A stretch of 54,688 nucleotides of DNA from Chloroflexota bacterium (GTDB lineage Bacteria > Chloroflexota > Anaerolineae > Promineifilales > Promineifilaceae). Position 1 is the stretch's first letter. Each line of letters starts with the position of its first letter. The stretch lies in assembly GCA_022616275.1 (NCBI GenBank), contig JAKEFB010000149.1:1-54688 (forward strand). Reading direction: 5' to 3'. A program made the translations under genes and the position numbers. The notes under the pieces were generated by a model. That model was not told the DNA's origin. It was given only the letters and a program-made list of their open reading frames with translations, and ran no database searches. This document shows positions 1 through 54,688 of this stretch, in pieces.

Positions 1-96
1 GATCGCCGCCGTCAGCGTCGTCTTCCCGTGGTCGATGTGCCCGATCGTCCCGATGTTGCAGTGTGGCTTGGTCCGTGCAAACTTTTCCTTTCCCAT
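1..96 (-). CDS. tuf: Elongation factor Tu, N-terminal part (cut by window edge)
   Basis: This is the first 32 codons of EF-Tu, the GTPase that delivers aminoacyl-tRNA to the ribosome. The translation starts [20 protein letters not shown] and continues into the G1 motif [14 protein letters not shown], diagnostic of EF-Tu. The ATG at 96-94 has an AAGGA Shine-Dalgarno-like run just upstream. It is the last gene of the rpsL-rpsG-fusA-tuf (str) series on this strand, 83 bp after fusA. The rest of the gene lies beyond the left edge. Confidence 0.95.
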
Positions 97-112
97 GTTC
101 CTTTTCTCTACC

Positions 113-175
113 TTAGTTATTAGTTATTCGTTACTGGTCAGGTGTTCAATAACCAATTACCAATTACCTAGTTAC
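113..175. repeat. Degenerate heptanucleotide tandem repeat
   Basis: Nine successive 7-bp units fill most of the fusA-tuf gap: TTAGTTA, TTAGTTA, TTCGTTA, CTGGTCA, GGTGTTC, AATAACC, AATTACC, AATTACC, TAGTTAC. The units drift gradually along the array. It is one of several 7-8 bp micro-repeat tracts found between genes in this window. Confidence 0.75.
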
Positions 176-179
176 CTCT

Positions 180-2258
180 TTATTTTCCGCCCTTCATCAC
201 CGCGTCGGCAACTTCCTGGGTCACCGGGGCATAATGGTCAAATTCCATTGTAAAAGTGCCCCGTCCCTGGGTCATCGAGCGCAAGGCGGTAGCGTAGCCA
301 AACATTTCTGCCAGCGGTGATTTGGCTTTGATGGATTGAACGCCATTGGAGCGCATCTCCATACCTTCAATAGCCCCGCGCCGGGCTGCCAGGTTGCCGA
401 TGACGTCGCCGGTGTATTCCTCAGGGACGACCACTTCGATGTCCATAATCGGCTCCAGAAGGACCGGCCGCCCCTTTTGCACGCCTTCTTTCAAGGCCAT
501 AGAGCCGGCAATCTTAAAGGCCATCTCCGAAGAGTCCACCTCGTGGTAGGAGCCGTCAATTAAGATAGCTTTGATGTCCACCAGCGGGTAGCCGGCCAGC
601 ACGCCGCCTTCCATCGCTTCGCGGATGCCGTCTTCAATCGGCCGGATAAACTCCCTGGGAATCGCGCCGCCAATAATGGCGTTTTCAAAAACAAAACCAG
701 AGCCCGGTTCCAGCGGTTCCAGGGCTAAAATCACGTGGCCGTACTGGCCACGGCCGCCTGTCTGGCGGATAAAGCGCCCTTCTACTTTCTCCACCGGCCG
801 GGTGATGGTTTCTCGGTAAGCCACGCGTGGCTTGCCGACGTTGGCCGCCACTTTAAATTCACGCAGCATTCGGTCTACCAGGACTTCCAGGTGTAGTTCG
901 CCCATGCCGTAAAGAATGGTCTGGCCTGTTTGTTCGTCCACGCGAACCTGGAACGTCGGGTCTTCTTCGGCCAGGGCTTTCAGAGCCATGCCCATCTTGT
1001 CCTGGTCCAGCGTCGTCTTCGGCTCTATGGCCAGCGAGATTACCGGTTCCGGGAACTCAATCGCTTCCAGGATAATGGGGTGCCCTCGCTGACACAACGT
1101 ATCGCCGGTGAAGGTATCCTTTAACCCTAGCGTGGCGGCAATATCGCCGGCCTGAACCCTGGTCAGGTCTTCACGGCGGTCGGCGTGCATGCGCAGCACC
1201 CGGCCAATTCGCTCCTTGCGGTTCTTCGTGCCGTTCAACACGTTTGACCCGGCCTCAACGACACCGGAATAGACCCGGAAGTAGGCCAGCCGGCCAACAT
1301 AGGGGTCGGTAACAATCTTAAAGACCAATGCCGCCATTGGTACGTCGTCGTCGGCCGCGCGCGTTTCTTCCTGGCCTGTTTCCGGGTTTACACCCGTAAT
1401 CGGCGGGATATCCGATGGCGACGGCAGGTAATAGACCACGGCGTCCAACACCCGCTGGATGCCTTTGTTGCGCAGCGCTGAGCCGCACAACACCGGCGTC
1501 ACCAGCCGGCGGATGGTGGCCTGTCGCAGCGCCGCCCGCAGCTCGGCTACAGAGATTTCCTCTCCTTCCAGGTAACGATTCATCAACTCATCATCGGTCT
1601 CGATGATATTTTCCATGATGCGTTCGCGAGCCGCTTCGACCTGTTCCCGCACTTCTTCGGGAATCTCCACGACCACTGCTCTGGCGCCCAGATCCTCTTC
1701 CTTCCAGACGGCCGCTTCCATCGTCAGGAGATCTACGATGCCCCGGAAACCGTTTTCCTGGCCAATGGGCCAATGGATGGGTAACGGGTTGGCCTTCAAC
1801 CGGTCACGGATCATATTGACCGTGCGCTCGAAGTCCGCACCTAACCGGTCCATCTTGTTGACAAAACAAATGCGCGGCACGCCGTACTGGTCGGCCTGGC
1901 GCCAGACAGTTTCCGACTGCGGCTCGACGCCAGCCACGGCGTCGAAGACGACCACGCCGCCATCCAGAACCCGCAAGCTGCGCTGCACCTCGGCCGTGAA
2001 GTCAATGTGGCCAGGGGTATCAATGATGTTGATCTGGTGATCGAGCCAGAACGTCGTCGTCGCCGCCGACGTAATGGTAATACCCCGCTCCTGCTCCTGG
2101 ACCATGTGGTCCATGGTGGCAGTACCCTCATGGACTTCGCCCATGCGGTGAATTCGGCCGGTATAGTACAGGATGCGTTCGGTCGTCGTGGTCTTACCAG
2201 CGTCAATGTGGGCAATAATGCCGATGTTCCGAACTTTTTCTAACGGATAGCGAGACAT
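180..2258 (-). CDS. fusA: Elongation factor G
   Basis: EF-G, the ribosomal translocase GTPase, 692 residues, the usual full length. G1 is AHIDAGKTT (residues 16-24), switch I has the invariant [10 protein letters not shown]3 is DTPGH (80-84) and G4 is NKMD (134-137). Domain IV contains the GGRGQYGHV stretch typical of EF-G, and the C-terminal domain V reads [18 protein letters not shown]. It lies between rpsG and tuf in the classical str order. A second, divergent EF-G paralogue is encoded at 24158-26227, so this copy is the housekeeping one. The gap to rpsG holds a 12-bp inverted repeat; no clear Shine-Dalgarno is visible before the ATG at 2258. Confidence 0.98.
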
Positions 2259-2269
2259 GGTAGATCATC

Positions 2270-2302
2270 AGACTTTTGAAGCTTCCAAAACTTCAAAAGT
2301 CT
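2270..2302. repeat. Inverted repeat upstream of fusA
   Basis: Perfect 12-bp arms AGACTTTTGAAG (2270-2281) and CTTCAAAAGTCT (2291-2302) around a 9-nt loop, between rpsG and fusA. It lacks a T-tract on the minus strand, so it is not an obvious terminator. The arm resembles the AGACTTTTGTAG arm of the palindrome at 13689-13722. Confidence 0.7.
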
Positions 2303-2316
2303 CTTTCCTAAATACT

Positions 2317-2787
2317 CTAAAATCTGTAATGGGCAAAGGCGCGGTTGGCCTCGGCCATGCGGTGCGTGTCGTCCTTGCGCTTAACGGCCGCGCCTTGCCC
2401 GTTGGCCGCGTCCATCAATTCAGCCGCCAACCGTTCTGCCATCGAGCGGCCACTGCGTTTGCGGGCCGCCATTAAAATCCAGCGAATAGCCAGCGACGTG
2501 CGGCGAGTTGCCGGCACTTCCATAGGAACCTGGTAGGTAGCACCGCCTACCCGGCGCGGCTTTACCTCAATCTGAGGCGTGGCATTGTGCATCGCCTGTT
2601 CAAAAACTTCCAGCGGGTTGCGTTTGGTCCGCTGCTCAACCAGGTCGAAACTGTCATAGACAACGCCTTGGGCTACGCTTTTCTTGCCGGCTGTCATCAG
2701 CCGGTTAATGAACATGGTTACAATTATATTGTTGTAACGCAGGTCGGGCGTCACTTCCCGCTTTTCTGGACGATAACGTCTTGGCAT
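2317..2787 (-). CDS. rpsG: 30S ribosomal protein S7
   Basis: S7, the 16S rRNA-binding protein that nucleates the 30S head, 156 residues as in most bacteria. It begins [20 protein letters not shown] and has the core [20 protein letters not shown] and the [20 protein letters not shown] region that contacts rRNA. The ATG at 2787 follows an AGGAG Shine-Dalgarno sequence. It sits between rpsL and fusA. The 75-bp gap to rpsL is filled by an AT-rich micro-repeat. Confidence 0.98.
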
Positions 2788-2802
2788 ACTCTACTCCTGA
2801 AG

Positions 2803-2860
2803 AAGTAATTGAGTAATGAAGCAATTAGGTAGTTACTCAATTACTTAATTACCCAATTAC
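2803..2860. repeat. AT-rich 7-8 bp micro-repeat between rpsL and rpsG
   Basis: Tract built of drifting units such as CAATTAC, TTAATTAC and CCAATTAC, the right-hand part with 8-bp period. Similar AATTAC-type tracts occur at 22621-22647 and 33597-33637. It lies directly upstream of the rpsG Shine-Dalgarno. Confidence 0.7.
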
Positions 2861-2862
2861 AA

Positions 2863-3279
2863 TCACTTGGGCGCTTTCGTGCCGTACTTTGAACGCCCCT
2901 GCTTGCGGTTATTCACACCACTCGTGTCCAGGGTTCCCCGGACAATGTGGTAGCGGACACCAGGCAAGTCTTTCACCCGGCCGCCGCGAATCAACACTAC
3001 TGAGTGGTCCTGCAGGGTATGGCCTTCACCAGGAATATAAGCGGTCACTTCAATCCCATTGCTCAGGCGCACACGCGCCACCTTGCGCAGCGCCGAGTTC
3101 GGCTTTTTAGGTGGCATCGTCTTCACCTGGGTGCAAACGCCACGCTTCTGCGGCGCGCCCTTGGCCTGACGTGTCCGGCGCTGTTTATATGAATTAAGAG
3201 TATATTGTAACGCTGGCGACTTACTCTTCTTCGTCTTAGGCGTGCGCCCTTTGCGCACGAGTTGATTAATAGTCGGCAC
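2863..3279 (-). CDS. rpsL: 30S ribosomal protein S12
   Basis: S12, the decoding-centre protein, 138 residues against about 124 in E. coli. It starts [12 protein letters not shown] and has the conserved [11 protein letters not shown]-type loop (here [12 protein letters not shown]) and [17 protein letters not shown]. The two lysines linked to streptomycin resistance are wild type. About 15 extra residues ([15 protein letters not shown]) lie between the PAL and KGAPQKRG segments; as I recall, Chloroflexota S12 proteins carry an insert here. The start is GTG at 3279-3277, preceded by AGAAGGAG. It is the first gene of a transcription unit with its own promoter at 3418-3445 and a structured leader. 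Confidence 0.98.
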
Positions 3280-3307
3280 TGTTACCTTCTCCTTCTATAC
3301 TCGACAA

Positions 3308-3340
3308 CGGAGGCCATCGAACTTACTTCGATGGCCTCCG
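3308..3340 (-). other. Perfect 14-bp hairpin in the rpsL 5' leader
   Basis: Arms CGGAGGCCATCGAA (3308-3321) and TTCGATGGCCTCCG (3327-3340) with a 5-nt loop, ending 13 bp upstream of the rpsL Shine-Dalgarno region. There is no T-tract after it on the minus strand, so it is not a canonical terminator. It lies inside the leader predicted from the promoter at 3418-3445 and could be a ribosomal-protein binding site or mRNA-stability element. Confidence 0.75.
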
Positions 3341-3363
3341 GTATGATTCATTTTATATAATTC

Positions 3364-3392
3364 GTAACCTGAATTTTGGAAAACTCAGTTAC
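3364..3392 (-). other. Imperfect hairpin in the rpsL 5' leader
   Basis: GTAAC-TGA-TTTT pairs with AAAA-TCA-GTTAC around a GG loop, with one bulge and one mismatch. With the 3308-3340 hairpin it forms a two-hairpin leader upstream of rpsL. Confidence 0.5.
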
Positions 3393-3417
3393 GGCCCGCT
3401 CAAAAATCCAACGGGCC

Positions 3418-3445
3418 ATTTTACCATAACCGGTATAACTGTCAA
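3418..3445 (-). promoter_or_regulatory. Sigma-70-type promoter of the rpsL-rpsG-fusA-tuf operon
   Basis: On the minus strand TTGACA (3445-3440), 16-bp spacer, TAAAAT (3423-3418). It lies between rpoB and rpsL and predicts an RNA starting near 3411, giving a leader of about 130 nt. It shows that the str operon can be transcribed independently of rpoB. Confidence 0.75.
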
Positions 3446-3465
3446 ATAGTAAATGTGCTGCTTTT

Positions 3466-3508
3466 TGGGCGGGGCAACGTGGAGTGGAACTTCTTGTTGC
3501 CCCGCCCA
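3466..3508 (-). terminator. GC-rich hairpin after rpoB
   Basis: Perfect 13-bp arms TGGGCGGGGCAAC (3466-3478) and GTTGCCCCGCCCA (3496-3508), 11 bp after the rpoB stop codon. On the minus strand it is followed by AAAAAG rather than a T-tract, so it is not a classical intrinsic terminator. Its position between rpoB and the rpsL promoter suggests a role in 3'-end formation. Confidence 0.5.
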
Positions 3509-3518
3509 GAGTTTGTAA

Positions 3519-6500
3519 CTAGCGGCGGCTCCGGGCCAGGTCCATTAGACCAGTTCCAACCCAGTGCCGGTTGCGTTTGTCGTCCTCTTTCCCGAAGCGG
3601 ATGACTTCGCCAGACTCAGTAACCGCCTCTACGGCCAGGCCCAGGCTCTGCAGTTCCTTGACAAGTACGCGGAAAGAGGCGGGAATGCCCGGCTCTTCGA
3701 TTGGCTCGTTCTTGACAATAGCCTCGTAGGTTTTCACCCGACCTTGCACATCATCTGATTTAACGGTGAGCATTTCCTGCAGCGTATGGGCTGCGCCATA
3801 CGCTTCCAGAGCCCAGACTTCCATCTCGCCGAAACGCTGGCCACCAAACTGGGCTTTACCACCTAGCGGCTGCTGCGTCACTAGCGAGTACGGGCCAGTA
3901 GAGCGGGCGTGGACTTTGTCCTCGACCAGGTGGGCCAGCTTAAGCATGTGAATGATGCCAACCGTCACCGGCTGGGCAAAGGGATCACCTGTCTTGCCGT
4001 CGTGGAGACGTTCTTTGCCCAGAGTCGGCACCGGAAAGCCGGTGGCCAGGGCAATTCGCCCGGCGTTGGCCCGCACCGCCTCCGGCGTTAACTCCTTGGG
4101 ATCGACGTGCAGTTCTTCGGGAAGGTCGTCGCCGTGCGCTTCCAGCATGAAGCTGTACCACTCACGCAGGCAGACCTCGATAGACTGTTCGTCGTAAGGC
4201 ACCCAATCCGCCTTGGTCATGTCATTTGTATCGGCCGGTATCACCTGGTCCGGGTCCCAACCACGCGTACGCAGCCATTCCCGGGCCACCGACCGGCGGG
4301 TATAGACCCGGTCATTCTGCAACCGGTCTACGTCGTATCCTTCTTCGCCTAGCCAGGCGGTGATGAAGAGAACCCGCGCTTCCTCGTCGTCTTGCAACGA
4401 CTCCAGGTCATATTCCATTTCTCGGAGCCAGTCCCAGGTCCAGTCGCTGGTTACGTCCCAGCCGCGGTCTACCAGCCAGGCGCGGGCCAGTTCGGCGGCA
4501 ATCTCATTCTCGTTAGCCCCGTCAAAGACAGGGGTAATGGCCCGGAAGCCCAGGCGGCTGGCCGCCCAGCCCAGGTGTGTTTCCAGGATCTGGCCCAGGT
4601 TCATACGGCCGGGGACGCCAATCGGGTTGAGAATAATGTCTACCGGCGTACCATCGGCCAGGAAGGGCATATCCTCGACCGGGACAACCTTGGAGATAAC
4701 GCCCTTGTTGCCGTGCCGGCCGGCCATCTTGTCACCCTCGGCAATCTTGCGCCGTTGGGCCACGCTAACGCGGACCATGGTTTCTACCCCGGCCGGGAGG
4801 TCGCGGTCTTGCTGGCGATTAAAGACCTGTACGTCCACCACCTTGCCCCGCGCGCCGTGCGGCAGTCTCAGGCTGGAATCCTTCACTTCGCGCGCCTTGT
4901 CGCCAAAAATGGCCCGCAGCAGCTTTTCCTCCGGGCTCAGTTCTTTTTCACCCTTGGGCGTAATCTTGCCCACCAGGATGTCGTTTTCCTTCACGTCGGC
5001 GCCGACGCGGATAATACCACGCTCGTCCAGGTCCTTGAGGGCATCCTCGCTGACGTTGGGAATGTCATAGGTGATTTCTTCGGGGCCGAGCTTGGTATCG
5101 CGAGCCTCGATTTCGTGCTTCTCAATGTGGACCGAGGTAAAGCGGTCCTCGCGCACCATCTTCTCGCTGACCAGGATGGCGTCCTCGTAATTGCCGCCTT
5201 CCCAGGAGAGGAAAGCGACGACCACGTCCTGGCCCAAAGCCAATTCGCCAAACTGAGTCGAGGAGCTATCGGCCAGGACAGTACCCGGCACGATGCGCTG
5301 GCCCTTGACGACGACCGGCCGCTGGTCAATGCAGGTGCTCTGGTTAGAGCGGTTGTACTTGCGCAGGTTGTAGGTGCGCGGGCCGTTGGCCGTCATGGCC
5401 ACAATCCGGTCGCCGGTGACACTAATCACCTCACCCTCTTCGTCGGCAATGACCACCTGGCCGGAGTTATAAGCCGCCTGCCATTCCATGCCGGTGCTGA
5501 CCATCGGTACGTCCGGCTGCAACAGGGGCACGGCCTGGCGCTGCATGTTGGAACCCATCAAGGCCCGGTTGGCGTCGTCGTGCTCCAGGAATGGGATCAA
5601 CGCCGCCGAGATGCCGACGATCTGGCGTGGAGCGACGTCCATGAAGTCAATGCGCTGCACTGAGGCAAAACGGAACTGCTGGTTGCGGCGGGCGGAAATC
5701 CGCTTGCCGACAAACTGCTTGCGGGCGTCCAGCTCGGCGTTGGCCTGGGCAATCGTGTAGCGGTCTTCCTCGTCGGCCGACATGTAGACGATCTCGTCAG
5801 TCAGGAACGGCACCACACGCGCCTGCTCAATCCCGGCTTCCTTGATAGCTTTGGCTTTCTCTTCGGTAATCGTTTCCCCGGCGCTGACGATGACCTCGCC
5901 TGTGCCCGGGTCCACCAGGTCTTCAAAGGCGTCGTGGTTCACCAACTCGTCGCCGTCGCCGGGAATGGTATTGCGCACCCGGCGGTAGGGCGTCTCGATA
6001 AAGCCGTAGTTGTTGACCCGGCCGTATGTTGCCAGGCGGCCGATCAGGCCGATATTCGGACCTTCCGGCGTCTCGATAGGGCAAATGCGGCCGTAGTGGC
6101 TGTGATGGACGTCGCGGACCTCGAAGCCGGCCCGTTCGCGGCGCAGACCGCCCGGACCCAGGGCAGAGAGCGTCCGCTTGTGGGTCAATTCGGCCAGCGG
6201 GTTGGCCTGTTCCATAAACTGGCTCAACTGCGAGCTACCGAAGAACTCGCGAATGGCGGCCACCACCGGCCGGATGTTGACCAGCGAGACCGGCGTCAGA
6301 TTGTCCGTATCGCGGATGGACATGCGCTCGCGGACCACCCGCTCCATACGGCGCAGGCCGACGCGCAGCTTGGCCTGAAGCAGCTCTCCGACCGTCTTCA
6401 CCCGGCGGTTGCCCAGGTGGTCAATGTCGTCTGCCCCTTCCTGGCCGTTGTTGATGAGGATCATGTGGCGGACCACCTGGACGATGTCGTGCTGGGTGAG

Positions 6501-7463
6501 GGTCCGATGGCTAAGCGGCACAGCCCCTTGCAGGTTGAGTCGCTTGTTCAACTTGTACCGGCCGACGCGGGCCAGGTCGTAGCGGCGCTGGTCGTACAAC
6601 TGCTCAATCATGTACTGGGTGGCGTTGTCCAGCGTCGGCGGGTCGCCCGGCCGCATGCGCTTGTAAAACTCAATCAAAGCCTGCTGGGCAGTAGGCTTAT
6701 CCGGGTCCCAGGTTGGCTCCTGCTCGATGCTGCCCTGGATGTAAAGGTGCTCAGGGTTGGTGTCCACATCCTCAAAGAGGGCCAGCAACTCCTCGTCTGA
6801 GCCTTGAGCGATGAGCGGATTGCCCAACCCGTCGTCCACGGCCGCCAGGGCGCGCAGAAACAGCGTCACCGGAACGGTCCGCTTGCGGTTAAACTTAACC
6901 GTCAGGTAATCGGTCTTCCTGGTTTCAAACTCCATCCAGGCTCCCCGGTCGGGGATAAGCTTACCCATGGCCAGCGGCCGGCCGGTGGTCCGCTCTTCCT
7001 CCACCTCGAAGTAGACGCCGGGGGAGCGAATCAACTGACTGACGACCACCCGTTCGGTGCCGTTAATAATGAACGTGCCGGACGGCGTCATCATCGGGAA
7101 ATCGCCCATGAAAATGTCCTGGACGATAGGCTGGTCCAGGTCGGAACTATAGAGCATAACCCGGACGTACAGGGGCGCGGCGTAGCTCATGTCTCGCTCG
7201 ACGCACTCTTCGACGCTGTACTTCGGTTCTTCGAACCAATATTTGAGGTCAAAGCCTTCGACCTCGGGATGTTTGCTGGGAAAATACAGCTTTAGATCGC
7301 CATTGAAACTTTCAATAGGCGAAATCTCTTCAAATAACTCCGCCAGGCTCTCCTTCTTAAAATGCTCAAAAGAGTTCAACTGCACGTCAATTAACGTGGG
7401 CAGTTCCAGCGGATCGGTCGTACGCGCGTACGTTTTAATTGGAAGTCTTGCCATTTTCTCCAT
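3519..7463 (-). CDS. rpoB: DNA-directed RNA polymerase beta subunit with lineage-specific insertion
   Basis: Beta subunit of RNA polymerase, 1314 residues. The rifampicin region reads [16 protein letters not shown] ... [14 protein letters not shown], wild type except for Glu where E. coli has Asp516. Conserved blocks [23 protein letters not shown] and [20 protein letters not shown] are intact. Between VFDGA (residues 979-983) and [10 protein letters not shown] (from 1153) there are about 170 residues, where E. coli has about 22. This insert (about nt 4024-4500) carries four W-L-x3-[GE]-[WY]-D repeats. Another gap from the norm is that rpoC does not follow: the next gene is rpsL. Upstream lie a promoter, a structured leader and a terminator (7573-7757). 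Confidence 0.98.
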
Positions 7464-7572
7464 TCACCTCGTGAATACTCACCTATTGTGAAACCTTCAC
7501 CTGCTCCCTGAACAGATCTTCTAGCGACAAATTGGACGAATGGCACGAAAATTAATGAATTCGTGCAATTCG

Positions 7573-7620
7573 TGGCAAAAAAGCAAAAATGAAGGGCGCA
7601 ACACGTCTGTTGCCGCCCTC
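7573..7620 (-). terminator. Intrinsic terminator upstream of rpoB
   Basis: On the minus strand GAGGGCGGCAAC ... GTTGCGCCCTTC forms a GC-rich stem with a one-base bulge and a 6-nt loop, followed by ATTTTTGCTTTTTTG. It lies downstream of the promoter at 7729-7757 and about 110 bp before the rpoB start, so it either ends a short RNA or acts as an attenuator for rpoB. It also would stop read-through from the GT4 gene. Confidence 0.8.
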
Positions 7621-7722
7621 CTATTATCACAGTGCAGAATCGAGGCAGTAGGGTGTCGCTAACCGGCCGGAAGACCATTGGGTCCCCCATTGCCTGCCTC
7701 GCCCCGACTTGGCAATATGCGA
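7621..7722 (-). ncRNA. Candidate structured leader or small RNA upstream of rpoB
   Basis: RNA predicted to start near 7722 from the promoter at 7729-7757 and to end at the terminator at 7573-7620, giving about 145 nt in all. Arms CTGCCTCG (7694-7701) and CGAGGCAG (7641-7648) can close an 8-bp stem that encloses a small GACC/GGTC hairpin and a GGCCGG element. No long reading frame with a Shine-Dalgarno is visible inside it. I do not recognise it as 6S, SRP, tmRNA or a known riboswitch. Confidence 0.4.
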
Positions 7723-7728
7723 AAGGGT

Positions 7729-7757
7729 ATTGTACCCCTTGTGTCAGGTTCTGTCAA
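7729..7757 (-). promoter_or_regulatory. Sigma-70-type promoter upstream of rpoB
   Basis: On the minus strand TTGACA (7757-7752), exactly 17-bp spacer, TACAAT (7734-7729): a near-consensus promoter. It lies about 265 bp upstream of the rpoB start, 62 bp after the end of the GT4 gene. Transcription from it meets the terminator at 7573-7620 before reaching rpoB. Confidence 0.8.
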
Positions 7758-7819
7758 CTTTTTGGGGGCTTTTTTGAAATCTACTTGTTGGTTCGCTCAC
7801 ATGTCTTCAATATGTCAGT

Positions 7820-9058
7820 CTACCGGCCGCCCACCAACCGCGCGTAAATCCCCGTAATTTGCTCCCCAGCCTGCTGCCAGTTGTATCGTCCGGCCACCCG
7901 TTGGCGAAGTTTCTGTCCCAGGCAGTGACAGCGCTGCGGATTATGAATCAACTCCTGAAGGCACGCCGCCAGGCAGGCTACGTCGCCGGCCGGGGCGTAG
8001 ACTCCCAGGTCGGCCAGGTACTCGCGGTGGACGGGCGTGTCGTAAGCCACCACCGGCTGGCTCATGGCCATGTAGTTCAACACCTTACCGCTGCCTTCCG
8101 TCGCTGAGACTTTGGCCGAAACGGCCACGTCGCCTAAGGAGAGGTAAAAGGGCGCGTCGCGGTACTCCACTCTGCCCGTAAACGTCACCCGGTCGGCCAC
8201 CTGCCAGGCCGTGGCCAGGGCGCGGTACTCCTCAACCCTCGGGTAGCCCATCACCAGGAAGTGGGCATCCTCCCCGGCCAGCTTCAGCCGTGCCGCTGCT
8301 TCAATGAGCTGGGGAATACCCTGGTAATCAGCCAATAGCCCCAGGTAGGCGACTATGGGCCGGCCTAAGGGAATACCCAACTTTTGGCGCAGGGCGTTCT
8401 TGGCCTCTTCGGTAAATTGGCCGGGGTCAAAGCGGTCCAGGTCCACACAGTCCGGTAGGGGGTGAATGCGTTCGGCCGGCACGCTAAACTCCCGCCGCAG
8501 CAGATCGGCCGCCCGCAGGGAGCTGGTTAAAATCGCCTGGGGCAGGTGGCAAATAAACTTCTCCAAGCGGCGCGCCCAGGGGTAAACCCGGCCGTCAGGG
8601 TTGAGAAAACCGTGATCGATCATCTCGGCCGTCAGTCCGCCCTGGAAATCAAATAGCAACGGGACGCGCAGCAACCGGGCCAGCGCCCCGCCAATCAACG
8701 CTCCTTCGTGCATGTGGCCATGCACCACGTCCGGCCAGACGCGACGGCCCACCGCCAACGTTGTCGCTGCCAGGTAAGTGTCGAAAGCCAGCTTGTGGCG
8801 CGAGGAACCGACATCGTACTCGGCGTGGTAAGGCAAAGCTGACGTGCGCCGGATGTCCAGGCCAGGCATATTGTCCCCCTTGTAATAGGTAACAATCGTA
8901 ACCTGATGGCCTAGCGCCTGCAGGGCCAGCGTTTCTTCCAGGATGCGAATGTGGCCGCCATAATCCTTGAAAAAAGAGGTTGGGGCGACCATCAAGACGC
9001 GTAGCGGCCGGTGGGGGGCAGCCCGCCGGGGCTCTGGGTCAGGCACGGCCAGACTCAC
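7820..9058 (-). CDS. Glycosyltransferase family 4 (GT-B fold)
   Basis: Protein of 412 residues that probably transfers a sugar from a nucleotide-sugar donor in cell-envelope glycan synthesis. The N-terminal Rossmann half begins after a Pro-rich leader (RVLMVAPTSFFKDYGGHIRI); the acceptor half includes GHMHEGALIGGALARLL. The C-terminal half has the GT4 donor region: PIVAYLGLLADYQGIPQLIEA and EGSGKVLNYMAMSQPVVAYD, followed by PxxREYL. There is no signal peptide or membrane segment. The start ATG overlaps the stop of the TyrA-like gene by 4 bp (ATGA), so it is translationally coupled as last gene of the M50-HD-TyrA-GT4 operon. Sugar specificity cannot be read from the sequence. Confidence 0.9.
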   Translation of the reverse strand: MSLAVPDPEPRRAAPHRPLRVLMVAPTSFFKDYGGHIRILEETLALQALGHQVTIVTYYKGDNMPGLDIRRTSALPYHAEYDVGSSRHKLAFDTYLAATTLAVGRRVWPDVVHGHMHEGALIGGALARLLRVPLLFDFQGGLTAEMIDHGFLNPDGRVYPWARRLEKFICHLPQAILTSSLRAADLLRREFSVPAERIHPLPDCVDLDRFDPGQFTEEAKNALRQKLGIPLGRPIVAYLGLLADYQGIPQLIEAAARLKLAGEDAHFLVMGYPRVEEYRALATAWQVADRVTFTGRVEYRDAPFYLSLGDVAVSAKVSATEGSGKVLNYMAMSQPVVAYDTPVHREYLADLGVYAPAGDVACLAACLQELIHNPQRCHCLGQKLRQRVAGRYNWQQAGEQITGIYARLVGGR

Positions 9059-10044
9059 GACTCTTTCTTCTTTTTGTCTTTGCCACCTAACCGGTCGCCC
9101 AACCGGCCCAGGCCAAAGAGCTGGCTGCCGATACTCATCGTGCTCAGGTCAGGCGTTTCTACCTTTTCGTCCCAGTCGTTCTCCACCCGCTCTTTTAGCC
9201 AGCGATCCCGCTGGACGAGCAAATCGTCCAGGAACAATTTCAGGTTCTCGGCGTCGCCATCGGCAACCCAGCGCCGCACCACCTTTAGCTCCTCCAGAGC
9301 GGCGTCCAGCCAGCGCAGCGTAGCCGCCTGGTCGTGGAAAGCCAGCGAGGCCAGGTCGGCGTCGTCCATCAGCCCCGTCACCTGAGCAAAAGGCCGGCCG
9401 GCAAAGCGCAAAATATCCCGCCAGCCGGGCGACTGGGTCACGGCCCGGAACATGGCCGCCCCCAGCAGGCCGGGGGCTACTTCCACGCCCTGGACCAGGC
9501 TGTCAAACTCGTACGGGTCCAGGAAGAACGGGGTTGCGCCTAGAATCAGCCCCAGGTTGACGGCCGTTTCCACCGCTTTCGACTCCGCCTTGGCCGAAGG
9601 CGCCAGGCAGAAGACGCTCTGCTTGAACAGGTCGGCTCGGGCTGTCTGGCCGCCATCCTCCAGGACAGCGGCGGCCAGCACCGGGCTGGCCCCCACGTAG
9701 TGGCCCCGTAGTAAATGTTTGTCGGCCCACTGCAGCGCCGGCCCCTTCAAGCCGGCCAGATCCACCACCAGGGCGTGGGGCTTGACGTCATCCCCAATCA
9801 CCTGGAGCATGTTCTCTAGCTCCGCCAAGGGAACAGACAGGACCAGGATGTCGGCCGCCGCGGCGGCGTTAATCAGGTTCCACTCTACCCGATCCACCGC
9901 CCCCATCTCCTGGGCCTTCCGGGCCACCTCTCGCTCTTTGTCGTGGCCCACGACAAGCAGTTCGGCCTTGGCCTCATGCAGTGCCAGCCCTACCGATACC
10001 CCAATACGGTCCAGTCCAATAATCGTCAACGTTTCTGCTTTCAT
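9055..10044 (-). CDS. Prephenate dehydrogenase (TyrA)-like NAD(P)-binding protein, probably divergent function
   Basis: Protein of 329 residues with the TyrA architecture: an N-terminal Rossmann domain (TIIGLDRIGVSVGLAL, a GxxxxG variant of GLGLIG) and a helical C-terminal part. DILVLSVPLAELENML matches the TyrA core. However, where TyrA has the catalytic-region HPMAG, this protein reads HYVGASPVLAAAVLEDG, without the His. The C-terminus ends in a Lys-rich tail (GGKDKKKKES). Prephenate dehydrogenase activity is therefore doubtful; it may be a dehydrogenase for another substrate or a binding protein. The gene has AGGAGG upstream, directly abutting a 22-bp perfect palindrome that contains the stop codon of the preceding HD gene. 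It overlaps the GT4 gene by 4 bp. Confidence 0.75.
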   Translation of the reverse strand: MKAETLTIIGLDRIGVSVGLALHEAKAELLVVGHDKEREVARKAQEMGAVDRVEWNLINAAAAADILVLSVPLAELENMLQVIGDDVKPHALVVDLAGLKGPALQWADKHLLRGHYVGASPVLAAAVLEDGGQTARADLFKQSVFCLAPSAKAESKAVETAVNLGLILGATPFFLDPYEFDSLVQGVEVAPGLLGAAMFRAVTQSPGWRDILRFAGRPFAQVTGLMDDADLASLAFHDQAATLRWLDAALEELKVVRRWVADGDAENLKLFLDDLLVQRDRWLKERVENDWDEKVETPDLSTMSIGSQLFGLGRLGDRLGGKDKKKKES

Positions 10045-10055
10045 ATTCTACCTCC

Positions 10056-10103
10056 TAGACTCAGGTGACAGTCACTTTTGGAAGTGACTGTCACCTGAGT
10101 CTA
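10056..10103. repeat. 22-bp perfect palindrome between HD and TyrA-like genes
   Basis: Arms 10056-10077 (beginning TAGACTCAGGTGACAG) and 10082-10103 are exactly complementary over 22 bp, with a 4-nt TTGG loop. One arm contains the TAG stop of the HD gene (10103-10101); the other directly abuts the AGGAGG Shine-Dalgarno (10055-10050) of the TyrA-like gene. No T-tract follows. Confidence 0.9.
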
Positions 10104-10622
10104 ACTCTGATCATCAGCCCACTGTAAGTAACCTAACAGGCGCTCTTCTTCGTCGTTGGTCGCTTCTTCCGGCGGGTCCTGGTGACGGTGGATAAGGGCC
10201 ACGACCAGGGGGCTGCTGCCGGCGGCCTCGGCCAGGGCCGCGCCCCAGGCCGGGTGCTGTGTCCGGACGGCGAACGGGCGTCTCCAGCCGCGAGGCTCAC
10301 TCTGCCCCCAGGCGGCCGCCGGCCGGGGCAGCAACCAGCCGGTCAGAACTACCAACGACCGCTCCCAGATCGAGATGGGCATAGCGGTCTTGCCCACGTC
10401 GTGCAACAGGGCGGCCGTTAGTAAGTCCGGATGAGTGTGGCCGGCCGCTTGCAGCGTCCGCAGCACCCGCAGGCCGTGCCATTGATCTTTTAACGAAAAG
10501 CGTTGGAATAAGGCCATTTCCGGCGGGCTGAGCACGGCGGCGATCTCCTGGTGGGCCGACTCTGGCAAAGACCTGGCTACCAGGCTGCGCCAGAACTGTC
10601 CCACCCGGTAAAGCCATCTCAC
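10101..10622 (-). CDS. HD-domain protein
   Basis: Protein of 173 residues with an HD-superfamily metal-dependent phosphohydrolase signature: HTHPDLLTAALLHDVGKTAM, in which an upstream His, the HD pair and a following Lys are visible. Family members hydrolyse nucleotides or cyclic nucleotides; the substrate here is unknown. A hydrophobic stretch follows the HD motif (ISIWERSLVVLTGWLLPRP), which could touch the membrane. The gene begins 1 bp after the stop of the M50 protease gene, so the two are probably co-transcribed. The stop codon lies inside a perfect palindrome. Confidence 0.8.
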   Translation of the reverse strand: MRWLYRVGQFWRSLVARSLPESAHQEIAAVLSPPEMALFQRFSLKDQWHGLRVLRTLQAAGHTHPDLLTAALLHDVGKTAMPISIWERSLVVLTGWLLPRPAAAWGQSEPRGWRRPFAVRTQHPAWGAALAEAAGSSPLVVALIHRHQDPPEEATNDEEERLLGYLQWADDQS

Positions 10623-10623
10623 C

Positions 10624-11256
10624 TCACGCGCCTATTAGAATATACCTCGTCAAAAGCACAGGCGTTCCAATCAGAAGGCCCAGCACACCTTGCCCCAACA
10701 TGACCAAAATCAGCAAGATAAGAAACCCATATTGCTCCAACGGTTCCAATTTAAAAGCCATTTGCGGCGGCAGAAGGCCGTATAAAATTTTGTAGCCGTC
10801 TAACGGCGGAATAGGAATCAGGTTAAAAAAGGCCAGGAGCAAATTGATCGTGATAAATTCGGACATGAGATGATCGGGCGAGGGTAGGATGCCAGATGAG
10901 CCCGGCGCAAAATTAACCAGGTTCAGCCGAAACGGCAAAGCAAAAACAGTGGCCATGATCAGATTTGAGATTGGGCCGGCCGCCGCAACCAGCGCCATCG
11001 AAGTCCGTGGGTTACCCCGCAAATTGTAGGGGTTAACCGGCACCGGCTTGGCCCAGCCGAAGCCGGCCACCAGCAATAAGAGCGTGCCAATGGGGTCCAG
11101 GTGGGCCAGGGGATTGAGGGTAATACGCCCCAACCGGCGCGCCGTGGGATCACCCAGGTAATCGGCCGTGACGGCGTGGGACAGTTCGTGAAACGTAAAG
11201 GCCACCAGCAAGACGACGGCCCGGGCAATAATAGTTGCAGGGTTTAAATCTAGCAT
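10624..11256 (-). CDS. Site-2 protease family (M50) membrane metalloprotease
   Basis: Integral membrane protein of 210 residues, of the short YdiL/YwhC-like M50 type. The zinc-binding HExxH is [20 protein letters not shown] (H24, E25, H28) in the first membrane segment, and the third-ligand motif is [14 protein letters not shown]. The segment [19 protein letters not shown] between them is typical of the family. About five hydrophobic segments are visible. No PDZ domain is present. Such enzymes cut substrates within the membrane; the substrate here is unknown. It is the first gene of the M50-HD-TyrA-GT4 operon, with a TCTCCAA-type heptamer repeat upstream. Confidence 0.9.
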
Positions 11257-11265
11257 TCCTTGAAC

Positions 11266-11293
11266 CCAATCTCCAATCTCTAATCTCCAATCT
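11266..11293. repeat. Heptanucleotide repeat (CCAATCT)n
   Basis: Four 7-bp units: CCAATCT, CCAATCT, CTAATCT, CCAATCT. It lies between the divergent M50 operon and DUF951. The same unit family is at 22583-22610 and, on the other strand, 49260-49301. Confidence 0.85.
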
Positions 11294-11360
11294 CCCTCAA
11301 GTATATCCTGCCCCCCCTACAGGTGCGAATGCCGCAAGTGGCGAAGCGCCGGGGCCGCGC

Positions 11361-11366
11361 TATAAT
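11361..11366 (+). promoter_or_regulatory. -10 box for DUF951, probably leaderless mRNA
   Basis: Consensus TATAAT lies 8 bp before the GTG start at 11375, with no Shine-Dalgarno between. The position 17 bp upstream reads GTGGCG, a poor -35. Transcription would begin at or next to the start codon. Confidence 0.65.
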
Positions 11367-11374
11367 CACCCGCC

Positions 11375-11572
11375 GTGTTAACTGAAGTCAGGCTAGGCGA
11401 CGTTGTCCGCCTGCGCAAGAAGCATCCTTGCGGCAGTTACGAGTGGCAGGTTGTCCGCCTGGGTACGGACATTGGCCTGATTTGTCAGAAATGCCACAAG
11501 CGCGTTTTACTGCCGCGTAGCACGTTTAACAAAAGGCTAAAAGTCGTCGTTGAACGCACCTCTGAAGAATGA
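11375..11572 (+). CDS. DUF951 family protein
   Basis: Small protein of 65 residues matching DUF951: VRLGDVVRLRKKHPCGSYEW near the N-terminus, then VRLGTDIGLICQKCHKRVLLPR. The three Cys in HPCG and CQKCH look like part of a metal site. DUF951 proteins are thought to bind nucleic acid through an OB/SH3-like fold, but the function is not established. The start is GTG at 11375, placed only 8 bp after TATAAT, so the mRNA is probably leaderless. The stop overlaps the ATG of the GT2 gene by 4 bp. Confidence 0.85.
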   Translation: MLTEVRLGDVVRLRKKHPCGSYEWQVVRLGTDIGLICQKCHKRVLLPRSTFNKRLKVVVERTSEE

Positions 11573-13026
11573 TAGCCACCTATCTTATCGTTGTTTATGG
11601 GCTGGCTGCAGCCGGCATTTCGCTTTTTGGGTTGCTGGGAGTCGTCACCTTCTGGTTGTACTGGCAGCGCCGCCACGATTCCTTTGCCTGCCCCAGCATC
11701 CCGCGGTACGCCTGGCCGGCGGTAACGGTCCAGCTTCCTATCTACAACGAACGCTTCGTCGCCGGCCGGCTCATCAAGGCGGCCGTTGAACTGGACTACC
11801 CGGCCGGCCGGCTACAAATCCAGGTCCTGGACGACTCCACCGACGACACCACCGAAATTGTGGCCGCCCTCGTCCAGGCCCACCGGCAGCGAGGCGTGGA
11901 CATCTGTCTGCACCATCGCCAGCAGCGCCATGGTTACAAAGCTGGCGCCCTGGCGGCGGGGCTGGCCCGGGCCACCGGCCGCTTTATTGCTGTTTTTGAC
12001 GCCGACTTCCGGCCGGAGCCGGATTTTCTGCGCCGGGTCATTCCCCACTTTTACGTCGATCCCGGCCTGGGTATGGTCCAGACCCGTTGGGGCCATCTGA
12101 ACCCGGCCGACTCTCCCCTGACGGCTGCCCAGACCATTGCCCTGGACAAGCACTTTGTCATGGAACAGACCGTCCGCCACCGGGCCGGCTTCTTCCCTAA
12201 GTTCAACGGTTCGGCCGGCGTCTGGCGGCGGCAATGCCTGGAAGAGGTTGGTGGTTGGGAAACGGATACCGTCTGTGAAGACCTGTGCCTGAGCACGCGG
12301 GCCATTCTCCAAGGCTGGCGCTCTCGCTTCCTGGCCGACGTGGTCGCCCCAGCCGAGCTGCCCACCACCATCACCGCCTACAAAAACCAACAGGCCCGCT
12401 GGGCCAAAGGCTCTACCCAATGCCTGCGCAAATTCGGCCGCTCCATCCTGGCCGACCCGAACCACTCGCTGATAGCCCGGCTATACGCTCTGCTCTCGAT
12501 GTCTGGCTATTTTACCCATCTGTTGCTGCTGGTCTTGCTGCTGATCCAGGTGCCGTTGGTTTACCTGGACGCCCAGTTTCCAGCCTGGTTCATCGGCTTT
12601 GGGCTGGCCGGCATTGGCCAGCCGCTCCTGTTCGTCGCCGGCCAGTATGTGCTCTACCGCGATTGGTGGCGGCGGCTGGGCTACCTGCCGGCGCTGCTCT
12701 TGATAGCCATTGGCCTGGCGCCCAGCACCGGCCGGGCCGTACTCCAGGCTATTTTCAGCCGGCGACACACCTTCGTCCGCACCCCCAAGGGTCTCGGCCG
12801 GATGACCACTGGCCCGGCTCGCCGCCCCTGGCTGGCTCCCGGCCAGGACAGTTACCGCCTGCCCCTTGACGCCATCTTCCTGGCCGAGGCGCTCCTGGCT
12901 CTTTACGCCGCCCTGGGCGTGGCCCTCTGCCTGGCCCGCCAGCAATACGGCTCCCTATTCTTCCTGGCCACCTGCGCCCTGGGTTTCGGCTACGTCGCCC
13001 TCCTCACCCTTCGCGAAGCGAAGTAA
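11569..13026 (+). CDS. Membrane glycosyltransferase family 2 (cellulose synthase-like)
   Basis: Processive-type GT2 of 485 residues. An N-terminal membrane helix (residues about 4-30) precedes the GT-A domain with VLDDSTDDTTEIV, the DxD motif FDADFRP, and the QxxRW motif as QQARWAKGS. At least four further membrane helices follow (around 300-325, 335-360, 370-395 and 440-485). This is the layout of enzymes that make and extrude beta-linked polysaccharides or glycolipids. No PilZ domain or partner subunit is seen. It overlaps DUF951 by 4 bp. The acceptor and product are unknown. Confidence 0.92.
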   Translation: MIATYLIVVYGLAAAGISLFGLLGVVTFWLYWQRRHDSFACPSIPRYAWPAVTVQLPIYNERFVAGRLIKAAVELDYPAGRLQIQVLDDSTDDTTEIVAALVQAHRQRGVDICLHHRQQRHGYKAGALAAGLARATGRFIAVFDADFRPEPDFLRRVIPHFYVDPGLGMVQTRWGHLNPADSPLTAAQTIALDKHFVMEQTVRHRAGFFPKFNGSAGVWRRQCLEEVGGWETDTVCEDLCLSTRAILQGWRSRFLADVVAPAELPTTITAYKNQQARWAKGSTQCLRKFGRSILADPNHSLIARLYALLSMSGYFTHLLLLVLLLIQVPLVYLDAQFPAWFIGFGLAGIGQPLLFVAGQYVLYRDWWRRLGYLPALLLIAIGLAPSTGRAVLQAIFSRRHTFVRTPKGLGRMTTGPARRPWLAPGQDSYRLPLDAIFLAEALLALYAALGVALCLARQQYGSLFFLATCALGFGYVALLTLREAK

Positions 13027-13110
13027 AGAGCTAGAACACAGAGCGCCGAGTTTTGGCTTTTGCCAAAACCTGGGAGGCACAGAGTTCACTGAGAGGGCAC
13101 AAAGATTGAT
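13027..13110. repeat. Hairpin inside a heptamer-type CACAGAG repeat
   Basis: After the GT2 stop, TTTTGGC (13051-13057) and GCCAAAA (13062-13068) form a 7-bp stem with a TTTT loop. It interrupts a run of units such as CACAGAG, CGCCGAG, GGAGGCA and CACTGAG. This type of tract also appears at 41830-41865 and 53880-53915. The rest of 13110-13169 is AT-rich with no recognised element. Confidence 0.5.
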
Positions 13111-13169
13111 GCTCAACTAATAATCTTAATGGTGTTGTCAATTTTCACAACAACAATATCAATAAAATC

Positions 13170-13198
13170 TTGACATGCGGCGATTTTCATTGTATTAT
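13170..13198 (+). promoter_or_regulatory. Sigma-70-type promoter of the DUF2089/DUF4097 operon
   Basis: TTGACA (13170-13175), 17-bp spacer, TATTAT (13193-13198), 85 bp before the DUF2089 start. It is the first clear promoter after the GT2 gene and probably drives 13283-16861. A TACTCAT heptamer repeat (13243-13263) lies in the predicted leader. Confidence 0.8.
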
Positions 13199-13242
13199 TC
13201 AATTGTGTTATTAACTATGACAAAAAGATAGTAAATTTTCTG

Positions 13243-13270
13243 TACTCATTACTCATTGCTCATCACTTTC
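13243..13270. repeat. Heptanucleotide repeat (TACTCAT)n
   Basis: Units TACTCAT, TACTCAT, TGCTCAT, CACTTTC directly precede the AGGAG of the DUF2089 gene. Confidence 0.75.
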
Positions 13271-13282
13271 CAGGAGTTGTTG

Positions 13283-13657
13283 ATGAATCCTGTCATCGGC
13301 CAATGCCCTATCTGTCACGAGAGCTTAAACGTCACCCGGCTCCACTGCCGCAATTGCGACACCAGCCTGGAGGGCCACTTTACCCTCGGCCGGCTTTACC
13401 AACTGAGCCCTGAGCAGCTCCAGTTTGTAGAGACTTTTGTCCGCTGCGAAGGCAAAATCAACCGTGTGGAGCAGGAAATGGGCATGTCTTACCCGGCCGT
13501 GCGCGCCCGCCTGAACGAAGTTATTCGCGCCCTGGGCTACGAAGTGGGCGAAAGTGAGCCTGGTCCGGTATCGCCCGAAACGCGGCGCGAAATCCTGGCC
13601 CAGGTTTCCCAGGGTAAATTGAGCGCCGACGAGGCCATTCAACTATTACGTGGATAA
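13283..13657 (+). CDS. DUF2089 protein with C-terminal SHOCT-like motif
   Basis: Protein of 124 residues. An N-terminal zinc-ribbon has CPIC (residues 8-11) and CRNC about 20 residues later. A helix-turn-helix-like segment follows (VRCEGKINRVEQEMGMSYPA), with conserved RARLNEVI after it, as in DUF2089. It is likely a DNA-binding regulator. The C-terminus carries REILAQVSQGKLSADEAIQLL, the same helical hairpin motif found in the next three non-GNAT genes. The ATG at 13283 is chosen because AGGAG lies 6 bp upstream; nine more upstream codons stay open. It is probably the regulatory first gene of the operon. Confidence 0.82.
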   Translation: MNPVIGQCPICHESLNVTRLHCRNCDTSLEGHFTLGRLYQLSPEQLQFVETFVRCEGKINRVEQEMGMSYPAVRARLNEVIRALGYEVGESEPGPVSPETRREILAQVSQGKLSADEAIQLLRG

Positions 13658-13688
13658 AGGCTGCCGGCAAGCCTGTTTACATCCCATC

Positions 13689-13722
13689 AGACTACAAAAG
13701 TCTTCTAAGACTTTTGTAGTCT
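13689..13722. repeat. 16-bp palindrome upstream of a SHOCT-motif gene
   Basis: Arms AGACTACAAAAGTCTT (13689-13704) and AAGACTTTTGTAGTCT (13707-13722). It ends 7 bp before GGAGG, the Shine-Dalgarno of the gene at 13740. Confidence 0.85.
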
Positions 13723-13739
13723 ACTAACTGGAGGTAATC

Positions 13740-14168
13740 ATGTCCGACATAAACAGTGGCGCTACCAAGCGCCAGGAAATACTACAACTATTGGCGGCCG
13801 GCAAGATCAGCGCCGGCGAAGCGGCCGAGCTGCTTAGCACGACGGCCGCCCCACCCCCACCCCCTGAAGCCGCGCCCGAACCGCCCAAAGCGCCTGCGGT
13901 AGCTGCGGCTATGTCCGGAGACAGCCAGGAAGGCCGGCCGGCGTGGCTCCACATCCGGGTCAGTGACCTGGCAACCGGCAAAAACAAAGTCACCGTTAAC
14001 GTCCCCCTGCGTCTGGTCAAGTTTGGCATGCGCCTCGGCCAGCGCTTCACCCCGGAAGCGGCGGGGTTGGATTGGAACGAGCTGTCTACCCTGGCCACGG
14101 AAAAAGGGGTGCTGGTGGACGTTCAGGACGAAGAGGACGGCGAGCAGGTCCAGATTTACGTGGACTAA
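13740..14168 (+). CDS. SHOCT-like motif protein, function unknown
   Basis: Acidic protein of 142 residues, no signal peptide. It opens with the motif RQEILQLLAAGKISAGEAAELL, then a Pro/Ala-rich linker (about residues 37-60), then a domain starting WLHIRVSDLATGKNKVTVNV. This last domain is closely matched in the protein at 16481-16861 (WLRVRVTDTSTGRNKVNVNI), so the two are paralogues. Related N-terminal motifs occur in YvlB/LiaX-type envelope-stress proteins. GGAGG precedes the ATG, just after a palindrome. It sits between DUF2089 and the DUF4097-like gene. Function is unknown; an adaptor or anti-sigma-like role is only a guess. Confidence 0.75.
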   Translation: MSDINSGATKRQEILQLLAAGKISAGEAAELLSTTAAPPPPPEAAPEPPKAPAVAAAMSGDSQEGRPAWLHIRVSDLATGKNKVTVNVPLRLVKFGMRLGQRFTPEAAGLDWNELSTLATEKGVLVDVQDEEDGEQVQIYVD

Positions 14169-14189
14169 AACGCCGGCGAGGAGAGTATC

Positions 14190-15410
14190 ATGACCAAAGA
14201 ACGTTTTGAAACCAGTAAAATGCCCCACCTGGTCGTCCGTTGCCACGGCGACCTGCAAATTCGGAGCTGGTCCGAAGCGGCCGTCCTGGTTAAGGGAGAG
14301 AACTGCCAGACGATCGAAAGCGAAGACCAGCTCTCCCTGGAGTGTTCCGGCGACCTCAGCCTGACGGTCCCGGCCGCCGCAATCGTTGAGGTGGTGGAAG
14401 TAGAGGGCGACCTCTCGGCTAAAAACGTCGAGGGCGCGCTTAACCTGGCCAGCGTCATGGGCGACGCCGCCCTGCACAACCTGGGCAGCGTCGAACTGGG
14501 TACCATTCACGGCGACCTGGCTGTTCGCGGCCTGAACGGCCCGTTCAGCGCCGGAGAAATTATGGGCGATACCAGCCTGCGCAACATTGCCGGCGTTACG
14601 ATCAACAGCGTCCACGGCGACCTGGCCATCGCCTACGCCAATGGTGACGTGCAGCTTAAGAACGTGATGGGCGACGTGGCCCTGAAAACCATCAACGGCG
14701 ACGTTCACATCAGCCAGGGCCAGCGCGACCTGAACCTGCGCAATCTGGGCGGCCAGATCCAGGTAGACAACATCAGCGGCGACATCCGGCTGGTGGGCGG
14801 CCTGAAGGCCGGCAAACACACTCTCAGTGCCCAGGGCGACATCGTCGTCCGCTGGCCGGCTGGCGAGCCGCTCAACGTGGAAGCTACCGCGCCCCGTGTT
14901 CAAAACCGGCTGAGCAATCTGGAAAAAGTCGTCGAAGAAGAGGGCTACCTGTCCGGCCGGCTGGGCGACGGCGAAACTACCTTGATTCTCAGCGCAAAGG
15001 GACGTATCATCCTGAAGGATGCCGAGCCGGTGGCTGAGGCCTGGGAAGGCGCCGATATGGAGTTTGACTGGGACGACCTGGGCACACACATTGCCGACGA
15101 GATCAACAACCGCTTCAGCGAGTTTTCTAGCAAGTTGGAGGGCCGCTTTGGCCCGGAGTTTTCCGCGGAAATCGAAAGAAAGGTGCAGCAGGCTACGGCC
15201 AGGGCCGAGCGGGCCACCGCCAAAGCGGTACGCCACGCGGAGAAACTAGCCCGGCAGGCGCAGCGGCACGGCTGGAGCCCGCCACCCCCGCCATCGGCCA
15301 AAGAGCGAAAGGCGACCGAGGAAGAGCAGATGAAAATTCTACGGATGGTAGAAAACAAAGTCATTACGCCCGAAGAGGCCGAAACGTTACTGGAGGCGCT
15401 GGAGAATTAA
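14190..15410 (+). CDS. DUF4097-like beta-helix protein with C-terminal SHOCT-like motif
   Basis: Protein of 406 residues, no signal peptide. From about residue 50 to 230 it is a ladder of short repeats (LGTIHGDLAV, NSVHGDLAI, KTINGDVHI, DNISGDIRL), the right-handed beta-helix pattern of DUF4097 'adhesin' proteins. Then an acidic segment and a helical charged region (about 310-365) follow, and the end reads QMKILRMVENKVITPEEAETLL, the same motif found in its neighbours. DUF4097 proteins such as B. subtilis YvlB are linked to cell-envelope stress. The gene is 21 bp after its neighbour. A GTGAGGGGG palindrome follows the stop. Confidence 0.8.
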   Translation: MTKERFETSKMPHLVVRCHGDLQIRSWSEAAVLVKGENCQTIESEDQLSLECSGDLSLTVPAAAIVEVVEVEGDLSAKNVEGALNLASVMGDAALHNLGSVELGTIHGDLAVRGLNGPFSAGEIMGDTSLRNIAGVTINSVHGDLAIAYANGDVQLKNVMGDVALKTINGDVHISQGQRDLNLRNLGGQIQVDNISGDIRLVGGLKAGKHTLSAQGDIVVRWPAGEPLNVEATAPRVQNRLSNLEKVVEEEGYLSGRLGDGETTLILSAKGRIILKDAEPVAEAWEGADMEFDWDDLGTHIADEINNRFSEFSSKLEGRFGPEFSAEIERKVQQATARAERATAKAVRHAEKLARQAQRHGWSPPPPPSAKERKATEEEQMKILRMVENKVITPEEAETLLEALEN

Positions 15411-15414
15411 GATG

Positions 15415-15446
15415 TGAAACGTGAGGGGGCGCCCCCTCACGTCTCA
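15415..15446. repeat. Palindrome between DUF4097-like and GNAT genes
   Basis: A 16-bp stem with one mismatch: ACGTGAGGGGGC (15419-15430) is exactly complementary to GCCCCCTCACGT (15431-15442), extended by GTGA/TCAC. It begins 4 bp after the stop codon at 15410. The GTG at 15421 lies inside it, which argues against that codon as a start. Confidence 0.85.
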
Positions 15447-15456
15447 CCCAACCATC

Positions 15457-16449
15457 ATGTTAGCTACACCTGTCGCCCTTCCCAGCCAACCCAAGAGTGG
15501 TCCCCGGCCCATTCACGTGGGCCGGGACATGCGCCAGGTATTGCACCTGCTGGACCTGACCTTTGGGCCGTTATTGGACGCCGACGGCCGGCGGTTGCTG
15601 AGCGACCGGATGAGCCTGAGCTACCAGGCCCCCTTGGCCATGCGACTTAGCACAATGACCAGAGGTTTTATCCCTGGGTTTGTTTGGGACGAGAACGGCC
15701 GGATTGTCGGCAACCTCTCCCTTATTGAAACCAGGCTGCCTGGCCGTTACTTAATTGCCAACGTGGCCGTCCACCCTGATTTCCGCCGCCGGGGCATCGC
15801 CCGGACGTTGATGGTGGAAGCTATAGAATATTTACGCCGCCGGGGTAGCCGGATGGCGCTGCTGCAAGTGGAAACCAACAATACGGCCGCCCGCCACCTG
15901 TACGAGCAGTTGAATTTTGCTACTGTCGGCAGCATCCAACGCTGGGACACGACCACGACCCGCGTCCGCCCACTACCCCTTGCGGCGGCCGATAGTCGGC
16001 TAGACATCCGGCCGATGCGCAGCCAGGAGTGGCGGGACGCCTACGCCCTGGACCGGGCCAGCGTCCACCCAGAATTGAGCTGGCCAGAGCCTACACCCCA
16101 CGATAAGTACCGGCGAAGCTTCTGGCAGTGGCTGGCCGGTCTGCTCAACGGCCAGAAAACGGAAGTGTGGCTGACTCGCCACGGCCGGCAATTGACCGGC
16201 CTGGCCATGACAGAAAGTGAGTGGGGCCGGCCGCACACCTTAAGTTTGCGGATCAGCCCTACCTGGCGCGGCCAGCTCGAACGGCCGCTGCTGGCCAAGC
16301 TTCTACGCCGCCTGGATAGCCTGCGCAGCGGCGCGATTGAGATCACCCATCCGGCCGGCGACGAAGTGGTTAACCAACTATTAAAAGAAGCGAATTTCCA
16401 GCCCAGGCGTTCCCTAACCATCATGCGCCTGGATTTACAGGGATTGTAA
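15457..16449 (+). CDS. GNAT-family N-acetyltransferase, tandem domains
   Basis: Protein of about 330 residues. The N-terminal half is a clear GNAT domain: ANVAVHPDFRRRGIARTLM is the acetyl-CoA-binding motif A (R/Q-x-x-G-x-G/A form RRGIA), followed by NTAARHLYEQLNF. The C-terminal half (from about residue 185) looks like a second, degenerate GNAT domain. The substrate is unknown. The ATG at 15457 is chosen because the only upstream alternative, GTG at 15421, lies in a palindrome; no Shine-Dalgarno is visible, so the start is uncertain. It interrupts the SHOCT-motif series, and may be in the operon by position only. Confidence 0.8.
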   Translation: MLATPVALPSQPKSGPRPIHVGRDMRQVLHLLDLTFGPLLDADGRRLLSDRMSLSYQAPLAMRLSTMTRGFIPGFVWDENGRIVGNLSLIETRLPGRYLIANVAVHPDFRRRGIARTLMVEAIEYLRRRGSRMALLQVETNNTAARHLYEQLNFATVGSIQRWDTTTTRVRPLPLAAADSRLDIRPMRSQEWRDAYALDRASVHPELSWPEPTPHDKYRRSFWQWLAGLLNGQKTEVWLTRHGRQLTGLAMTESEWGRPHTLSLRISPTWRGQLERPLLAKLLRRLDSLRSGAIEITHPAGDEVVNQLLKEANFQPRRSLTIMRLDLQGL

Positions 16450-16480
16450 ACACCGCTACACCTGCGAAGGAGAATGGCGA

Positions 16481-16861
16481 ATGGCGACCAACGAAGAACG
16501 AATGCAAATCTTGAAGATGATTGAAGAGGGCAAGATCACGGCCAGCGAAGGGGCTGAACTACTGCGGGCCCTGGAGCAGGACGCCGGTGGCCGGCCGGCC
16601 GAACCGCTTAAGGGCGCCAGCGCAGCCCGCTGGCTACGCGTGCGGGTGACCGACACATCCACCGGCAGGAACAAGGTCAACGTCAACATCCCGATGGGCC
16701 TGGTAAACGTCGGCCTGAAAATGGGGGCGCGCTTTGCCCCGGACATGGAGGGGTTTGATTACGACAAACTGATGCAAAATATCCGCAGTGGGGTCCACGG
16801 TAAGGTCGTTGACGTAGTGGACGAAGAAGCAGGCGAGCGCGTCGAAATTTTCGTCGAATAG
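16481..16861 (+). CDS. SHOCT-like motif protein, paralogue of the 13740 gene
   Basis: Protein of 126 residues beginning with ERMQILKMIEEGKITASEGA, then a short linker and WLRVRVTDTSTGRNKVNVNI, followed by an acidic tail. It has the same layout as the 13740-14168 product with a shorter linker. There is no signal peptide, membrane segment or known catalytic motif. AAGGAG precedes the ATG. It is the last gene of the plus-strand operon, followed by a hairpin with a T-tract. Confidence 0.75.
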   Translation: MATNEERMQILKMIEEGKITASEGAELLRALEQDAGGRPAEPLKGASAARWLRVRVTDTSTGRNKVNVNIPMGLVNVGLKMGARFAPDMEGFDYDKLMQNIRSGVHGKVVDVVDEEAGERVEIFVE

Positions 16862-16903
16862 TTCCCCTTACATTTGGCGCAGGCGTTGCTCTTAGGGCAG
16901 CGC

Positions 16904-16929
16904 ATTGCCTTTAAGGCAATAGAGTTTTT
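16904..16929 (+). terminator. Terminator between convergent SHOCT-motif and kinase genes
   Basis: ATTGCCTT (16904-16911) and AAGGCAAT (16913-16920) form a short stem, followed on the plus strand by AGAGTTTTT. It contains the TAA stop of the kinase gene. The loop is very tight if fully paired. Confidence 0.5.
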
Positions 16930-18026
16930 AACCTGGCAATCAGAGCATCCGGGTCGTAAGGTTTTTGCAAAAAGGCTACGACGTTTTCTTCGTTGAGTTG
17001 TTGTCTGGCTTCTTCCCGGGCGTAGGTCGTGGCGACGATGATTTTTACACCGGGATTAATAGACCGTAACATGGCCGCAATTTCGCGGCCATTTTCTTTG
17101 GGGGCGCCTATGTCCAAGATAACGGCGTCAATTTCCCGGTGGTGGCGCCGGAACAGGTCTACAGCTTCCGCCTCAGTGCCGGCTGTTAGGACGCGCAATC
17201 CTACCAGTCCAAGCATGTCCTGCAGCCCTTCCCGCACGAGGGCTTCCCGGTCTATCACCAGAATCGTCCCGTTAATCTGCTGGTCAAAATAGGGGAGCGG
17301 CCGCTCAACCGGAAAAAAGACCCTGACGGTTGTACCGATATCTTTACCGCTCTTGATGGCGATGTGGCCTTTGTGGAGCCTGACAATTTCCAGTGTAGCC
17401 GAAAGGCCCAGCCCCCGGCCCTTGCCTTTCGTTGAAAAGTTAGCCTCAAAAATTTGCTGCAGCGTGGCCTGATCTATGCCACACCCCGGATCACTGACTT
17501 GCAAAAAAACGAAGCTCACCCCCGCGGCTGGTGTGCCATCCACCCACCAGCCTGCCAGCTCTCCCGGCCGTACCAGTCCACACCCTGTTCCTATGATCAC
17601 CAACCCCTGTTTGCCCTGCATCGCCTCTATGGCGTTCATCAGCAAATTCAAAATCAGGTGTTCCACCTGGTCATAGTACACTTTAATCGGGGGTAGGTCC
17701 GGCCGCAAATCCTGGTACAGCCGCACGCCGGCCGGCAGCACTGCTTCCAGCACCTGGACACTGTTCTGGATCAGTTGGTTTAAATCTACGCTTTCGCGCA
17801 CCCCCACCTCACCTCGGGCGTAAACCATCAGGTGGCGCATAAGCCCGGCCGCGTACTGGGTGGCCAGGTGTGCTCTCTGCACGTGGGCCAGCCAAGGGCT
17901 ATCGGCTGGTAGTTGGTTCAGAGCCAGCCCGGCCTGCAATAGGGCGCTGGTCAACAAGTTGTTGACATCGTGGGCAATAGCGCCAACTAATTTATAATTC
18001 CTTTCCAGTGAATCGTCAGTCATCAA
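16911..18026 (-). CDS. Hybrid histidine kinase with receiver domain, no sensor domain
   Basis: Protein of 371 residues. The H-box is KLVGAIAHDVNNLLTSALLQ, close to the AHDxNNLL type of cytoplasmic hybrid kinases. The N-box is LILNLLMNAIEAM, G1 is DPGCGID, and G2 is GKGRGLGLSATLEIV. A receiver domain follows from about residue 250: the acceptor Asp is in AVILDIGAPKENG, the Thr in IIVATT and the Lys in LQKPYD. No PAS, GAF or membrane segment precedes the H-box, so input must come from another protein. Its promoter region contains four perfect 11-bp repeats also found near the STAND genes, which suggests shared control with them. Confidence 0.9.
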   Translation of the reverse strand: MMTDDSLERNYKLVGAIAHDVNNLLTSALLQAGLALNQLPADSPWLAHVQRAHLATQYAAGLMRHLMVYARGEVGVRESVDLNQLIQNSVQVLEAVLPAGVRLYQDLRPDLPPIKVYYDQVEHLILNLLMNAIEAMQGKQGLVIIGTGCGLVRPGELAGWWVDGTPAAGVSFVFLQVSDPGCGIDQATLQQIFEANFSTKGKGRGLGLSATLEIVRLHKGHIAIKSGKDIGTTVRVFFPVERPLPYFDQQINGTILVIDREALVREGLQDMLGLVGLRVLTAGTEAEAVDLFRRHHREIDAVILDIGAPKENGREIAAMLRSINPGVKIIVATTYAREEARQQLNEENVVAFLQKPYDPDALIARLKTLLP

Positions 18027-18069
18027 TGGTTATTCTCCTATCTCCCTGCTGGCAATAGGTTCAAAAGTA

Positions 18070-18075
18070 ATATTA
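18070..18075 (-). promoter_or_regulatory. -10-like box for the hybrid kinase
   Basis: TAATAT on the minus strand, 44 bp before the kinase start. The -35 position at 17-bp spacing reads GCCACT and overlaps the last repeat of the 11-bp array, as expected for an activator-dependent promoter. Confidence 0.4.
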
Positions 18076-18096
18076 GCATGGGGACGGCCGGAAGTG

Positions 18097-18136
18097 GCTA
18101 TCAAACAGCTATCAAACAGCTATCAAACAGCTATCA
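18097..18136 (-). repeat. 11-bp direct-repeat array, four units (operator candidate)
   Basis: On the minus strand TGATAGC occurs four times at exactly 11-bp spacing (plus-strand GCTATCA at 18097, 18108, 18119, 18130). Three units are the perfect TGATAGCTGTT; the fourth ends CACT. It lies 70 bp upstream of the histidine-kinase start. The same heptamer and period recur at 21006-21067. Confidence 0.95.
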
Positions 18137-18177
18137 ATTCAGGAGAAAGGCGGGGGACGGTCTGGCTGCGACACCCC

Positions 18178-18278
18178 CTATTCAAGGGGAAGCTGCGCCA
18201 GCCAGCGTTCGGCATTGGCTGGCGCAGTCGGCGTAGCACCTGCTGCCAGTGGGTGCGGTCCGAAATTGCGTGATTCAC
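18178..18278 (-). pseudogene. Decayed 5' fragment of a TPR-gene paralogue
   Basis: Read from GTG at 18278 the fragment encodes VNHAISDRTHWQQVLRR, matching MNHVISEQTYWQQVLRR at the start of the intact TPR gene (19541). After a frameshift it continues APANAERWLAQLPLE and stops at 18178, matching the SQANAQYWLTLLE segment. DNA identity in the aligned part is roughly three quarters by eye. It lies between the intact TPR gene and the 11-bp array, so an older copy of the STAND/TPR module once stood upstream of the kinase. Confidence 0.8.
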
Positions 18279-18335
18279 GCTTCAGCTTAGGAACAGGAGG
18301 TGGTTAACCTGACCGGAGCCAGACTATTGAATTAG

Positions 18336-19541
18336 TTAGTCAGGAGGAAGTTGATCTAGCCGGCGGCGCATGGTAGTCAGCAGCTCGTCACAGTGGGCAC
18401 CATCATTAGCCGTTTCCAGCCGGGCTATTGCCTCCTGTAGCACCCGGCGAAAGATGGCCGTGTCACCTTTGGCTTCGTATAGGTCAGCCAGATTATCCAT
18501 TGAGTTCGCCCACTGATACGTGCTACCTGAAAACTCATAAATAGCCAATGCCTGTCTCAACATTTCCTCAGCCACCGCCCACTCCCCCAGTTTGGTGTAA
18601 ACCATTCCCAGGTTGTTATAAATGGCGGCCTGCCCTCCAGGTTCTTGAAGCTGAGAATTTAGACGCAGCGCCTCTTGCCAGGCTGCTTCGGCCGTCAGGT
18701 AATGGGTCTGTTTATAGGCAATTACTCCCGAACCAATCCGGAGAGTTACCAAAGTCTGTAAATCATTTAATTGCGTGGCTATACCTATAGCCTCGTGGAT
18801 AACATTGGTTGCCCTTTCCCATTCCTGCAACCAGATCAAATTATTTGCCATGTTTGTCAGCGCCTTGAGCATAAAGGGGTAGTTATTAACGTTCTTGAAA
18901 TAGAGGTGGGCTCGCTGGGCTGATGCTAAAGCCATTGGCCATTCTCGCATCTGAAAATAAATTATTGACAAACTTAGGTTAATTTGAGCTGTCATCAATT
19001 CATCATTTATTCTCTTGCTTACTCTCAGAGCCTCCTGACATAGGTTGATGGCCTGCGTCGCCTGCCCCTGGCTACCATACAAAGTGGCTAGCTTGGACAA
19101 AGTATTGGAGTAACGAGACAGGTTACCCTGTTCTAAATAATTAGCTATACTGGTTCGAAACGCATCTGCAGCTCCCTTGAAATCTCCTTTTTGAACCAAG
19201 AGGTCACCGGTTAAGTCAATCAAACGGGCCTCTTCAGAGGTATATCCCAGCTTCTGGCTAACCGTCAGGGCCTTTTGCAAATAAACCAGCCAGCGGTCCC
19301 AGTCGCCGGCGTTGTAAGCTGACATGTAGAGCACATCAAGCAAGCGATAAAGCAGGTTAAAAGCGGTTTCATCTTGCAGCAAAATTTCTACTGCACGTAG
19401 CAGGCTGTCATAGTGGGCAACGATCAACGCGGCCGGATCAGTAGTATCTTCTAGTAATGTCAGCCAATATTGAGCGTTGGCCTGGCTCTGCCGGCGTAGT
19501 ACCTGTTGCCAGTAAGTCTGTTCAGAAATCACGTGGTTCAT
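18336..19541 (-). CDS. Tetratricopeptide-repeat protein (C-terminal half of a split STAND module)
   Basis: Protein of 401 residues made of helical tetratricopeptide repeats, with recognisable units such as AIYNNLGMVYTKLGEWAVAEEML, LSRYSNTLSKLATLYGSQGQ and WANSMDNLADLYEAKGDT (written across separate repeats). No catalytic motif, signal peptide or membrane segment is seen. The start at 19541 is chosen because its ATG overlaps the NB-ARC stop by 4 bp (ATGA); a longer in-frame extension to 19658 would overlap the upstream gene by 120 bp. In most STAND proteins NB-ARC and TPR are on one chain; here they are two coupled genes. A decayed copy of its 5' end lies downstream. Confidence 0.88.
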   Translation of the reverse strand: MNHVISEQTYWQQVLRRQSQANAQYWLTLLEDTTDPAALIVAHYDSLLRAVEILLQDETAFNLLYRLLDVLYMSAYNAGDWDRWLVYLQKALTVSQKLGYTSEEARLIDLTGDLLVQKGDFKGAADAFRTSIANYLEQGNLSRYSNTLSKLATLYGSQGQATQAINLCQEALRVSKRINDELMTAQINLSLSIIYFQMREWPMALASAQRAHLYFKNVNNYPFMLKALTNMANNLIWLQEWERATNVIHEAIGIATQLNDLQTLVTLRIGSGVIAYKQTHYLTAEAAWQEALRLNSQLQEPGGQAAIYNNLGMVYTKLGEWAVAEEMLRQALAIYEFSGSTYQWANSMDNLADLYEAKGDTAIFRRVLQEAIARLETANDGAHCDELLTTMRRRLDQLPPD

Positions 19542-20959
19542 TCTGGAGCAAACATCCTCAGTAAAAACACTTCTGTCAGCCGGTGCAGGCGATAGCGCCG
19601 TTCCATTAGTGTACCGCCCAAGTCTACCAGCGATAGCAGAATTAATTCCTCGAGGCACTCCTGTAACGTGGTCTCAGGCAACCTAGTAATAGCCACCAAA
19701 TGTTCAAGCGTAAAGCCACTTTCGCCGGCCTGGGTCAGCGCCAGGAGCGTTTCTTTGCTTTTGTCTCCCAGCGTTTCCCAGATTTCGCGGTAAATATAGT
19801 CAAACAGCCCTTCCTGGTCGGCCGCCCGGCTGCCGGCAAAGCGGGCCAGCACCTGGGGCAGAGAGTGAAAACGCAACTGGCCAATAGTCAGCTTCAAGGC
19901 TAATGGATTGCCGCCAACGGTGTCGTAAATCTGCTGGAGATCGGCATCGCCGGCCATCTCCAGTTCCCGAAAACCAGCTCGTTTGGCCTCCAGCCGGATT
20001 AACTCAAAAGCGGCAGCCGGCGATAGTTCCCGCAGTGACAGGGAATACACGTCCGGCTCGTCCAGCAGCCGGCGGCGCGACGTCAGTAAGAATTTGCTGG
20101 GGTCCTGCCACTGCCGCAACTCCGGCAGCAGGCTGTGGTAATCGGCCGCCGTCTCCAGGTTGTCAATGACCACCAGGCAGGCGTTTTCCCGTAAATATTG
20201 TTTGACTTGCCGCTGGCGCCCCAACTGGGAGCTGCCACCGGCCGGTAAATCAAACTGGATCACCAGCTCGTCCAGGAGCATGGGGAAGGTCAGCGCTGGC
20301 CGGCCGCTCTCCACCTGCAAGCGGCCCATGGCCGAGAGGTGGGTCTGCTTGGCCGTTACCCAGGCCACGTCGTCAAAACGGCGGGTGTGCAGCAGGTCGC
20401 GCACCGTTTGGTCAGCCAGCGCCGTCTTGCCGATGCCGCCAATCCCATCAATGGCGGCAAAAAAGCTGCCTGTCTCATCTACCAGCCGTTCCAGCAGCAC
20501 CGCCCGTGCTTCTTCTACCCCGACCAGGCGGGTGTAGGACGGCACCGCCAACCTGGTCGCCATCCGCTCCTGCCAGGTGGCACTGGCCTCAGCCTCCAGG
20601 GCCAGCAAAATCTCCGTCAACTGGGCCACGGCCTGCCGTTGGCGGTAATGGAGGGTTGGTTCGGCAATATTCAGGCTGTTGGCGATGGCCATGACGCTAC
20701 GCCGCTGCTCAAAGCGCTCTCGCAGCAGGTCGTGCGCTTCTGGGCCGGTGTCTTGCAGGACGGCCAGGGCCCGGTTGAGCACCGCCCGGTTGCGGGCCGC
20801 CGGTCCAGCCCCGGCCAGCGTCTCGTAATTTTCCGCCTCGCGGGCCACTTGCAGGGTCAGGCGTAGGTGGGCCAGTGGCCAGGCGGCCGGTTCGCCGCCG
20901 TGCCACAGCCGCAGCGCCTCCAACACTTCGTCCGGGCTTATTGCCTGTATCGTCGCCAT
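19538..20959 (-). CDS. NB-ARC (STAND) ATPase with N-terminal HTH
   Basis: Signal-transducing ATPase of 473 residues. Residues about 75-115 (LLRERFEQRRSVMAIANSL ... LHYRQRQAV) look like a sigma-region-4-type helix-turn-helix. The NB-ARC core has the P-loop GIGGIGKTALA, Walker B ACLVVIDNLE, the arginine-bearing LLTSRRR and the GLPL-like GGNPLALKL. A winged-helix segment closes the protein (LEHLVAITRLPETTLQECL). The sensor repeats expected at the C-terminus are supplied by the coupled TPR gene. There is no Shine-Dalgarno; TATAGT lies 6 bp before the ATG, so the mRNA may be leaderless. Six 11-bp repeats lie just upstream, where a -35 would be assisted. Role: probably ligand-dependent switch or transcription regulator; ligand unknown. 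Confidence 0.88.
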   Translation of the reverse strand: MATIQAISPDEVLEALRLWHGGEPAAWPLAHLRLTLQVAREAENYETLAGAGPAARNRAVLNRALAVLQDTGPEAHDLLRERFEQRRSVMAIANSLNIAEPTLHYRQRQAVAQLTEILLALEAEASATWQERMATRLAVPSYTRLVGVEEARAVLLERLVDETGSFFAAIDGIGGIGKTALADQTVRDLLHTRRFDDVAWVTAKQTHLSAMGRLQVESGRPALTFPMLLDELVIQFDLPAGGSSQLGRQRQVKQYLRENACLVVIDNLETAADYHSLLPELRQWQDPSKFLLTSRRRLLDEPDVYSLSLRELSPAAAFELIRLEAKRAGFRELEMAGDADLQQIYDTVGGNPLALKLTIGQLRFHSLPQVLARFAGSRAADQEGLFDYIYREIWETLGDKSKETLLALTQAGESGFTLEHLVAITRLPETTLQECLEELILLSLVDLGGTLMERRYRLHRLTEVFLLRMFAPE

Positions 20960-20965
20960 ATTCAG

Positions 20966-20971
20966 ACTATA
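20966..20971 (-). promoter_or_regulatory. -10 box for the NB-ARC gene, probably leaderless
   Basis: TATAGT on the minus strand, 6 bp before the ATG at 20959. The -35 position at 17-bp spacing reads ACTCAC, a poor match, and the 11-bp repeat array begins about 11 bp further upstream. This is the layout of an activator-dependent promoter. Confidence 0.5.
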
Positions 20972-21005
20972 CCCCTACCAGACAGAGTGTGAGTGACTGC
21001 CAAAA

Positions 21006-21071
21006 TGATAGCTGATTGATAGCTAATTGATAGGACTTTGATAGCACCTTTATAGATCGTTGATAGCTGTT
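21006..21071 (+). repeat. 11-bp direct-repeat array, six units (operator candidate)
   Basis: Heptamers start at 21006, 21017, 21028, 21039, 21050 and 21061, exactly 11 bp apart: TGATAGC, TGATAGC, TGATAGG, TGATAGC, TTATAGA, TGATAGC. The 4-bp spacers differ (TGAT, TAAT, ACTT, ACCT, TCGT, TGTT) but all end in T. Conserved heptamers with drifting spacers point to selection on protein contacts, one per helical turn. The array lies between the divergent NB-ARC gene and secreted-peptide gene. Confidence 0.95.
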
Positions 21072-21236
21072 TTCTGTTACCCTCCTCGTTACGTGCGCAC
21101 CTTAACACAGATTTTTACAAATTACAAAAAGTGAGCCTGGTAGATGTTTCATGAGAGGCCAACGCCATTCCAGTCGCTGGCCGGGGCCCCCGTTTACGCT
21201 GGCTCTCCATTCACTTACGGGAAAGGAGAACCTACC

Positions 21237-21452
21237 ATGTCTACCAGATCAAAGTTCGTGTACCTGCTGTTGGTTCTGGTTATTGCCTTTAGCAGCCTGG
21301 CCACCGCCGCCTTTGCGGCCGTTCATGTAGATATATCATTTGAATTTGGTGTGCTGAAAGCAACTAGCCTTAAATTGAGTGGCTCAGTCTGGCAACCAGG
21401 TGAGGCAATTGCCGGGGATTGCCAGGCTGGGCAAGTAACACCTTGCCCTTGA
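21237..21452 (+). CDS. Small secreted protein, function unknown
   Basis: Predicted 71-residue preprotein. Residues 1-28 form a clear signal peptide: a basic start (MSTRSK), the hydrophobic core FVYLLLVLVIAFSSLATAAF and an AFA-A cleavage site. The mature part is only about 43 residues, begins AVHVDISFEFG and ends with two cysteines (GDCQAGQVTPCP). No known domain is recognised. The ATG at 21237 has AAGGAG upstream, and is preferred to the open extension back to 21144. The next gene starts 22 bp after its stop. It lies downstream of the 11-bp repeat array. Confidence 0.7.
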   Translation: MSTRSKFVYLLLVLVIAFSSLATAAFAAVHVDISFEFGVLKATSLKLSGSVWQPGEAIAGDCQAGQVTPCP

Positions 21453-21473
21453 ACAGTCAAAAAAGGACAAACT

Positions 21474-21935
21474 ATGCCACAAAAACAGTCGAAGACCGCA
21501 CGCACACCCAGCTACATATTCATTAGTGATGGCTTTGACGAACTTGAGGTGGTGTATTTCTTGAGCAAGTTCCGGCGTGCCGGGCTGCGCATCAAAAGCG
21601 TCAGCCTCTTCGACAGGCTCGTCACCAGTTGCCAGGGCGTGGGGCTGAAAGCCGACCTGGCCCTGGCCGAGGTTCCGCTCGGCCAGGCCGACGAATGCCT
21701 GCTCATCCTGCCCACCGGCGGCCGGAATGGCGAGGCTCTACGGCGGGACGCCCGGATTAAAGCGCTGCTGCAAGCCCTGGGCGGCAAAAGAGTCAGGATT
21801 GCCCTGACCGACGGCCGCAGCAACCTGGCTTCGGACATTGACGCCCTGCTGGCGCTGCCTACCTACCGGCCGGAAAACGGCCAGGAATTAGGCGCCTTCG
21901 TCGAGTCATTAGCCGATCAACTAGCTTTTACCTAG
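21474..21935 (+). CDS. DJ-1/PfpI-like protein lacking the nucleophile Cys
   Basis: Protein of 153 residues with the DJ-1/PfpI (class I glutamine amidotransferase-like) fold signature: YIFISDGFDELEVVYFLSKF followed by RRAGLRIKSVSL, then LLILPTGGRNGEALRRD. The family's nucleophile elbow (A-I-C-x-G/A) would fall in VRIALTDGRSNL, where no Cys is present. It is therefore unlikely to be a protease, chaperone or deglycase of the usual kind. It follows the secreted-peptide gene by 22 bp and may share its transcript. A hairpin terminator follows. Confidence 0.7.
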   Translation: MPQKQSKTARTPSYIFISDGFDELEVVYFLSKFRRAGLRIKSVSLFDRLVTSCQGVGLKADLALAEVPLGQADECLLILPTGGRNGEALRRDARIKALLQALGGKRVRIALTDGRSNLASDIDALLALPTYRPENGQELGAFVESLADQLAFT

Positions 21936-21994
21936 CGCCAGTTTGGGATGACTACAAGCGGTTAGCACATCTCTGGTGGAGGACCACTTCCTAC

Positions 21995-22039
21995 GTAAAA
22001 CGCGAGGCTCCCCTTGGCGCAACCAGCCTCGCGTTTTAC
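21995..22039. terminator. Bidirectional terminator between DJ-1-like gene and folA
   Basis: Perfect 15-bp arms GTAAAACGCGAGGCT (21995-22009) and AGCCTCGCGTTTTAC (22025-22039) with a 15-nt loop. T-runs occur at the end of each arm in both directions. The folA stop codon (22038-22036) lies in the right arm. Confidence 0.8.
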
Positions 22040-22548
22040 ATTTTCCAGGCGGCGCGCCGCTCGTACGTGACAAAAGTATAGGTATAGGGGTTTTTCTCGT
22101 CTGGCGGGTGCGCCTCGCGGGCGACTTCCTGCCATTGGCCGGCGTCGAAGGCCGGGAAGCAGGTATCGCCCTCGAAGACGGCGTCAATAAACGTCAGGTA
22201 GAGGCGGTCGGCCCTGGCCAGCAGCGCTTCGTAGAGGACAGCTCCCCCACCAACCATCACCTCGCCGTCCGCCCCACTATAAGCCGCGGCCGTGGCCAGC
22301 GCTTCATCTACCGAGTGGACGACAAGGCAACCCTCGGCCTGGTACTCTCTGTCCCGGGTGACGACGATATTGGTCCGGCCGGGCAGCGGCCGGCCAATAG
22401 ATTCGTACGTCTTCCGCCCCAGGATCAGGGGTTTACCCATCGTCAATGCCTTAAAGCGCTTCGAATCAGCCGGCAGCCGCCAGGGAATCTGGTTGTCCCG
22501 CCCAATGACCCGATTCACATCCATCGCCGCAATCAGCGCCAGCCGCAC
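22036..22548 (-). CDS. folA: Dihydrofolate reductase
   Basis: DHFR, which reduces dihydrofolate to tetrahydrofolate with NADPH; 170 residues, normal length. It starts MRLALIAAMDVNRVIGRDNQ, followed by IPWRLPAD (substrate loop), then GRKTYESIGRPLPGR (NADPH site) and VMVGGGAVLYEALL, the second Gly-rich cofactor motif. The end reads YTYTFVTYERR. It follows thyA on the same strand with a 102-bp gap holding two micro-repeats. ThyA makes dihydrofolate, which this enzyme recycles. Confidence 0.96.
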   Translation of the reverse strand: MRLALIAAMDVNRVIGRDNQIPWRLPADSKRFKALTMGKPLILGRKTYESIGRPLPGRTNIVVTRDREYQAEGCLVVHSVDEALATAAAYSGADGEVMVGGGAVLYEALLARADRLYLTFIDAVFEGDTCFPAFDAGQWQEVAREAHPPDEKNPYTYTFVTYERRAAWKM

Positions 22549-22582
22549 AAATCCTCCCGCGCCTTCACACCACCCTCCCTAC

Positions 22583-22647
22583 CCAATCTCTAATCTCCAA
22601 TCTCCAATCTTTCCAACCATCTAATTACCCAATTACTGAATTACCCC
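22583..22647. repeat. Two adjacent micro-repeats between thyA and folA
   Basis: A 7-bp array (CCAATCT, CTAATCT, CCAATCT, CCAATCT; 22583-22610) is followed 10 bp later by an 8-bp array (CTAATTAC, CCAATTAC, TGAATTAC; 22621-22644). Each belongs to a different family seen elsewhere in the window. Confidence 0.85.
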
Positions 22648-22650
22648 TCC

Positions 22651-23445
22651 CTACACCGCCACCGGCGCAGGAATCCTGGGATGGCACTGGTAATTCACTA
22701 ACTCAAAATCCTCATAGCGAAACTCAAACAGCGACCGAACGGCCGGGTTCAGCCTCATCTGCGGTAAAGGATACGGCTGGCGCGACAGTTGCAGCCTGGC
22801 CTGATCCAGGTGGTTCAAGTACAGGTGGGCGTCCCCCAGGGTGTGAATAAACTCTCCAGGTTCATAGCCCGTCACCTGGGCAACCATCATCGTTAGCAGC
22901 GCGTAGGAGGCAATGTTAAACGGCACGCCCAGGAAGATGTCGGCGCTGCGCTGGTAAAGCTGGCACGAGAGCCGGCGGCCGGCTACGTAAAACTGGAACA
23001 AACAATGGCAAGGAGGCAAAGCCATCCTGTCCAGGTCGGCCACGTTCCAGGCGCTCACCACCAGGCGACGAGAATGAGGGTTGGCGCGCAACTGCTCCAC
23101 CAGCCGGGCGATCTGGTCCACTGCGCTCCCGTCCGGCCGGGGCCAGGACCGCCATTGGTAACCATAAACCGGGCCTAAATCCCCCCTTTCGTCAGCCCAG
23201 TCGTCCCAAATCGTCACCCCGTTCTGATTCAAATAAGCAACGTTGGTATCCCCCTGTAAAAACCATAACAACTCGTGAATGATAGAGCGTAAGTGCAGCT
23301 TTTTTGTCGTCAGAACCGGAAACCGTTCGGCCAGGTCAAAGCGCATCTGGTAACCAAACACGCTCAACGTCCCTACCCCGGTCCGATCTTCTTTGCCCGC
23401 CCCCCTTTCCATGACGTGGCGCATGAGATCCAGGTATTGTTTCAT
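22651..23445 (-). CDS. thyA: Thymidylate synthase
   Basis: ThyA, 264 residues as in E. coli. It converts dUMP to dTMP using methylenetetrahydrofolate. The start is [20 protein letters not shown], followed by RTGVGTLS with the dUMP phosphate-binding Arg, and the catalytic Cys lies in [13 protein letters not shown]. The [16 protein letters not shown] and [15 protein letters not shown] blocks are intact. There is no Shine-Dalgarno; TATACT lies 7 bp before the ATG, suggesting a leaderless mRNA. It is transcribed with folA and diverges from sufE. Confidence 0.98.
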
Positions 23446-23452
23446 GCGCCCA

Positions 23453-23458
23453 AGTATA
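23453..23458 (-). promoter_or_regulatory. -10 box for thyA, probably leaderless
   Basis: TATACT on the minus strand, 7 bp before the thyA ATG. The -35 position at 17-bp spacing reads TTCCAA, a weak match. Confidence 0.5.
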
Positions 23459-23538
23459 CCAGCGTTAACGAATGGTTGGAATAGTAGAAAGTCGGTCGGG
23501 GGTATGGTAGGATTAGGAGCCGAGGTAAAGCAGAGACT

Positions 23539-23976
23539 ATGAGTGAATTACCAGATCGCCTACAAGAGATCGTCGAGGAGTTCAACGAAGTGACCGGGCC
23601 GGAGAAGCTGGAATATCTGCTGTCCTTTTCCGAGGAGTTGCCGCCCCTGCCAGAGTGGCTGCAGGAGCGGCGAGACAACATGGAACCGGTCCCCGAGTGC
23701 ATGACCCCGGTCTTTATTTACGCCGAACGCGACGACGGCCGGTTAAACTTTTACTTTGACGTGCCGCCCGAATCTCCCACGGTGCGCGGCTACGCCGCCA
23801 TCCTCCAGGAAGGGGTGCGTGACGTTACTCCGGAGCAGGTCCTACGCATCCCGGACGACTTTTACTATCGCATGGGCTTGAACCAGGTCCTGAGCAGCCA
23901 GCGTATCAACGGCATGATGGCCATCCTGGCCCATATGAAGCGCCTGGCAACCCACCACCTGGCCGGCCCAGTGTAG
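23539..23976 (+). CDS. sufE: SufE-type sulfur acceptor
   Basis: Protein of 145 residues matching SufE, which takes persulfide sulfur from a cysteine desulfurase and passes it to Fe-S cluster assembly. It begins [20 protein letters not shown]. The active Cys lies in [14 protein letters not shown], the position of V-x-x-C-Q-S in SufE. Later segments ([28 protein letters not shown]) also fit. No other suf gene is in the window, so it acts with a desulfurase encoded elsewhere. It diverges from thyA with a 93-bp gap. Confidence 0.88.
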
Positions 23977-24016
23977 GGCGCTTAGAGGATGCCGCCAGTT
24001 TGACCCCAGGCCCCTT

Positions 24017-24045
24017 TTGACAGCCTCTTCCCTTTCATCTAAAAT
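24017..24045 (+). promoter_or_regulatory. Sigma-70-type promoter of the second EF-G gene
   Basis: TTGACA (24017-24022), 17-bp spacer, TAAAAT (24040-24045). It lies 112 bp before the ATG at 24158, leaving a leader of about 105 nt with a weak CACGC/GCGTG pairing. Confidence 0.8.
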
Positions 24046-24157
24046 CCTGCCCGCCACCTGGCACGCTACCCGAGGCACTACCTGGCGTGTTTTCCATCTG
24101 GATGCCGGCAATTGCAATCATAACCACCAATCCAAAATCGTGAAGAGGTTTTCCTAA

Positions 24158-26227
24158 ATGAAAGAGTATCAGACTGGACAGATTCGTAACATTACCCTGG
24201 TCTCCCACAGCGGCGCAGGTAAGACAACCTTTGTCGAGCGCCTGCTGTTTAACACCGGCGTCACGACGCGGATGGGCCAGGTAGACAGCGGCACGGCAGC
24301 CATGGACTTTGAAGAAGAAGAAATTGCCCGCCAGGGTTCCATTGCTCTGGCCATCGCGCCCATCGAGTGGCAGGAGTTGAAGCTGAATATATTGGACACC
24401 CCCGGCTACGCTGACTTTGTCGGCGAGGTGAACGCAGCGCTCAAGGTGGTAGAGGCGGCCCTGGTTTTCGTGGAAGCCGTCGCCGGCGTCGAAGTGGGCA
24501 CTGAATTGGTCTGGCACGCTACCGGCGAGCGCGGCCTGCCCCGCCTGCTGGTGGTGAACAAAATGGATCGGGAAAACGTCCGCGTCCGGCGCGTGTTGGA
24601 TAGCGTCCGCCAGAACCTGAGCGGCAACTTAGTCAATTTACAGCTCCCCATCGGCGAAGGCCCCACGTTCAAGGGCGTGGTGGACCTGATCAACATGGAA
24701 GCCCGGATGGGTGAAAAGAGTGAGGTCGCCGCTATTCCGGCCGATATGGCCGAGGCCGTCGAAGAAGCCCGCCTGGAGTTAATTGAAGCTGCGGCCGAAG
24801 GCGATGACGAGTTGCTGATCAAATACCTGGACGGCGAAGAACTAAGCAGCGAAGAAATCAAGGCCGGGCTAAAGGCAGCGATGGCCAAAGGCCAGGTTAC
24901 GCCCATTGTCTACTGCGCCGGCCAGCCCGGCGTGGCAGTCACCGCCTTACTCGAAGCTGCGGCTGAACTGTTCCCAGCGCCTGGTGAAGCCGGCCCCTTT
25001 AAGGCCACCAACCCGGCCGGCCAGGAAGCGGAGTACGAAGCCAGCGACGTTTCCCCACTGGCCGCTTTCATTTTCAAAACGCGGGAAGACCCCTACGGCA
25101 AGTTGAGCTACATCCGTGTCTTCAGCGGTATTCTGCAGTCTGACAGCCGGATCTGGAACGCCAACCAGAACAACGAAGTCCGGGTCGGCACTCTCAACGT
25201 GCTGCGAGGCAAGGACCAACTCCCCGTCGGCCGTTTGCACAGCGGGGACATTGGCGCGGTTGTCAAGCTGGGCGACGCCCAGACGAACGACACCTTGTGC
25301 GACCAGGGCCATAAATTGCGGGTTTCGCCCATTCCTCAGCCCGAACCAATTACTTCTCTGGCCGTCCACCCGGTGTCTCAATCAGACGTGGCCAAGTTGA
25401 CGACGGCACTCAACCGCCTGGCGGCTGAAGACCCCACCCTGCGCTGGCACTCAGAGCCGGCCACCCGGGAGACCATCCTGTCCGGTATGGGCAACGTTCA
25501 TTTAGACATTGCCGTCAAGAAGGCCCATTCCAAGTTTGGCGTTAATCTGACCACCAGCATACCCAAGGTGCCTTACCGGGAAACGGTCACCAAGACCAAT
25601 TCGGCCGAATACACTCACAAGAAGCAGACCGGCGGCGCCGGCCAGTACGCCCGCGTCTTCTTGCGGGTGGAATCACTACCCGACGACGCAGGCTTTGAGT
25701 TTGCTTCTCAAATATTCGGCGGCGCTATTTCCGCCCCCTTTGTCGCCGCTGTCGAAAAAGGCTGCCGTCAGGCCATTGAGTCCGGGGCGCTGGGCTTCCC
25801 AATGACCGGCGTGCGGGCGGTCGTCTACGATGGCAAGGAGCATCCGGTAGACTCTAAGGAGATCGCCTTCCAAATCGCCGGCCGGGAAGGTTTCCGGCAG
25901 GCGGCGTTGGGCGCTGATCCGGTGTTGCTGGAGCCAATTTATGAGGTTAACGTCACCGTACCGGCCGATAATATGGGCGACATTATGGGCGACCTGAACT
26001 CCCGCCGGGCCCGCGTTCTGGGGATGGACCAGGAGGGCACCAAGAGCATCGTTCGGGCCGAAGTGCCCCTGGCCGAAATGCAAACGTACTCGGCCGACCT
26101 GCGTTCCATGACCCAGGGCCGGGGTGTCTTTAGCATGAAGTTCCTGCGCTACGGCCGGGTCCCGGCTCACCTGCAGGAAAGCATCGTCGCTGAACGCCGC
26201 CGGGAACGGGAACAGGAAAGGGCCTGA
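24158..26227 (+). CDS. EF-G-like paralogue (EF-G2 / FusA2 type)
   Basis: Translational GTPase of 689 residues, with the full EF-G domain order. G1 is VSHSGAGKTTFVE (not AHIDAGKT), switch I has ARQGSIALAIAPIEW in place of RGITI, G3 is DTPGYADF (Tyr instead of His after DTPG), and G4 is NKMD. The DTPGY and SGAGKT variants are typical of EF-G-like paralogues, whose role is less clear than that of EF-G1 and may include ribosome recycling or stress functions. Domain IV (KKQTGGAGQYARVFLR) and domain V ([16 protein letters not shown]) are intact. It is monocistronic, with its own promoter and a strong terminator. Confidence 0.92.
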   Translation: MKEYQTGQIRNITLVSHSGAGKTTFVERLLFNTGVTTRMGQVDSGTAAMDFEEEEIARQGSIALAIAPIEWQELKLNILDTPGYADFVGEVNAALKVVEAALVFVEAVAGVEVGTELVWHATGERGLPRLLVVNKMDRENVRVRRVLDSVRQNLSGNLVNLQLPIGEGPTFKGVVDLINMEARMGEKSEVAAIPADMAEAVEEARLELIEAAAEGDDELLIKYLDGEELSSEEIKAGLKAAMAKGQVTPIVYCAGQPGVAVTALLEAAAELFPAPGEAGPFKATNPAGQEAEYEASDVSPLAAFIFKTREDPYGKLSYIRVFSGILQSDSRIWNANQNNEVRVGTLNVLRGKDQLPVGRLHSGDIGAVVKLGDAQTNDTLCDQGHKLRVSPIPQPEPITSLAVHPVSQSDVAKLTTALNRLAAEDPTLRWHSEPATRETILSGMGNVHLDIAVKKAHSKFGVNLTTSIPKVPYRETVTKTNSAEYTHKKQTGGAGQYARVFLRVESLPDDAGFEFASQIFGGAISAPFVAAVEKGCRQAIESGALGFPMTGVRAVVYDGKEHPVDSKEIAFQIAGREGFRQAALGADPVLLEPIYEVNVTVPADNMGDIMGDLNSRRARVLGMDQEGTKSIVRAEVPLAEMQTYSADLRSMTQGRGVFSMKFLRYGRVPAHLQESIVAERRREREQERA

Positions 26228-26247
26228 TCACCCCGACCAGTCACAGT

Positions 26248-26282
26248 AAAAGGGCCTATCCTCAGAGGATAGGCCCTTTTTT
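26248..26282. terminator. Strong bidirectional intrinsic terminator
   Basis: Arms AAAAGGGCCTATCCTC (26248-26263) and GAGGATAGGCCCTTTT (26265-26280), with TTTTTT at 26277-26282 on the plus strand and AAAA at the left. It serves both the EF-G2 gene and the convergent secreted-protein gene. Confidence 0.92.
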
Positions 26283-26309
26283 GCTGGAGGCCAGCCTTGA
26301 AGCGCCAGG

Positions 26310-29300
26310 TTACTGGAAGATGATCGGAACGTAGGCGGTGTAAATTGGGTCGGCTAGCAAGCTGTAATCGGTGAAGTGATCGATCTGCATCACCACCCGG
26401 TTGGCGGCCGTATCCACCACGTAATTGTCCGGGATGGTCCAGCTCTGGGTGCTGGTGCTGAAGTAAGCCGGTTTCAGGTGCATCTCGTCCAGGTTCAGGG
26501 CCGCCAGCTCGGCCTCGTCGTAGCCGAAGGCAATGATCACATTCTGGTTGAAATGGCTGGTGATAGCCGCGCCGCTGGCGTCGGTCGCCACAAAGGCGTA
26601 ACCATATTTGTAGAGATGGGCGTGGTGCTGGTGCGGTAGGGTGGCAATGGGGGTGATGTGCAGCGTGACCGTTCCGCTGACCGGCATGGCCCCGGCCGGA
26701 ATGAAGATACCCGTGCCGTCTGCCAGTTCCAGACTTTGCGGCTGGCTGGCGTCGAAGCTAACCACGACCGGCCCCGGCTTGGGGAACGGCCCAGCTAGCA
26801 CCAGGTCCAGCGTCTCGTCACCGGCGCCCATCTGCACCGTCGCTCGCATGGCGTAGAAGGCGTTGCCCGTTTCCAGCACGGCCCCTACGTGCCAATCGGT
26901 GTTACTCAACAGGCCCAGGGCATAGTTATCGCCCAGGGTAACAGTCGTTTTCGTCGCCGCGCCCTCGTCACTATAGGCCCAAATGTGAACCCGGCCGCTA
27001 CTGGGCAGGCCGCCGGTAATGGCCGTAGTTCCACTCAACGTCACGTCCGGCTCACGGAACTGGAGGAGAATACCACCCGTAACCCCGCCGGGCGGGGCAA
27101 AGATCGCCCGGGTGGCCGGGTTCAGCCAGCCCGGTTGGGCGTGGCTGGCGTACAGCCGGTACAGGCCGTGCGGCACAGCCAGGCGAAAGCTGCCATCAGC
27201 GCCACTCACAATCCGCAACATTACCTGGCTGACGTCCCGCCCCAGGCCATTGGCTACCACGGCCGCCCCGGCCAGCGGCAGGCCATCCGGGTCCAGTACC
27301 ACTCCTTGTAACAGGCTGTCACGCTCGACCACGGGTAGGGGTACGGCCGCTGTCTGGCCGGCCTGAACCGGTATCACCTTGTGATGGTCCAGGGCGACGT
27401 AACCGGAAGCCGGGTCTACCCCATAACTCAGGTGCCACAGCCCGGCGCTGACTCCTAACTGGTAAGTGCCGTTGGCCGGGTTGATAGCATCGCTAACCCA
27501 GGCCCAGGAATTGTTGGCCACCACCTGCCCGTTGACGCCGGTGGGCACTATTTCCTGGCGCGGGTCCCACAACGCGCCAACAATGTTGGCATTTTGCGGC
27601 AGCAGCGGCATAGTCAGGCTCACACTAACGCCGCCGGAAAGGGCCACGGGTTGCAGCGGGCCGACCAGCCAGGGGCTGCCTGGGGCCAGGTGGACACCAA
27701 CCTGGTAGGCGCCATCCGGCAGGTAGATGGTAAAGTTGCCGCCAATAATGGGCGCGCCATTGACCGGCCCACCCTCGTCGGCGGCGGCTGCCCAGCCATA
27801 GGCGTGAACCGGCGCGCCGTTCGGCCCAACCAGTTGGCCCACCACCTGGTTATTGGCATCGGTCAGGACAAAGTCTGTGCCGGTTACGTGTTGCATACTG
27901 GCCACCGTCACGCTGATGGGCTGGCCATCGTAGACGTAAGGCAGGGTTGGGGGTGGCACCGGGCGGACCAGCCACTCGCCGGCCGTTACCGCCAGTGCGT
28001 AGCTGCCATCGGGGTTTGTCCAGCTTTGGGCGCCCGGGGTGTGCCGGCTCCAGGCAACGACGCGGACGCCGCCGACGCCCTGGCCCTGGCTGTTCAAGAC
28101 CAGGCCGCTAATCGTGGCGTCTCGGGCTATCAATGTCAGCGTGCCCACATCCACCGTGCCGTTCTCCGGCGCGTAGACAGGGGTGGGCGGCGGGCCGGCG
28201 TAGGCGGGATCATGGGGCTGGACGGTGAGGATATAGTTGCCGTGTGGTACAGCGATGTCAAAGCTCCCGCTGGCCGGGTCAATGGCCTGGCTCCGGCCAA
28301 CGCCCTCGTTGGTTCGCAAGTGGACGGTGACCGTAAAAGGCGGCGCGCCTCCCCCCGGCATCTCCACCACACCAATCACGTGGGCGTCGGCCGTCAGCAC
28401 CTCAAAGTGTACCGTCTTCCATTCCGGCTGCATATTGTGCTGGAAGTAGACCAGTTGCGGCGGATAGGGATAAATCCAGTCTGATGGATTAGAAGCCGGT
28501 GTGTGCTCAACCGTCAGCGACCATAAGCCACCGCTTAAGCGCAGGTGATAGGCGCCGTCGGCCGCCGTCAGCGTTTGCTGCCGGCCGGGATGGTCCAGGC
28601 GGTGAGCCAGCACGCGGGCGTTTTCCACCGGGACGCCGGTGTTGGTTTCCACTATCCCCTGGACCACCTTGGGAGCAGTCAAGAGGGCAATCTGGCCCAG
28701 GTTGGTAAACGGCGGGGGCACGGTAAAAGTAATCGGAGGCGGCGACGCCAGGCCATCGGCGTACCAGGGCGGCTCGACCCGCAGCACGTAGGTATCGTCT
28801 ACCAGGTCGCCAATGGCAAAGTAGCCGCTGGGGTTGCTTTGGTCGCGGCGATAATGGTGGCTGGTCAGCCCCAGGACGTGAACGGTCGCCCCACCCACCG
28901 GCGCACCCACCGGATCGGTAATAAAACCGGCCACGTTGGCCGGCCGCAGCGTTAACTGTATGGTCTGGGTAACGCCATCCGTTATCGTTACCGGCGACCG
29001 GGGCGAGAGCCAGTAGGGGTCGCCGGTCACCGGCTCGGCTTGGAGAGCATAGGTGCCGCTGAGCAATCCACCCAGTTGAATGGCGCCGCCGGGCGCCAGG
29101 CTGCTCTGGACTTTGAAGTTCCCACGGTAGACGTGGACCAGCGCAGTAGCCGGGGTAGTTCCGTCGGGGGCGTAAACTGTGCCTACAATCGAAGGTTCGG
29201 TCAGGGCCAGCGTTCCCACGTTCACCGGACCACCGGTGACCACCAGGAACTCTGGCAAGGAGGGGGTAAAGGGACTGCCGGCCGGGGGCTTGGCCTGGAG

Positions 29301-29579
29301 GATGTAATTGCCGTTGGCCACTGGCCCCAGGCTGAATTCGCCAGTGGCCGGGTCAACAGCAGCCTGGCCGTGGACAGCGCCGTCGGGCGAGGCCAGATGG
29401 ACGATAGCCCCGGCCGGGGGCAGCCCGCCGGCCGGATCTGTCACTACCCCGGTAATCAAGCCCGGCTGGGCGCTCACCTGGCCCACGGCCGTGAAGGCAA
29501 CAGCGCCGGCCAGGCCGACAACCAGCAGGGTTAATACCAGCCACAACCAGCGTCGCCAATAGGAAGAATCTTCGCTCAT
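26310..29579 (-). CDS. Large secreted protein with many carboxypeptidase-regulatory-like repeats
   Basis: Protein of 1089 residues. The ATG at 29579 has GGAGG 6 bp upstream and is chosen over one five codons earlier. A single N-terminal membrane or signal segment (WLWLVLTLLVVGLAGAVAFT) is followed by about ten repeats of 70-110 residues, each with a G-x-V-x-D/N-x-x-G-x-P-x-x-G-A-x-V core (e.g. ITGVVTDPAGGLPPAGAIVH, VVGQLVGPNGAPVHAYGW), the pattern of carboxypeptidase-regulatory/CnaB-like beta-sandwiches. Near the end, GIFIPAGAMPVSGTVTLHI resembles a ZU5-type domain. The last residues are TAYVPIIFQ. Role: probably a surface or matrix protein. No enzymatic motif was found. Confidence 0.85.
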   Translation of the reverse strand: MSEDSSYWRRWLWLVLTLLVVGLAGAVAFTAVGQVSAQPGLITGVVTDPAGGLPPAGAIVHLASPDGAVHGQAAVDPATGEFSLGPVANGNYILQAKPPAGSPFTPSLPEFLVVTGGPVNVGTLALTEPSIVGTVYAPDGTTPATALVHVYRGNFKVQSSLAPGGAIQLGGLLSGTYALQAEPVTGDPYWLSPRSPVTITDGVTQTIQLTLRPANVAGFITDPVGAPVGGATVHVLGLTSHHYRRDQSNPSGYFAIGDLVDDTYVLRVEPPWYADGLASPPPITFTVPPPFTNLGQIALLTAPKVVQGIVETNTGVPVENARVLAHRLDHPGRQQTLTAADGAYHLRLSGGLWSLTVEHTPASNPSDWIYPYPPQLVYFQHNMQPEWKTVHFEVLTADAHVIGVVEMPGGGAPPFTVTVHLRTNEGVGRSQAIDPASGSFDIAVPHGNYILTVQPHDPAYAGPPPTPVYAPENGTVDVGTLTLIARDATISGLVLNSQGQGVGGVRVVAWSRHTPGAQSWTNPDGSYALAVTAGEWLVRPVPPPTLPYVYDGQPISVTVASMQHVTGTDFVLTDANNQVVGQLVGPNGAPVHAYGWAAAADEGGPVNGAPIIGGNFTIYLPDGAYQVGVHLAPGSPWLVGPLQPVALSGGVSVSLTMPLLPQNANIVGALWDPRQEIVPTGVNGQVVANNSWAWVSDAINPANGTYQLGVSAGLWHLSYGVDPASGYVALDHHKVIPVQAGQTAAVPLPVVERDSLLQGVVLDPDGLPLAGAAVVANGLGRDVSQVMLRIVSGADGSFRLAVPHGLYRLYASHAQPGWLNPATRAIFAPPGGVTGGILLQFREPDVTLSGTTAITGGLPSSGRVHIWAYSDEGAATKTTVTLGDNYALGLLSNTDWHVGAVLETGNAFYAMRATVQMGAGDETLDLVLAGPFPKPGPVVVSFDASQPQSLELADGTGIFIPAGAMPVSGTVTLHITPIATLPHQHHAHLYKYGYAFVATDASGAAITSHFNQNVIIAFGYDEAELAALNLDEMHLKPAYFSTSTQSWTIPDNYVVDTAANRVVMQIDHFTDYSLLADPIYTAYVPIIFQ

Positions 29580-29771
29580 GATGAACCTCCTCACTCTTTT
29601 TACGCTTGCTCTCGCTCTAGCTCTTACCTAACAAACATCCCTCTTAGTTTGCTAGAGCCTTGTAAGCCATTTGCTGCTAAAATGTAACTGATCTGTAAAA
29701 CGCGCTCCGGTTTGCGTAATTCCTCAGCCAAATATTGCGCCAAATTGATGACCTTGTGGTAAAGTACCTGC

Positions 29772-30521
29772 ATGAGTTCCGCTGCCGATACCCTGAAAAA
29801 GCTACCTTTATTTAAGGACATGCCGGAAAACCTGATTGCCGAGTTGACTGAGAAGCTCGAAGAACAACGCCTGGACGGTGGCCAGGTGTTGTTCCACAAG
29901 GGCGACCCTGGTGATGCCTTGTATATCATTGAGAGCGGCCGGATGAAGGTGATTGCCACCAACAGCTACGGGGAAGAAGTGGTGCTGAACCAGTTTGGCC
30001 CCGGCGAGTCCTTCGGCGAGATGTCTTTGGTAGACGAACAGCCCCGCTCGGCCAGCGCCGTGGCCCTCACGTCTATCAAAATGCTGCGGCTCAACCGCAA
30101 CGACTTTCTGGCCGTCATTGCCCAGGAGCCGGCCTTTGCCCTGGATATTATTCGCGACCTCTCGGCCAAGCTACGTTTCGCCGCTGCCTATATTCAGAAA
30201 GCTACGGAGTGGAGCCAATATATTGCCCGGGGCGATTACAACGTGGCCATGGGCGAAATTCAGACCACCCAATCGGCCATGTCCGATAAACCTGAGTCGG
30301 ACGAAGCCCGGGCCGGCGCTTTCCTGTCCGCTTTCTTTCAGATGATTGAAGGCGTCAAGGAACGTGAAGAAAACTTAAAGCGGGAAGTGCTCCAACTGCG
30401 GATTGAAATTGACGAGGCCAAGCGCAAGACGGAAGTCGAGCAGATAGAGGAGACAGCTTACTTCCAGCAACTCCGCGAGAAAGTCCGTGAACTCCGGGAG
30501 AGCCGGAAGGAAGAGGGTTAA
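29772..30521 (+). CDS. Cyclic-nucleotide-binding protein with C-terminal coiled coil, no HTH
   Basis: Protein of 249 residues. Residues about 10-125 are a CRP-type cyclic-nucleotide-binding domain: LFHKGDPGDALYIIESGRMK and the phosphate-binding cassette FGEMSLVDEQPRSASAVA, with the Arg and Ser that contact the phosphate. The usual CRP helix-turn-helix is absent. From about 190 to the end it is a charged coiled coil (LKREVLQLRIEIDEAKRKTE). It is thus a cNMP sensor with a protein-interaction tail rather than a transcription factor. There is no Shine-Dalgarno; TAAAGT lies 6 bp before the ATG. It ends tail-to-tail with the hydantoinase gene, overlapping 4 bp. Confidence 0.87.
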   Translation: MSSAADTLKKLPLFKDMPENLIAELTEKLEEQRLDGGQVLFHKGDPGDALYIIESGRMKVIATNSYGEEVVLNQFGPGESFGEMSLVDEQPRSASAVALTSIKMLRLNRNDFLAVIAQEPAFALDIIRDLSAKLRFAAAYIQKATEWSQYIARGDYNVAMGEIQTTQSAMSDKPESDEARAGAFLSAFFQMIEGVKEREENLKREVLQLRIEIDEAKRKTEVEQIEETAYFQQLREKVRELRESRKEEG

Positions 30522-32557
30522 GAGCGGACCAGCGTCAGCCCCCAGGCATCCACCACTGCATCCCAACCAGGTGGAATCACCGTCGTCGTATCATATTGAA
30601 AAACCACGGCCGGGCCGGCAAAACGATGGCCCGGCCTTAATTTTTCACGGTCGTAGAGCGTGGTTGGCGCCGGCCGCCGATCAAACCAGACCATTTTCTG
30701 GCCTACTACGGCTGGCGTGGCGTCAGCTTCCCCGGCTGGCTGCTGCGGCAGGGCTGGCCTGGCTATTGAGGCCACGGCCGCCAGCCGGGCATTGACAACC
30801 TCTACTGTTGCTTCCGGCCGGCTATAGCCATAGCGCCGTTCGTGGGCCCGGTGAAAGAGAGCGGACACCGGCCCGCTGGCCGTCTCATCGCCCAGTGGAA
30901 TGGTCAGCTCGTGGGACTGGCCGGCGTAACGCACATCCAGGCTGCGCTGGAGGACCACTTCTGAGCCGCCGTACCCCTCGGCCGCCATCTCCGCCAGCGC
31001 CCGCTCCGCCAATCCCCGAAACACCACCTCCAACCACCCCCCTCCCCTTGTCTCCTCTCCTACCGGCCGCATCACTGTCTGGGAATAATCCTTGGCTGGC
31101 GCGGCGGCCAGCATCCCCAGGGCAGACAACACGCCCGGCGCCCCTGGGATCAGAACTTGTGGAATTTGCAGGCTCCCGGCCAGGTCACAGGCGTGGAGTG
31201 GCCCGGCCCCGCCAAAGGCCACCAGGGTAAAGTCGCGGGGATCGTAGCCCCGTTCCACCGAAATCCGGCGAATGGCTCGCTCCATCGTGGCGTTGGCCAC
31301 CTGAAGCACCCCCCAGGCCGCCTCTTCGGCCGATCCCACGGCCATGGCCCGGGCCAGTTCCGCCAACGCCAGGCGAGCCGCCGTTTCGTCCAGGCGCATG
31401 GCGCCCCCCAGGAAGTGGCCGGCGTCCAACCGGCCGAGTACCAGGTTGGCGTCGGTGACCGTCGCCTGGGGCAGGGAAGCGCGGCCGGCCAGCCCGTAAC
31501 AGGCCGGTCCGGGGGTAGCCCCGGCACTTTGGGGGCCGACGTGTAACGCGCCACCGGCGTCCACGCCAGCCAGGCTACCGCCTCCCGCGCCCACAGTGTG
31601 AATGTCTATCATGGGCAGGCGTAGCGGCAGTCCGGCAATTTCCCCCTCAGCCGTGACCGGCAAACGACCGGGGCATAAAGCTACGTCGGTGCTCGTTCCG
31701 CCCATGTCAAAACTGATGATCTGGTCGTAGCCGGCCGGCCCGGCCACAAAGCGCGCGCCGACCACACCACCGGCCGGCCCGGATAGAACGGTGCGGGCCG
31801 CCTGCTGGCCGGCCGTCCTGGCGCCGATCACCCCACCGTTGCTCTGCATCACCGCCAGCGGCCGGGGGGCCAGCCCCTCGGCCAGCCGGCCGAGGTAGCG
31901 GGCCATCAAAGGGGCCACGTAGGCATTGATGACTGTGGCGGCCGTCCGCTCGTACTCCCGGTACTCCGGCAATATTTCCGACGAGAGAGAAAGGTGAAAA
32001 TTGCCCCCGGCCGCCAGTACGTCCTTGATGAGTTGCTCGTGCTCCGGCCGCAAAAAAGAAAAGAGCAGGCAGACGGCCACTGACTCAATCTGGTCGGCAA
32101 CCAGGCGGGCCAGGATGGACCGCACGTCGGCCAGGTCCAGGGGTACCAGGATCTCCCCCTCGGCCGTTATCCGCTCCCGGACTTCAAACCGCCAGTGGCG
32201 AGGGACCAACGGTTCTGGTTTTTGCGGCACCAGGGCGTATAGTTCGGGGCGGTTTTGCCGGCCGATAGCCAGCACATCGGCAAAGCCGGCCGTAGTGATG
32301 AGCGCTGTGCGCGCCCCGCGCCGCTCCAGCAGGGCGTTGGTTGCCACTGTGCTGCCGTGGACGATAGCAGCCGTTTCCGGTATCTGCACGGCTGCCAGAC
32401 CGGCCAGGATAGCTTCAGCCGGGTCGTGCGGGGTGCTCAACTGTTTGTGGATGCGCAGCCGGCCGCTCTCGTCCAACCAGGCAAAGTCGGTAAATGTCCC
32501 GCCGGTATCTACGCCCAGGCGGAGGGAGGGCAGACTATTCTCGTTTCCGGGCGACAT
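30518..32557 (-). CDS. Hydantoinase/oxoprolinase, HyuA-type subunit
   Basis: Protein of 679 residues, the usual HyuA length. The N-terminal ATP-binding signature is LRLGVDTGGTFTDFAWLDES and the second phosphate motif is IISFDMGGTSTDVALCPGR, as in ASKHA-fold hydantoinase/5-oxoprolinase A subunits. Family members hydrolyse hydantoins, 5-oxoproline or, as acetone/acetophenone carboxylase subunits, activate ketones with ATP. The HyuB partner normally encoded next door is absent here: the neighbouring gene encodes a membrane protein. The substrate is therefore unclear. It follows the 32573 gene by 15 bp on the same strand, so it probably shares its transcript. Confidence 0.88.
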   Translation of the reverse strand: MSPGNENSLPSLRLGVDTGGTFTDFAWLDESGRLRIHKQLSTPHDPAEAILAGLAAVQIPETAAIVHGSTVATNALLERRGARTALITTAGFADVLAIGRQNRPELYALVPQKPEPLVPRHWRFEVRERITAEGEILVPLDLADVRSILARLVADQIESVAVCLLFSFLRPEHEQLIKDVLAAGGNFHLSLSSEILPEYREYERTAATVINAYVAPLMARYLGRLAEGLAPRPLAVMQSNGGVIGARTAGQQAARTVLSGPAGGVVGARFVAGPAGYDQIISFDMGGTSTDVALCPGRLPVTAEGEIAGLPLRLPMIDIHTVGAGGGSLAGVDAGGALHVGPQSAGATPGPACYGLAGRASLPQATVTDANLVLGRLDAGHFLGGAMRLDETAARLALAELARAMAVGSAEEAAWGVLQVANATMERAIRRISVERGYDPRDFTLVAFGGAGPLHACDLAGSLQIPQVLIPGAPGVLSALGMLAAAPAKDYSQTVMRPVGEETRGGGWLEVVFRGLAERALAEMAAEGYGGSEVVLQRSLDVRYAGQSHELTIPLGDETASGPVSALFHRAHERRYGYSRPEATVEVVNARLAAVASIARPALPQQPAGEADATPAVVGQKMVWFDRRPAPTTLYDREKLRPGHRFAGPAVVFQYDTTTVIPPGWDAVVDAWGLTLVRS

Positions 32558-32572
32558 GCTTGTGGTTCTCGT

Positions 32573-33565
32573 CTAGGTCGCGGCTTCGACCACTAGCCTG
32601 CTGGCCGCTGGCTCACCGGCCGTCCAGCTTTGGTAAGCCAGCGTCCAGGCGGCCGACTGGTAGGTGTGAATAACGGCCACTGGCACGGCCGTCAGCAAGA
32701 CTACCACCATACCAATGACGGCAATTCCTACCCCCAATTGCGGACCGGGCAACTGGCCCTGTAATAGCAGCATGAAAAGGGGTAGCATATCCAGAGAGGC
32801 CAGCGGGAAGAGCAGCACCAGGGCGATGAGCGTACCGGCCAGTTGTGTGACTGCCCACAGCAAAACGGCCAGGATAATGATATCCGCCAGGTTAGCCCGC
32901 AGCAGTTGCCAGGCGTAGCGAATACTGGCCCTCGTGCCTAATTCCTGTAAGGCCGCCCCGCGAAAAGCCAGTAGCCGGAACAGCACAGTGAGCAGGCCGA
33001 CCGGCAGCAGCAAGCAGAGCAAGGGCGCAACCACGGCGCCCGTCAGTCCCATAATGGAGAAGAAATTGTCCGGGGTACTGCCCGGCCGGCTGCCGGCAAT
33101 TGCCAGGCCCACCAGACCGCCCAGGGCGGCCAGCATGAGAAACAGGGCAATCAGGAAGAGCGGCAAAAACAGAATCGTGTCTATGGCGACAAAGCGGCCC
33201 AGCAAGCCCAGCCCGGCCGACCAGGCCTGTCCGGCCGTCATCACCTGCCCTTTTTGCAGCCCGGCCACGGCCCGGATCAGTCCCCCCTCGGCAATGGCGC
33301 TGATCAGCCAGAGAGCTAAGAAAACTAAAAAGAAGACAACCACAACGGCAATGAGCAGGCCGGGGCGGGCCAGGCGCTCGTACGTCGCCAATAGCTCCTC
33401 GAACGGGTTGGTGGGTGATTGAAAGTCAAGACGCGGCCGGAAGGCTAACCGGATGATGACACTGCCCAGCGGCCGGGCCAGGATAGCCAGCAAACCCAAC
33501 AGCCAGAGAAACTTATGCCGCCAGACGAGTTGCCAGGTGCGAGTCAGGATATAGCCATAGTCCAT
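32573..33565 (-). CDS. Polytopic membrane protein (paralogue of the next gene upstream)
   Basis: Protein of 330 residues with about six hydrophobic segments and no signal peptide. It begins MDYGYILTRTWQLVWRHKFL followed by WLLGLLAI, nearly the same N-terminal pattern as its neighbour (MDYGEILARGWRITWENKYL followed by WLLGFLAA). Both share an ARGGLI/AEGGLIRAVA-type segment after the second membrane helix, and end in a cytoplasmic tail with a Trp-rich YQSWT motif. The layout resembles glycerophosphodiester-phosphodiesterase membrane domains or DUF-type membrane proteins. The function is unknown. The two genes are a tandem duplication, separated by an 8-bp micro-repeat. Confidence 0.75.
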   Translation of the reverse strand: MDYGYILTRTWQLVWRHKFLWLLGLLAILARPLGSVIIRLAFRPRLDFQSPTNPFEELLATYERLARPGLLIAVVVVFFLVFLALWLISAIAEGGLIRAVAGLQKGQVMTAGQAWSAGLGLLGRFVAIDTILFLPLFLIALFLMLAALGGLVGLAIAGSRPGSTPDNFFSIMGLTGAVVAPLLCLLLPVGLLTVLFRLLAFRGAALQELGTRASIRYAWQLLRANLADIIILAVLLWAVTQLAGTLIALVLLFPLASLDMLPLFMLLLQGQLPGPQLGVGIAVIGMVVVLLTAVPVAVIHTYQSAAWTLAYQSWTAGEPAASRLVVEAAT

Positions 33566-33596
33566 ATCACTTGGGAAACCATCCAGCCATAACCAG

Positions 33597-33637
33597 GTAA
33601 TTCAGTAATTGGGTAATTACTAAATTACCCAATTACC
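33597..33637. repeat. Octanucleotide micro-repeat
   Basis: Five 8-bp units: GTAATTCA, GTAATTGG, GTAATTAC, TAAATTAC, CCAATTAC. It lies between the two membrane-protein paralogues. Confidence 0.85.
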
Positions 33638-33642
33638 TTACT

Positions 33643-34575
33643 TTAGAAAGCAGCCTGAGGCTTTTTAGCCACCCACTGCTTGTAAGCCAGGGTAAAGCTC
33701 GTAGATTGCCAGGTCGTCAGGATGGAGCTTAAAAGCGCGGCGACGATTCCCAGGCACAGCGTGCCAACAGCCAGCAGCGCCACTTCAACCGTACCCAACG
33801 ATGCGCCATTGAAACCAGACGCCAGCGCCGGTGCAAAGAGCAGGAAGGTCAGCGGAAACAATACAATCACGATGGCAAAGCCATAAATGAGGCTGATAAC
33901 AAAAAAGAGGAGGGCCAGCAGAAGGATTTCACCGACATTCCCCCGCAAAACCTGCCAGCCATGGCTGATGGCCGCCACCGGGCCTAATCCCTGCAGAACA
34001 GCGCCGCGCATGGCGAAGGGGTAAATGAAGCCCACCAGGATCGCCACCGGGATAAGGAGACATACGAAACTAACCAGGCATAGGATAAACAATCCACCGC
34101 CGGCCGCCAGCGCTTCAGAGCTTTCTCCTGCCAGGCCGGCGACAAACGCCGCCCCGCCCAGAGCAAAAAGTGCTCCAATGCCGAGCAAAGTAAATAAAAC
34201 GAACGGGCCATAGAGCAACAAGCTGACACCGACCAATCGCCCAAGCACGGCCGTTCCCGCGCCAAAAGCCTCCCCCAGGGTCATTTTTTCACCATCGTCC
34301 AGGCGGGCGGCCGCGCTAATTAGCCCGCCCCTGGCTATCAGGCCCACCAACCAGACGGCCAGCCCGATAAACAACGCCAGACAACCAATACCCAAAAGCA
34401 ACGCGCTATCGGCAAACAGGCGTTCCAGGTCTGCGTCGCTCCTCTGGGCCGAGGTCCGGTAACCGTTGCCGCCGCCATTAACGCTACCCAGCGCCGCCAG
34501 AAAGCCAAGCAACCACAGATACTTGTTTTCCCAGGTAATCCGCCAGCCCCGGGCTAAGATCTCACCGTAATCCAT
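33643..34575 (-). CDS. Polytopic membrane protein (paralogue of the 32573 gene)
   Basis: Protein of 310 residues with about six membrane segments. The start MDYGEILARGWRITWENKYL leads into WLLGFLAALGS, then a short Gly/Asn-rich loop (VNGGGNGYRTSAQ). Later segments include LVGLIARGGLISAAARLDDG and KMTLGEAFGAG, also recognisable in the neighbour. The tail ends FTLAYKQWVAKKPQAAF. No catalytic motif is seen. It is the first gene of the 34575-to-30518 series. The function is unknown. Confidence 0.75.
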   Translation of the reverse strand: MDYGEILARGWRITWENKYLWLLGFLAALGSVNGGGNGYRTSAQRSDADLERLFADSALLLGIGCLALFIGLAVWLVGLIARGGLISAAARLDDGEKMTLGEAFGAGTAVLGRLVGVSLLLYGPFVLFTLLGIGALFALGGAAFVAGLAGESSEALAAGGGLFILCLVSFVCLLIPVAILVGFIYPFAMRGAVLQGLGPVAAISHGWQVLRGNVGEILLLALLFFVISLIYGFAIVIVLFPLTFLLFAPALASGFNGASLGTVEVALLAVGTLCLGIVAALLSSILTTWQSTSFTLAYKQWVAKKPQAAF

Positions 34576-34597
34576 TTTACCCTTCCTTGTAAACCAG

Positions 34598-34690
34598 GTT
34601 TGTAGAGCCTGCTTTAGCAGACCTCACTTCAAAATGCGCATCTTATCGCCCAGCACACCTTGGTGTGCCGCGTACTACAAACCATTACGC
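34598..34690. other. Small palindromes between guaA and the membrane-protein gene
   Basis: The gap holds CTGC-TTTA-GCAG, a GCACACC-TT-GGTGTGC hairpin, and a longer-range pair TTTGTAG/CTACAAA. None has a T-tract. They may form a folded 3' end after guaA. Confidence 0.4.
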
Positions 34691-34715
34691 GGAAATCGCG
34701 GCCGGGTTGCATTTT

Positions 34716-36302
34716 CTACTCCCACTCGATGGTTCCTGGTGGCTTGGAAGTAATGTCGTAGACAACGCGGTTGACACCCTCAACCTCGTTGACAATCCGC
34801 CGGCCGGTGCGGGCCAGCAAATCGTAGGGTAGCCGCGCCCAATCGGCGGTCATAAAGTCCTCGGTGGTGACAGCCCGCAAGGCAACCACCTCCTGGTAGG
34901 TCCGGCCGTCGCCCATCACCCCCACGCTCTTCACCGGCAACAATACGGCAAAGGCCTGCTGCGTTCCTTCGCGGAGCAGGCCGGCCTGGCGCAGCTCCTC
35001 CAGGAAAATGGCGTCGGCCGCTCGCAGCCGCTCCAGCCGTTCCCAGGTCACCGTCCCCAAGCAGCGGATGGCCAGCCCCGGCCCGGGAAAGGGCTGCCGC
35101 CAGATAAGACTATCCGGCAGGCCCAGCGCCAGACCAATGCGCCGCACTTCGTCCTTGAACAACAGGCGCAGCGGCTCCACCAGCCGGAACTGCATATCGG
35201 CCGGCAGCCCACCAACGTTGTGGTGGGTCTTGATCGTCTGGGCTTCCGGCTTATCCCGGGTGGCGCTTTCAATTACGTCCGGGTAAATCGTCCCCTGGGC
35301 CAGGAACTCTATCTGGCCAAGCTTACGCGCCTCCCGTTCAAATAGACGAACAAATTTCTCGCCAATAATCTTCCGCTTGATCTCCGGCTCCGTCACCCCT
35401 TCCAGTGCCTCCAACATCTCTTCCACGGCGTTAACGGCGACCAGCTTCATGCCCTGTTCTTGCTCAAAGGTGTGGATCACCTCCAGCGCCTCGCCCTGCC
35501 GCAGCAGCCCGTGGTCCACAAAGATACAGGTCAATTGTTGACCTACCGCCCGGTGAATGAGCGTCGCCGCCACGGCTGAGTCCACCCCCCCGCTTAGCCC
35601 CAGGATCACCCGGCCATCGCCAATCTGCTCCCGGAGCCGGGCCACCTCTTCCTCAATGAAATTGACCGGCGTCCAATCGGCGGCGCAGCCGCCGACCTGG
35701 TGGACAAAGCCGCTCAAAATCTGCCGTCCTTGAGGCGTGTGGACCACCTCGGGATGGAACTGGACGGCGTAATAGCCCCGTTCCGGATTGGCTGCGGCGG
35801 CAAAGGGGGAATTCTCGGTGTGGGCCAGCGGCCGGAAGCCGGGTGGCAACGCTTCCACTTTGTCGCCGTGGCTCATCCACACTTGCTGCCGGTTAGCCAT
35901 AGGCGTATGAGTTGCACCGCCGGCCGGCTCCTGCTCCCACTCCCGGAAGAGGGGATTACCAGCCGCGTCCACCTGCAGCGTCGCCGGCCCGTACTCCCGC
36001 CGCTGGCCAGGGGCCACCCGGCCGCCTAACCAATGGGCCAACAACTGCATCCCGTAACAAATGCCCAGGACCGGCCGGCCGCTTTCCAGGACGTAGCCAG
36101 GCAGGTCTGGCGCCCCGTCGTCGTAGACGCTGTTCGGCCCGCCGCTGAGGATAAACCCCTTGGGGTTGAGAGCCATCACCTCGGCCGCGCTGGCCCGCCA
36201 GGAGAAAATCTGGCAATAGACGTTCGACTCCCGCACCCGCCGGGCAATTAACTGGGTATATTGTGAACCGTAATCGAGAATAATAATTATGTCGTGACTC
36301 AT
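34716..36302 (-). CDS. guaA: GMP synthase (glutamine-hydrolysing)
   Basis: GuaA, 528 residues, full length. It makes GMP from XMP, ATP and glutamine. The N-terminal amidotransferase domain has the nucleophile Cys in [12 protein letters not shown] and the His-x-Glu in [12 protein letters not shown]. The ATP pyrophosphatase domain has the P-loop [13 protein letters not shown]. The C-terminal dimerisation domain ends [17 protein letters not shown], the standard GuaA terminus. Its ATG overlaps the xpt stop by 4 bp. Together the two genes serve xanthine salvage to GMP. Confidence 0.98.
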
Positions 36303-36880
36303 TCGCTCTCCAGAATGACAATCCGGCCGTCACTCATATCCGTAATAATAGCCATCGCCTCAATCGGCACGTGCCAGTGCTGCAACGCCTCCCGGCCGCC
36401 TTCAAAGGTCTTTTCCACCACGACGGCAATGCCGACTAGCGTCGCCCCGGCGTACTGCACAATCCGGGCCAGGGCTTCAATCGTCCGGCCGGTGGCCAGG
36501 AAATCATCTACGATCAATATCCGGTCGGCGGCGTGCAAAAACTCCGGCGAGACCATCAAGTTGACCTCGCCCCCCTTGGTGTGGCTGGGCGCAGTTTCTA
36601 CGTAGACCGGCTCCCGCATGGTAATCGGCTTGTGCTTGCGGGCGTAGACGACGGGAATATTGCCCAGCGCTCGGGCCGCCATCACCGCTGGTACAATGCC
36701 GCTCACCTCGGCCGTCAGGATGCGATTTGGCCGGGCGGCCGTAAAGCGCCGGGCGATTTCCTCGCCAATGGCGACCATCAAATCGGCATCCAGTTGGTGG
36801 TTTAAAAAGGTGTCAATCTTCAGAATTCCCCGGCCCAAATTCTCCCCTTCAGCCAGGATACGTTGCCTTAACAGTTCCAT
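36299..36880 (-). CDS. xpt: Xanthine phosphoribosyltransferase
   Basis: Xpt, 193 residues, converts xanthine plus PRPP to XMP, the substrate of GuaA. The start [20 protein letters not shown] and following [11 protein letters not shown] match the B. subtilis Xpt N-terminus, so the ATG at 36880 (with AGAGGG upstream) is preferred over an open extension to 37024. The PRPP-binding motif is [13 protein letters not shown]. It overlaps guaA by 4 bp. In Firmicutes xpt is under a purine riboswitch. I see no such aptamer here, only a terminator-like hairpin at 36977-36999. Confidence 0.95.
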
Positions 36881-36957
36881 TTCCCTCTCACACTGTGGCC
36901 GGGGACCAGCCACGGCCACTTCCCTCTCATGCTGTGGCCGGCCTCCGACCGTGCCAC
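36881..36957. repeat. Two tandem units of a 38-39 bp palindromic repeat
   Basis: Unit 1 (36881-36919) and unit 2 (36920-36957) both begin TTCCCTCTCA and contain CTGTGGCCGG and a GCCAC-type 3' part. Unit 2 shares GCTGTGGCCGG-CTCCG-CCGTGCCAC with 39788-39814. Each unit is itself an imperfect inverted repeat (GTGGC/GCCAC ends). The repeat lies directly upstream of xpt and contains its Shine-Dalgarno. Confidence 0.75.
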
Positions 36958-36976
36958 TAAAAATTCGCAAAACAAC

Positions 36977-36999
36977 GCTGTTCGTGGTAGAAACAGCGC
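36977..36999 (-). terminator. Terminator-like hairpin in the xpt-guaA leader
   Basis: CGCTGTT (36999-36993) pairs with AACAGCG (36983-36977) on the minus strand around a 9-nt loop, followed by TTGTTTTG. On the plus strand it is followed by CGTTTTATC. It could be a weak attenuator upstream of xpt. Confidence 0.4.
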
Positions 37000-37090
37000 G
37001 TTTTATCTGCCATGATTGAACCATGATAGCGCCGCTCTGGCAAGCCGGAGTAGCATCGCCTCCTCATTTGAGATTTCTTTCACAATATAC

Positions 37091-37119
37091 TTGACGTAGC
37101 CGGCTTGTCATTTTATAAT
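37091..37119 (+). promoter_or_regulatory. Sigma-70-type promoter of the polyprenyl synthase gene
   Basis: TTGACG (37091-37096), 17-bp spacer, consensus TATAAT (37114-37119). The ATG at 37118 overlaps the -10 box and so cannot be the translation start of this transcript; the next in-frame ATG is 37160. Confidence 0.88.
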
Positions 37120-37159
37120 GTGTTCAAAAGAATTTGAAAGTTGTGAACGAGGAACCCTT

Positions 37160-38089
37160 ATGGTGGTGAATCAGGTAGAATCCGGCCTGGCGGCCGTCGA
37201 GCAAAAACTCCGTACCGTCGTTAATAGTGACATCTCTTTGTTGCAGGACGCCAGCCAGCACATTATCGTGTCTGGCGGCAAACGTTTACGGCCGCGCCTG
37301 GCCTTCCTGGCCTACCTGGCCGCCGGGGGAGAAAAGCTGGAGTTGGTTGTCCCCCTGGCCGCCGCCGTCGAGTTGGTCCACACCGCTACCCTCGTTCACG
37401 ATGACATTAACGATCATAGCCTCACCCGGCGCGGTAAAGTTACCGTCCACGCCCGCTGGGGCCGTACCTTCGCCCTGCTCACCGGCGATTATCTCTTCAG
37501 CAAGGTTTACGAGTTGATGGCCCCGTACGGGGCGGAATACAATGTCATCATGGCCGACGCCTGTGTCAGCCTGGTGGAGGGCGAGACGCTCCAGGCGGCG
37601 GCCGCCAAGGCCGGTTCCATTGACCAGGAAACGTATAAGAAAATTATCGCTCGCAAAACGGCCAGCCTCTTTGAGGCGGCCGCCTGCATGGGCGCCCGGC
37701 TGGCCGGTGGGGATGAGACCACCGTTCAGGCCCTCGGCCAGTACGCCTATAACCTGGGCCTGGCCTTCCAGATCGTGGACGACATCCTGGACATCATCGG
37801 CGACCCGGAAACGCTGGGCAAGCCGGTCGGCGGCGACCTGGTTCAGGGCGCCGGCGTGCTCATGGCCCACAACGGTCATCCTGCAGAAATTGGCGCCCCC
37901 GTGGCCGAAGCCGATCCCATCCAGGCCATGATGGCTCGCCTGCGAGAATCGGGGGCTATCGAAGTGGCCCACCTTCAAGCGCAAGAGATGGCTCGCCGGG
38001 CTCGCGAAGCCCTGGCCCCTCTGCCCGACTCCCCCGCCCGGCGAGAATTGCTCAGCCTCGTTGACCTGGTGGTTGAGCGCGAACGGTAA
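37160..38089 (+). CDS. Polyprenyl diphosphate synthase (trans-isoprenyl, IspB/HepT type)
   Basis: Protein of 309 residues. It extends allylic diphosphates with isopentenyl diphosphate to make long chains for quinones or glycan carriers. The first Asp-rich motif is LVHDDINDHS and the second is QIVDDILDIIGDPE; both DDxxD motifs are complete. SGGKRLRPRLAFLAYLAAGG and the GD-Y-LFSK segment are typical of medium/long-chain enzymes. The start at 37160 has GAGGA upstream and is fixed by the promoter. The chain length cannot be read with certainty. The next gene begins 20 bp later. Confidence 0.93.
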   Translation: MVVNQVESGLAAVEQKLRTVVNSDISLLQDASQHIIVSGGKRLRPRLAFLAYLAAGGEKLELVVPLAAAVELVHTATLVHDDINDHSLTRRGKVTVHARWGRTFALLTGDYLFSKVYELMAPYGAEYNVIMADACVSLVEGETLQAAAAKAGSIDQETYKKIIARKTASLFEAAACMGARLAGGDETTVQALGQYAYNLGLAFQIVDDILDIIGDPETLGKPVGGDLVQGAGVLMAHNGHPAEIGAPVAEADPIQAMMARLRESGAIEVAHLQAQEMARRAREALAPLPDSPARRELLSLVDLVVERER

Positions 38090-38109
38090 GCTGGCCACAG
38101 GCCAGGCCC

Positions 38110-38904
38110 ATGATTGACAAAACAGTTGGCCTGGCTGACGCGGCCGCCCTCGTCCACAACGGCCACACCCTGGCCCTGGGCGGCATGACCATCTATCGCC
38201 GGCCGGTAGCCTTTGCTCTGGCCCTCATCCGGCGCGAGCTTCCCCCACAAAACCTGACCCTGCTGGCTTTCACCGCCGGGCTGGCGGCCGACATGCTCGT
38301 CGGCGCTGGCCTGGTCACTCGCACCCGGACCTGCTATTTTGGCCTGGAAACATTTGGCCTGGCCCCGATGTTCACCGCCGCCGCAAGCGAAGGCCGGCTG
38401 GAAATTGTCGAAGAGAGTGAAGCAAGCATCGCCAACGGCTTGCGAGCCCAGATGGCCGGGGTCGGCTTTATGCCCGGCCGCGCCTGGCCGGGCACCGATA
38501 TGTTCCAGGTCCGGCCGGACGTCAAGACCATCACCGACCCCTACACCGGCCAGACCCTGACTGCCTTCCCGGCTATTAGTTGCGACGTGGCCGCCATTCA
38601 TGTCCTCAAAGCCGACCGCTTCGGCAACGCCGTCCTGGGCGGCAACCCGACCATTGACCTGGAGCTGGCCACAGTGGCCCAGACAGTTATTCTAACGGCC
38701 GAGGAAGTTGTAGACCGGTTGGATGGCCCGATTGACATCGCCGGCCACCCGGTCACGGCCGTCGTCTATGCGCCGCGCGGGGCTTGGCCTACCTCTTGTT
38801 ATCCGCTCTACGCCATTGACGGCGAGGAAATCTTGCGCTACATCGCCGCCTGCAACGCCGGCGAATTCTGGCCGTACGTGCGCAGCCTGGGCCAGGGCAC
38901 ATGA
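38110..38904 (+). CDS. CoA-transferase family I, subunit A (glutaconate/IpdA-like)
   Basis: Protein of 264 residues of the glutaconate CoA-transferase A / IpdA type. The start IDKTVGLADAAALVHNGHTL is followed by the Gly-rich CoA site LALGGMTIYRRPVAF. TAFPAISCDVAAIHVLKADR followed by FGNAVLGG is the family's central block. Members transfer CoA between acids or, in the IpdAB case, open a ring during steroid breakdown; substrate is not determined here. It is followed after 24 bp by the B subunit, and preceded by the polyprenyl synthase in a probable three-gene transcript. Confidence 0.85.
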   Translation: MIDKTVGLADAAALVHNGHTLALGGMTIYRRPVAFALALIRRELPPQNLTLLAFTAGLAADMLVGAGLVTRTRTCYFGLETFGLAPMFTAAASEGRLEIVEESEASIANGLRAQMAGVGFMPGRAWPGTDMFQVRPDVKTITDPYTGQTLTAFPAISCDVAAIHVLKADRFGNAVLGGNPTIDLELATVAQTVILTAEEVVDRLDGPIDIAGHPVTAVVYAPRGAWPTSCYPLYAIDGEEILRYIAACNAGEFWPYVRSLGQGT

Positions 38905-38928
38905 GCCACTCTGGCTCTACGACCACCG

Positions 38929-39741
38929 ATGTACACCATTGACGAACTCATCTCCGTTTGTATCAGTCGCCAGATTGAGGACGGCGAACTCGTCGCCCAG
39001 GGCATTGCTACGCCCCTGGTGGCGGCCGGCTACCTGCTGGCCAAACTGACCCACGCCCCCAACCTAACCTTTGTCTCAGCTATTGGCCAGGCCATTTGCA
39101 GGGAGTGGGCGCCTCTGGGGGTGGCGACCATCGAACAGTTGTGGATCCGGCAGGGGCAGTTGAGCATGGGCTTTGTCGCTGGGGCCTGCGACTTCCTGCC
39201 GCGCTTCGGTCCCAAGGAGTTCTTCCGGCCGGGCCAGGTGGACGCCTATGGCAACTTCAACAACGTCTACATGGGCGGTACGTACGCCAGGCCCCGCCTC
39301 CGTCTGCCTGGCGCTGGTGGCATTCCCGACGTGACCGTCTTCGAGGAAAAAGTCTACCTCTATGTTCCCCGCCACGGCCGGCACACCTTCGTCGAAAAAC
39401 TGGACTTTTGCAGCGGCCTGGGCCATCACCCGGCCCGGACCACCGGCCGCGGCCCCTGCGCCCTGGTCTCTGATCTGGGCCTGTTCGACTTTGAGCCGGA
39501 GAGCGGCCGGATGCGACTGGTTAGCCTCCACCCCGGCGTCCCTCTCAGCCGTCTCCAGGCCAAAACTGGCTTTGAGTTGGTCATCCCTGCCGTTATCCTG
39601 GACACAGAGCCGCCGGCGGCCGAAGAGCTTCGTTTGCTACGCGAAGAGATTGATCCTCTGGGCGTCCGTACCCTGGAAACCCTCAGCGGCGCAGCCCGGC
39701 GGGACAGGCTGCGGGAAATCTTGCGGCGTGAAGCCATTTGA
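38929..39741 (+). CDS. CoA-transferase family I, subunit B (glutaconate/IpdB-like)
   Basis: Protein of 270 residues pairing with the A subunit upstream. It opens TIDELISVCISRQIEDGELV followed by AQGIATPLVAAGYLLAK, the usual N-terminal block of glutaconate-CoA-transferase B subunits. QVDAYGNFNNVYMGG and LPGAGGIPDVTVFEEKVYLY are also typical. The catalytic Glu position could not be assigned with certainty from sequence alone. Substrate unknown. Confidence 0.85.
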   Translation: MYTIDELISVCISRQIEDGELVAQGIATPLVAAGYLLAKLTHAPNLTFVSAIGQAICREWAPLGVATIEQLWIRQGQLSMGFVAGACDFLPRFGPKEFFRPGQVDAYGNFNNVYMGGTYARPRLRLPGAGGIPDVTVFEEKVYLYVPRHGRHTFVEKLDFCSGLGHHPARTTGRGPCALVSDLGLFDFEPESGRMRLVSLHPGVPLSRLQAKTGFELVIPAVILDTEPPAAEELRLLREEIDPLGVRTLETLSGAARRDRLREILRREAI

Positions 39742-39787
39742 TGCCAAGACGCAAAGGACAACTTTTTTAGTTAAGGACTACTCTAAA

Positions 39788-39814
39788 GCTGTGGCCGGTC
39801 TCCGGCCGTGCCAC
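39788..39814. repeat. Dispersed copy of the GTGGCCGG palindromic repeat
   Basis: GCTGTGGCCGG-T-CTCCGGCCGTGCCAC, matching 36931-36957 with two differences. It lies between the convergent CoA-transferase and kynureninase-like genes. A 13-bp GGACTACTCTAAA just before it (39775-39787) recurs at 46519-46531. Confidence 0.8.
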
Positions 39815-40939
39815 CTATTTGGAAATCTTGTCCAGCGTCCTAATTGTCTGGGTCATATCTGCCTGGCTCACGTAAATATGCGGCGAGAAACGGACGCCAA
39901 ACGACGGCCGGAAATCAACCCATATCTGCGCCGCCTCCAGGTGGGCCACCACTTTCTGCGGGTCAGGAAAACCAATACAGACCGTCCCCCCGCGCCGTTC
40001 CGGCGCGGCCGGTGTGTGCAGTGGCCAGCGGCGCGACTGGGCAAATTGAACGAGCTGTTCCGTTAAGGCGCGGTTGTGCTCCTGGATACTCTCCACGCCA
40101 ATCGCCTGAATCTGGTCAATGCCGGCTCGGGCAACCATATACGGCAAAACCGACGGCGTGCCCCCCCAGAAGCGCCGGGCATCCGGTGCGTAGCGGAACT
40201 GCCGGATGTCAAACTCGAACGGGTTTTCGTGGGAAAACCAGCCCACGTCTAGCGGCCGGAACTGCTCTATCCCGGCCGAATTCGCCCACAGAAACCCGGC
40301 CCCCGGCCCACCACACAACCACTTGATGCACGAGCCAACGACAAAGTCTGCGCCCCAAGCCGCCAGGTCAATGGGCACGACGCCGGCCGACTGGGCCACG
40401 TCTACCACGGTAAAGATCTCTCGTTCCCGGGCCGCCTGGACGATCTCCGCCACAGGATTGCAGAAACTATTGCCATAGAGCACATGGGTGACCAGGGCCA
40501 TCTGTACGTCGCCGGTCAGGTGTTGCTGCCAGTGGTCCGCCGTAAAGCGTCCCGCTTCGGCCGGCAGGCGCTTGATCCGGTAGCCCAGCCGCTCGGCCTG
40601 CTCCAGGGCAAACCCGACTGATGGGAAATCCAGTTCTGAGATCAAAATCGTTTCTTTGCCACGGCGGGGCGGGAGGGAGGTGACAATCTTAGAAACGGCC
40701 GAGGAAATGTTAGTCTGGGGACAAAATTCGCCTGGTTGGCCGTGCAGTAGAGCAGCCAGCGAGTGGCCAAAGCCTTCCACGGCCGCCAGCCATTCGTCCC
40801 AGGCGTTCCCGCCTCTGGTCTGCCACAGTTCAAAAAACCGCTCCTGGGCCGCTAAAGCGGCTCGTGGCAGGCAGCCCACCGAATGGCTGAGCAGGTAAGT
40901 TCCCTCGGGAACGAGAAACTGTTCCGAACTAATGGCCAA
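39815..40939 (-). CDS. Kynureninase-like PLP enzyme (aminotransferase class V fold)
   Basis: PLP-dependent enzyme of 374 residues. The PLP Lys lies in VVGSCIKWLCGGPGAGFLW, where K-W/Y-L-x-G-G-P-G is the kynureninase version of the motif. VVDVAQSAGVVPIDLAAWG supplies the PLP-binding Asp. With tryptophan 2,3-dioxygenase encoded directly upstream (11-bp overlap), cleavage of kynurenine to anthranilate and alanine is the natural reading. An isopenicillin-epimerase-like or cysteine-desulfurase-like role is the alternative. The formamidase that normally lies between the two steps is not encoded nearby. Confidence 0.83.
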   Translation of the reverse strand: MAISSEQFLVPEGTYLLSHSVGCLPRAALAAQERFFELWQTRGGNAWDEWLAAVEGFGHSLAALLHGQPGEFCPQTNISSAVSKIVTSLPPRRGKETILISELDFPSVGFALEQAERLGYRIKRLPAEAGRFTADHWQQHLTGDVQMALVTHVLYGNSFCNPVAEIVQAAREREIFTVVDVAQSAGVVPIDLAAWGADFVVGSCIKWLCGGPGAGFLWANSAGIEQFRPLDVGWFSHENPFEFDIRQFRYAPDARRFWGGTPSVLPYMVARAGIDQIQAIGVESIQEHNRALTEQLVQFAQSRRWPLHTPAAPERRGGTVCIGFPDPQKVVAHLEAAQIWVDFRPSFGVRFSPHIYVSQADMTQTIRTLDKISK

Positions 40940-41663
40940 TGGAGTCCCGAACGACGCCGTATTCTGCGCCCCACTTGTCGGTCATCTGGCTTCGGATGGC
41001 CCACAGCTCGGGGAAGAAGCGATGGTGCAAGCCATCCTCCAGCAAAGCAACCGCCCGCCCTTTGAGCGATTTCGACTCCAGGCCAATCGTCCGTTCGATG
41101 AGCTGGATGTGACGATGGCGAAATCGCCGGAAAAGCTCGTCGTACTCGGCCAGAGCTTCAGCGACCATGTAAGCGTCGTCGTGGTTGTATTCCATGTCGT
41201 AAATTTTTTCCACGGTCAGGCCATGTTCATCCAGGTAATGGGTGACAAACGATTGCCATAGCGGCCGGCTCATCTTCAGCAACGTGCGGAATCCCGGCGA
41301 TTCCTGGCCACTGCCGTTGCCAAGCTGAAGGCGGATCTCCTGGTACTCCTTCGGCGACATCGTCTCCAGAATAGCCAGCTCGTCAATCAGCCTGGCCTGG
41401 ATGGTGTGGACGCGGCGGAAAAGAGTCAGGACGCGGTTCGTATGCTGGGCCTGGATGAACTCATCTACGTCCAACAGCGTGTAGCCGATGAGCTTCATCC
41501 ACAACTCCTGGGCCTGGTGGACGATCTGGAACATCAATTCGTCACGGTTGCAGAACTCGCTGAAATCCTTCTGGCAGGAAAGGAGGGCTTTGGTATTCAA
41601 ATAGAGTTCGTAATCCAGGGTGCCTTTGCCATTGATGGTGTCGTAAAAGAATTCGCGGTCCAT
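40929..41663 (-). CDS. Tryptophan 2,3-dioxygenase family protein
   Basis: Heme dioxygenase of 244 residues that would open tryptophan to N-formylkynurenine. DELMFQIVHQAQELWMKLIG contains the distal His, FRHRHIQLIERTIG the heme-ligand His, and GNGSGQESPGFRTLL the substrate loop (GSGFQS-x-x-FR in classical enzymes). The GSGQESPGFR variant and short length mark it as a bacterial subgroup; some members of the superfamily have other roles in natural-product synthesis. The neighbour kynureninase-like gene favours the kynurenine pathway. Its 3' end overlaps that gene by 11 bp. Confidence 0.87.
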   Translation of the reverse strand: MDREFFYDTINGKGTLDYELYLNTKALLSCQKDFSEFCNRDELMFQIVHQAQELWMKLIGYTLLDVDEFIQAQHTNRVLTLFRRVHTIQARLIDELAILETMSPKEYQEIRLQLGNGSGQESPGFRTLLKMSRPLWQSFVTHYLDEHGLTVEKIYDMEYNHDDAYMVAEALAEYDELFRRFRHRHIQLIERTIGLESKSLKGRAVALLEDGLHHRFFPELWAIRSQMTDKWGAEYGVVRDSIGH

Positions 41664-41869
41664 GTAGTTCTCTCTCGTAGGGGTGCTTGAGATTGGTTAC
41701 TCCTGTATTGTACACAATTCGCCCCATCACGTCCTATTTGACCGGTTAGCAGCCGCTCTTCTATCTGGGGACGAACTGACCTCTCCTTTGTTGACGGGTT
41801 TCGCCTGCCAGGTGGCCCGTTTCTTCCTCTAACAAACCTCCGCGCCTTCTGCGTCTCAGTGGTGCATAA

Positions 41870-44410
41870 TTACGCCGGCGGCTCTTCCACCGAGAAATAG
41901 CCATATGGCGAGTAAGGCCCGGGCAGCCCCAGGCTGTTCACTGACCGGACCCGCCAGCGAAACCACCAGCCACAGGCCACCTGGGCCGTCACTTGCGTCT
42001 GCGTACCGGCCGCCGTCCCTGATTGCCACTGGTCGTACGGCGAGGTTGGTGTGGCGGCAATCTCCAGCTCCCACTGGTAACTCGCTACACCGCTGACCGG
42101 CTGCCAGGTCAGGTTAACAATTGAGCTGCACCCCAGGTCTACGTTGCCAATCGGGGAGATCAAGGTTGGCGGCGGCGCGCCGCCGCGGGTCGGAGTCGGC
42201 GTCATTGAAGGAGTGGCCGTCGGCGTGGGCGTTTGGGAAAGGGTCGGAGTCGGCGTGGGCGTGGCCGTGGGGGTAAAGGTCGGCGTGGGCGGCGCGGCCG
42301 CTACCGGCACGCAGCTTACATCCCCGCTAAAAGTAACCACCTGGCCAAAAACCCACTGCTCCGGGCTGGTCACGTTGGGCAGATTAACACGCCACCAGGT
42401 GTTGTCGGCCAGGCGGCCGATCACCTCGGCTGTCTGCCCCTCCGGCAGCGCGCCGACCACGCCGTAAATCGTTCCCGGCCCACGGCGCACATTAACCGGG
42501 ACGTTGGCAGTGACGAAGGCCAGATCCTGGCAGGGCAACTCTGTAGGCGTTAGGCTGGGCGTCAACGTCGGCCCGAGCGTGGCCGGCGGCGCCTGGGACG
42601 GATCGATGACAAAGTAACGATAAGCCGGGGGAGCTTCGACGTTGCCGGCCCCGTCGGTAGAGACGGCCAGCACCAGGAAACGGCCGGGGCCGCCGCCAAA
42701 CGACTCTTCCATTTCTTCCGGCAAGGGTTCGGGCACGCCATTGGCCCTGACCGTAAAGGGGGCGATATACGTTTGCCAGGTCGTGCCTGCGTCCAGGCTG
42801 TACTCAACACGGGCAATGCCGCTGGCGTCGCGGCTTTTCAACGCCACCATGACTTCGTCGTACCAGGCCCCGTTGGGCGCGGTTGAGCCTGACAATTCAA
42901 TGATTGTCTCCGGCCGGACCAGGTCGTGCGTCGGCCGGCCCAGCAAGGCGCACTGGCCCGGCCGGTCGGTAAAAGCCGTGGCCTGTCCCGTTTCATAATC
43001 AACAGCCGTGGGCAAAACCACCCATTCTGTTTCCCCGGTGGCCAGGAAATAAATAGCCAGCGTGCTTCGTTCCACGTCGTCCAGGTTCGCCTCGTCCAGG
43101 GGCAAAGAAATCATCAGCGGCGGTTCAAAGCGGTCCACCGGGTCACCCTGGGCGTCAAAGACCGAGAGGACGCAAGCCTGGCCCGTGCCGGCCAGTTCCT
43201 CAGTGGGGACCGGGTCCGGCGACCAAGACCAGTAAACGCTGCTCCCTGGCGGCAGCGAGCCGGCCGGAACGCAGAGCGCCATCCCTTCGCCGCCTACGTC
43301 CCCCAGGTCAGGGGCTGCCTGGCCGCTTTCCTCCGGTACGACGGCTACCACTCCCAGGGGGTGGACCCACAGGTAATTGCTGACGCTCGGCCCGTGGTTA
43401 TATGACTGGCCGCGCGCGTCCAGGAAGCTGGCCACCTGGGCCCAGGGGTCGGCCGGCTGGCCGGCGCTGGGAATAAAACCGTAAGGGTCAACCACTTCGT
43501 CGGCCGAAAACGATCCATCCCGGTTGGCGTCAAAGCGCACCTCGAAGTGCAGGTGGTGGCCGGTGCTCCAGCCGGTGTTGCCCATCGTGCCCAGGCGCGT
43601 GCCGGCCGTCACCGGCTGGCCCAGTCGCCCCTGCATGGCGGCAAAGAATTCATCGGGGTGCAGGTGCCAGTAAACGGTTAAAAAATCGCCAGTGTCAGGG
43701 ACAGTATGCCTGATTTTGATGAAGAGTGCGCCCGAGGAATGTTCGCCGACGTCGTAGACCACGCCGTCGGCCGCGGCCAAAACCGGCGTCGTCGGCTGAC
43801 GGTAGACGAAGGTGGAAAAGTCGTAGGCCGGGTGGCCGCTGTAATTGTCGCCACTGCTGAGCGCGCCGTTGTAGAGGAGGATGTTTTGGGCGACTGGTGT
43901 CTCGGCCGGCTCGCGGCCAAAGGTCACCGCCGGGTCCTGAGGCGCCGGATAAAGCGGGTAAAAGTGGTCAAAAAAGCTATTGATCCGGCCGCCGGCGCCG
44001 GTGCGCTGGCTGGCCTGGCGAAACTGCGCCAGCGTACCGCCGAAATTCTCGTTCCCGCCGTCGTAGGGAAAGGGCAAATCCAGGAAGGCAATGGACTGGA
44101 TGGGGCGGCTGGGCGGGGTTGGCGCGCCCGGCCCGGCCGGCGGCAAATTGGCCAGATCCGTCGTTAGTGCCATCATACCCGGCTGGTCGCAACTGGTGAC
44201 TACCGGCGTAGGCGCCGGGGTTTCTGTCTCAGCAGCGGCAGTGGTGGCCGTGCCCGCCGTACCGGCCTGGCCGGCCGGCCTCCCTAAAAACCATTGCACC
44301 AGCAGGTAACCGGCCAATAAACAAAGAGGACCTAAACACAACAGCAACGTGGCCGTGGTCGCCGGCAGGAACCAGGGAGATCGTTTCAGCCGGGTGATGA
44401 AGCCGTCCAT
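41870..44410 (-). CDS. Secreted multidomain protein with M23 peptidase, SH3b and fibronectin-type domains
   Basis: Protein of 846 residues. A membrane anchor or signal segment lies near the N-terminus (FLPATTATLLLCLGPLCLLA). The M23 (LytM) domain, about residues 170-310, has GHPAYDFSTF (zinc His and Asp) and GHHLHFEVRF, so it is probably an active peptidoglycan endopeptidase. It is followed by two beta-rich regions, an SH3b domain (NVPVNVRRGPGTIYGVVGAL), a PT-rich linker (about 715-755), and a fibronectin-type III-like domain (NLTWQPVSGVASYQWELEIA). The start at 44410 is preferred: GTGACG-17-TACAAT lies 9 bp upstream, and the longer reading frame begins with TTG inside a hairpin. Confidence 0.87.
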   Translation of the reverse strand: MDGFITRLKRSPWFLPATTATLLLCLGPLCLLAGYLLVQWFLGRPAGQAGTAGTATTAAAETETPAPTPVVTSCDQPGMMALTTDLANLPPAGPGAPTPPSRPIQSIAFLDLPFPYDGGNENFGGTLAQFRQASQRTGAGGRINSFFDHFYPLYPAPQDPAVTFGREPAETPVAQNILLYNGALSSGDNYSGHPAYDFSTFVYRQPTTPVLAAADGVVYDVGEHSSGALFIKIRHTVPDTGDFLTVYWHLHPDEFFAAMQGRLGQPVTAGTRLGTMGNTGWSTGHHLHFEVRFDANRDGSFSADEVVDPYGFIPSAGQPADPWAQVASFLDARGQSYNHGPSVSNYLWVHPLGVVAVVPEESGQAAPDLGDVGGEGMALCVPAGSLPPGSSVYWSWSPDPVPTEELAGTGQACVLSVFDAQGDPVDRFEPPLMISLPLDEANLDDVERSTLAIYFLATGETEWVVLPTAVDYETGQATAFTDRPGQCALLGRPTHDLVRPETIIELSGSTAPNGAWYDEVMVALKSRDASGIARVEYSLDAGTTWQTYIAPFTVRANGVPEPLPEEMEESFGGGPGRFLVLAVSTDGAGNVEAPPAYRYFVIDPSQAPPATLGPTLTPSLTPTELPCQDLAFVTANVPVNVRRGPGTIYGVVGALPEGQTAEVIGRLADNTWWRVNLPNVTSPEQWVFGQVVTFSGDVSCVPVAAAPPTPTFTPTATPTPTPTLSQTPTPTATPSMTPTPTRGGAPPPTLISPIGNVDLGCSSIVNLTWQPVSGVASYQWELEIAATPTSPYDQWQSGTAAGTQTQVTAQVACGWWFRWRVRSVNSLGLPGPYSPYGYFSVEEPPA

Positions 44411-44419
44411 CAGGCTCAC

Positions 44420-44448
44420 ATTGTAACTATCCCGGCCGACTTCGTCAC
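44420..44448 (-). promoter_or_regulatory. Promoter of the M23 protein gene, near-leaderless
   Basis: GTGACG (44448-44443), 17-bp spacer, TACAAT (44425-44420), 9 bp before the ATG at 44410. Confidence 0.55.
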
Positions 44449-44465
44449 CCCAGAGTTGAGTCAGG

Positions 44466-44505
44466 GTTGGGGATGGCGCCTGCCGGCAAGCGCCATCCCC
44501 CAACC
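44466..44505. terminator. GC-rich hairpin after the Gly/Tyr-rich lipoprotein gene
   Basis: GGTTGGGGATGGCGC pairs with GCGCCATCCCC-CAACC (one bulge) around a 10-nt loop, 4 bp after the lipoprotein stop codon. There is no T-tract on the minus strand. Confidence 0.5.
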
Positions 44506-44509
44506 GCTA

Positions 44510-46258
44510 TTATGGCGTCAATGGGTTGGTCAGGCTGGCGTACGTTTCGCCCAGGCCCACGGTAGCGTAGACCACCGTCCGGCCGTCTACAGAGGCTACA
44601 CCGGCGAAAACCACCTTCGTAACAAAACCCGGCTGGCCGTTGATCAACGCCGCGCTGGTCGTGGTGGCGGTGAAAGCATAGCCTGGGATGGTCACGTCAG
44701 TGCTGGTGACCTGGGTAAAGTCCAGGCCGGTGAGACGGGGATACACCAGTGTCAGTAGCTCCAGGGCCTCGGCGGCCGTAGCGGGCAGCGCTTCGGCCGT
44801 CTGCAGGGCGTAAACACCCAGGGAAGCGTTGCTCAACTCGGCCGGGATGTCACTGCTCAACTGGCAGGTGCTACCCTCGGCGCATTCCCCCACCGACACG
44901 GCCGCCACACCCCCTTGCAGCAGGGCATAATAGCTGGCCGTGGAAACGTTTACGGCCGTGTAGGCGGCGTTCTGGGCATAAACGGGCAGCATTTGCAGCA
45001 GCGCCAGCACCTCCTCCGTTACCTCGCCGGCGTACATCGGCTCCACGGTCGCCCCAAGCTGGTCGTTGGCAAAAACAACAATCGCTTCATAGGCCGCTTC
45101 GGACGGGGCCGGCGGGCTGATCGCCGGCGCCTGGGCCGGTGCTGGCGCAGGGGCCTGGGTCGTGGGCATGGCTTCAGTCGTCGCGGGCGCCGCCTGGCCG
45201 GTGGTGTAGGTGTAATAATAGTTGTTAACCGTCTCGTTGGTCATATACGTGCCGGTCGCCTCGTCGTAGGTGTACTGGTAACAGTCCCACGGGTAGAGAG
45301 CGCAGTAAGCGGTCCAGTCGTAATAGGTGTTGTAATAGTAATCAACGACCTCGTAAGCACTCTGGACTGCTTCGTCGTAGTAGGCCTCAAACGTCTCTGC
45401 CCCGTAATCAATGGCCGCCGTTACCGTGTCGTAGTAAGCCTGAGCGGCATAGTCCACAGCGGCGTAATAATCGTGCCACAACTGCTCGTAAGCGTCCTGG
45501 GCGGCCGCCTGGGCCTGCGTTGCCGCGTCCTGTCCGGTCTCTTGGGCCTGCTCAAAAGCCTGCTGGGCCGTTTCCTGGGCGGCCGCGGCCTGGTCTAAAT
45601 CCTCTAACAGCGTCGTCGCCGGAGGAAGCTGGAACTGTCCCTCGCCAAAGGTCAGCCCGGCCGGCAGCCGCCCCGCCAGATTGCCCAGCCCTGTCTGCCC
45701 ATCCGGCCGGGTGGTAAAACGGGCACCCGCGCCGCCGCCAAAGAGGGTATTCACGCCGGCCGGGCCGCCCGGCAACCCGGCCCCGCCGCCGGGCAAGGCG
45801 GCACCCACACCGCCTGGCAGCCCAGCGCCGCCCGGACCGCCGCCCACGACCGGCCCACCCCCGCTTACGCCAATAGCCGGCGACACGTTCAAGGTCGCGC
45901 TGCCGCCAGGGCCGCCCCGGCCACCAAAACCGGCCTGGGCCATGCCACCCGCGCCACCAATGGCCGCCGGCCCGGCCCCGCCGCCGCCACCCGGTCCGCC
46001 CAGACTGACGCCGCCCAGGCTGCCTGGTCCGCTAACGCCGGCCGGAACGACAGCATTGCCCTGGGGTCCGCCAGCTTGCGGTCCACCAACCTGCGGGCCG
46101 CCTGCTGATGGGCCACCTGCTGGCGGCCCGCCGCCCTGAGGACCTCCACCTTGTGGTGGCTTCACGTCCGGTTTGCTGGGGCTGGGACCGCCCCCGCAAC
46201 CAGCCAGCAATAGCGCAGCGACCACCAGGAAAAGAGAGAAAACACGTTTGTTATCCAT
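44510..46258 (-). CDS. Low-complexity lipoprotein, Gly/Pro-rich then Tyr/Ala-rich
   Basis: Protein of 582 residues with a lipoprotein signal: VFSLFLVVAALLLAGC, lipid-acceptor Cys at residue 21. Residues about 22-195 are Gly/Pro-rich repeats (GGPQ, GGPP, GGAG). Then an Ala/Gln-rich helical stretch (AAAAQETAQQAFEQAQETGQ) leads to a Tyr-rich region (about 255-350; e.g. YYAAVDYAAQAYYD, EAYYDEAVQSAYEVVDYYY) with Tyr at helix-like spacing. A Pro/Ala linker and a more ordinary C-terminal domain of about 180 residues follow. No known family is recognised. It may be a surface or adhesive protein. Residue composition is unlike any neighbour. Confidence 0.8.
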   Translation of the reverse strand: MDNKRVFSLFLVVAALLLAGCGGGPSPSKPDVKPPQGGGPQGGGPPAGGPSAGGPQVGGPQAGGPQGNAVVPAGVSGPGSLGGVSLGGPGGGGGAGPAAIGGAGGMAQAGFGGRGGPGGSATLNVSPAIGVSGGGPVVGGGPGGAGLPGGVGAALPGGGAGLPGGPAGVNTLFGGGAGARFTTRPDGQTGLGNLAGRLPAGLTFGEGQFQLPPATTLLEDLDQAAAAQETAQQAFEQAQETGQDAATQAQAAAQDAYEQLWHDYYAAVDYAAQAYYDTVTAAIDYGAETFEAYYDEAVQSAYEVVDYYYNTYYDWTAYCALYPWDCYQYTYDEATGTYMTNETVNNYYYTYTTGQAAPATTEAMPTTQAPAPAPAQAPAISPPAPSEAAYEAIVVFANDQLGATVEPMYAGEVTEEVLALLQMLPVYAQNAAYTAVNVSTASYYALLQGGVAAVSVGECAEGSTCQLSSDIPAELSNASLGVYALQTAEALPATAAEALELLTLVYPRLTGLDFTQVTSTDVTIPGYAFTATTTSAALINGQPGFVTKVVFAGVASVDGRTVVYATVGLGETYASLTNPLTP

Positions 46259-46557
46259 CTGTCACCTCATCTGAAAAAGTATGGCGCCTCCAACCGGAGG
46301 ATCCTCCATTAGGGTATTGTTTTCAGCAGGGCAGGAATAGTGCCGCTGGTCATCACCGGCCGTGACCAATAGCACCCTGGTCTTGGGCTAAAACGATTGA
46401 TCGTGGGCAAAGACGAATGCCCCTGCTACCAAACTGGCTCGCCGTTCAGCAGCACGCTACCCCTGGACGGCGTAATTGCATTCAACCGGATAATCAAGGT
46501 ATGGTCAACCCCACTTTCGGACTACTCTAAACAGGGGTAAAATGGTGAGACGTTCCT
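46259..46557. other. Intergenic region, divergent genes, few recognisable elements
   Basis: It contains the palindrome GGAGGATCCTCC near 46293-46304, a GGGCA/TTGCCC-type inverted repeat around 46409-46430, and GGACTACTCTAAA (46519-46531), shared with 39775-39787. TAAAAT at 46538-46543 is a possible -10 for the phosphoesterase gene without a good -35. No gene or RNA was recognised. Confidence 0.4.
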
Positions 46558-46586
46558 GTAGAGACGTTGCCAGGCAACGTCTCTAC
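46558..46586. repeat. 13-bp palindrome GTAGAGACGTTGC
   Basis: Arms GTAGAGACGTTGC (46558-46570) and GCAACGTCTCTAC (46574-46586) with a 3-nt loop, 4 bp before the GGAGG of the phosphoesterase gene. Very similar GTAGAGACGTT palindromes are, as I recall, common dispersed intergenic repeats in cyanobacteria and Chloroflexota. Confidence 0.9.
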
Positions 46587-46602
46587 CAACGGAGGACAAC
46601 CT

Positions 46603-47403
46603 ATGCGCATTGCCATTTTTTCTGATGTACACGGCAACCTCACCGCCCTCCAGGCTGTGTTGGCCCACATCGGCCAGCAAGAGGGGATAGACGAAGTGAT
46701 TTTTGCCGGCGACCTGTGCGTTTTTGGCCCCCGGCCGCGCGCCTGCCTGGAGCTAATTCGGGAGCGGAATATTGCCAGCATCACCGGCAATACCGACCAG
46801 TGGCTACAAGTGCCCCCACCCTTGCCGGCCAACGCCACGGAGGTCCAGCGCCGCCGCTGGGAATACGTCCAGGCTATCTCCACCTGGACCGGCAGCCAGC
46901 TTGACGCCGACGACCTGGCCTGGTTCAACGAGTTGAGCTTGCCTTTTCAGCGCCGCATTTCCCCCACGCCCAACCCCAGGGATGACCTCTTCATCGTTCA
47001 CGCCAATCCCCAGGACGTGAACCAGATTATCTTCCCGGCCGAAGCGCGGCAAAAGGAGTTGTACGGCCAGGTTCGCCAATCGGATAGTGAACTGCGGCAG
47101 TTGTTGGGCGACCTGGTTGTCGGGGTGCTGGCTTTTGGCCACCTCCACGTACCGGGCGTCCGCCACTGGCAAGGCATCACGCTGGTTAACGTGAGTTCGG
47201 TCAGCATGCCCGGCGATGGCGACCCACGAGCCAAGTACGCCGTCTTAAGCTGGGAGGATGGCCCTGGCTGGTCGGTGGAACACTTCACCGTAGATTACCC
47301 GGTCGCGGAGGAGATTAAAGCTTTCCAGGACATGCAACCACCTGGCTGGGAAGAGAGCGTCAGGAAATTAAAAGAACTCGGCATGATCCCCCAAGTTGTT
47401 TGA
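46603..47403 (+). CDS. Calcineurin-like metallophosphoesterase (YfcE/MJ0936 type)
   Basis: Protein of 266 residues. It begins MRIAIFSDVHGNLTALQAVL, with the metal-binding D-x-H. GDLCVFGPRP, the GNTDQW motif (GN-D/H), IVHANP and GHLHVPGV complete the metallophosphoesterase motif set. Such enzymes hydrolyse phosphodiesters or phosphomonoesters; the substrate is unknown. The ATG at 46603 has GGAGG 7 bp upstream; an open extension to 46567 would run through a palindrome and is rejected. Confidence 0.92.
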   Translation: MRIAIFSDVHGNLTALQAVLAHIGQQEGIDEVIFAGDLCVFGPRPRACLELIRERNIASITGNTDQWLQVPPPLPANATEVQRRRWEYVQAISTWTGSQLDADDLAWFNELSLPFQRRISPTPNPRDDLFIVHANPQDVNQIIFPAEARQKELYGQVRQSDSELRQLLGDLVVGVLAFGHLHVPGVRHWQGITLVNVSSVSMPGDGDPRAKYAVLSWEDGPGWSVEHFTVDYPVAEEIKAFQDMQPPGWEESVRKLKELGMIPQVV

Positions 47404-47404
47404 G

Positions 47405-47447
47405 GGGTAAAAGTGAATTGACACTTTTACCCTGCCAAAGTTATACT
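47405..47447 (+). promoter_or_regulatory. Promoter of the acyl-CoA ligase gene, overlapping a palindrome
   Basis: TTGACA (47418-47423), 18-bp spacer, TATACT (47442-47447). The -35 lies in the loop/right arm of a perfect 11-bp inverted repeat: GGGTAAAAGTG (47405-47415) and CACTTTTACCC (47422-47432). The inverted repeat may be an operator, or the end of the phosphoesterase transcript. Confidence 0.6.
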
Positions 47448-47534
47448 CTCAGGTGAAGAAAACAAATTATCAGGCTCCAATCTCTATATGCAAAAACCTG
47501 AGAAAAGCCAACAGAATAGTGAGGAGAAAATCGT

Positions 47535-49253
47535 ATGAGCCTTTCCTACGCTGATAAGCCCTGGGTGAAGAGCTATGACAAAGGTGTTCCCGAAACAGTA
47601 GAGGTCCCCGATATGCCCGTCCACCAGCTCCTGGAAGAAGCGGCCAGGAGCCACCCGGATCATGTAGCCATCGTCTTCAAAGGGCGCAAGATCACCTACC
47701 GCGAACTAAACGAGTTGTCGGATGCAGTAGCGGCCGGCCTGGCAGCCAACGGCTTCAAAAAGGGCGACCGGGCAGTAGTTTACATGCCCAACACGCCCCA
47801 GTTCGTCATGATTTACTACGGCATCCTCAAAGCCGGCGGGATTGTCATTGCGACCAACCCCCTCTATACCGAGCGAGAACTCGAACACCAACTGGCCGAC
47901 TGCGGCGCCGAGACGGCCTTTGTCCTCAGCCTATACTACGATAAGCTCAAGAAAGTCCAGAAAGATGGGCATACCAACGTCAAGCGGATAATTGTCACCA
48001 ACGTTAAGGAGTTCTTGCCGCCCCACTTGAAAGTCCTGTTCACTCTGGCCAAGGAAAAGAAAGAAGGCCACCGGGTCACCATCCAGCCGGGAGACATGGC
48101 TTTCCAGGACTTCCTGGCGGCCGGCAAACAAGCGCCCAAGCCCAACGTCCCGGTGAGCGGCGACGACATTGCCCTGCTGCAATACACCGGCGGCACCACC
48201 GGCCTGTCGAAAGGCGCTATTGGCCTGCACCGGGGCCTGGTAGCCAACACCAAGGCCGCCCAGGCCTGGCTCACCGACTGCAAAGTGGGCGAAGAGGTAG
48301 TGCTCACCTCTATTCCCTTGTTCCACTCGTACGGCATGATTGCCGCTATGAATTTAACAGTCTCTATTGCCGGCACCATGATCCTCATTGTCAACCCGCG
48401 CGACCAGAAGGATTTGTTGAGCAGCATCAACAAATACCGGCCGACCATCTTTCCCGGCGTTCCGGCTATGTACGTGGCCATTAACAACAATCCCGACATC
48501 GCCGCCGGCAAATACGACATCAGCTCGATTCGGGTTTGCCTGTCCGGGTCGGCCCCTCTGCTGCTGGAAACCAAGCAACGCTTCGAGCAATTGACCGGCG
48601 GCAAGCTGGTCGAGGCCTATGGCCTGACCGAGGCTCACGTGGCCACTCACGCCAACCCCATTTACGGCGAAAACCGGCCTGGTTCCATTGGCCTGCCGCT
48701 ACCCGGCGTCGAGTCCAGGATTGTAGACCCGGAAGACGGCGGCAAAGAGATGCCGGCCGGCGAGCTGGGCGAGTTAATCATCAGGAGTCCCAGCGTGATG
48801 CAAGGCTACTGGAACATGCCCACCGAAACGACCAATACGCTGCGCGATGGCTGGTTGTACACCGGCGACATTGCCCGGATGGACGCGGAAGGCTATTTCT
48901 ACATTGAGGATCGCAAGAAGGACATGATCATCGCCGGTGGCTACAACATCTACCCGCGCGAGGTGGAAGAAGTGCTGGCCACGCATCCAGCAGTCCAGGA
49001 GGTCACTGTGGCCGGCGTGCCCGATCCCCGGCGCGGCGAGACTGTGAAAGCCTGGATCGTCAAAAAAACCGGCGACCCGACCACCGAGGCAGAAATCATC
49101 GAGTGGAGCAAAGGCCAGCTTGCCGCTTACAAATACCCGCGCCTGCTCGAATTCCGCGACGAGCTACCCAAGACCATCGTCGGTAAAGTCCTGAAGCGAG
49201 AACTGGTCAAGGAACACAAGGAAAAGGAAAAAGCGGCCGTTGCCGCAGATTAA
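47535..49253 (+). CDS. fadD: Long-chain acyl-CoA synthetase (AMP-binding)
   Basis: Acyl-CoA ligase of 572 residues. It activates fatty acids to acyl-CoA through an acyl-AMP intermediate. The AMP-binding P-loop is LLQYTGGTTGLSKGAIGLH. The adenine site follows as VEAYGLTEAHVATHANP, and the hinge and ribose-binding motif as YTGDIARMDAEGYFYIEDRK. The catalytic Lys lies in LPKTIVGKVLKREL. GAGGAG precedes the ATG. It is a single-gene unit with its own promoter and a terminator shared with the kinase gene. The exact chain length is unknown. Confidence 0.92.
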   Translation: MSLSYADKPWVKSYDKGVPETVEVPDMPVHQLLEEAARSHPDHVAIVFKGRKITYRELNELSDAVAAGLAANGFKKGDRAVVYMPNTPQFVMIYYGILKAGGIVIATNPLYTERELEHQLADCGAETAFVLSLYYDKLKKVQKDGHTNVKRIIVTNVKEFLPPHLKVLFTLAKEKKEGHRVTIQPGDMAFQDFLAAGKQAPKPNVPVSGDDIALLQYTGGTTGLSKGAIGLHRGLVANTKAAQAWLTDCKVGEEVVLTSIPLFHSYGMIAAMNLTVSIAGTMILIVNPRDQKDLLSSINKYRPTIFPGVPAMYVAINNNPDIAAGKYDISSIRVCLSGSAPLLLETKQRFEQLTGGKLVEAYGLTEAHVATHANPIYGENRPGSIGLPLPGVESRIVDPEDGGKEMPAGELGELIIRSPSVMQGYWNMPTETTNTLRDGWLYTGDIARMDAEGYFYIEDRKKDMIIAGGYNIYPREVEEVLATHPAVQEVTVAGVPDPRRGETVKAWIVKKTGDPTTEAEIIEWSKGQLAAYKYPRLLEFRDELPKTIVGKVLKRELVKEHKEKEKAAVAAD

Positions 49254-49259
49254 ACAAAA

Positions 49260-49301
49260 GGAGATTTGAGACTGGAGATGGGAGATTGGAATCAATCTCC
49301 C
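49260..49301. repeat. Heptanucleotide repeat (GGAGATT)n
   Basis: Units GGAGATT, TGAGACT, GGAGATG, GGAGATT, GGAATCA, ATCTCCC: the opposite-strand form of the CCAATCT family. The last units fold back as a terminator hairpin. Confidence 0.75.
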
Positions 49302-49307
49302 ATTTCT
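49278..49307. terminator. Bidirectional terminator between fadD and a histidine kinase gene
   Basis: ATGGGAGATT (49278-49287) and AATCTCCCAT (49294-49303) with a 6-nt loop, followed by TTCT. It lies between convergent genes and is formed from the heptamer repeat. Confidence 0.6.
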
Positions 49308-50862
49308 AAGCTCCCCCAAGCGGCAGATAAAGGGCAAACGTACTTCCTTTTCCTTCTTCGCTCTCCACCCAAATCCGGCCGTCGTGGGCCTCGACAATAC
49401 TCCGGGCGATGGCCAACCCCAGGCCAGTGCCTTTGATACCCTGATCCCTAGCGTTGCGCGCCCGAAAGAATTTGTCAAAGATGTGCGGCAGGTCGGCTGC
49501 TGGAATGCCCGCGCCATTGTCGCTCACCCGAACGAAAACCACCTGGCCTTGCATTCCCTCCGGACCATCGTCGCCAGACAGAGTAAGAGCCACTGTAATG
49601 CGTCCGCCGGCCGGGGTGTATTTGACGGCGTTGCCCAACAGGTTCAGGAACACCTGCTTCAGCCGCCTTGTGTTGCCGGTTACGGTCACCTGGTCTGGTG
49701 CAACGACTGTTACCTGGTGGCCTTTGGCCGCTATCTGCCCTTCCAGTGCGTCCCGAACCTCGAAAGCCAGGGCCGCCAGGTCCACTGGAGCCGGCCCCAG
49801 ATCCAGGCCCGCCTCAATCCGACCCAGGTCCAACAAATCGTTGACCAGTTCACCCATATACTCGGCCGTTTCCACCAGCCGCCGGCGCACCTTTTCTTGC
49901 TCCTGGCTCAACTTTCCCGACCGTGACAGCAGGTCGGCCGCCAGCAGGATCGAGCTGATCGGATTCTTCAAGTCGTGGGACACCGTGTTGACAAAATCGC
50001 TCTTCATCTCCTCCAGGTGCTTCAAAACGGTGATGTCCCGCAACACGGCCGCCCAGCCCACCCGCTCTCCATAGGATGTGTTGATAGGCGCCAGGTTGGC
50101 CTGGGTGATGCGGCCATCCCGCAACGGCACTTCCACCATTCCTGGCTGGCGACTGCTAAACAGGCGAGTCAACGCCTCATTGTCTACGACGCTTGGCAGC
50201 GTCTGGCCAATCAGGTCAGCTTCCTGCAGACCCAGCATATCCCGCACGGCCGGATTGGCCATCAACACCTGCCCTTGGGGGTTAACCATCAGCACGCCGT
50301 CCCGGGTGCTGCGCAGCACCGCTTCCAGCGTGCTACGATCGTCGGCCAGCATCTGGTAAACACGGGAGTTGGCCAGCGCCCCGGACAGCCCTGCCGCCAG
50401 CATAGCGGCCAGGCGTGCCTCTTCCGGACCGTAAATGATCGGCGGCTTGGCGGCCAGGAATAACGCTCCCAACGCCTTCTCTTCCTGATGCAAGGGCGCC
50501 GCCAGCGCCGCCTGGAGCCCCAGCCGGCCGCAAATCCCCTCCAGATCCGGCAGGCCGCGCGGGTCCCTGGCCAGGTCGGCCGTCAGGATCGTTTCTTGAT
50601 TGGCCATCGCCTGGCCGGCCAGTCCCGCGCCCAGAGAGAAGGGGCGCGCCGGGATGGCCCCACCCGCCAGGCCATACAACGAATGGACCACGTAACCATC
50701 ACCCTGCGGCATCACCAGGCAAATAGCCAGGTAGTCGCAGGGGATAATCTCGGTAATCCGGTCGGCCAGGACCTGGAACTGGTCGCTGGGGATCGGCGAC
50801 GCCAACAACCCCACCAGGGTTTCGGCCAGGTGTAGCAGTCGCTCATTCAGCTTCATGGACAC
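49306..50862 (-). CDS. GAF-PAS sensor histidine kinase
   Basis: Soluble histidine kinase of 518 residues. A GAF domain (about 20-165) includes IIPCDYLAICLVMPQGDGYV and the LGAGLAGQAMANQETILTAD turn. A PAS domain (about 180-285) includes STRDGVLMVNPQGQVLMANP. The H-box is FVNTVSHDLKNPISSILLA, the N-box LLGNAVKYTPAGG, G1 SDNGAGIP, F-box FDKFFRA and G2 GTGLGLAIARS. No membrane segment is present. The start overlaps the end of the peroxiredoxin-like gene by 10 bp, so the two are co-expressed, which suggests redox or small-molecule input. No response regulator gene is adjacent. Confidence 0.92.
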   Translation of the reverse strand: MSMKLNERLLHLAETLVGLLASPIPSDQFQVLADRITEIIPCDYLAICLVMPQGDGYVVHSLYGLAGGAIPARPFSLGAGLAGQAMANQETILTADLARDPRGLPDLEGICGRLGLQAALAAPLHQEEKALGALFLAAKPPIIYGPEEARLAAMLAAGLSGALANSRVYQMLADDRSTLEAVLRSTRDGVLMVNPQGQVLMANPAVRDMLGLQEADLIGQTLPSVVDNEALTRLFSSRQPGMVEVPLRDGRITQANLAPINTSYGERVGWAAVLRDITVLKHLEEMKSDFVNTVSHDLKNPISSILLAADLLSRSGKLSQEQEKVRRRLVETAEYMGELVNDLLDLGRIEAGLDLGPAPVDLAALAFEVRDALEGQIAAKGHQVTVVAPDQVTVTGNTRRLKQVFLNLLGNAVKYTPAGGRITVALTLSGDDGPEGMQGQVVFVRVSDNGAGIPAADLPHIFDKFFRARNARDQGIKGTGLGLAIARSIVEAHDGRIWVESEEGKGSTFALYLPLGGA

Positions 50863-51476
50863 AAAACCACCGTTAAAGCGAGTAAATCATCTGCTGTGGG
50901 AATTGGTTCAACCGCTCCAAGAACTGAGCGGTAACGAACGATACGCTGCCGGTCAATGATAAAGACGCCCTGCTCCACGGCCGTCAGGGCGTGGTGGTGC
51001 AGGCGGCGAATAAAGTTGCGGTTCATCACGTCAACCCAGGAAGCCCGCACTGTCTCTACTCCTACCCCAGTCATAAAGGCCGTGGAAAAGCTAACAAACG
51101 TATTGCGGGTAGCTTCCAGGGCGCCCCGGTCGCCCAGGCCATACACGGCGTAAAGCCGTTTGTCCGGGTCACAAATGAATGGGTGGCGCGGCATCCGGTT
51201 GCGAAAATAATTTTGCGCTGTTTCCGACAGGTTGGGGGCTACCTGGATCACCTCTACCCCGTTGGATTGCAGCGTCTCATAGCCGCCGGCAATGCGCTCC
51301 ATGTGGCCCCGGCAAAAGTTGCAGGTAAAGCCACGGGAGAACCAGAGGATCACGTTTTGCCGGCCGCCATAATCGGCCAACGAGACCGTTTCTCCCTGAA
51401 TAGAAGAGAGAGAAAACTCCGGCGCCGGCTGTCCCACCTCCGCTGCCCGGCCGGCATCCAACCCTGGTTCTTCCAT
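50853..51476 (-). CDS. AhpC/TSA-family peroxiredoxin-like protein
   Basis: Protein of 207 residues with the thioredoxin-fold start AAEVGQPAPEFSLSSIQGET. The active-site segment is ILWFSRGFTCNFCRGHMER: a CxxC (CNFC) where peroxiredoxins have T-x-x-C. DPDKRLYAVYGL and GVFIIDRQRIVRYRSVLG are typical of the family. It is probably a peroxidase or thiol oxidoreductase. The ATG at 51476 is preferred because TTGTGC-18-TACAAT (51531-51502) lies just upstream; the frame stays open to 51572, which would add a CQECQAC segment. Neither start has a good Shine-Dalgarno. Confidence 0.8.
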   Translation of the reverse strand: MEEPGLDAGRAAEVGQPAPEFSLSSIQGETVSLADYGGRQNVILWFSRGFTCNFCRGHMERIAGGYETLQSNGVEVIQVAPNLSETAQNYFRNRMPRHPFICDPDKRLYAVYGLGDRGALEATRNTFVSFSTAFMTGVGVETVRASWVDVMNRNFIRRLHHHALTAVEQGVFIIDRQRIVRYRSVLGAVEPIPTADDLLALTVVLCP

Positions 51477-51501
51477 AGCTAGCTCGCTCACTGCGCCCGT
51501 T

Positions 51502-51531
51502 ATTGTACCGGACTCCCCTGTGCTGGCACAA
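51502..51531 (-). promoter_or_regulatory. Possible promoter of the peroxiredoxin-kinase operon
   Basis: TTGTGC (51531-51526), 18-bp spacer, TACAAT (51507-51502), about 26 bp before the ATG at 51476. The -35 is a moderate match only. Confidence 0.4.
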
Positions 51532-51606
51532 GCCTGGCATTCCTGGCAAATCTGCCTAGCCCGATGTACCATAGCTGGTGAACGACTGGCAATAGACGTT
51601 GTATTG

Positions 51607-51634
51607 CCGTCTGCCGTCTATCGTCCGTCGTCTA
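51607..51634. repeat. Heptanucleotide repeat (CCGTCTA)n
   Basis: Units CCGTCTG, CCGTCTA, TCGTCCG, TCGTCTA between the divergent peroxiredoxin-like and Clp-type genes. Confidence 0.85.
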
Positions 51635-51664
51635 AACTGTAACCTTATTTCTGGACCATAAAAG

Positions 51665-53872
51665 ATGGGCTCACTGAAACCAGAGATCCCCAGCGCCGAG
51701 TTGTCCCGCCTGATGACGGCGGCTGCCGGCCGCATGAAAGAGTACAAGCTCAAGCTGTTAACGCCGCAGTTGTTGCTGCGCGCCTTCCTGGACGATACAG
51801 AGTCGGCCGCTTACCACATCTTGCAGCAACTGGCCAAACAACGTGGCTTTGACTGGCACGATTTTTCCCGCCGGGTGGAGATGATGGCCGGCCACACGCC
51901 CGGCCAGGATGCCCACTTTACCTTCACCGACGATTTTGGCCAGAACGTGGCCCTGGCGGAAGAAATGCTGGTTGTATTGGACGAAGGGTTGACCATCGCC
52001 CAGGCCCGTGAGGAAATGAAGGTCCACAGCGGCCACGCCCTGGCGGCTATGGCTCAACCCAACGTGACTACCTACGGCTTGTTGCAGCGCCTTGGCGTCA
52101 CAGCGGCGGCCGTCACCGCCCTCTTAAGCGATGTGGCCGAGAGCAGCCAGCTCCTGATTCACGACGTCATCCAGGAGGCCAAAGACGGCCAGGCCCAGCC
52201 CGTTTACCAGCGAGAGGAGTTGTTGCGGGAATTGTTGCAACTTCTGGCCCTGGCCCAACGGCGGCACGTGATCTTCGTCGGCCCGGAAGGGGCCGGCAAG
52301 CGGACCCTGGGCTATAGCCTGGCCCAACTGCTGGCCGAGGGTAAAGGGCCGGCGCTGCGCTCTTTTGTCGTCCTCAACGAAACAGCCCTGCTCGAAAACG
52401 CGCTGGTGGCCATGCGCGCCGGCCTGCGCCGGGCCAATAGCGGCATCCTTTTTGTCCCCAGCATTGAGCGCTTCTTTGGCGACCGGCTGCGCGCCCAATT
52501 CCCGGAGCAGGTCAACCGGGAGTTGCACAAGGCTCTCCTGGGCGAGGAACAGGTGATCATTGGCACGGCTACGCCGGCCGCCTACGAACTGTTGAGCAAG
52601 GAGCGCCTCATCCGCCAGCAGACCCATCGCCTGGACGTGCCCCCGGCGACAAAAGAAGAGACAGTGGCCATCCTGGGTTTCCACAAGCAGCGGCTGGAGC
52701 GAGAGTACGAAATCAACGTGGCCGCCGAGGCCCTACAAACGGCCGCTACTCTGGCCGGCCAATACATTAAGACCATTGCCCTGCCGGCCGCGGCCGTGCA
52801 ACTGGTGGACCGGGCCTGCGCCATGGTCCGCGTGGCCGACCAAGGGCACGTGACTGATCTGCCTCGCCTGGAATCGGACCAGCGGCTGGACAGCGAGGAC
52901 ATAATGGCCGCTGCCAGCCAGATGACTCGTATTCCTATCAGCAAGCTCAGCCAGGACGAGAAAGGCCGTTACGCCAATATGGTCGAGCACCTGCACGAAC
53001 GGATTATTGGCCAGGAGGAGGCGATTATGGCCGTCAGCCGGGCGGTCAAGACCGCTCGGGTGGGACTGCGCGACCCCAAACGGCCGATTGGCTCCTTCCT
53101 CTTCCTGGGTCCAAGCGGCGTGGGCAAAAGCGAGCTGGCCAAAGCCCTGGCCGAATTCATGTTCGGTTCAGAGGAGGCCATGCTCACCCTGGATATGAGC
53201 GAGTACCAGGAGGAGGCCAGCGTCAACCGCCTGATTGGCGCGCCGCCCGGCTACGTCGGCTTTGAGGGGGGCGGCCAGCTCACCGATTTTGTCCGGGAAA
53301 AGCCCTATACCGTGGTGCTATTTGACGAGGTGGAAAAGGCCCACCCGCGCGTCCTGGACGTTCTTCTCCAGGTGATGGAGGAGGGCCGCCTGACCGACGG
53401 CCAGGGCCGGCTGACGACCTTTAGCGAAACGGTCATCATCATGACCAGCAACCTGGGAGCCCACCACATGCTCACCCCCGTCATTGGCGAACAACAACGC
53501 GAACTGGTCATGGCCGAGGTCCGCCACTTTTTCCGGCCGGAATTTCTCAACCGTCTGGATGACATCATCCTCTTCCACCAGCTCACGCCAGAGCAACTGG
53601 CCGATATTCTGGAGCTGATGCTGAAAAAGGAAATCAAGCTGGCCGGACAACAGGGTATGCAGTTGACCGTTACGCCAGAAGCTAAGAAATGGCTGCTGGC
53701 CCAGAATGACCAGCCAGAATTCGGCGCCCGGCCGCTGCGTCGCATCATTGCTCGCCACCTGCGCGAGCCTCTGGCTGATTTCCTGCTTGGCCAGGGCGCC
53801 CGGCCGCAAGCACAAATTGCCATAGACGCCGGCCCAGCCGGCCTGCACTTCCAGGCCGATGAACGCAAATAA
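51665..53872 (+). CDS. Clp-family AAA+ protein with degenerate first ATPase domain
   Basis: Hsp100/ClpC-like protein of 735 residues. An N-terminal Clp_N-like helical region (about 1-150) contains two-repeat elements such as LTPQLLLRAFLDDTESAAYH. The D1 domain has an altered Walker A (GPEGAGKRTL; Arg instead of Thr/Ser after GK) and lost Walker B acids (ILFVPSIERF). No ClpB-type middle domain lies between D1 and D2. D2 is complete: GPSGVGKSELAKALAE, VVLFDEVEKAH, MTSNLG and the Arg finger region RPEFLNRLDD. After MTSNLG there is no IGF/IGL loop for ClpP (TPVIGEQQ instead), so it probably works without ClpP. No Shine-Dalgarno is visible. Confidence 0.9.
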   Translation: MGSLKPEIPSAELSRLMTAAAGRMKEYKLKLLTPQLLLRAFLDDTESAAYHILQQLAKQRGFDWHDFSRRVEMMAGHTPGQDAHFTFTDDFGQNVALAEEMLVVLDEGLTIAQAREEMKVHSGHALAAMAQPNVTTYGLLQRLGVTAAAVTALLSDVAESSQLLIHDVIQEAKDGQAQPVYQREELLRELLQLLALAQRRHVIFVGPEGAGKRTLGYSLAQLLAEGKGPALRSFVVLNETALLENALVAMRAGLRRANSGILFVPSIERFFGDRLRAQFPEQVNRELHKALLGEEQVIIGTATPAAYELLSKERLIRQQTHRLDVPPATKEETVAILGFHKQRLEREYEINVAAEALQTAATLAGQYIKTIALPAAAVQLVDRACAMVRVADQGHVTDLPRLESDQRLDSEDIMAAASQMTRIPISKLSQDEKGRYANMVEHLHERIIGQEEAIMAVSRAVKTARVGLRDPKRPIGSFLFLGPSGVGKSELAKALAEFMFGSEEAMLTLDMSEYQEEASVNRLIGAPPGYVGFEGGGQLTDFVREKPYTVVLFDEVEKAHPRVLDVLLQVMEEGRLTDGQGRLTTFSETVIIMTSNLGAHHMLTPVIGEQQRELVMAEVRHFFRPEFLNRLDDIILFHQLTPEQLADILELMLKKEIKLAGQQGMQLTVTPEAKKWLLAQNDQPEFGARPLRRIIARHLREPLADFLLGQGARPQAQIAIDAGPAGLHFQADERK

Positions 53873-53879
53873 ATCAGAT

Positions 53880-53965
53880 GGACACAAGGAAGCGGAGACG
53901 CGGAGGTGCCCCACATCTTGCCCTTGTCCCTTACCCACCTGACACTTGACACCTGATACTTGATA
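53880..53965. repeat. Two micro-repeat tracts before the DinB-like gene
   Basis: A CACAAGG/AAGCGGA/GACGCGG/AGGTGCC type tract (about 53882-53910) is followed by CCTGACA, CTTGACA, CCTGATA, CTTGATA (53938-53965), the second with exact 7-bp period. Confidence 0.75.
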
Positions 53966-53985
53966 CGAACCAAAGGAAGACCCCC

Positions 53986-54462
53986 ATGCTCACCGATCGC
54001 CAGGCAACGATCCGTCAAAAACTGGCCCAAAGCCGCCAGGAAACGCTCTCCTCTTTACAGGGATTGAGCGAAACCCAGTGGAACACCGTCGTTTATTCCG
54101 AGGAGGCCGAATGGCGGGCGGCCGACCTGCTGCGCCACGTGACAAACGCCGAGCAAAGCATGACCCGCCTGATTGAGGTCATCCGCGACGGCGGCGAAGG
54201 CTCCTCCCCGGACTTTGACCTGGCACGTTGGAACGCTCGCGTGGTGAGCAAGATGCAGGACAAAACGCCGGATATGCTATTTGCCGAAATGGCTCAAAAC
54301 CGGGAACGTTTGTGGGAGGTAATAGACACCTTAACCGACGAAGACTTGGCCAAGAAGGGACGGCACGGCAGTCTGCGGATCCTCAGCATTGAGGAAATCT
54401 TACACCTTATTGCCGACCACGAAGTGCGGCACGTGAACCATATTCGTGAAGCCGTTAATTGA
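53986..54462 (+). CDS. DinB-fold protein (DUF664/YfiT-like)
   Basis: Protein of 158 residues, all helical, of the DinB/YfiT four-helix type. Metal-ligand histidines are visible in DLLRHVTNAEQSM and in LIADHEVRHVNHIREA, the usual H ... H-x-x-x-H arrangement. Family members are often metal-dependent thiol transferases or damage-inducible proteins; the substrate is unknown. AAGGA precedes the ATG at 53986. It follows the Clp-type gene by 113 bp, across micro-repeats. Confidence 0.82.
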   Translation: MLTDRQATIRQKLAQSRQETLSSLQGLSETQWNTVVYSEEAEWRAADLLRHVTNAEQSMTRLIEVIRDGGEGSSPDFDLARWNARVVSKMQDKTPDMLFAEMAQNRERLWEVIDTLTDEDLAKKGRHGSLRILSIEEILHLIADHEVRHVNHIREAVN

Positions 54463-54484
54463 GGGGGGAACGTCACTGGCCCTA

Positions 54485-54527
54485 AAAAATGAGATGCCCG
54501 GTAGCCGGGCGGCTACCGGGACATCTC
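54485..54527 (-). terminator. Intrinsic terminator for a gene entering from the right
   Basis: GAGATG-CCCGGTAGCC (54491-54506) pairs with GGCTACCGGGACATCTC (54511-54527), with one bulge. On the minus strand it is followed by ATTTTTTAGG (T-tract at 54485-54490). It therefore ends a minus-strand transcript from the right, and also lies 28 bp after the DinB-like stop. Confidence 0.8.
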
Positions 54528-54628
54528 TGGGGGGGAGCCATAGGTACTGTACCACAAATCAAATTAAGCGCAAGCCCAATTTTCGTGGTAACAGTTCAGA
54601 ATTGTGTCAGAAGTGGTCAGGGAGCGGC

Positions 54629-54688
54629 ATGGTCGAAGACAAAGCCCAAGTGGCGCCAGCATTCAAAGAGGGGATTGAAGCCGCGGGC
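54629..54688 (+). CDS. Possible start of a gene cut by the right edge
   Basis: ATG at 54629 with GGGAG 6 bp upstream opens a frame of 20 codons (MVEDKAQVAPAFKEGIEAAG) to the window edge. The opposite strand also has a short open frame ending in TGA (about 54617-54688), and the terminator at 54485-54527 would fit a minus-strand gene. The evidence does not decide between them. Confidence 0.25.
   Translation, partial: MVEDKAQVAPAFKEGIEAAG

Follow-up and report, generated by a model that had tools for sequence, protein, structure and literature searches.

Genes and arrays at the locus

The window (the whole stretch of 54,688 nucleotides that was analysed, from a Chloroflexota bacterium) contains a locus in which a DJ-1-like gene, a small peptide gene, an array of short direct repeats, an HTH-NB-ARC gene, a TPR gene, another array and a gene for a soluble histidine kinase follow one another (Table 1). 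The NB-ARC protein has an ATPase domain with a P-loop, as in STAND transcription regulators. Judged by eye from its sequence, the small peptide is probably exported, and the DJ-1/PfpI-like protein appears, also by eye, to be without the usual nucleophile cysteine. No sensor domain match was obtained for the hybrid kinase, and a defence library search returned a generic TPR model only. A tRNA-Asn prediction at 20322-20417, inside the NB-ARC coding region, was set aside.

Table 1. Features of the locus, with positions in the window.
Feature	Position	Strand	Description
Hybrid histidine kinase, 370 aa	16911..18023	-	HATPase_c and receiver; ATG start assumed
-10-like TAATAT	18070..18075	-	Exactly 21 nt past the final TGATAGC of array 1
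Array 1	18097..18136	-	Four TGATAGC units, 11 bp, towards the histidine kinase
TPR protein, 401 aa	18336..19541	-	ATG overlaps the NB-ARC stop (ATGA)
HTH-NB-ARC (STAND) protein, 473 aa	19538..20959	-	P-loop GIGGIGKT; NB-ARC PF00931 5.6e-14
Sigma-region-4-like HTH, about residues 78-117	20609..20728	-	Sub-threshold matches and alignment; proposed DNA-binding part
Array 2	21006..21067	+	Six units, 11 bp, towards the peptide and DJ-1-like genes
Candidate extended -10, TGT-TACCCT	21075..21083	+	Hexamer 21078-21083, 21 nt past array 2 unit 5
Small peptide, 71 aa	21237..21452	+	Hydrophobic N-terminal stretch, C-terminal Cys pair; relatives found
DJ-1/PfpI-like protein, 153 aa	21474..21935	+	Domain match 1.5e-11

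Sequence and genomic distribution of the arrays

Both arrays face outward from the NB-ARC/TPR pair. The units of array 1 lie on the minus strand at 18130, 18119, 18108 and 18097; all are exact TGATAGC (4/4) at an 11-bp period, as an earlier note on this DNA had described them, and the spacer is TGTT in all three gaps. The plus-strand units of array 2 lie at 21006, 21017, 21028, 21039, 21050 and 21061. For this array the same note had counted six TGATAGC heptamers; six units at 11 bp are indeed present, but only four (4/6) are exact, unit 3 reading TGATAGG and unit 5 TTATAGA. Its spacers are TGAT, TAAT, ACTT, ACCT and TCGT, and reading the sequence confirmed the constant final T that had been pointed out. 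Across the window, TGATAGC-N4-TGATAGC with at most two mismatches has nine matches against 0.16 expected, eight of them within the arrays and one at 37013.

In the whole 8.5-Mb genome, exact TGATAGC-N4-TGATAGC pairs occur eight times, compared with none for the reversed pattern. Three-unit TGATAG chains with at most one mismatch give 13 matches in five arrays (control, 0), while at three mismatches there are 18 matches against 11 for the control, so that weaker chains carry no meaning. The genome thus holds only five such arrays, on four contigs, and every one points at a downstream gene. Of the three outside the locus, that on C78 adjoins a second hybrid kinase, that on C135 a protein of unknown family and that on C230 an OmpR-type response regulator. 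Checked against random placement, which the earlier note had named as a refuting outcome, the operator reading is not refuted.

Outside the phylum, an uncontrolled scan for TTGATAG arrays picked up 61 genome_contigs stretches and seven from viral contigs, and many of these arrays are perfect tandem copies. An HMM of the NB-ARC proteins, run with a positive control, had no match at E 1 in the stretches around these 68 arrays, none of them longer than about 15 kb, and the arrays of other phyla were therefore treated as unrelated.

Conservation in relatives

The locus layout with both arrays recurs in the family. NB-ARC orthologs with 56-66% identity were found in 24 of the 52 other family genomes, and 23 of the 24 loci were compared, the omitted gene (in G002) being split between contigs. 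An 11-bp period fits best upstream of 22 of these 23 orthologs, with a mean mismatch of 8.6 against 19.9-22.0 at other periods. The heptamer is mostly TTTGNAG upstream of the orthologs and TTGATAG in the window. Arrays lie on both sides of the NB-ARC/TPR pair in relatives and face outward, array 1 having the position of their kinase-side arrays. Triples of TTTGNAG with at most one mismatch occur in 13 of 53 genomes, an NB-ARC ortholog is present in 12 of these 13, and the reversed pattern has a single match overall; it should be noted that this test ignores kinship. In the thirteenth genome (G039) a contig starts inside the TPR gene and continues with an array and then the kinase. One further genome (G020) has one TGATAG match and is without an NB-ARC ortholog. 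Arrays unlinked to the locus were sampled in relatives as 18 regions, with the nearest downstream frame scanned in eight.

The comparison of related genomes thus shows genes retained together with the heptamer spacing, and the array orientations given in the earlier note, towards the kinase on one side and the peptide on the other, hold within a conserved layout. Its view of the arrays as operators under selection likewise gains support, as heptamers are kept while spacers drift and as position and orientation are conserved in the family.

Homologs in other families (37-43% identity) extend this pattern in part. TTGAKAG chains with a score of at least 5 occur in 9 of 24, compared with 0 of 480 shuffles, with the consensus fixed post hoc from class-level sequences and the null obtained by mononucleotide shuffling of the same regions. 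Overall, 9-12 of the 24 distant homologs have TTGAKAG arrays, and 12 score below 4. For paralogs, 17 loci were taken from 26 matches of at most 41% identity. Period 10 is best in 15 of 17, a period score of at most 17 is reached in 10 of 17 compared with 9 of 182 control regions, and seven of the 17 have no clear period. The control regions were drawn from the same loci and 15 of them scored at most 13 at period 11; at least one is a kinase-side array (L182), and the control is therefore not clean for period 11. A tree built without the HTH sets the two types apart with six changes. The paralog clade tends towards 10-bp arrays.

Promoter spacing

Of 55 arrays, 36 have the hexamer TAnnnT exactly 21 nt past their last heptamer and 19 do not, while all other tested offsets reach at most 7. 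When near copies among the 50 relatives' arrays are removed, 19 of 33 retain it at offset 21, against a maximum of 7 in 2000 shuffles. The hexamer is often preceded by TGn, as in an extended -10, and by eye a weak extra unit often ends about 10-11 nt from the -10. The data bear out promoters in which the -10 keeps a constant distance to the array.

For the window arrays, the earlier assignment of -10 elements stands in part: TAATAT does follow the last unit of array 1 at 21 nt, but the TATAGT proposed for array 2 sits on the NB-ARC side, whereas the array points to the peptide. On the peptide side the best -10 fit is TGT-TACCCT, which is weak, and no such hexamer lies 21 nt after unit 6. In the NB-ARC direction there is no fixed -10 distance (best offset, 6 of 23), so autoregulation is unsupported. 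Of the single regulon first suggested, the kinase, peptide and DJ-1-like genes around the STAND gene are supported, in a layout conserved with its arrays; the NB-ARC gene as its own target is not.

The putative DNA-binding part

Among 13 orthologs, the N-terminus matches a sigma-70-ECF model in nine and Sigma70_r4 in seven, the best E-values being 1.6e-4 and 0.004. In the window protein the HTH matches fall below curated cut-offs, and the sigma-70-ECF match spans the last third of the model. Single-sequence AlphaFold predictions for the whole NB-ARC protein and for its N-terminus had mean pLDDT values of 44 and 48, too low for use, and a profile search against solved structures gave no credible match. 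An A or G at one recognition-helix residue goes with GAKAG in 10 of 11 cases and other residues go with TTTGNAS in 22 of 25, based on 36 scorable rows of 65 that amount to 3-5 independent pairs, and the pairing is not significant once corrected for kinship.

Interpretation of the arrays

The NB-ARC proteins of bacteria are related to the NLR receptors of plants and animals, and many of them have no known outputs. We propose, with a probability of roughly two thirds, that the STAND protein encoded between the two arrays uses them as activator operators, binding and activation being inferred. The separately encoded TPR protein would sense a signal, upon which the NB-ARC protein would exchange ADP for ATP and oligomerise. 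Its sigma-4-like HTHs would then occupy adjacent 11-bp units along one helix face, each HTH on a unit of its own, and the protomer nearest the promoter would recruit RNA polymerase as a substitute for a -35 contact. The peptide and DJ-1 genes would be targets on one side and the kinase would be a target on the opposite side; further targets in this genome would be the C78 hybrid kinase, the C135 protein and the C230 response regulator. By analogy with the partner proteins of MalT, we would guess that the DJ-1-like protein may keep the switch off. Output of an NB-ARC protein would then be legible from DNA, with one unit per helical turn, a fixed promoter distance and a handful of genes per genome; signal, receptor and targets would thereby be open to direct testing, and further targets could be sought as arrays followed at 21 nt by TAnnnT. 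A wider and decidedly speculative possibility is that the locus is a self-contained cell-cell signalling module, in which the peptide would be the precursor of an exported signal, the TPR and HTH-NB-ARC proteins a split NLR-like receptor and transcription factor, and the outward arrays a positive loop raising peptide, DJ-1-like partner and kinase.

Three other scenarios involve a bound protein.

1. An unlinked winged-helix activator of the SARP/BTAD or OmpR/PhoB type binds the arrays, and the NB-ARC locus is one target among several. Sites of such activators usually consist of a heptamer and 4 bp: 11-bp direct repeats are typical of SARPs (PMC10936776, in the extracts used here), PhoP has 7-bp motifs with a 4-bp spacer (PMC4832192, likewise in extract), and the genome has 30 BTAD matches. 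However, none of the 30 lies on the four array-carrying contigs, and the last heptamer is 21 nt from the -10 and not at the SARP spacing of 8 bp. That this distance is not the classical one had been recognised in the earlier note, and it holds at 21 nt or, counting the weak extra unit seen by eye, at about 10-11 nt. Moreover, the NB-ARC gene is accompanied by arrays across the family, as are 9-12 of the 24 distant homologs, and the period of the paralog clade is different. The SARP/AfsR assignment was therefore abandoned, and we regard this scenario as a whole as unlikely.

2. The arrays belong to the NB-ARC protein and serve repression or a DNA-structural role. The repeats extend as far as the -35 region, so that a protein bound to them could obstruct polymerase as well. 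The constant 21-nt spacing, the hexamer often with TGn and the array upstream have instead the look of a promoter with a recruited activator, which makes this scenario very improbable.

3. The orphan OmpR-type response regulator on C230 is the binder, autoregulated through its own array. This candidate was favoured first because of that array, which lies 140 bp upstream of the gene and has a TATAAT at 20 nt in the TGATAGC register, approximately the fixed distance; the protein matches Trans_reg_C at 8.7e-17. At E 1e-34, however, the one genome with a relative among the 52 others of the family is G043 (40%), where no 11-bp array lies within 600 nt upstream, while arrays are widespread. The candidate was dropped, and we consider it more improbable still.

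Finally, minisatellites from replication slippage would be in keeping with the identical spacers of array 1 and the perfect tandem copies in other phyla, but are scarcely credible given heptamers conserved while spacers drift, family-wide position and orientation, and the fixed -10 distance.

Comparison with known systems

Among the matches listed, the literature search returned no description of this module. Classical PhoP/PhoB sites often have two units and sometimes more. The window arrays share with them 7-bp motifs and 4-bp spacers in direct repeat (PMC4832192, in extract); they differ in that the only such gene found beside an array, that on C230, does not travel with the arrays. In the portions of PMC10936776 consulted, AfsR combines NOD and TPR domains, SARPs have an OmpR-type DNA-binding domain and a BTA domain, and SARP promoters have a weak core and 11-bp direct repeats, the 3' repeat lying 8 bp from the -10. 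The 11-bp period of the window arrays agrees with SARP repeats at 11 or 22 bp, whereas arrays of the window type lie 21 nt from the -10, and neither BTAD nor Trans_reg_C matched the window NB-ARC or TPR protein.

The STAND activator proposed here is best compared with MalT of E. coli, described in extracts of PMC4381067 and PMC10427625 as a STAND ATPase whose sensor is a TPR variant. MalT multimerises and binds cooperatively to several boxes at the promoters it controls (four sites at a pulAp-like promoter), and it is held off by its partners MalY, Aes and MalK. At the window locus, several direct-repeat sites are likewise present at presumed target promoters, and the NB-ARC protein would own them. 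The proposed DNA-binding HTH is N-terminal and sigma-4-like, whereas MalT binds DNA through a C-terminal domain; the sites are 4-6 tandem 11-bp repeats; and a peptide, a DJ-1-like protein and a kinase are additionally encoded at the locus. Since the TPR part is encoded by a separate, overlapping gene, we do not file the NB-ARC protein as a MalT-type single-chain member, but only as one that would work like MalT.

Arrays in the window and its genome

Sequence reading and a motif search placed both arrays exactly where the earlier note had put them. Array 1 consists of four exact TGATAGC units with an 11-bp period on the minus strand; array 2 comprises six units of this period on the plus strand, of which four are exact TGATAGC, one carries one mismatch and one carries two. 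Only five arrays of at least three TGATAG units (≤1 mismatch) exist in the 8.53-Mb genome (309 contigs; gene content reminiscent of Chloroflexota), two in the window and one on each of contigs C78, C135 and C230, and the reversed pattern, searched as a control in the same 8.53 Mb, gave none. All five lie between larger called genes, although on C230 an unsupported frame of 80 aa runs into the array, and in each the TGATAGC strand reads in the direction of the gene that comes next.

Arrays, their -10-like elements and other located features
Feature	Location	Strand	Target or description	-10-like element
Array 1	window 18097-18136	-	hybrid kinase	TAATAT, 21 nt (TGATAGC register)
Array 2	window 21006-21067	+	peptide and DJ-1-like genes	TGT-TACCCT, 21 nt past the fifth unit, not the sixth
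C78 array	C78		large GAF/PAS hybrid kinase	TATCCT, 21 nt (TGATAGC register)
C135 array	C135		no Pfam match; by eye a membrane-anchored protein	TATAGT, 21 nt (TGATAGC register)
C230 array	C230		OmpR-type response regulator	TATAAT, 20 nt (TGATAGC register)
NB-ARC gene	window 19538-20959	-	HTH-NB-ARC (STAND) protein	
tRNA-Asn prediction	window 20322-20417		within NB-ARC coding region; most likely a false call	
205-aa frame	window 21976-22593		no family match; directly 3' of DJ-1-like gene, same strand	
Orphan OmpR-type regulator	L029:829-1524		receiver atypical by eye	
Orphan OmpR-type regulator	L124:4386-5054		47% identical to that of L029	
EAD7 (effector-associated domain) protein	L265:2849-3829		nearest frame downstream of a relative's array, 529 nt away	

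Arrays and promoters in related genomes

TGATAG triples (≤1 mismatch) occur in three of the 99 genomes searched, including the window's own; it is the array, not this precise motif, that is widespread. Of the 52 other genomes in the family, 24 encode an ortholog of the NB-ARC protein (56-66% identity). When the 300 nt upstream of 23 orthologs were read and periods 8-15 compared, period 11 was best for 22; mismatch over four units averaged 8.6 at period 11 versus 19.9-22.0 at other periods. Read away from the NB-ARC gene, the family heptamer is mostly TTTGYAG or TTTGAAG, while six loci of one genus carry a TTTGNAC-like form and the window's genome TTGATAG; in one relative (L184), TTTGTAG and TTGATAG units stand together in the kinase-side array. 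The heptamer is much better conserved than the spacer, with positions 1-7 biased by the picking of units. TTGATAG-N4 triples were also seen in 61 stretches from many other phyla (L063-L123), many of them perfect 11-bp minisatellites; in L085, L087 and L114, degenerate arrays stand opposite an inverted copy, as if in a larger palindromic element.

Among 55 arrays (50 from relatives and the five described here; offsets 5-44 compared), TAnnnT lies exactly 21 nt past the last heptamer in 36, the next-best offset accounting for seven. With near copies dropped from the 50, 19 of 33 arrays have the hexamer at this offset and 5 at the runner-up offset, against a maximum of 7 across 2000 shuffles; the extended -10 positions of the 19 hold G in 15 and T in 12. 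By eye, many arrays include an additional weak unit whose end lies 10-11 nt from the -10. Judged from sequence, this spacing is what an activator standing in for a -35 contact would show.

The conserved locus

A TPR gene follows the NB-ARC gene in 23/23 ortholog loci, and a histidine kinase follows the pair in 20 (L189 stops at a contig end; none was matched in L183 or L190). The divergent DJ-1-like gene is likewise found in 20, the exceptions being L183 (contig end), L187 (fetched stretch too short) and L190 (no match); L156, a longer copy of the L187 locus, contains both the DJ-1-like and peptide genes. In 21 of the 23 loci (22 with L156), the interval from the array to the DJ-1-like gene codes for a small protein that is hydrophobic over a stretch close to the N-terminus and ends in a region with two paired cysteines (lacking in L194); by eye, this protein appears to be exported. 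A second array, directed at the kinase, lies 3' of the TPR gene, so that relatives, as the window, have one outward-facing array on each side of the NB-ARC/TPR pair. Sequence on this side extended far enough in 22 loci; the best period of the kinase-side array was 11 in 15 of them and 10 in six, some of these at background scores. In the window, the NB-ARC stop and TPR start overlap as ATGA, which suggests translational coupling.

Eighteen further array regions were fetched from relatives, one of which (genome G039) is the NB-ARC/TPR locus itself. The nearest downstream frames of eight, some beginning several hundred bp from the array, encode a nucleoside hydrolase, two large SpvB-domain proteins from two relatives (L250 and L263; an RHS repeat accompanies the domain in one), a WD40-like propeller repeat protein, a lone receiver domain and the EAD7 protein; no Pfam family was found for the other two of the eight. 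Counting the two kinases and the response regulator of the window's genome, signalling genes recur downstream of arrays. In two relatives (L264, L266), an array and promoter in common precede similar-looking genes without Pfam match.

Paralogs and distant homologs

Among 17 paralogs (33-38% identical), period 10 was best in 15, and period scores of ≤17 were reached by 10/17 versus 9/182 control regions. In a tree from which the HTH columns were left out, one branch parts the paralogs (10 ten-bp, 7 unclear, no eleven-bp) from all others (32 eleven-bp, 5 ten-bp, 11 unclear). The TPR gene is directly 3' of NB-ARC in 17/17 paralogs and 17/24 class-level loci; a DJ-1-like gene neighbours 15/17 paralogs (three weakly) and lies within ~1.2 kb in 16/24 class-level loci. 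The 10-bp arrays before many of these paralogous genes (L202-L218) use other core words. The orphan OmpR-type pair is nearly absent from related genomes, and strong 14-bp repeat periods precede two distant OmpR-type regulators (L042, L056).

Which protein binds the arrays

The earlier note had likened the array spacing to that of SARP/AfsR-type activator sites and suggested one regulon, and an unlinked SARP or OmpR-type protein is a possible binder. The distribution of the arrays points to the STAND protein. TTTGNAG triples form arrays in 13 of 53 family genomes, 12 of which encode the NB-ARC ortholog; put differently, arrays occur in 12/24 genomes with the ortholog versus 1/28 without (Fisher p = 2e-4, kinship ignored). 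In the exception, G039, the contig opens partway through the TPR gene (54% identity), after which come the array and then the kinase. Of the two other genomes with TGATAG triples, G086 carries its array directly upstream of an NB-ARC homolog, and G020 has an array and no NB-ARC ortholog. A search of 397 genomes of the class gave, among the matches listed, 24 homologs from other families (37-43% identity); chains of TTGAKAG, a consensus picked after inspection of the sequences, precede 9/24 (score ≥5) or 12/24 (score ≥4), versus 0/480 and 3/480 in shuffles.

The NB-ARC N-terminus weakly matches a sigma-70-ECF model in 9/13 orthologs and Sigma70_r4 in 7/13. In 36 of 65 rows that could be scored, A/G at a recognition-helix residue is paired with a GAKAG heptamer in 10/11 and other residues with TTTGNAS in 22/25, and an SRS helix variant accompanies TTTGNAC in one genus; since just 3-5 pairs are independent, this joint variation of helix and heptamer is suggestive only. 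Co-occurrence, class-level arrays, paralog periods, N-terminal matches and helix pairing together make the STAND protein the best candidate for the putative binder.

Proposed mechanism

The most likely working mode would be a split STAND switch, in which the TPR protein would act as sensor, the HTH-NB-ARC protein as an ATP-driven oligomer, and the arrays as a ladder along which protomers could line up. Compared by eye, the DJ-1-like sequences lack a cysteine at what we take to be the position of the usual DJ-1 nucleophile, so binding is likelier than catalysis; that this protein inhibits the switch, after MalY and Aes, is a guess. The peptide may be a signal or a product. The closest precedent is MalT, both for cooperative binding to several boxes once multimerised and for control through partner proteins.
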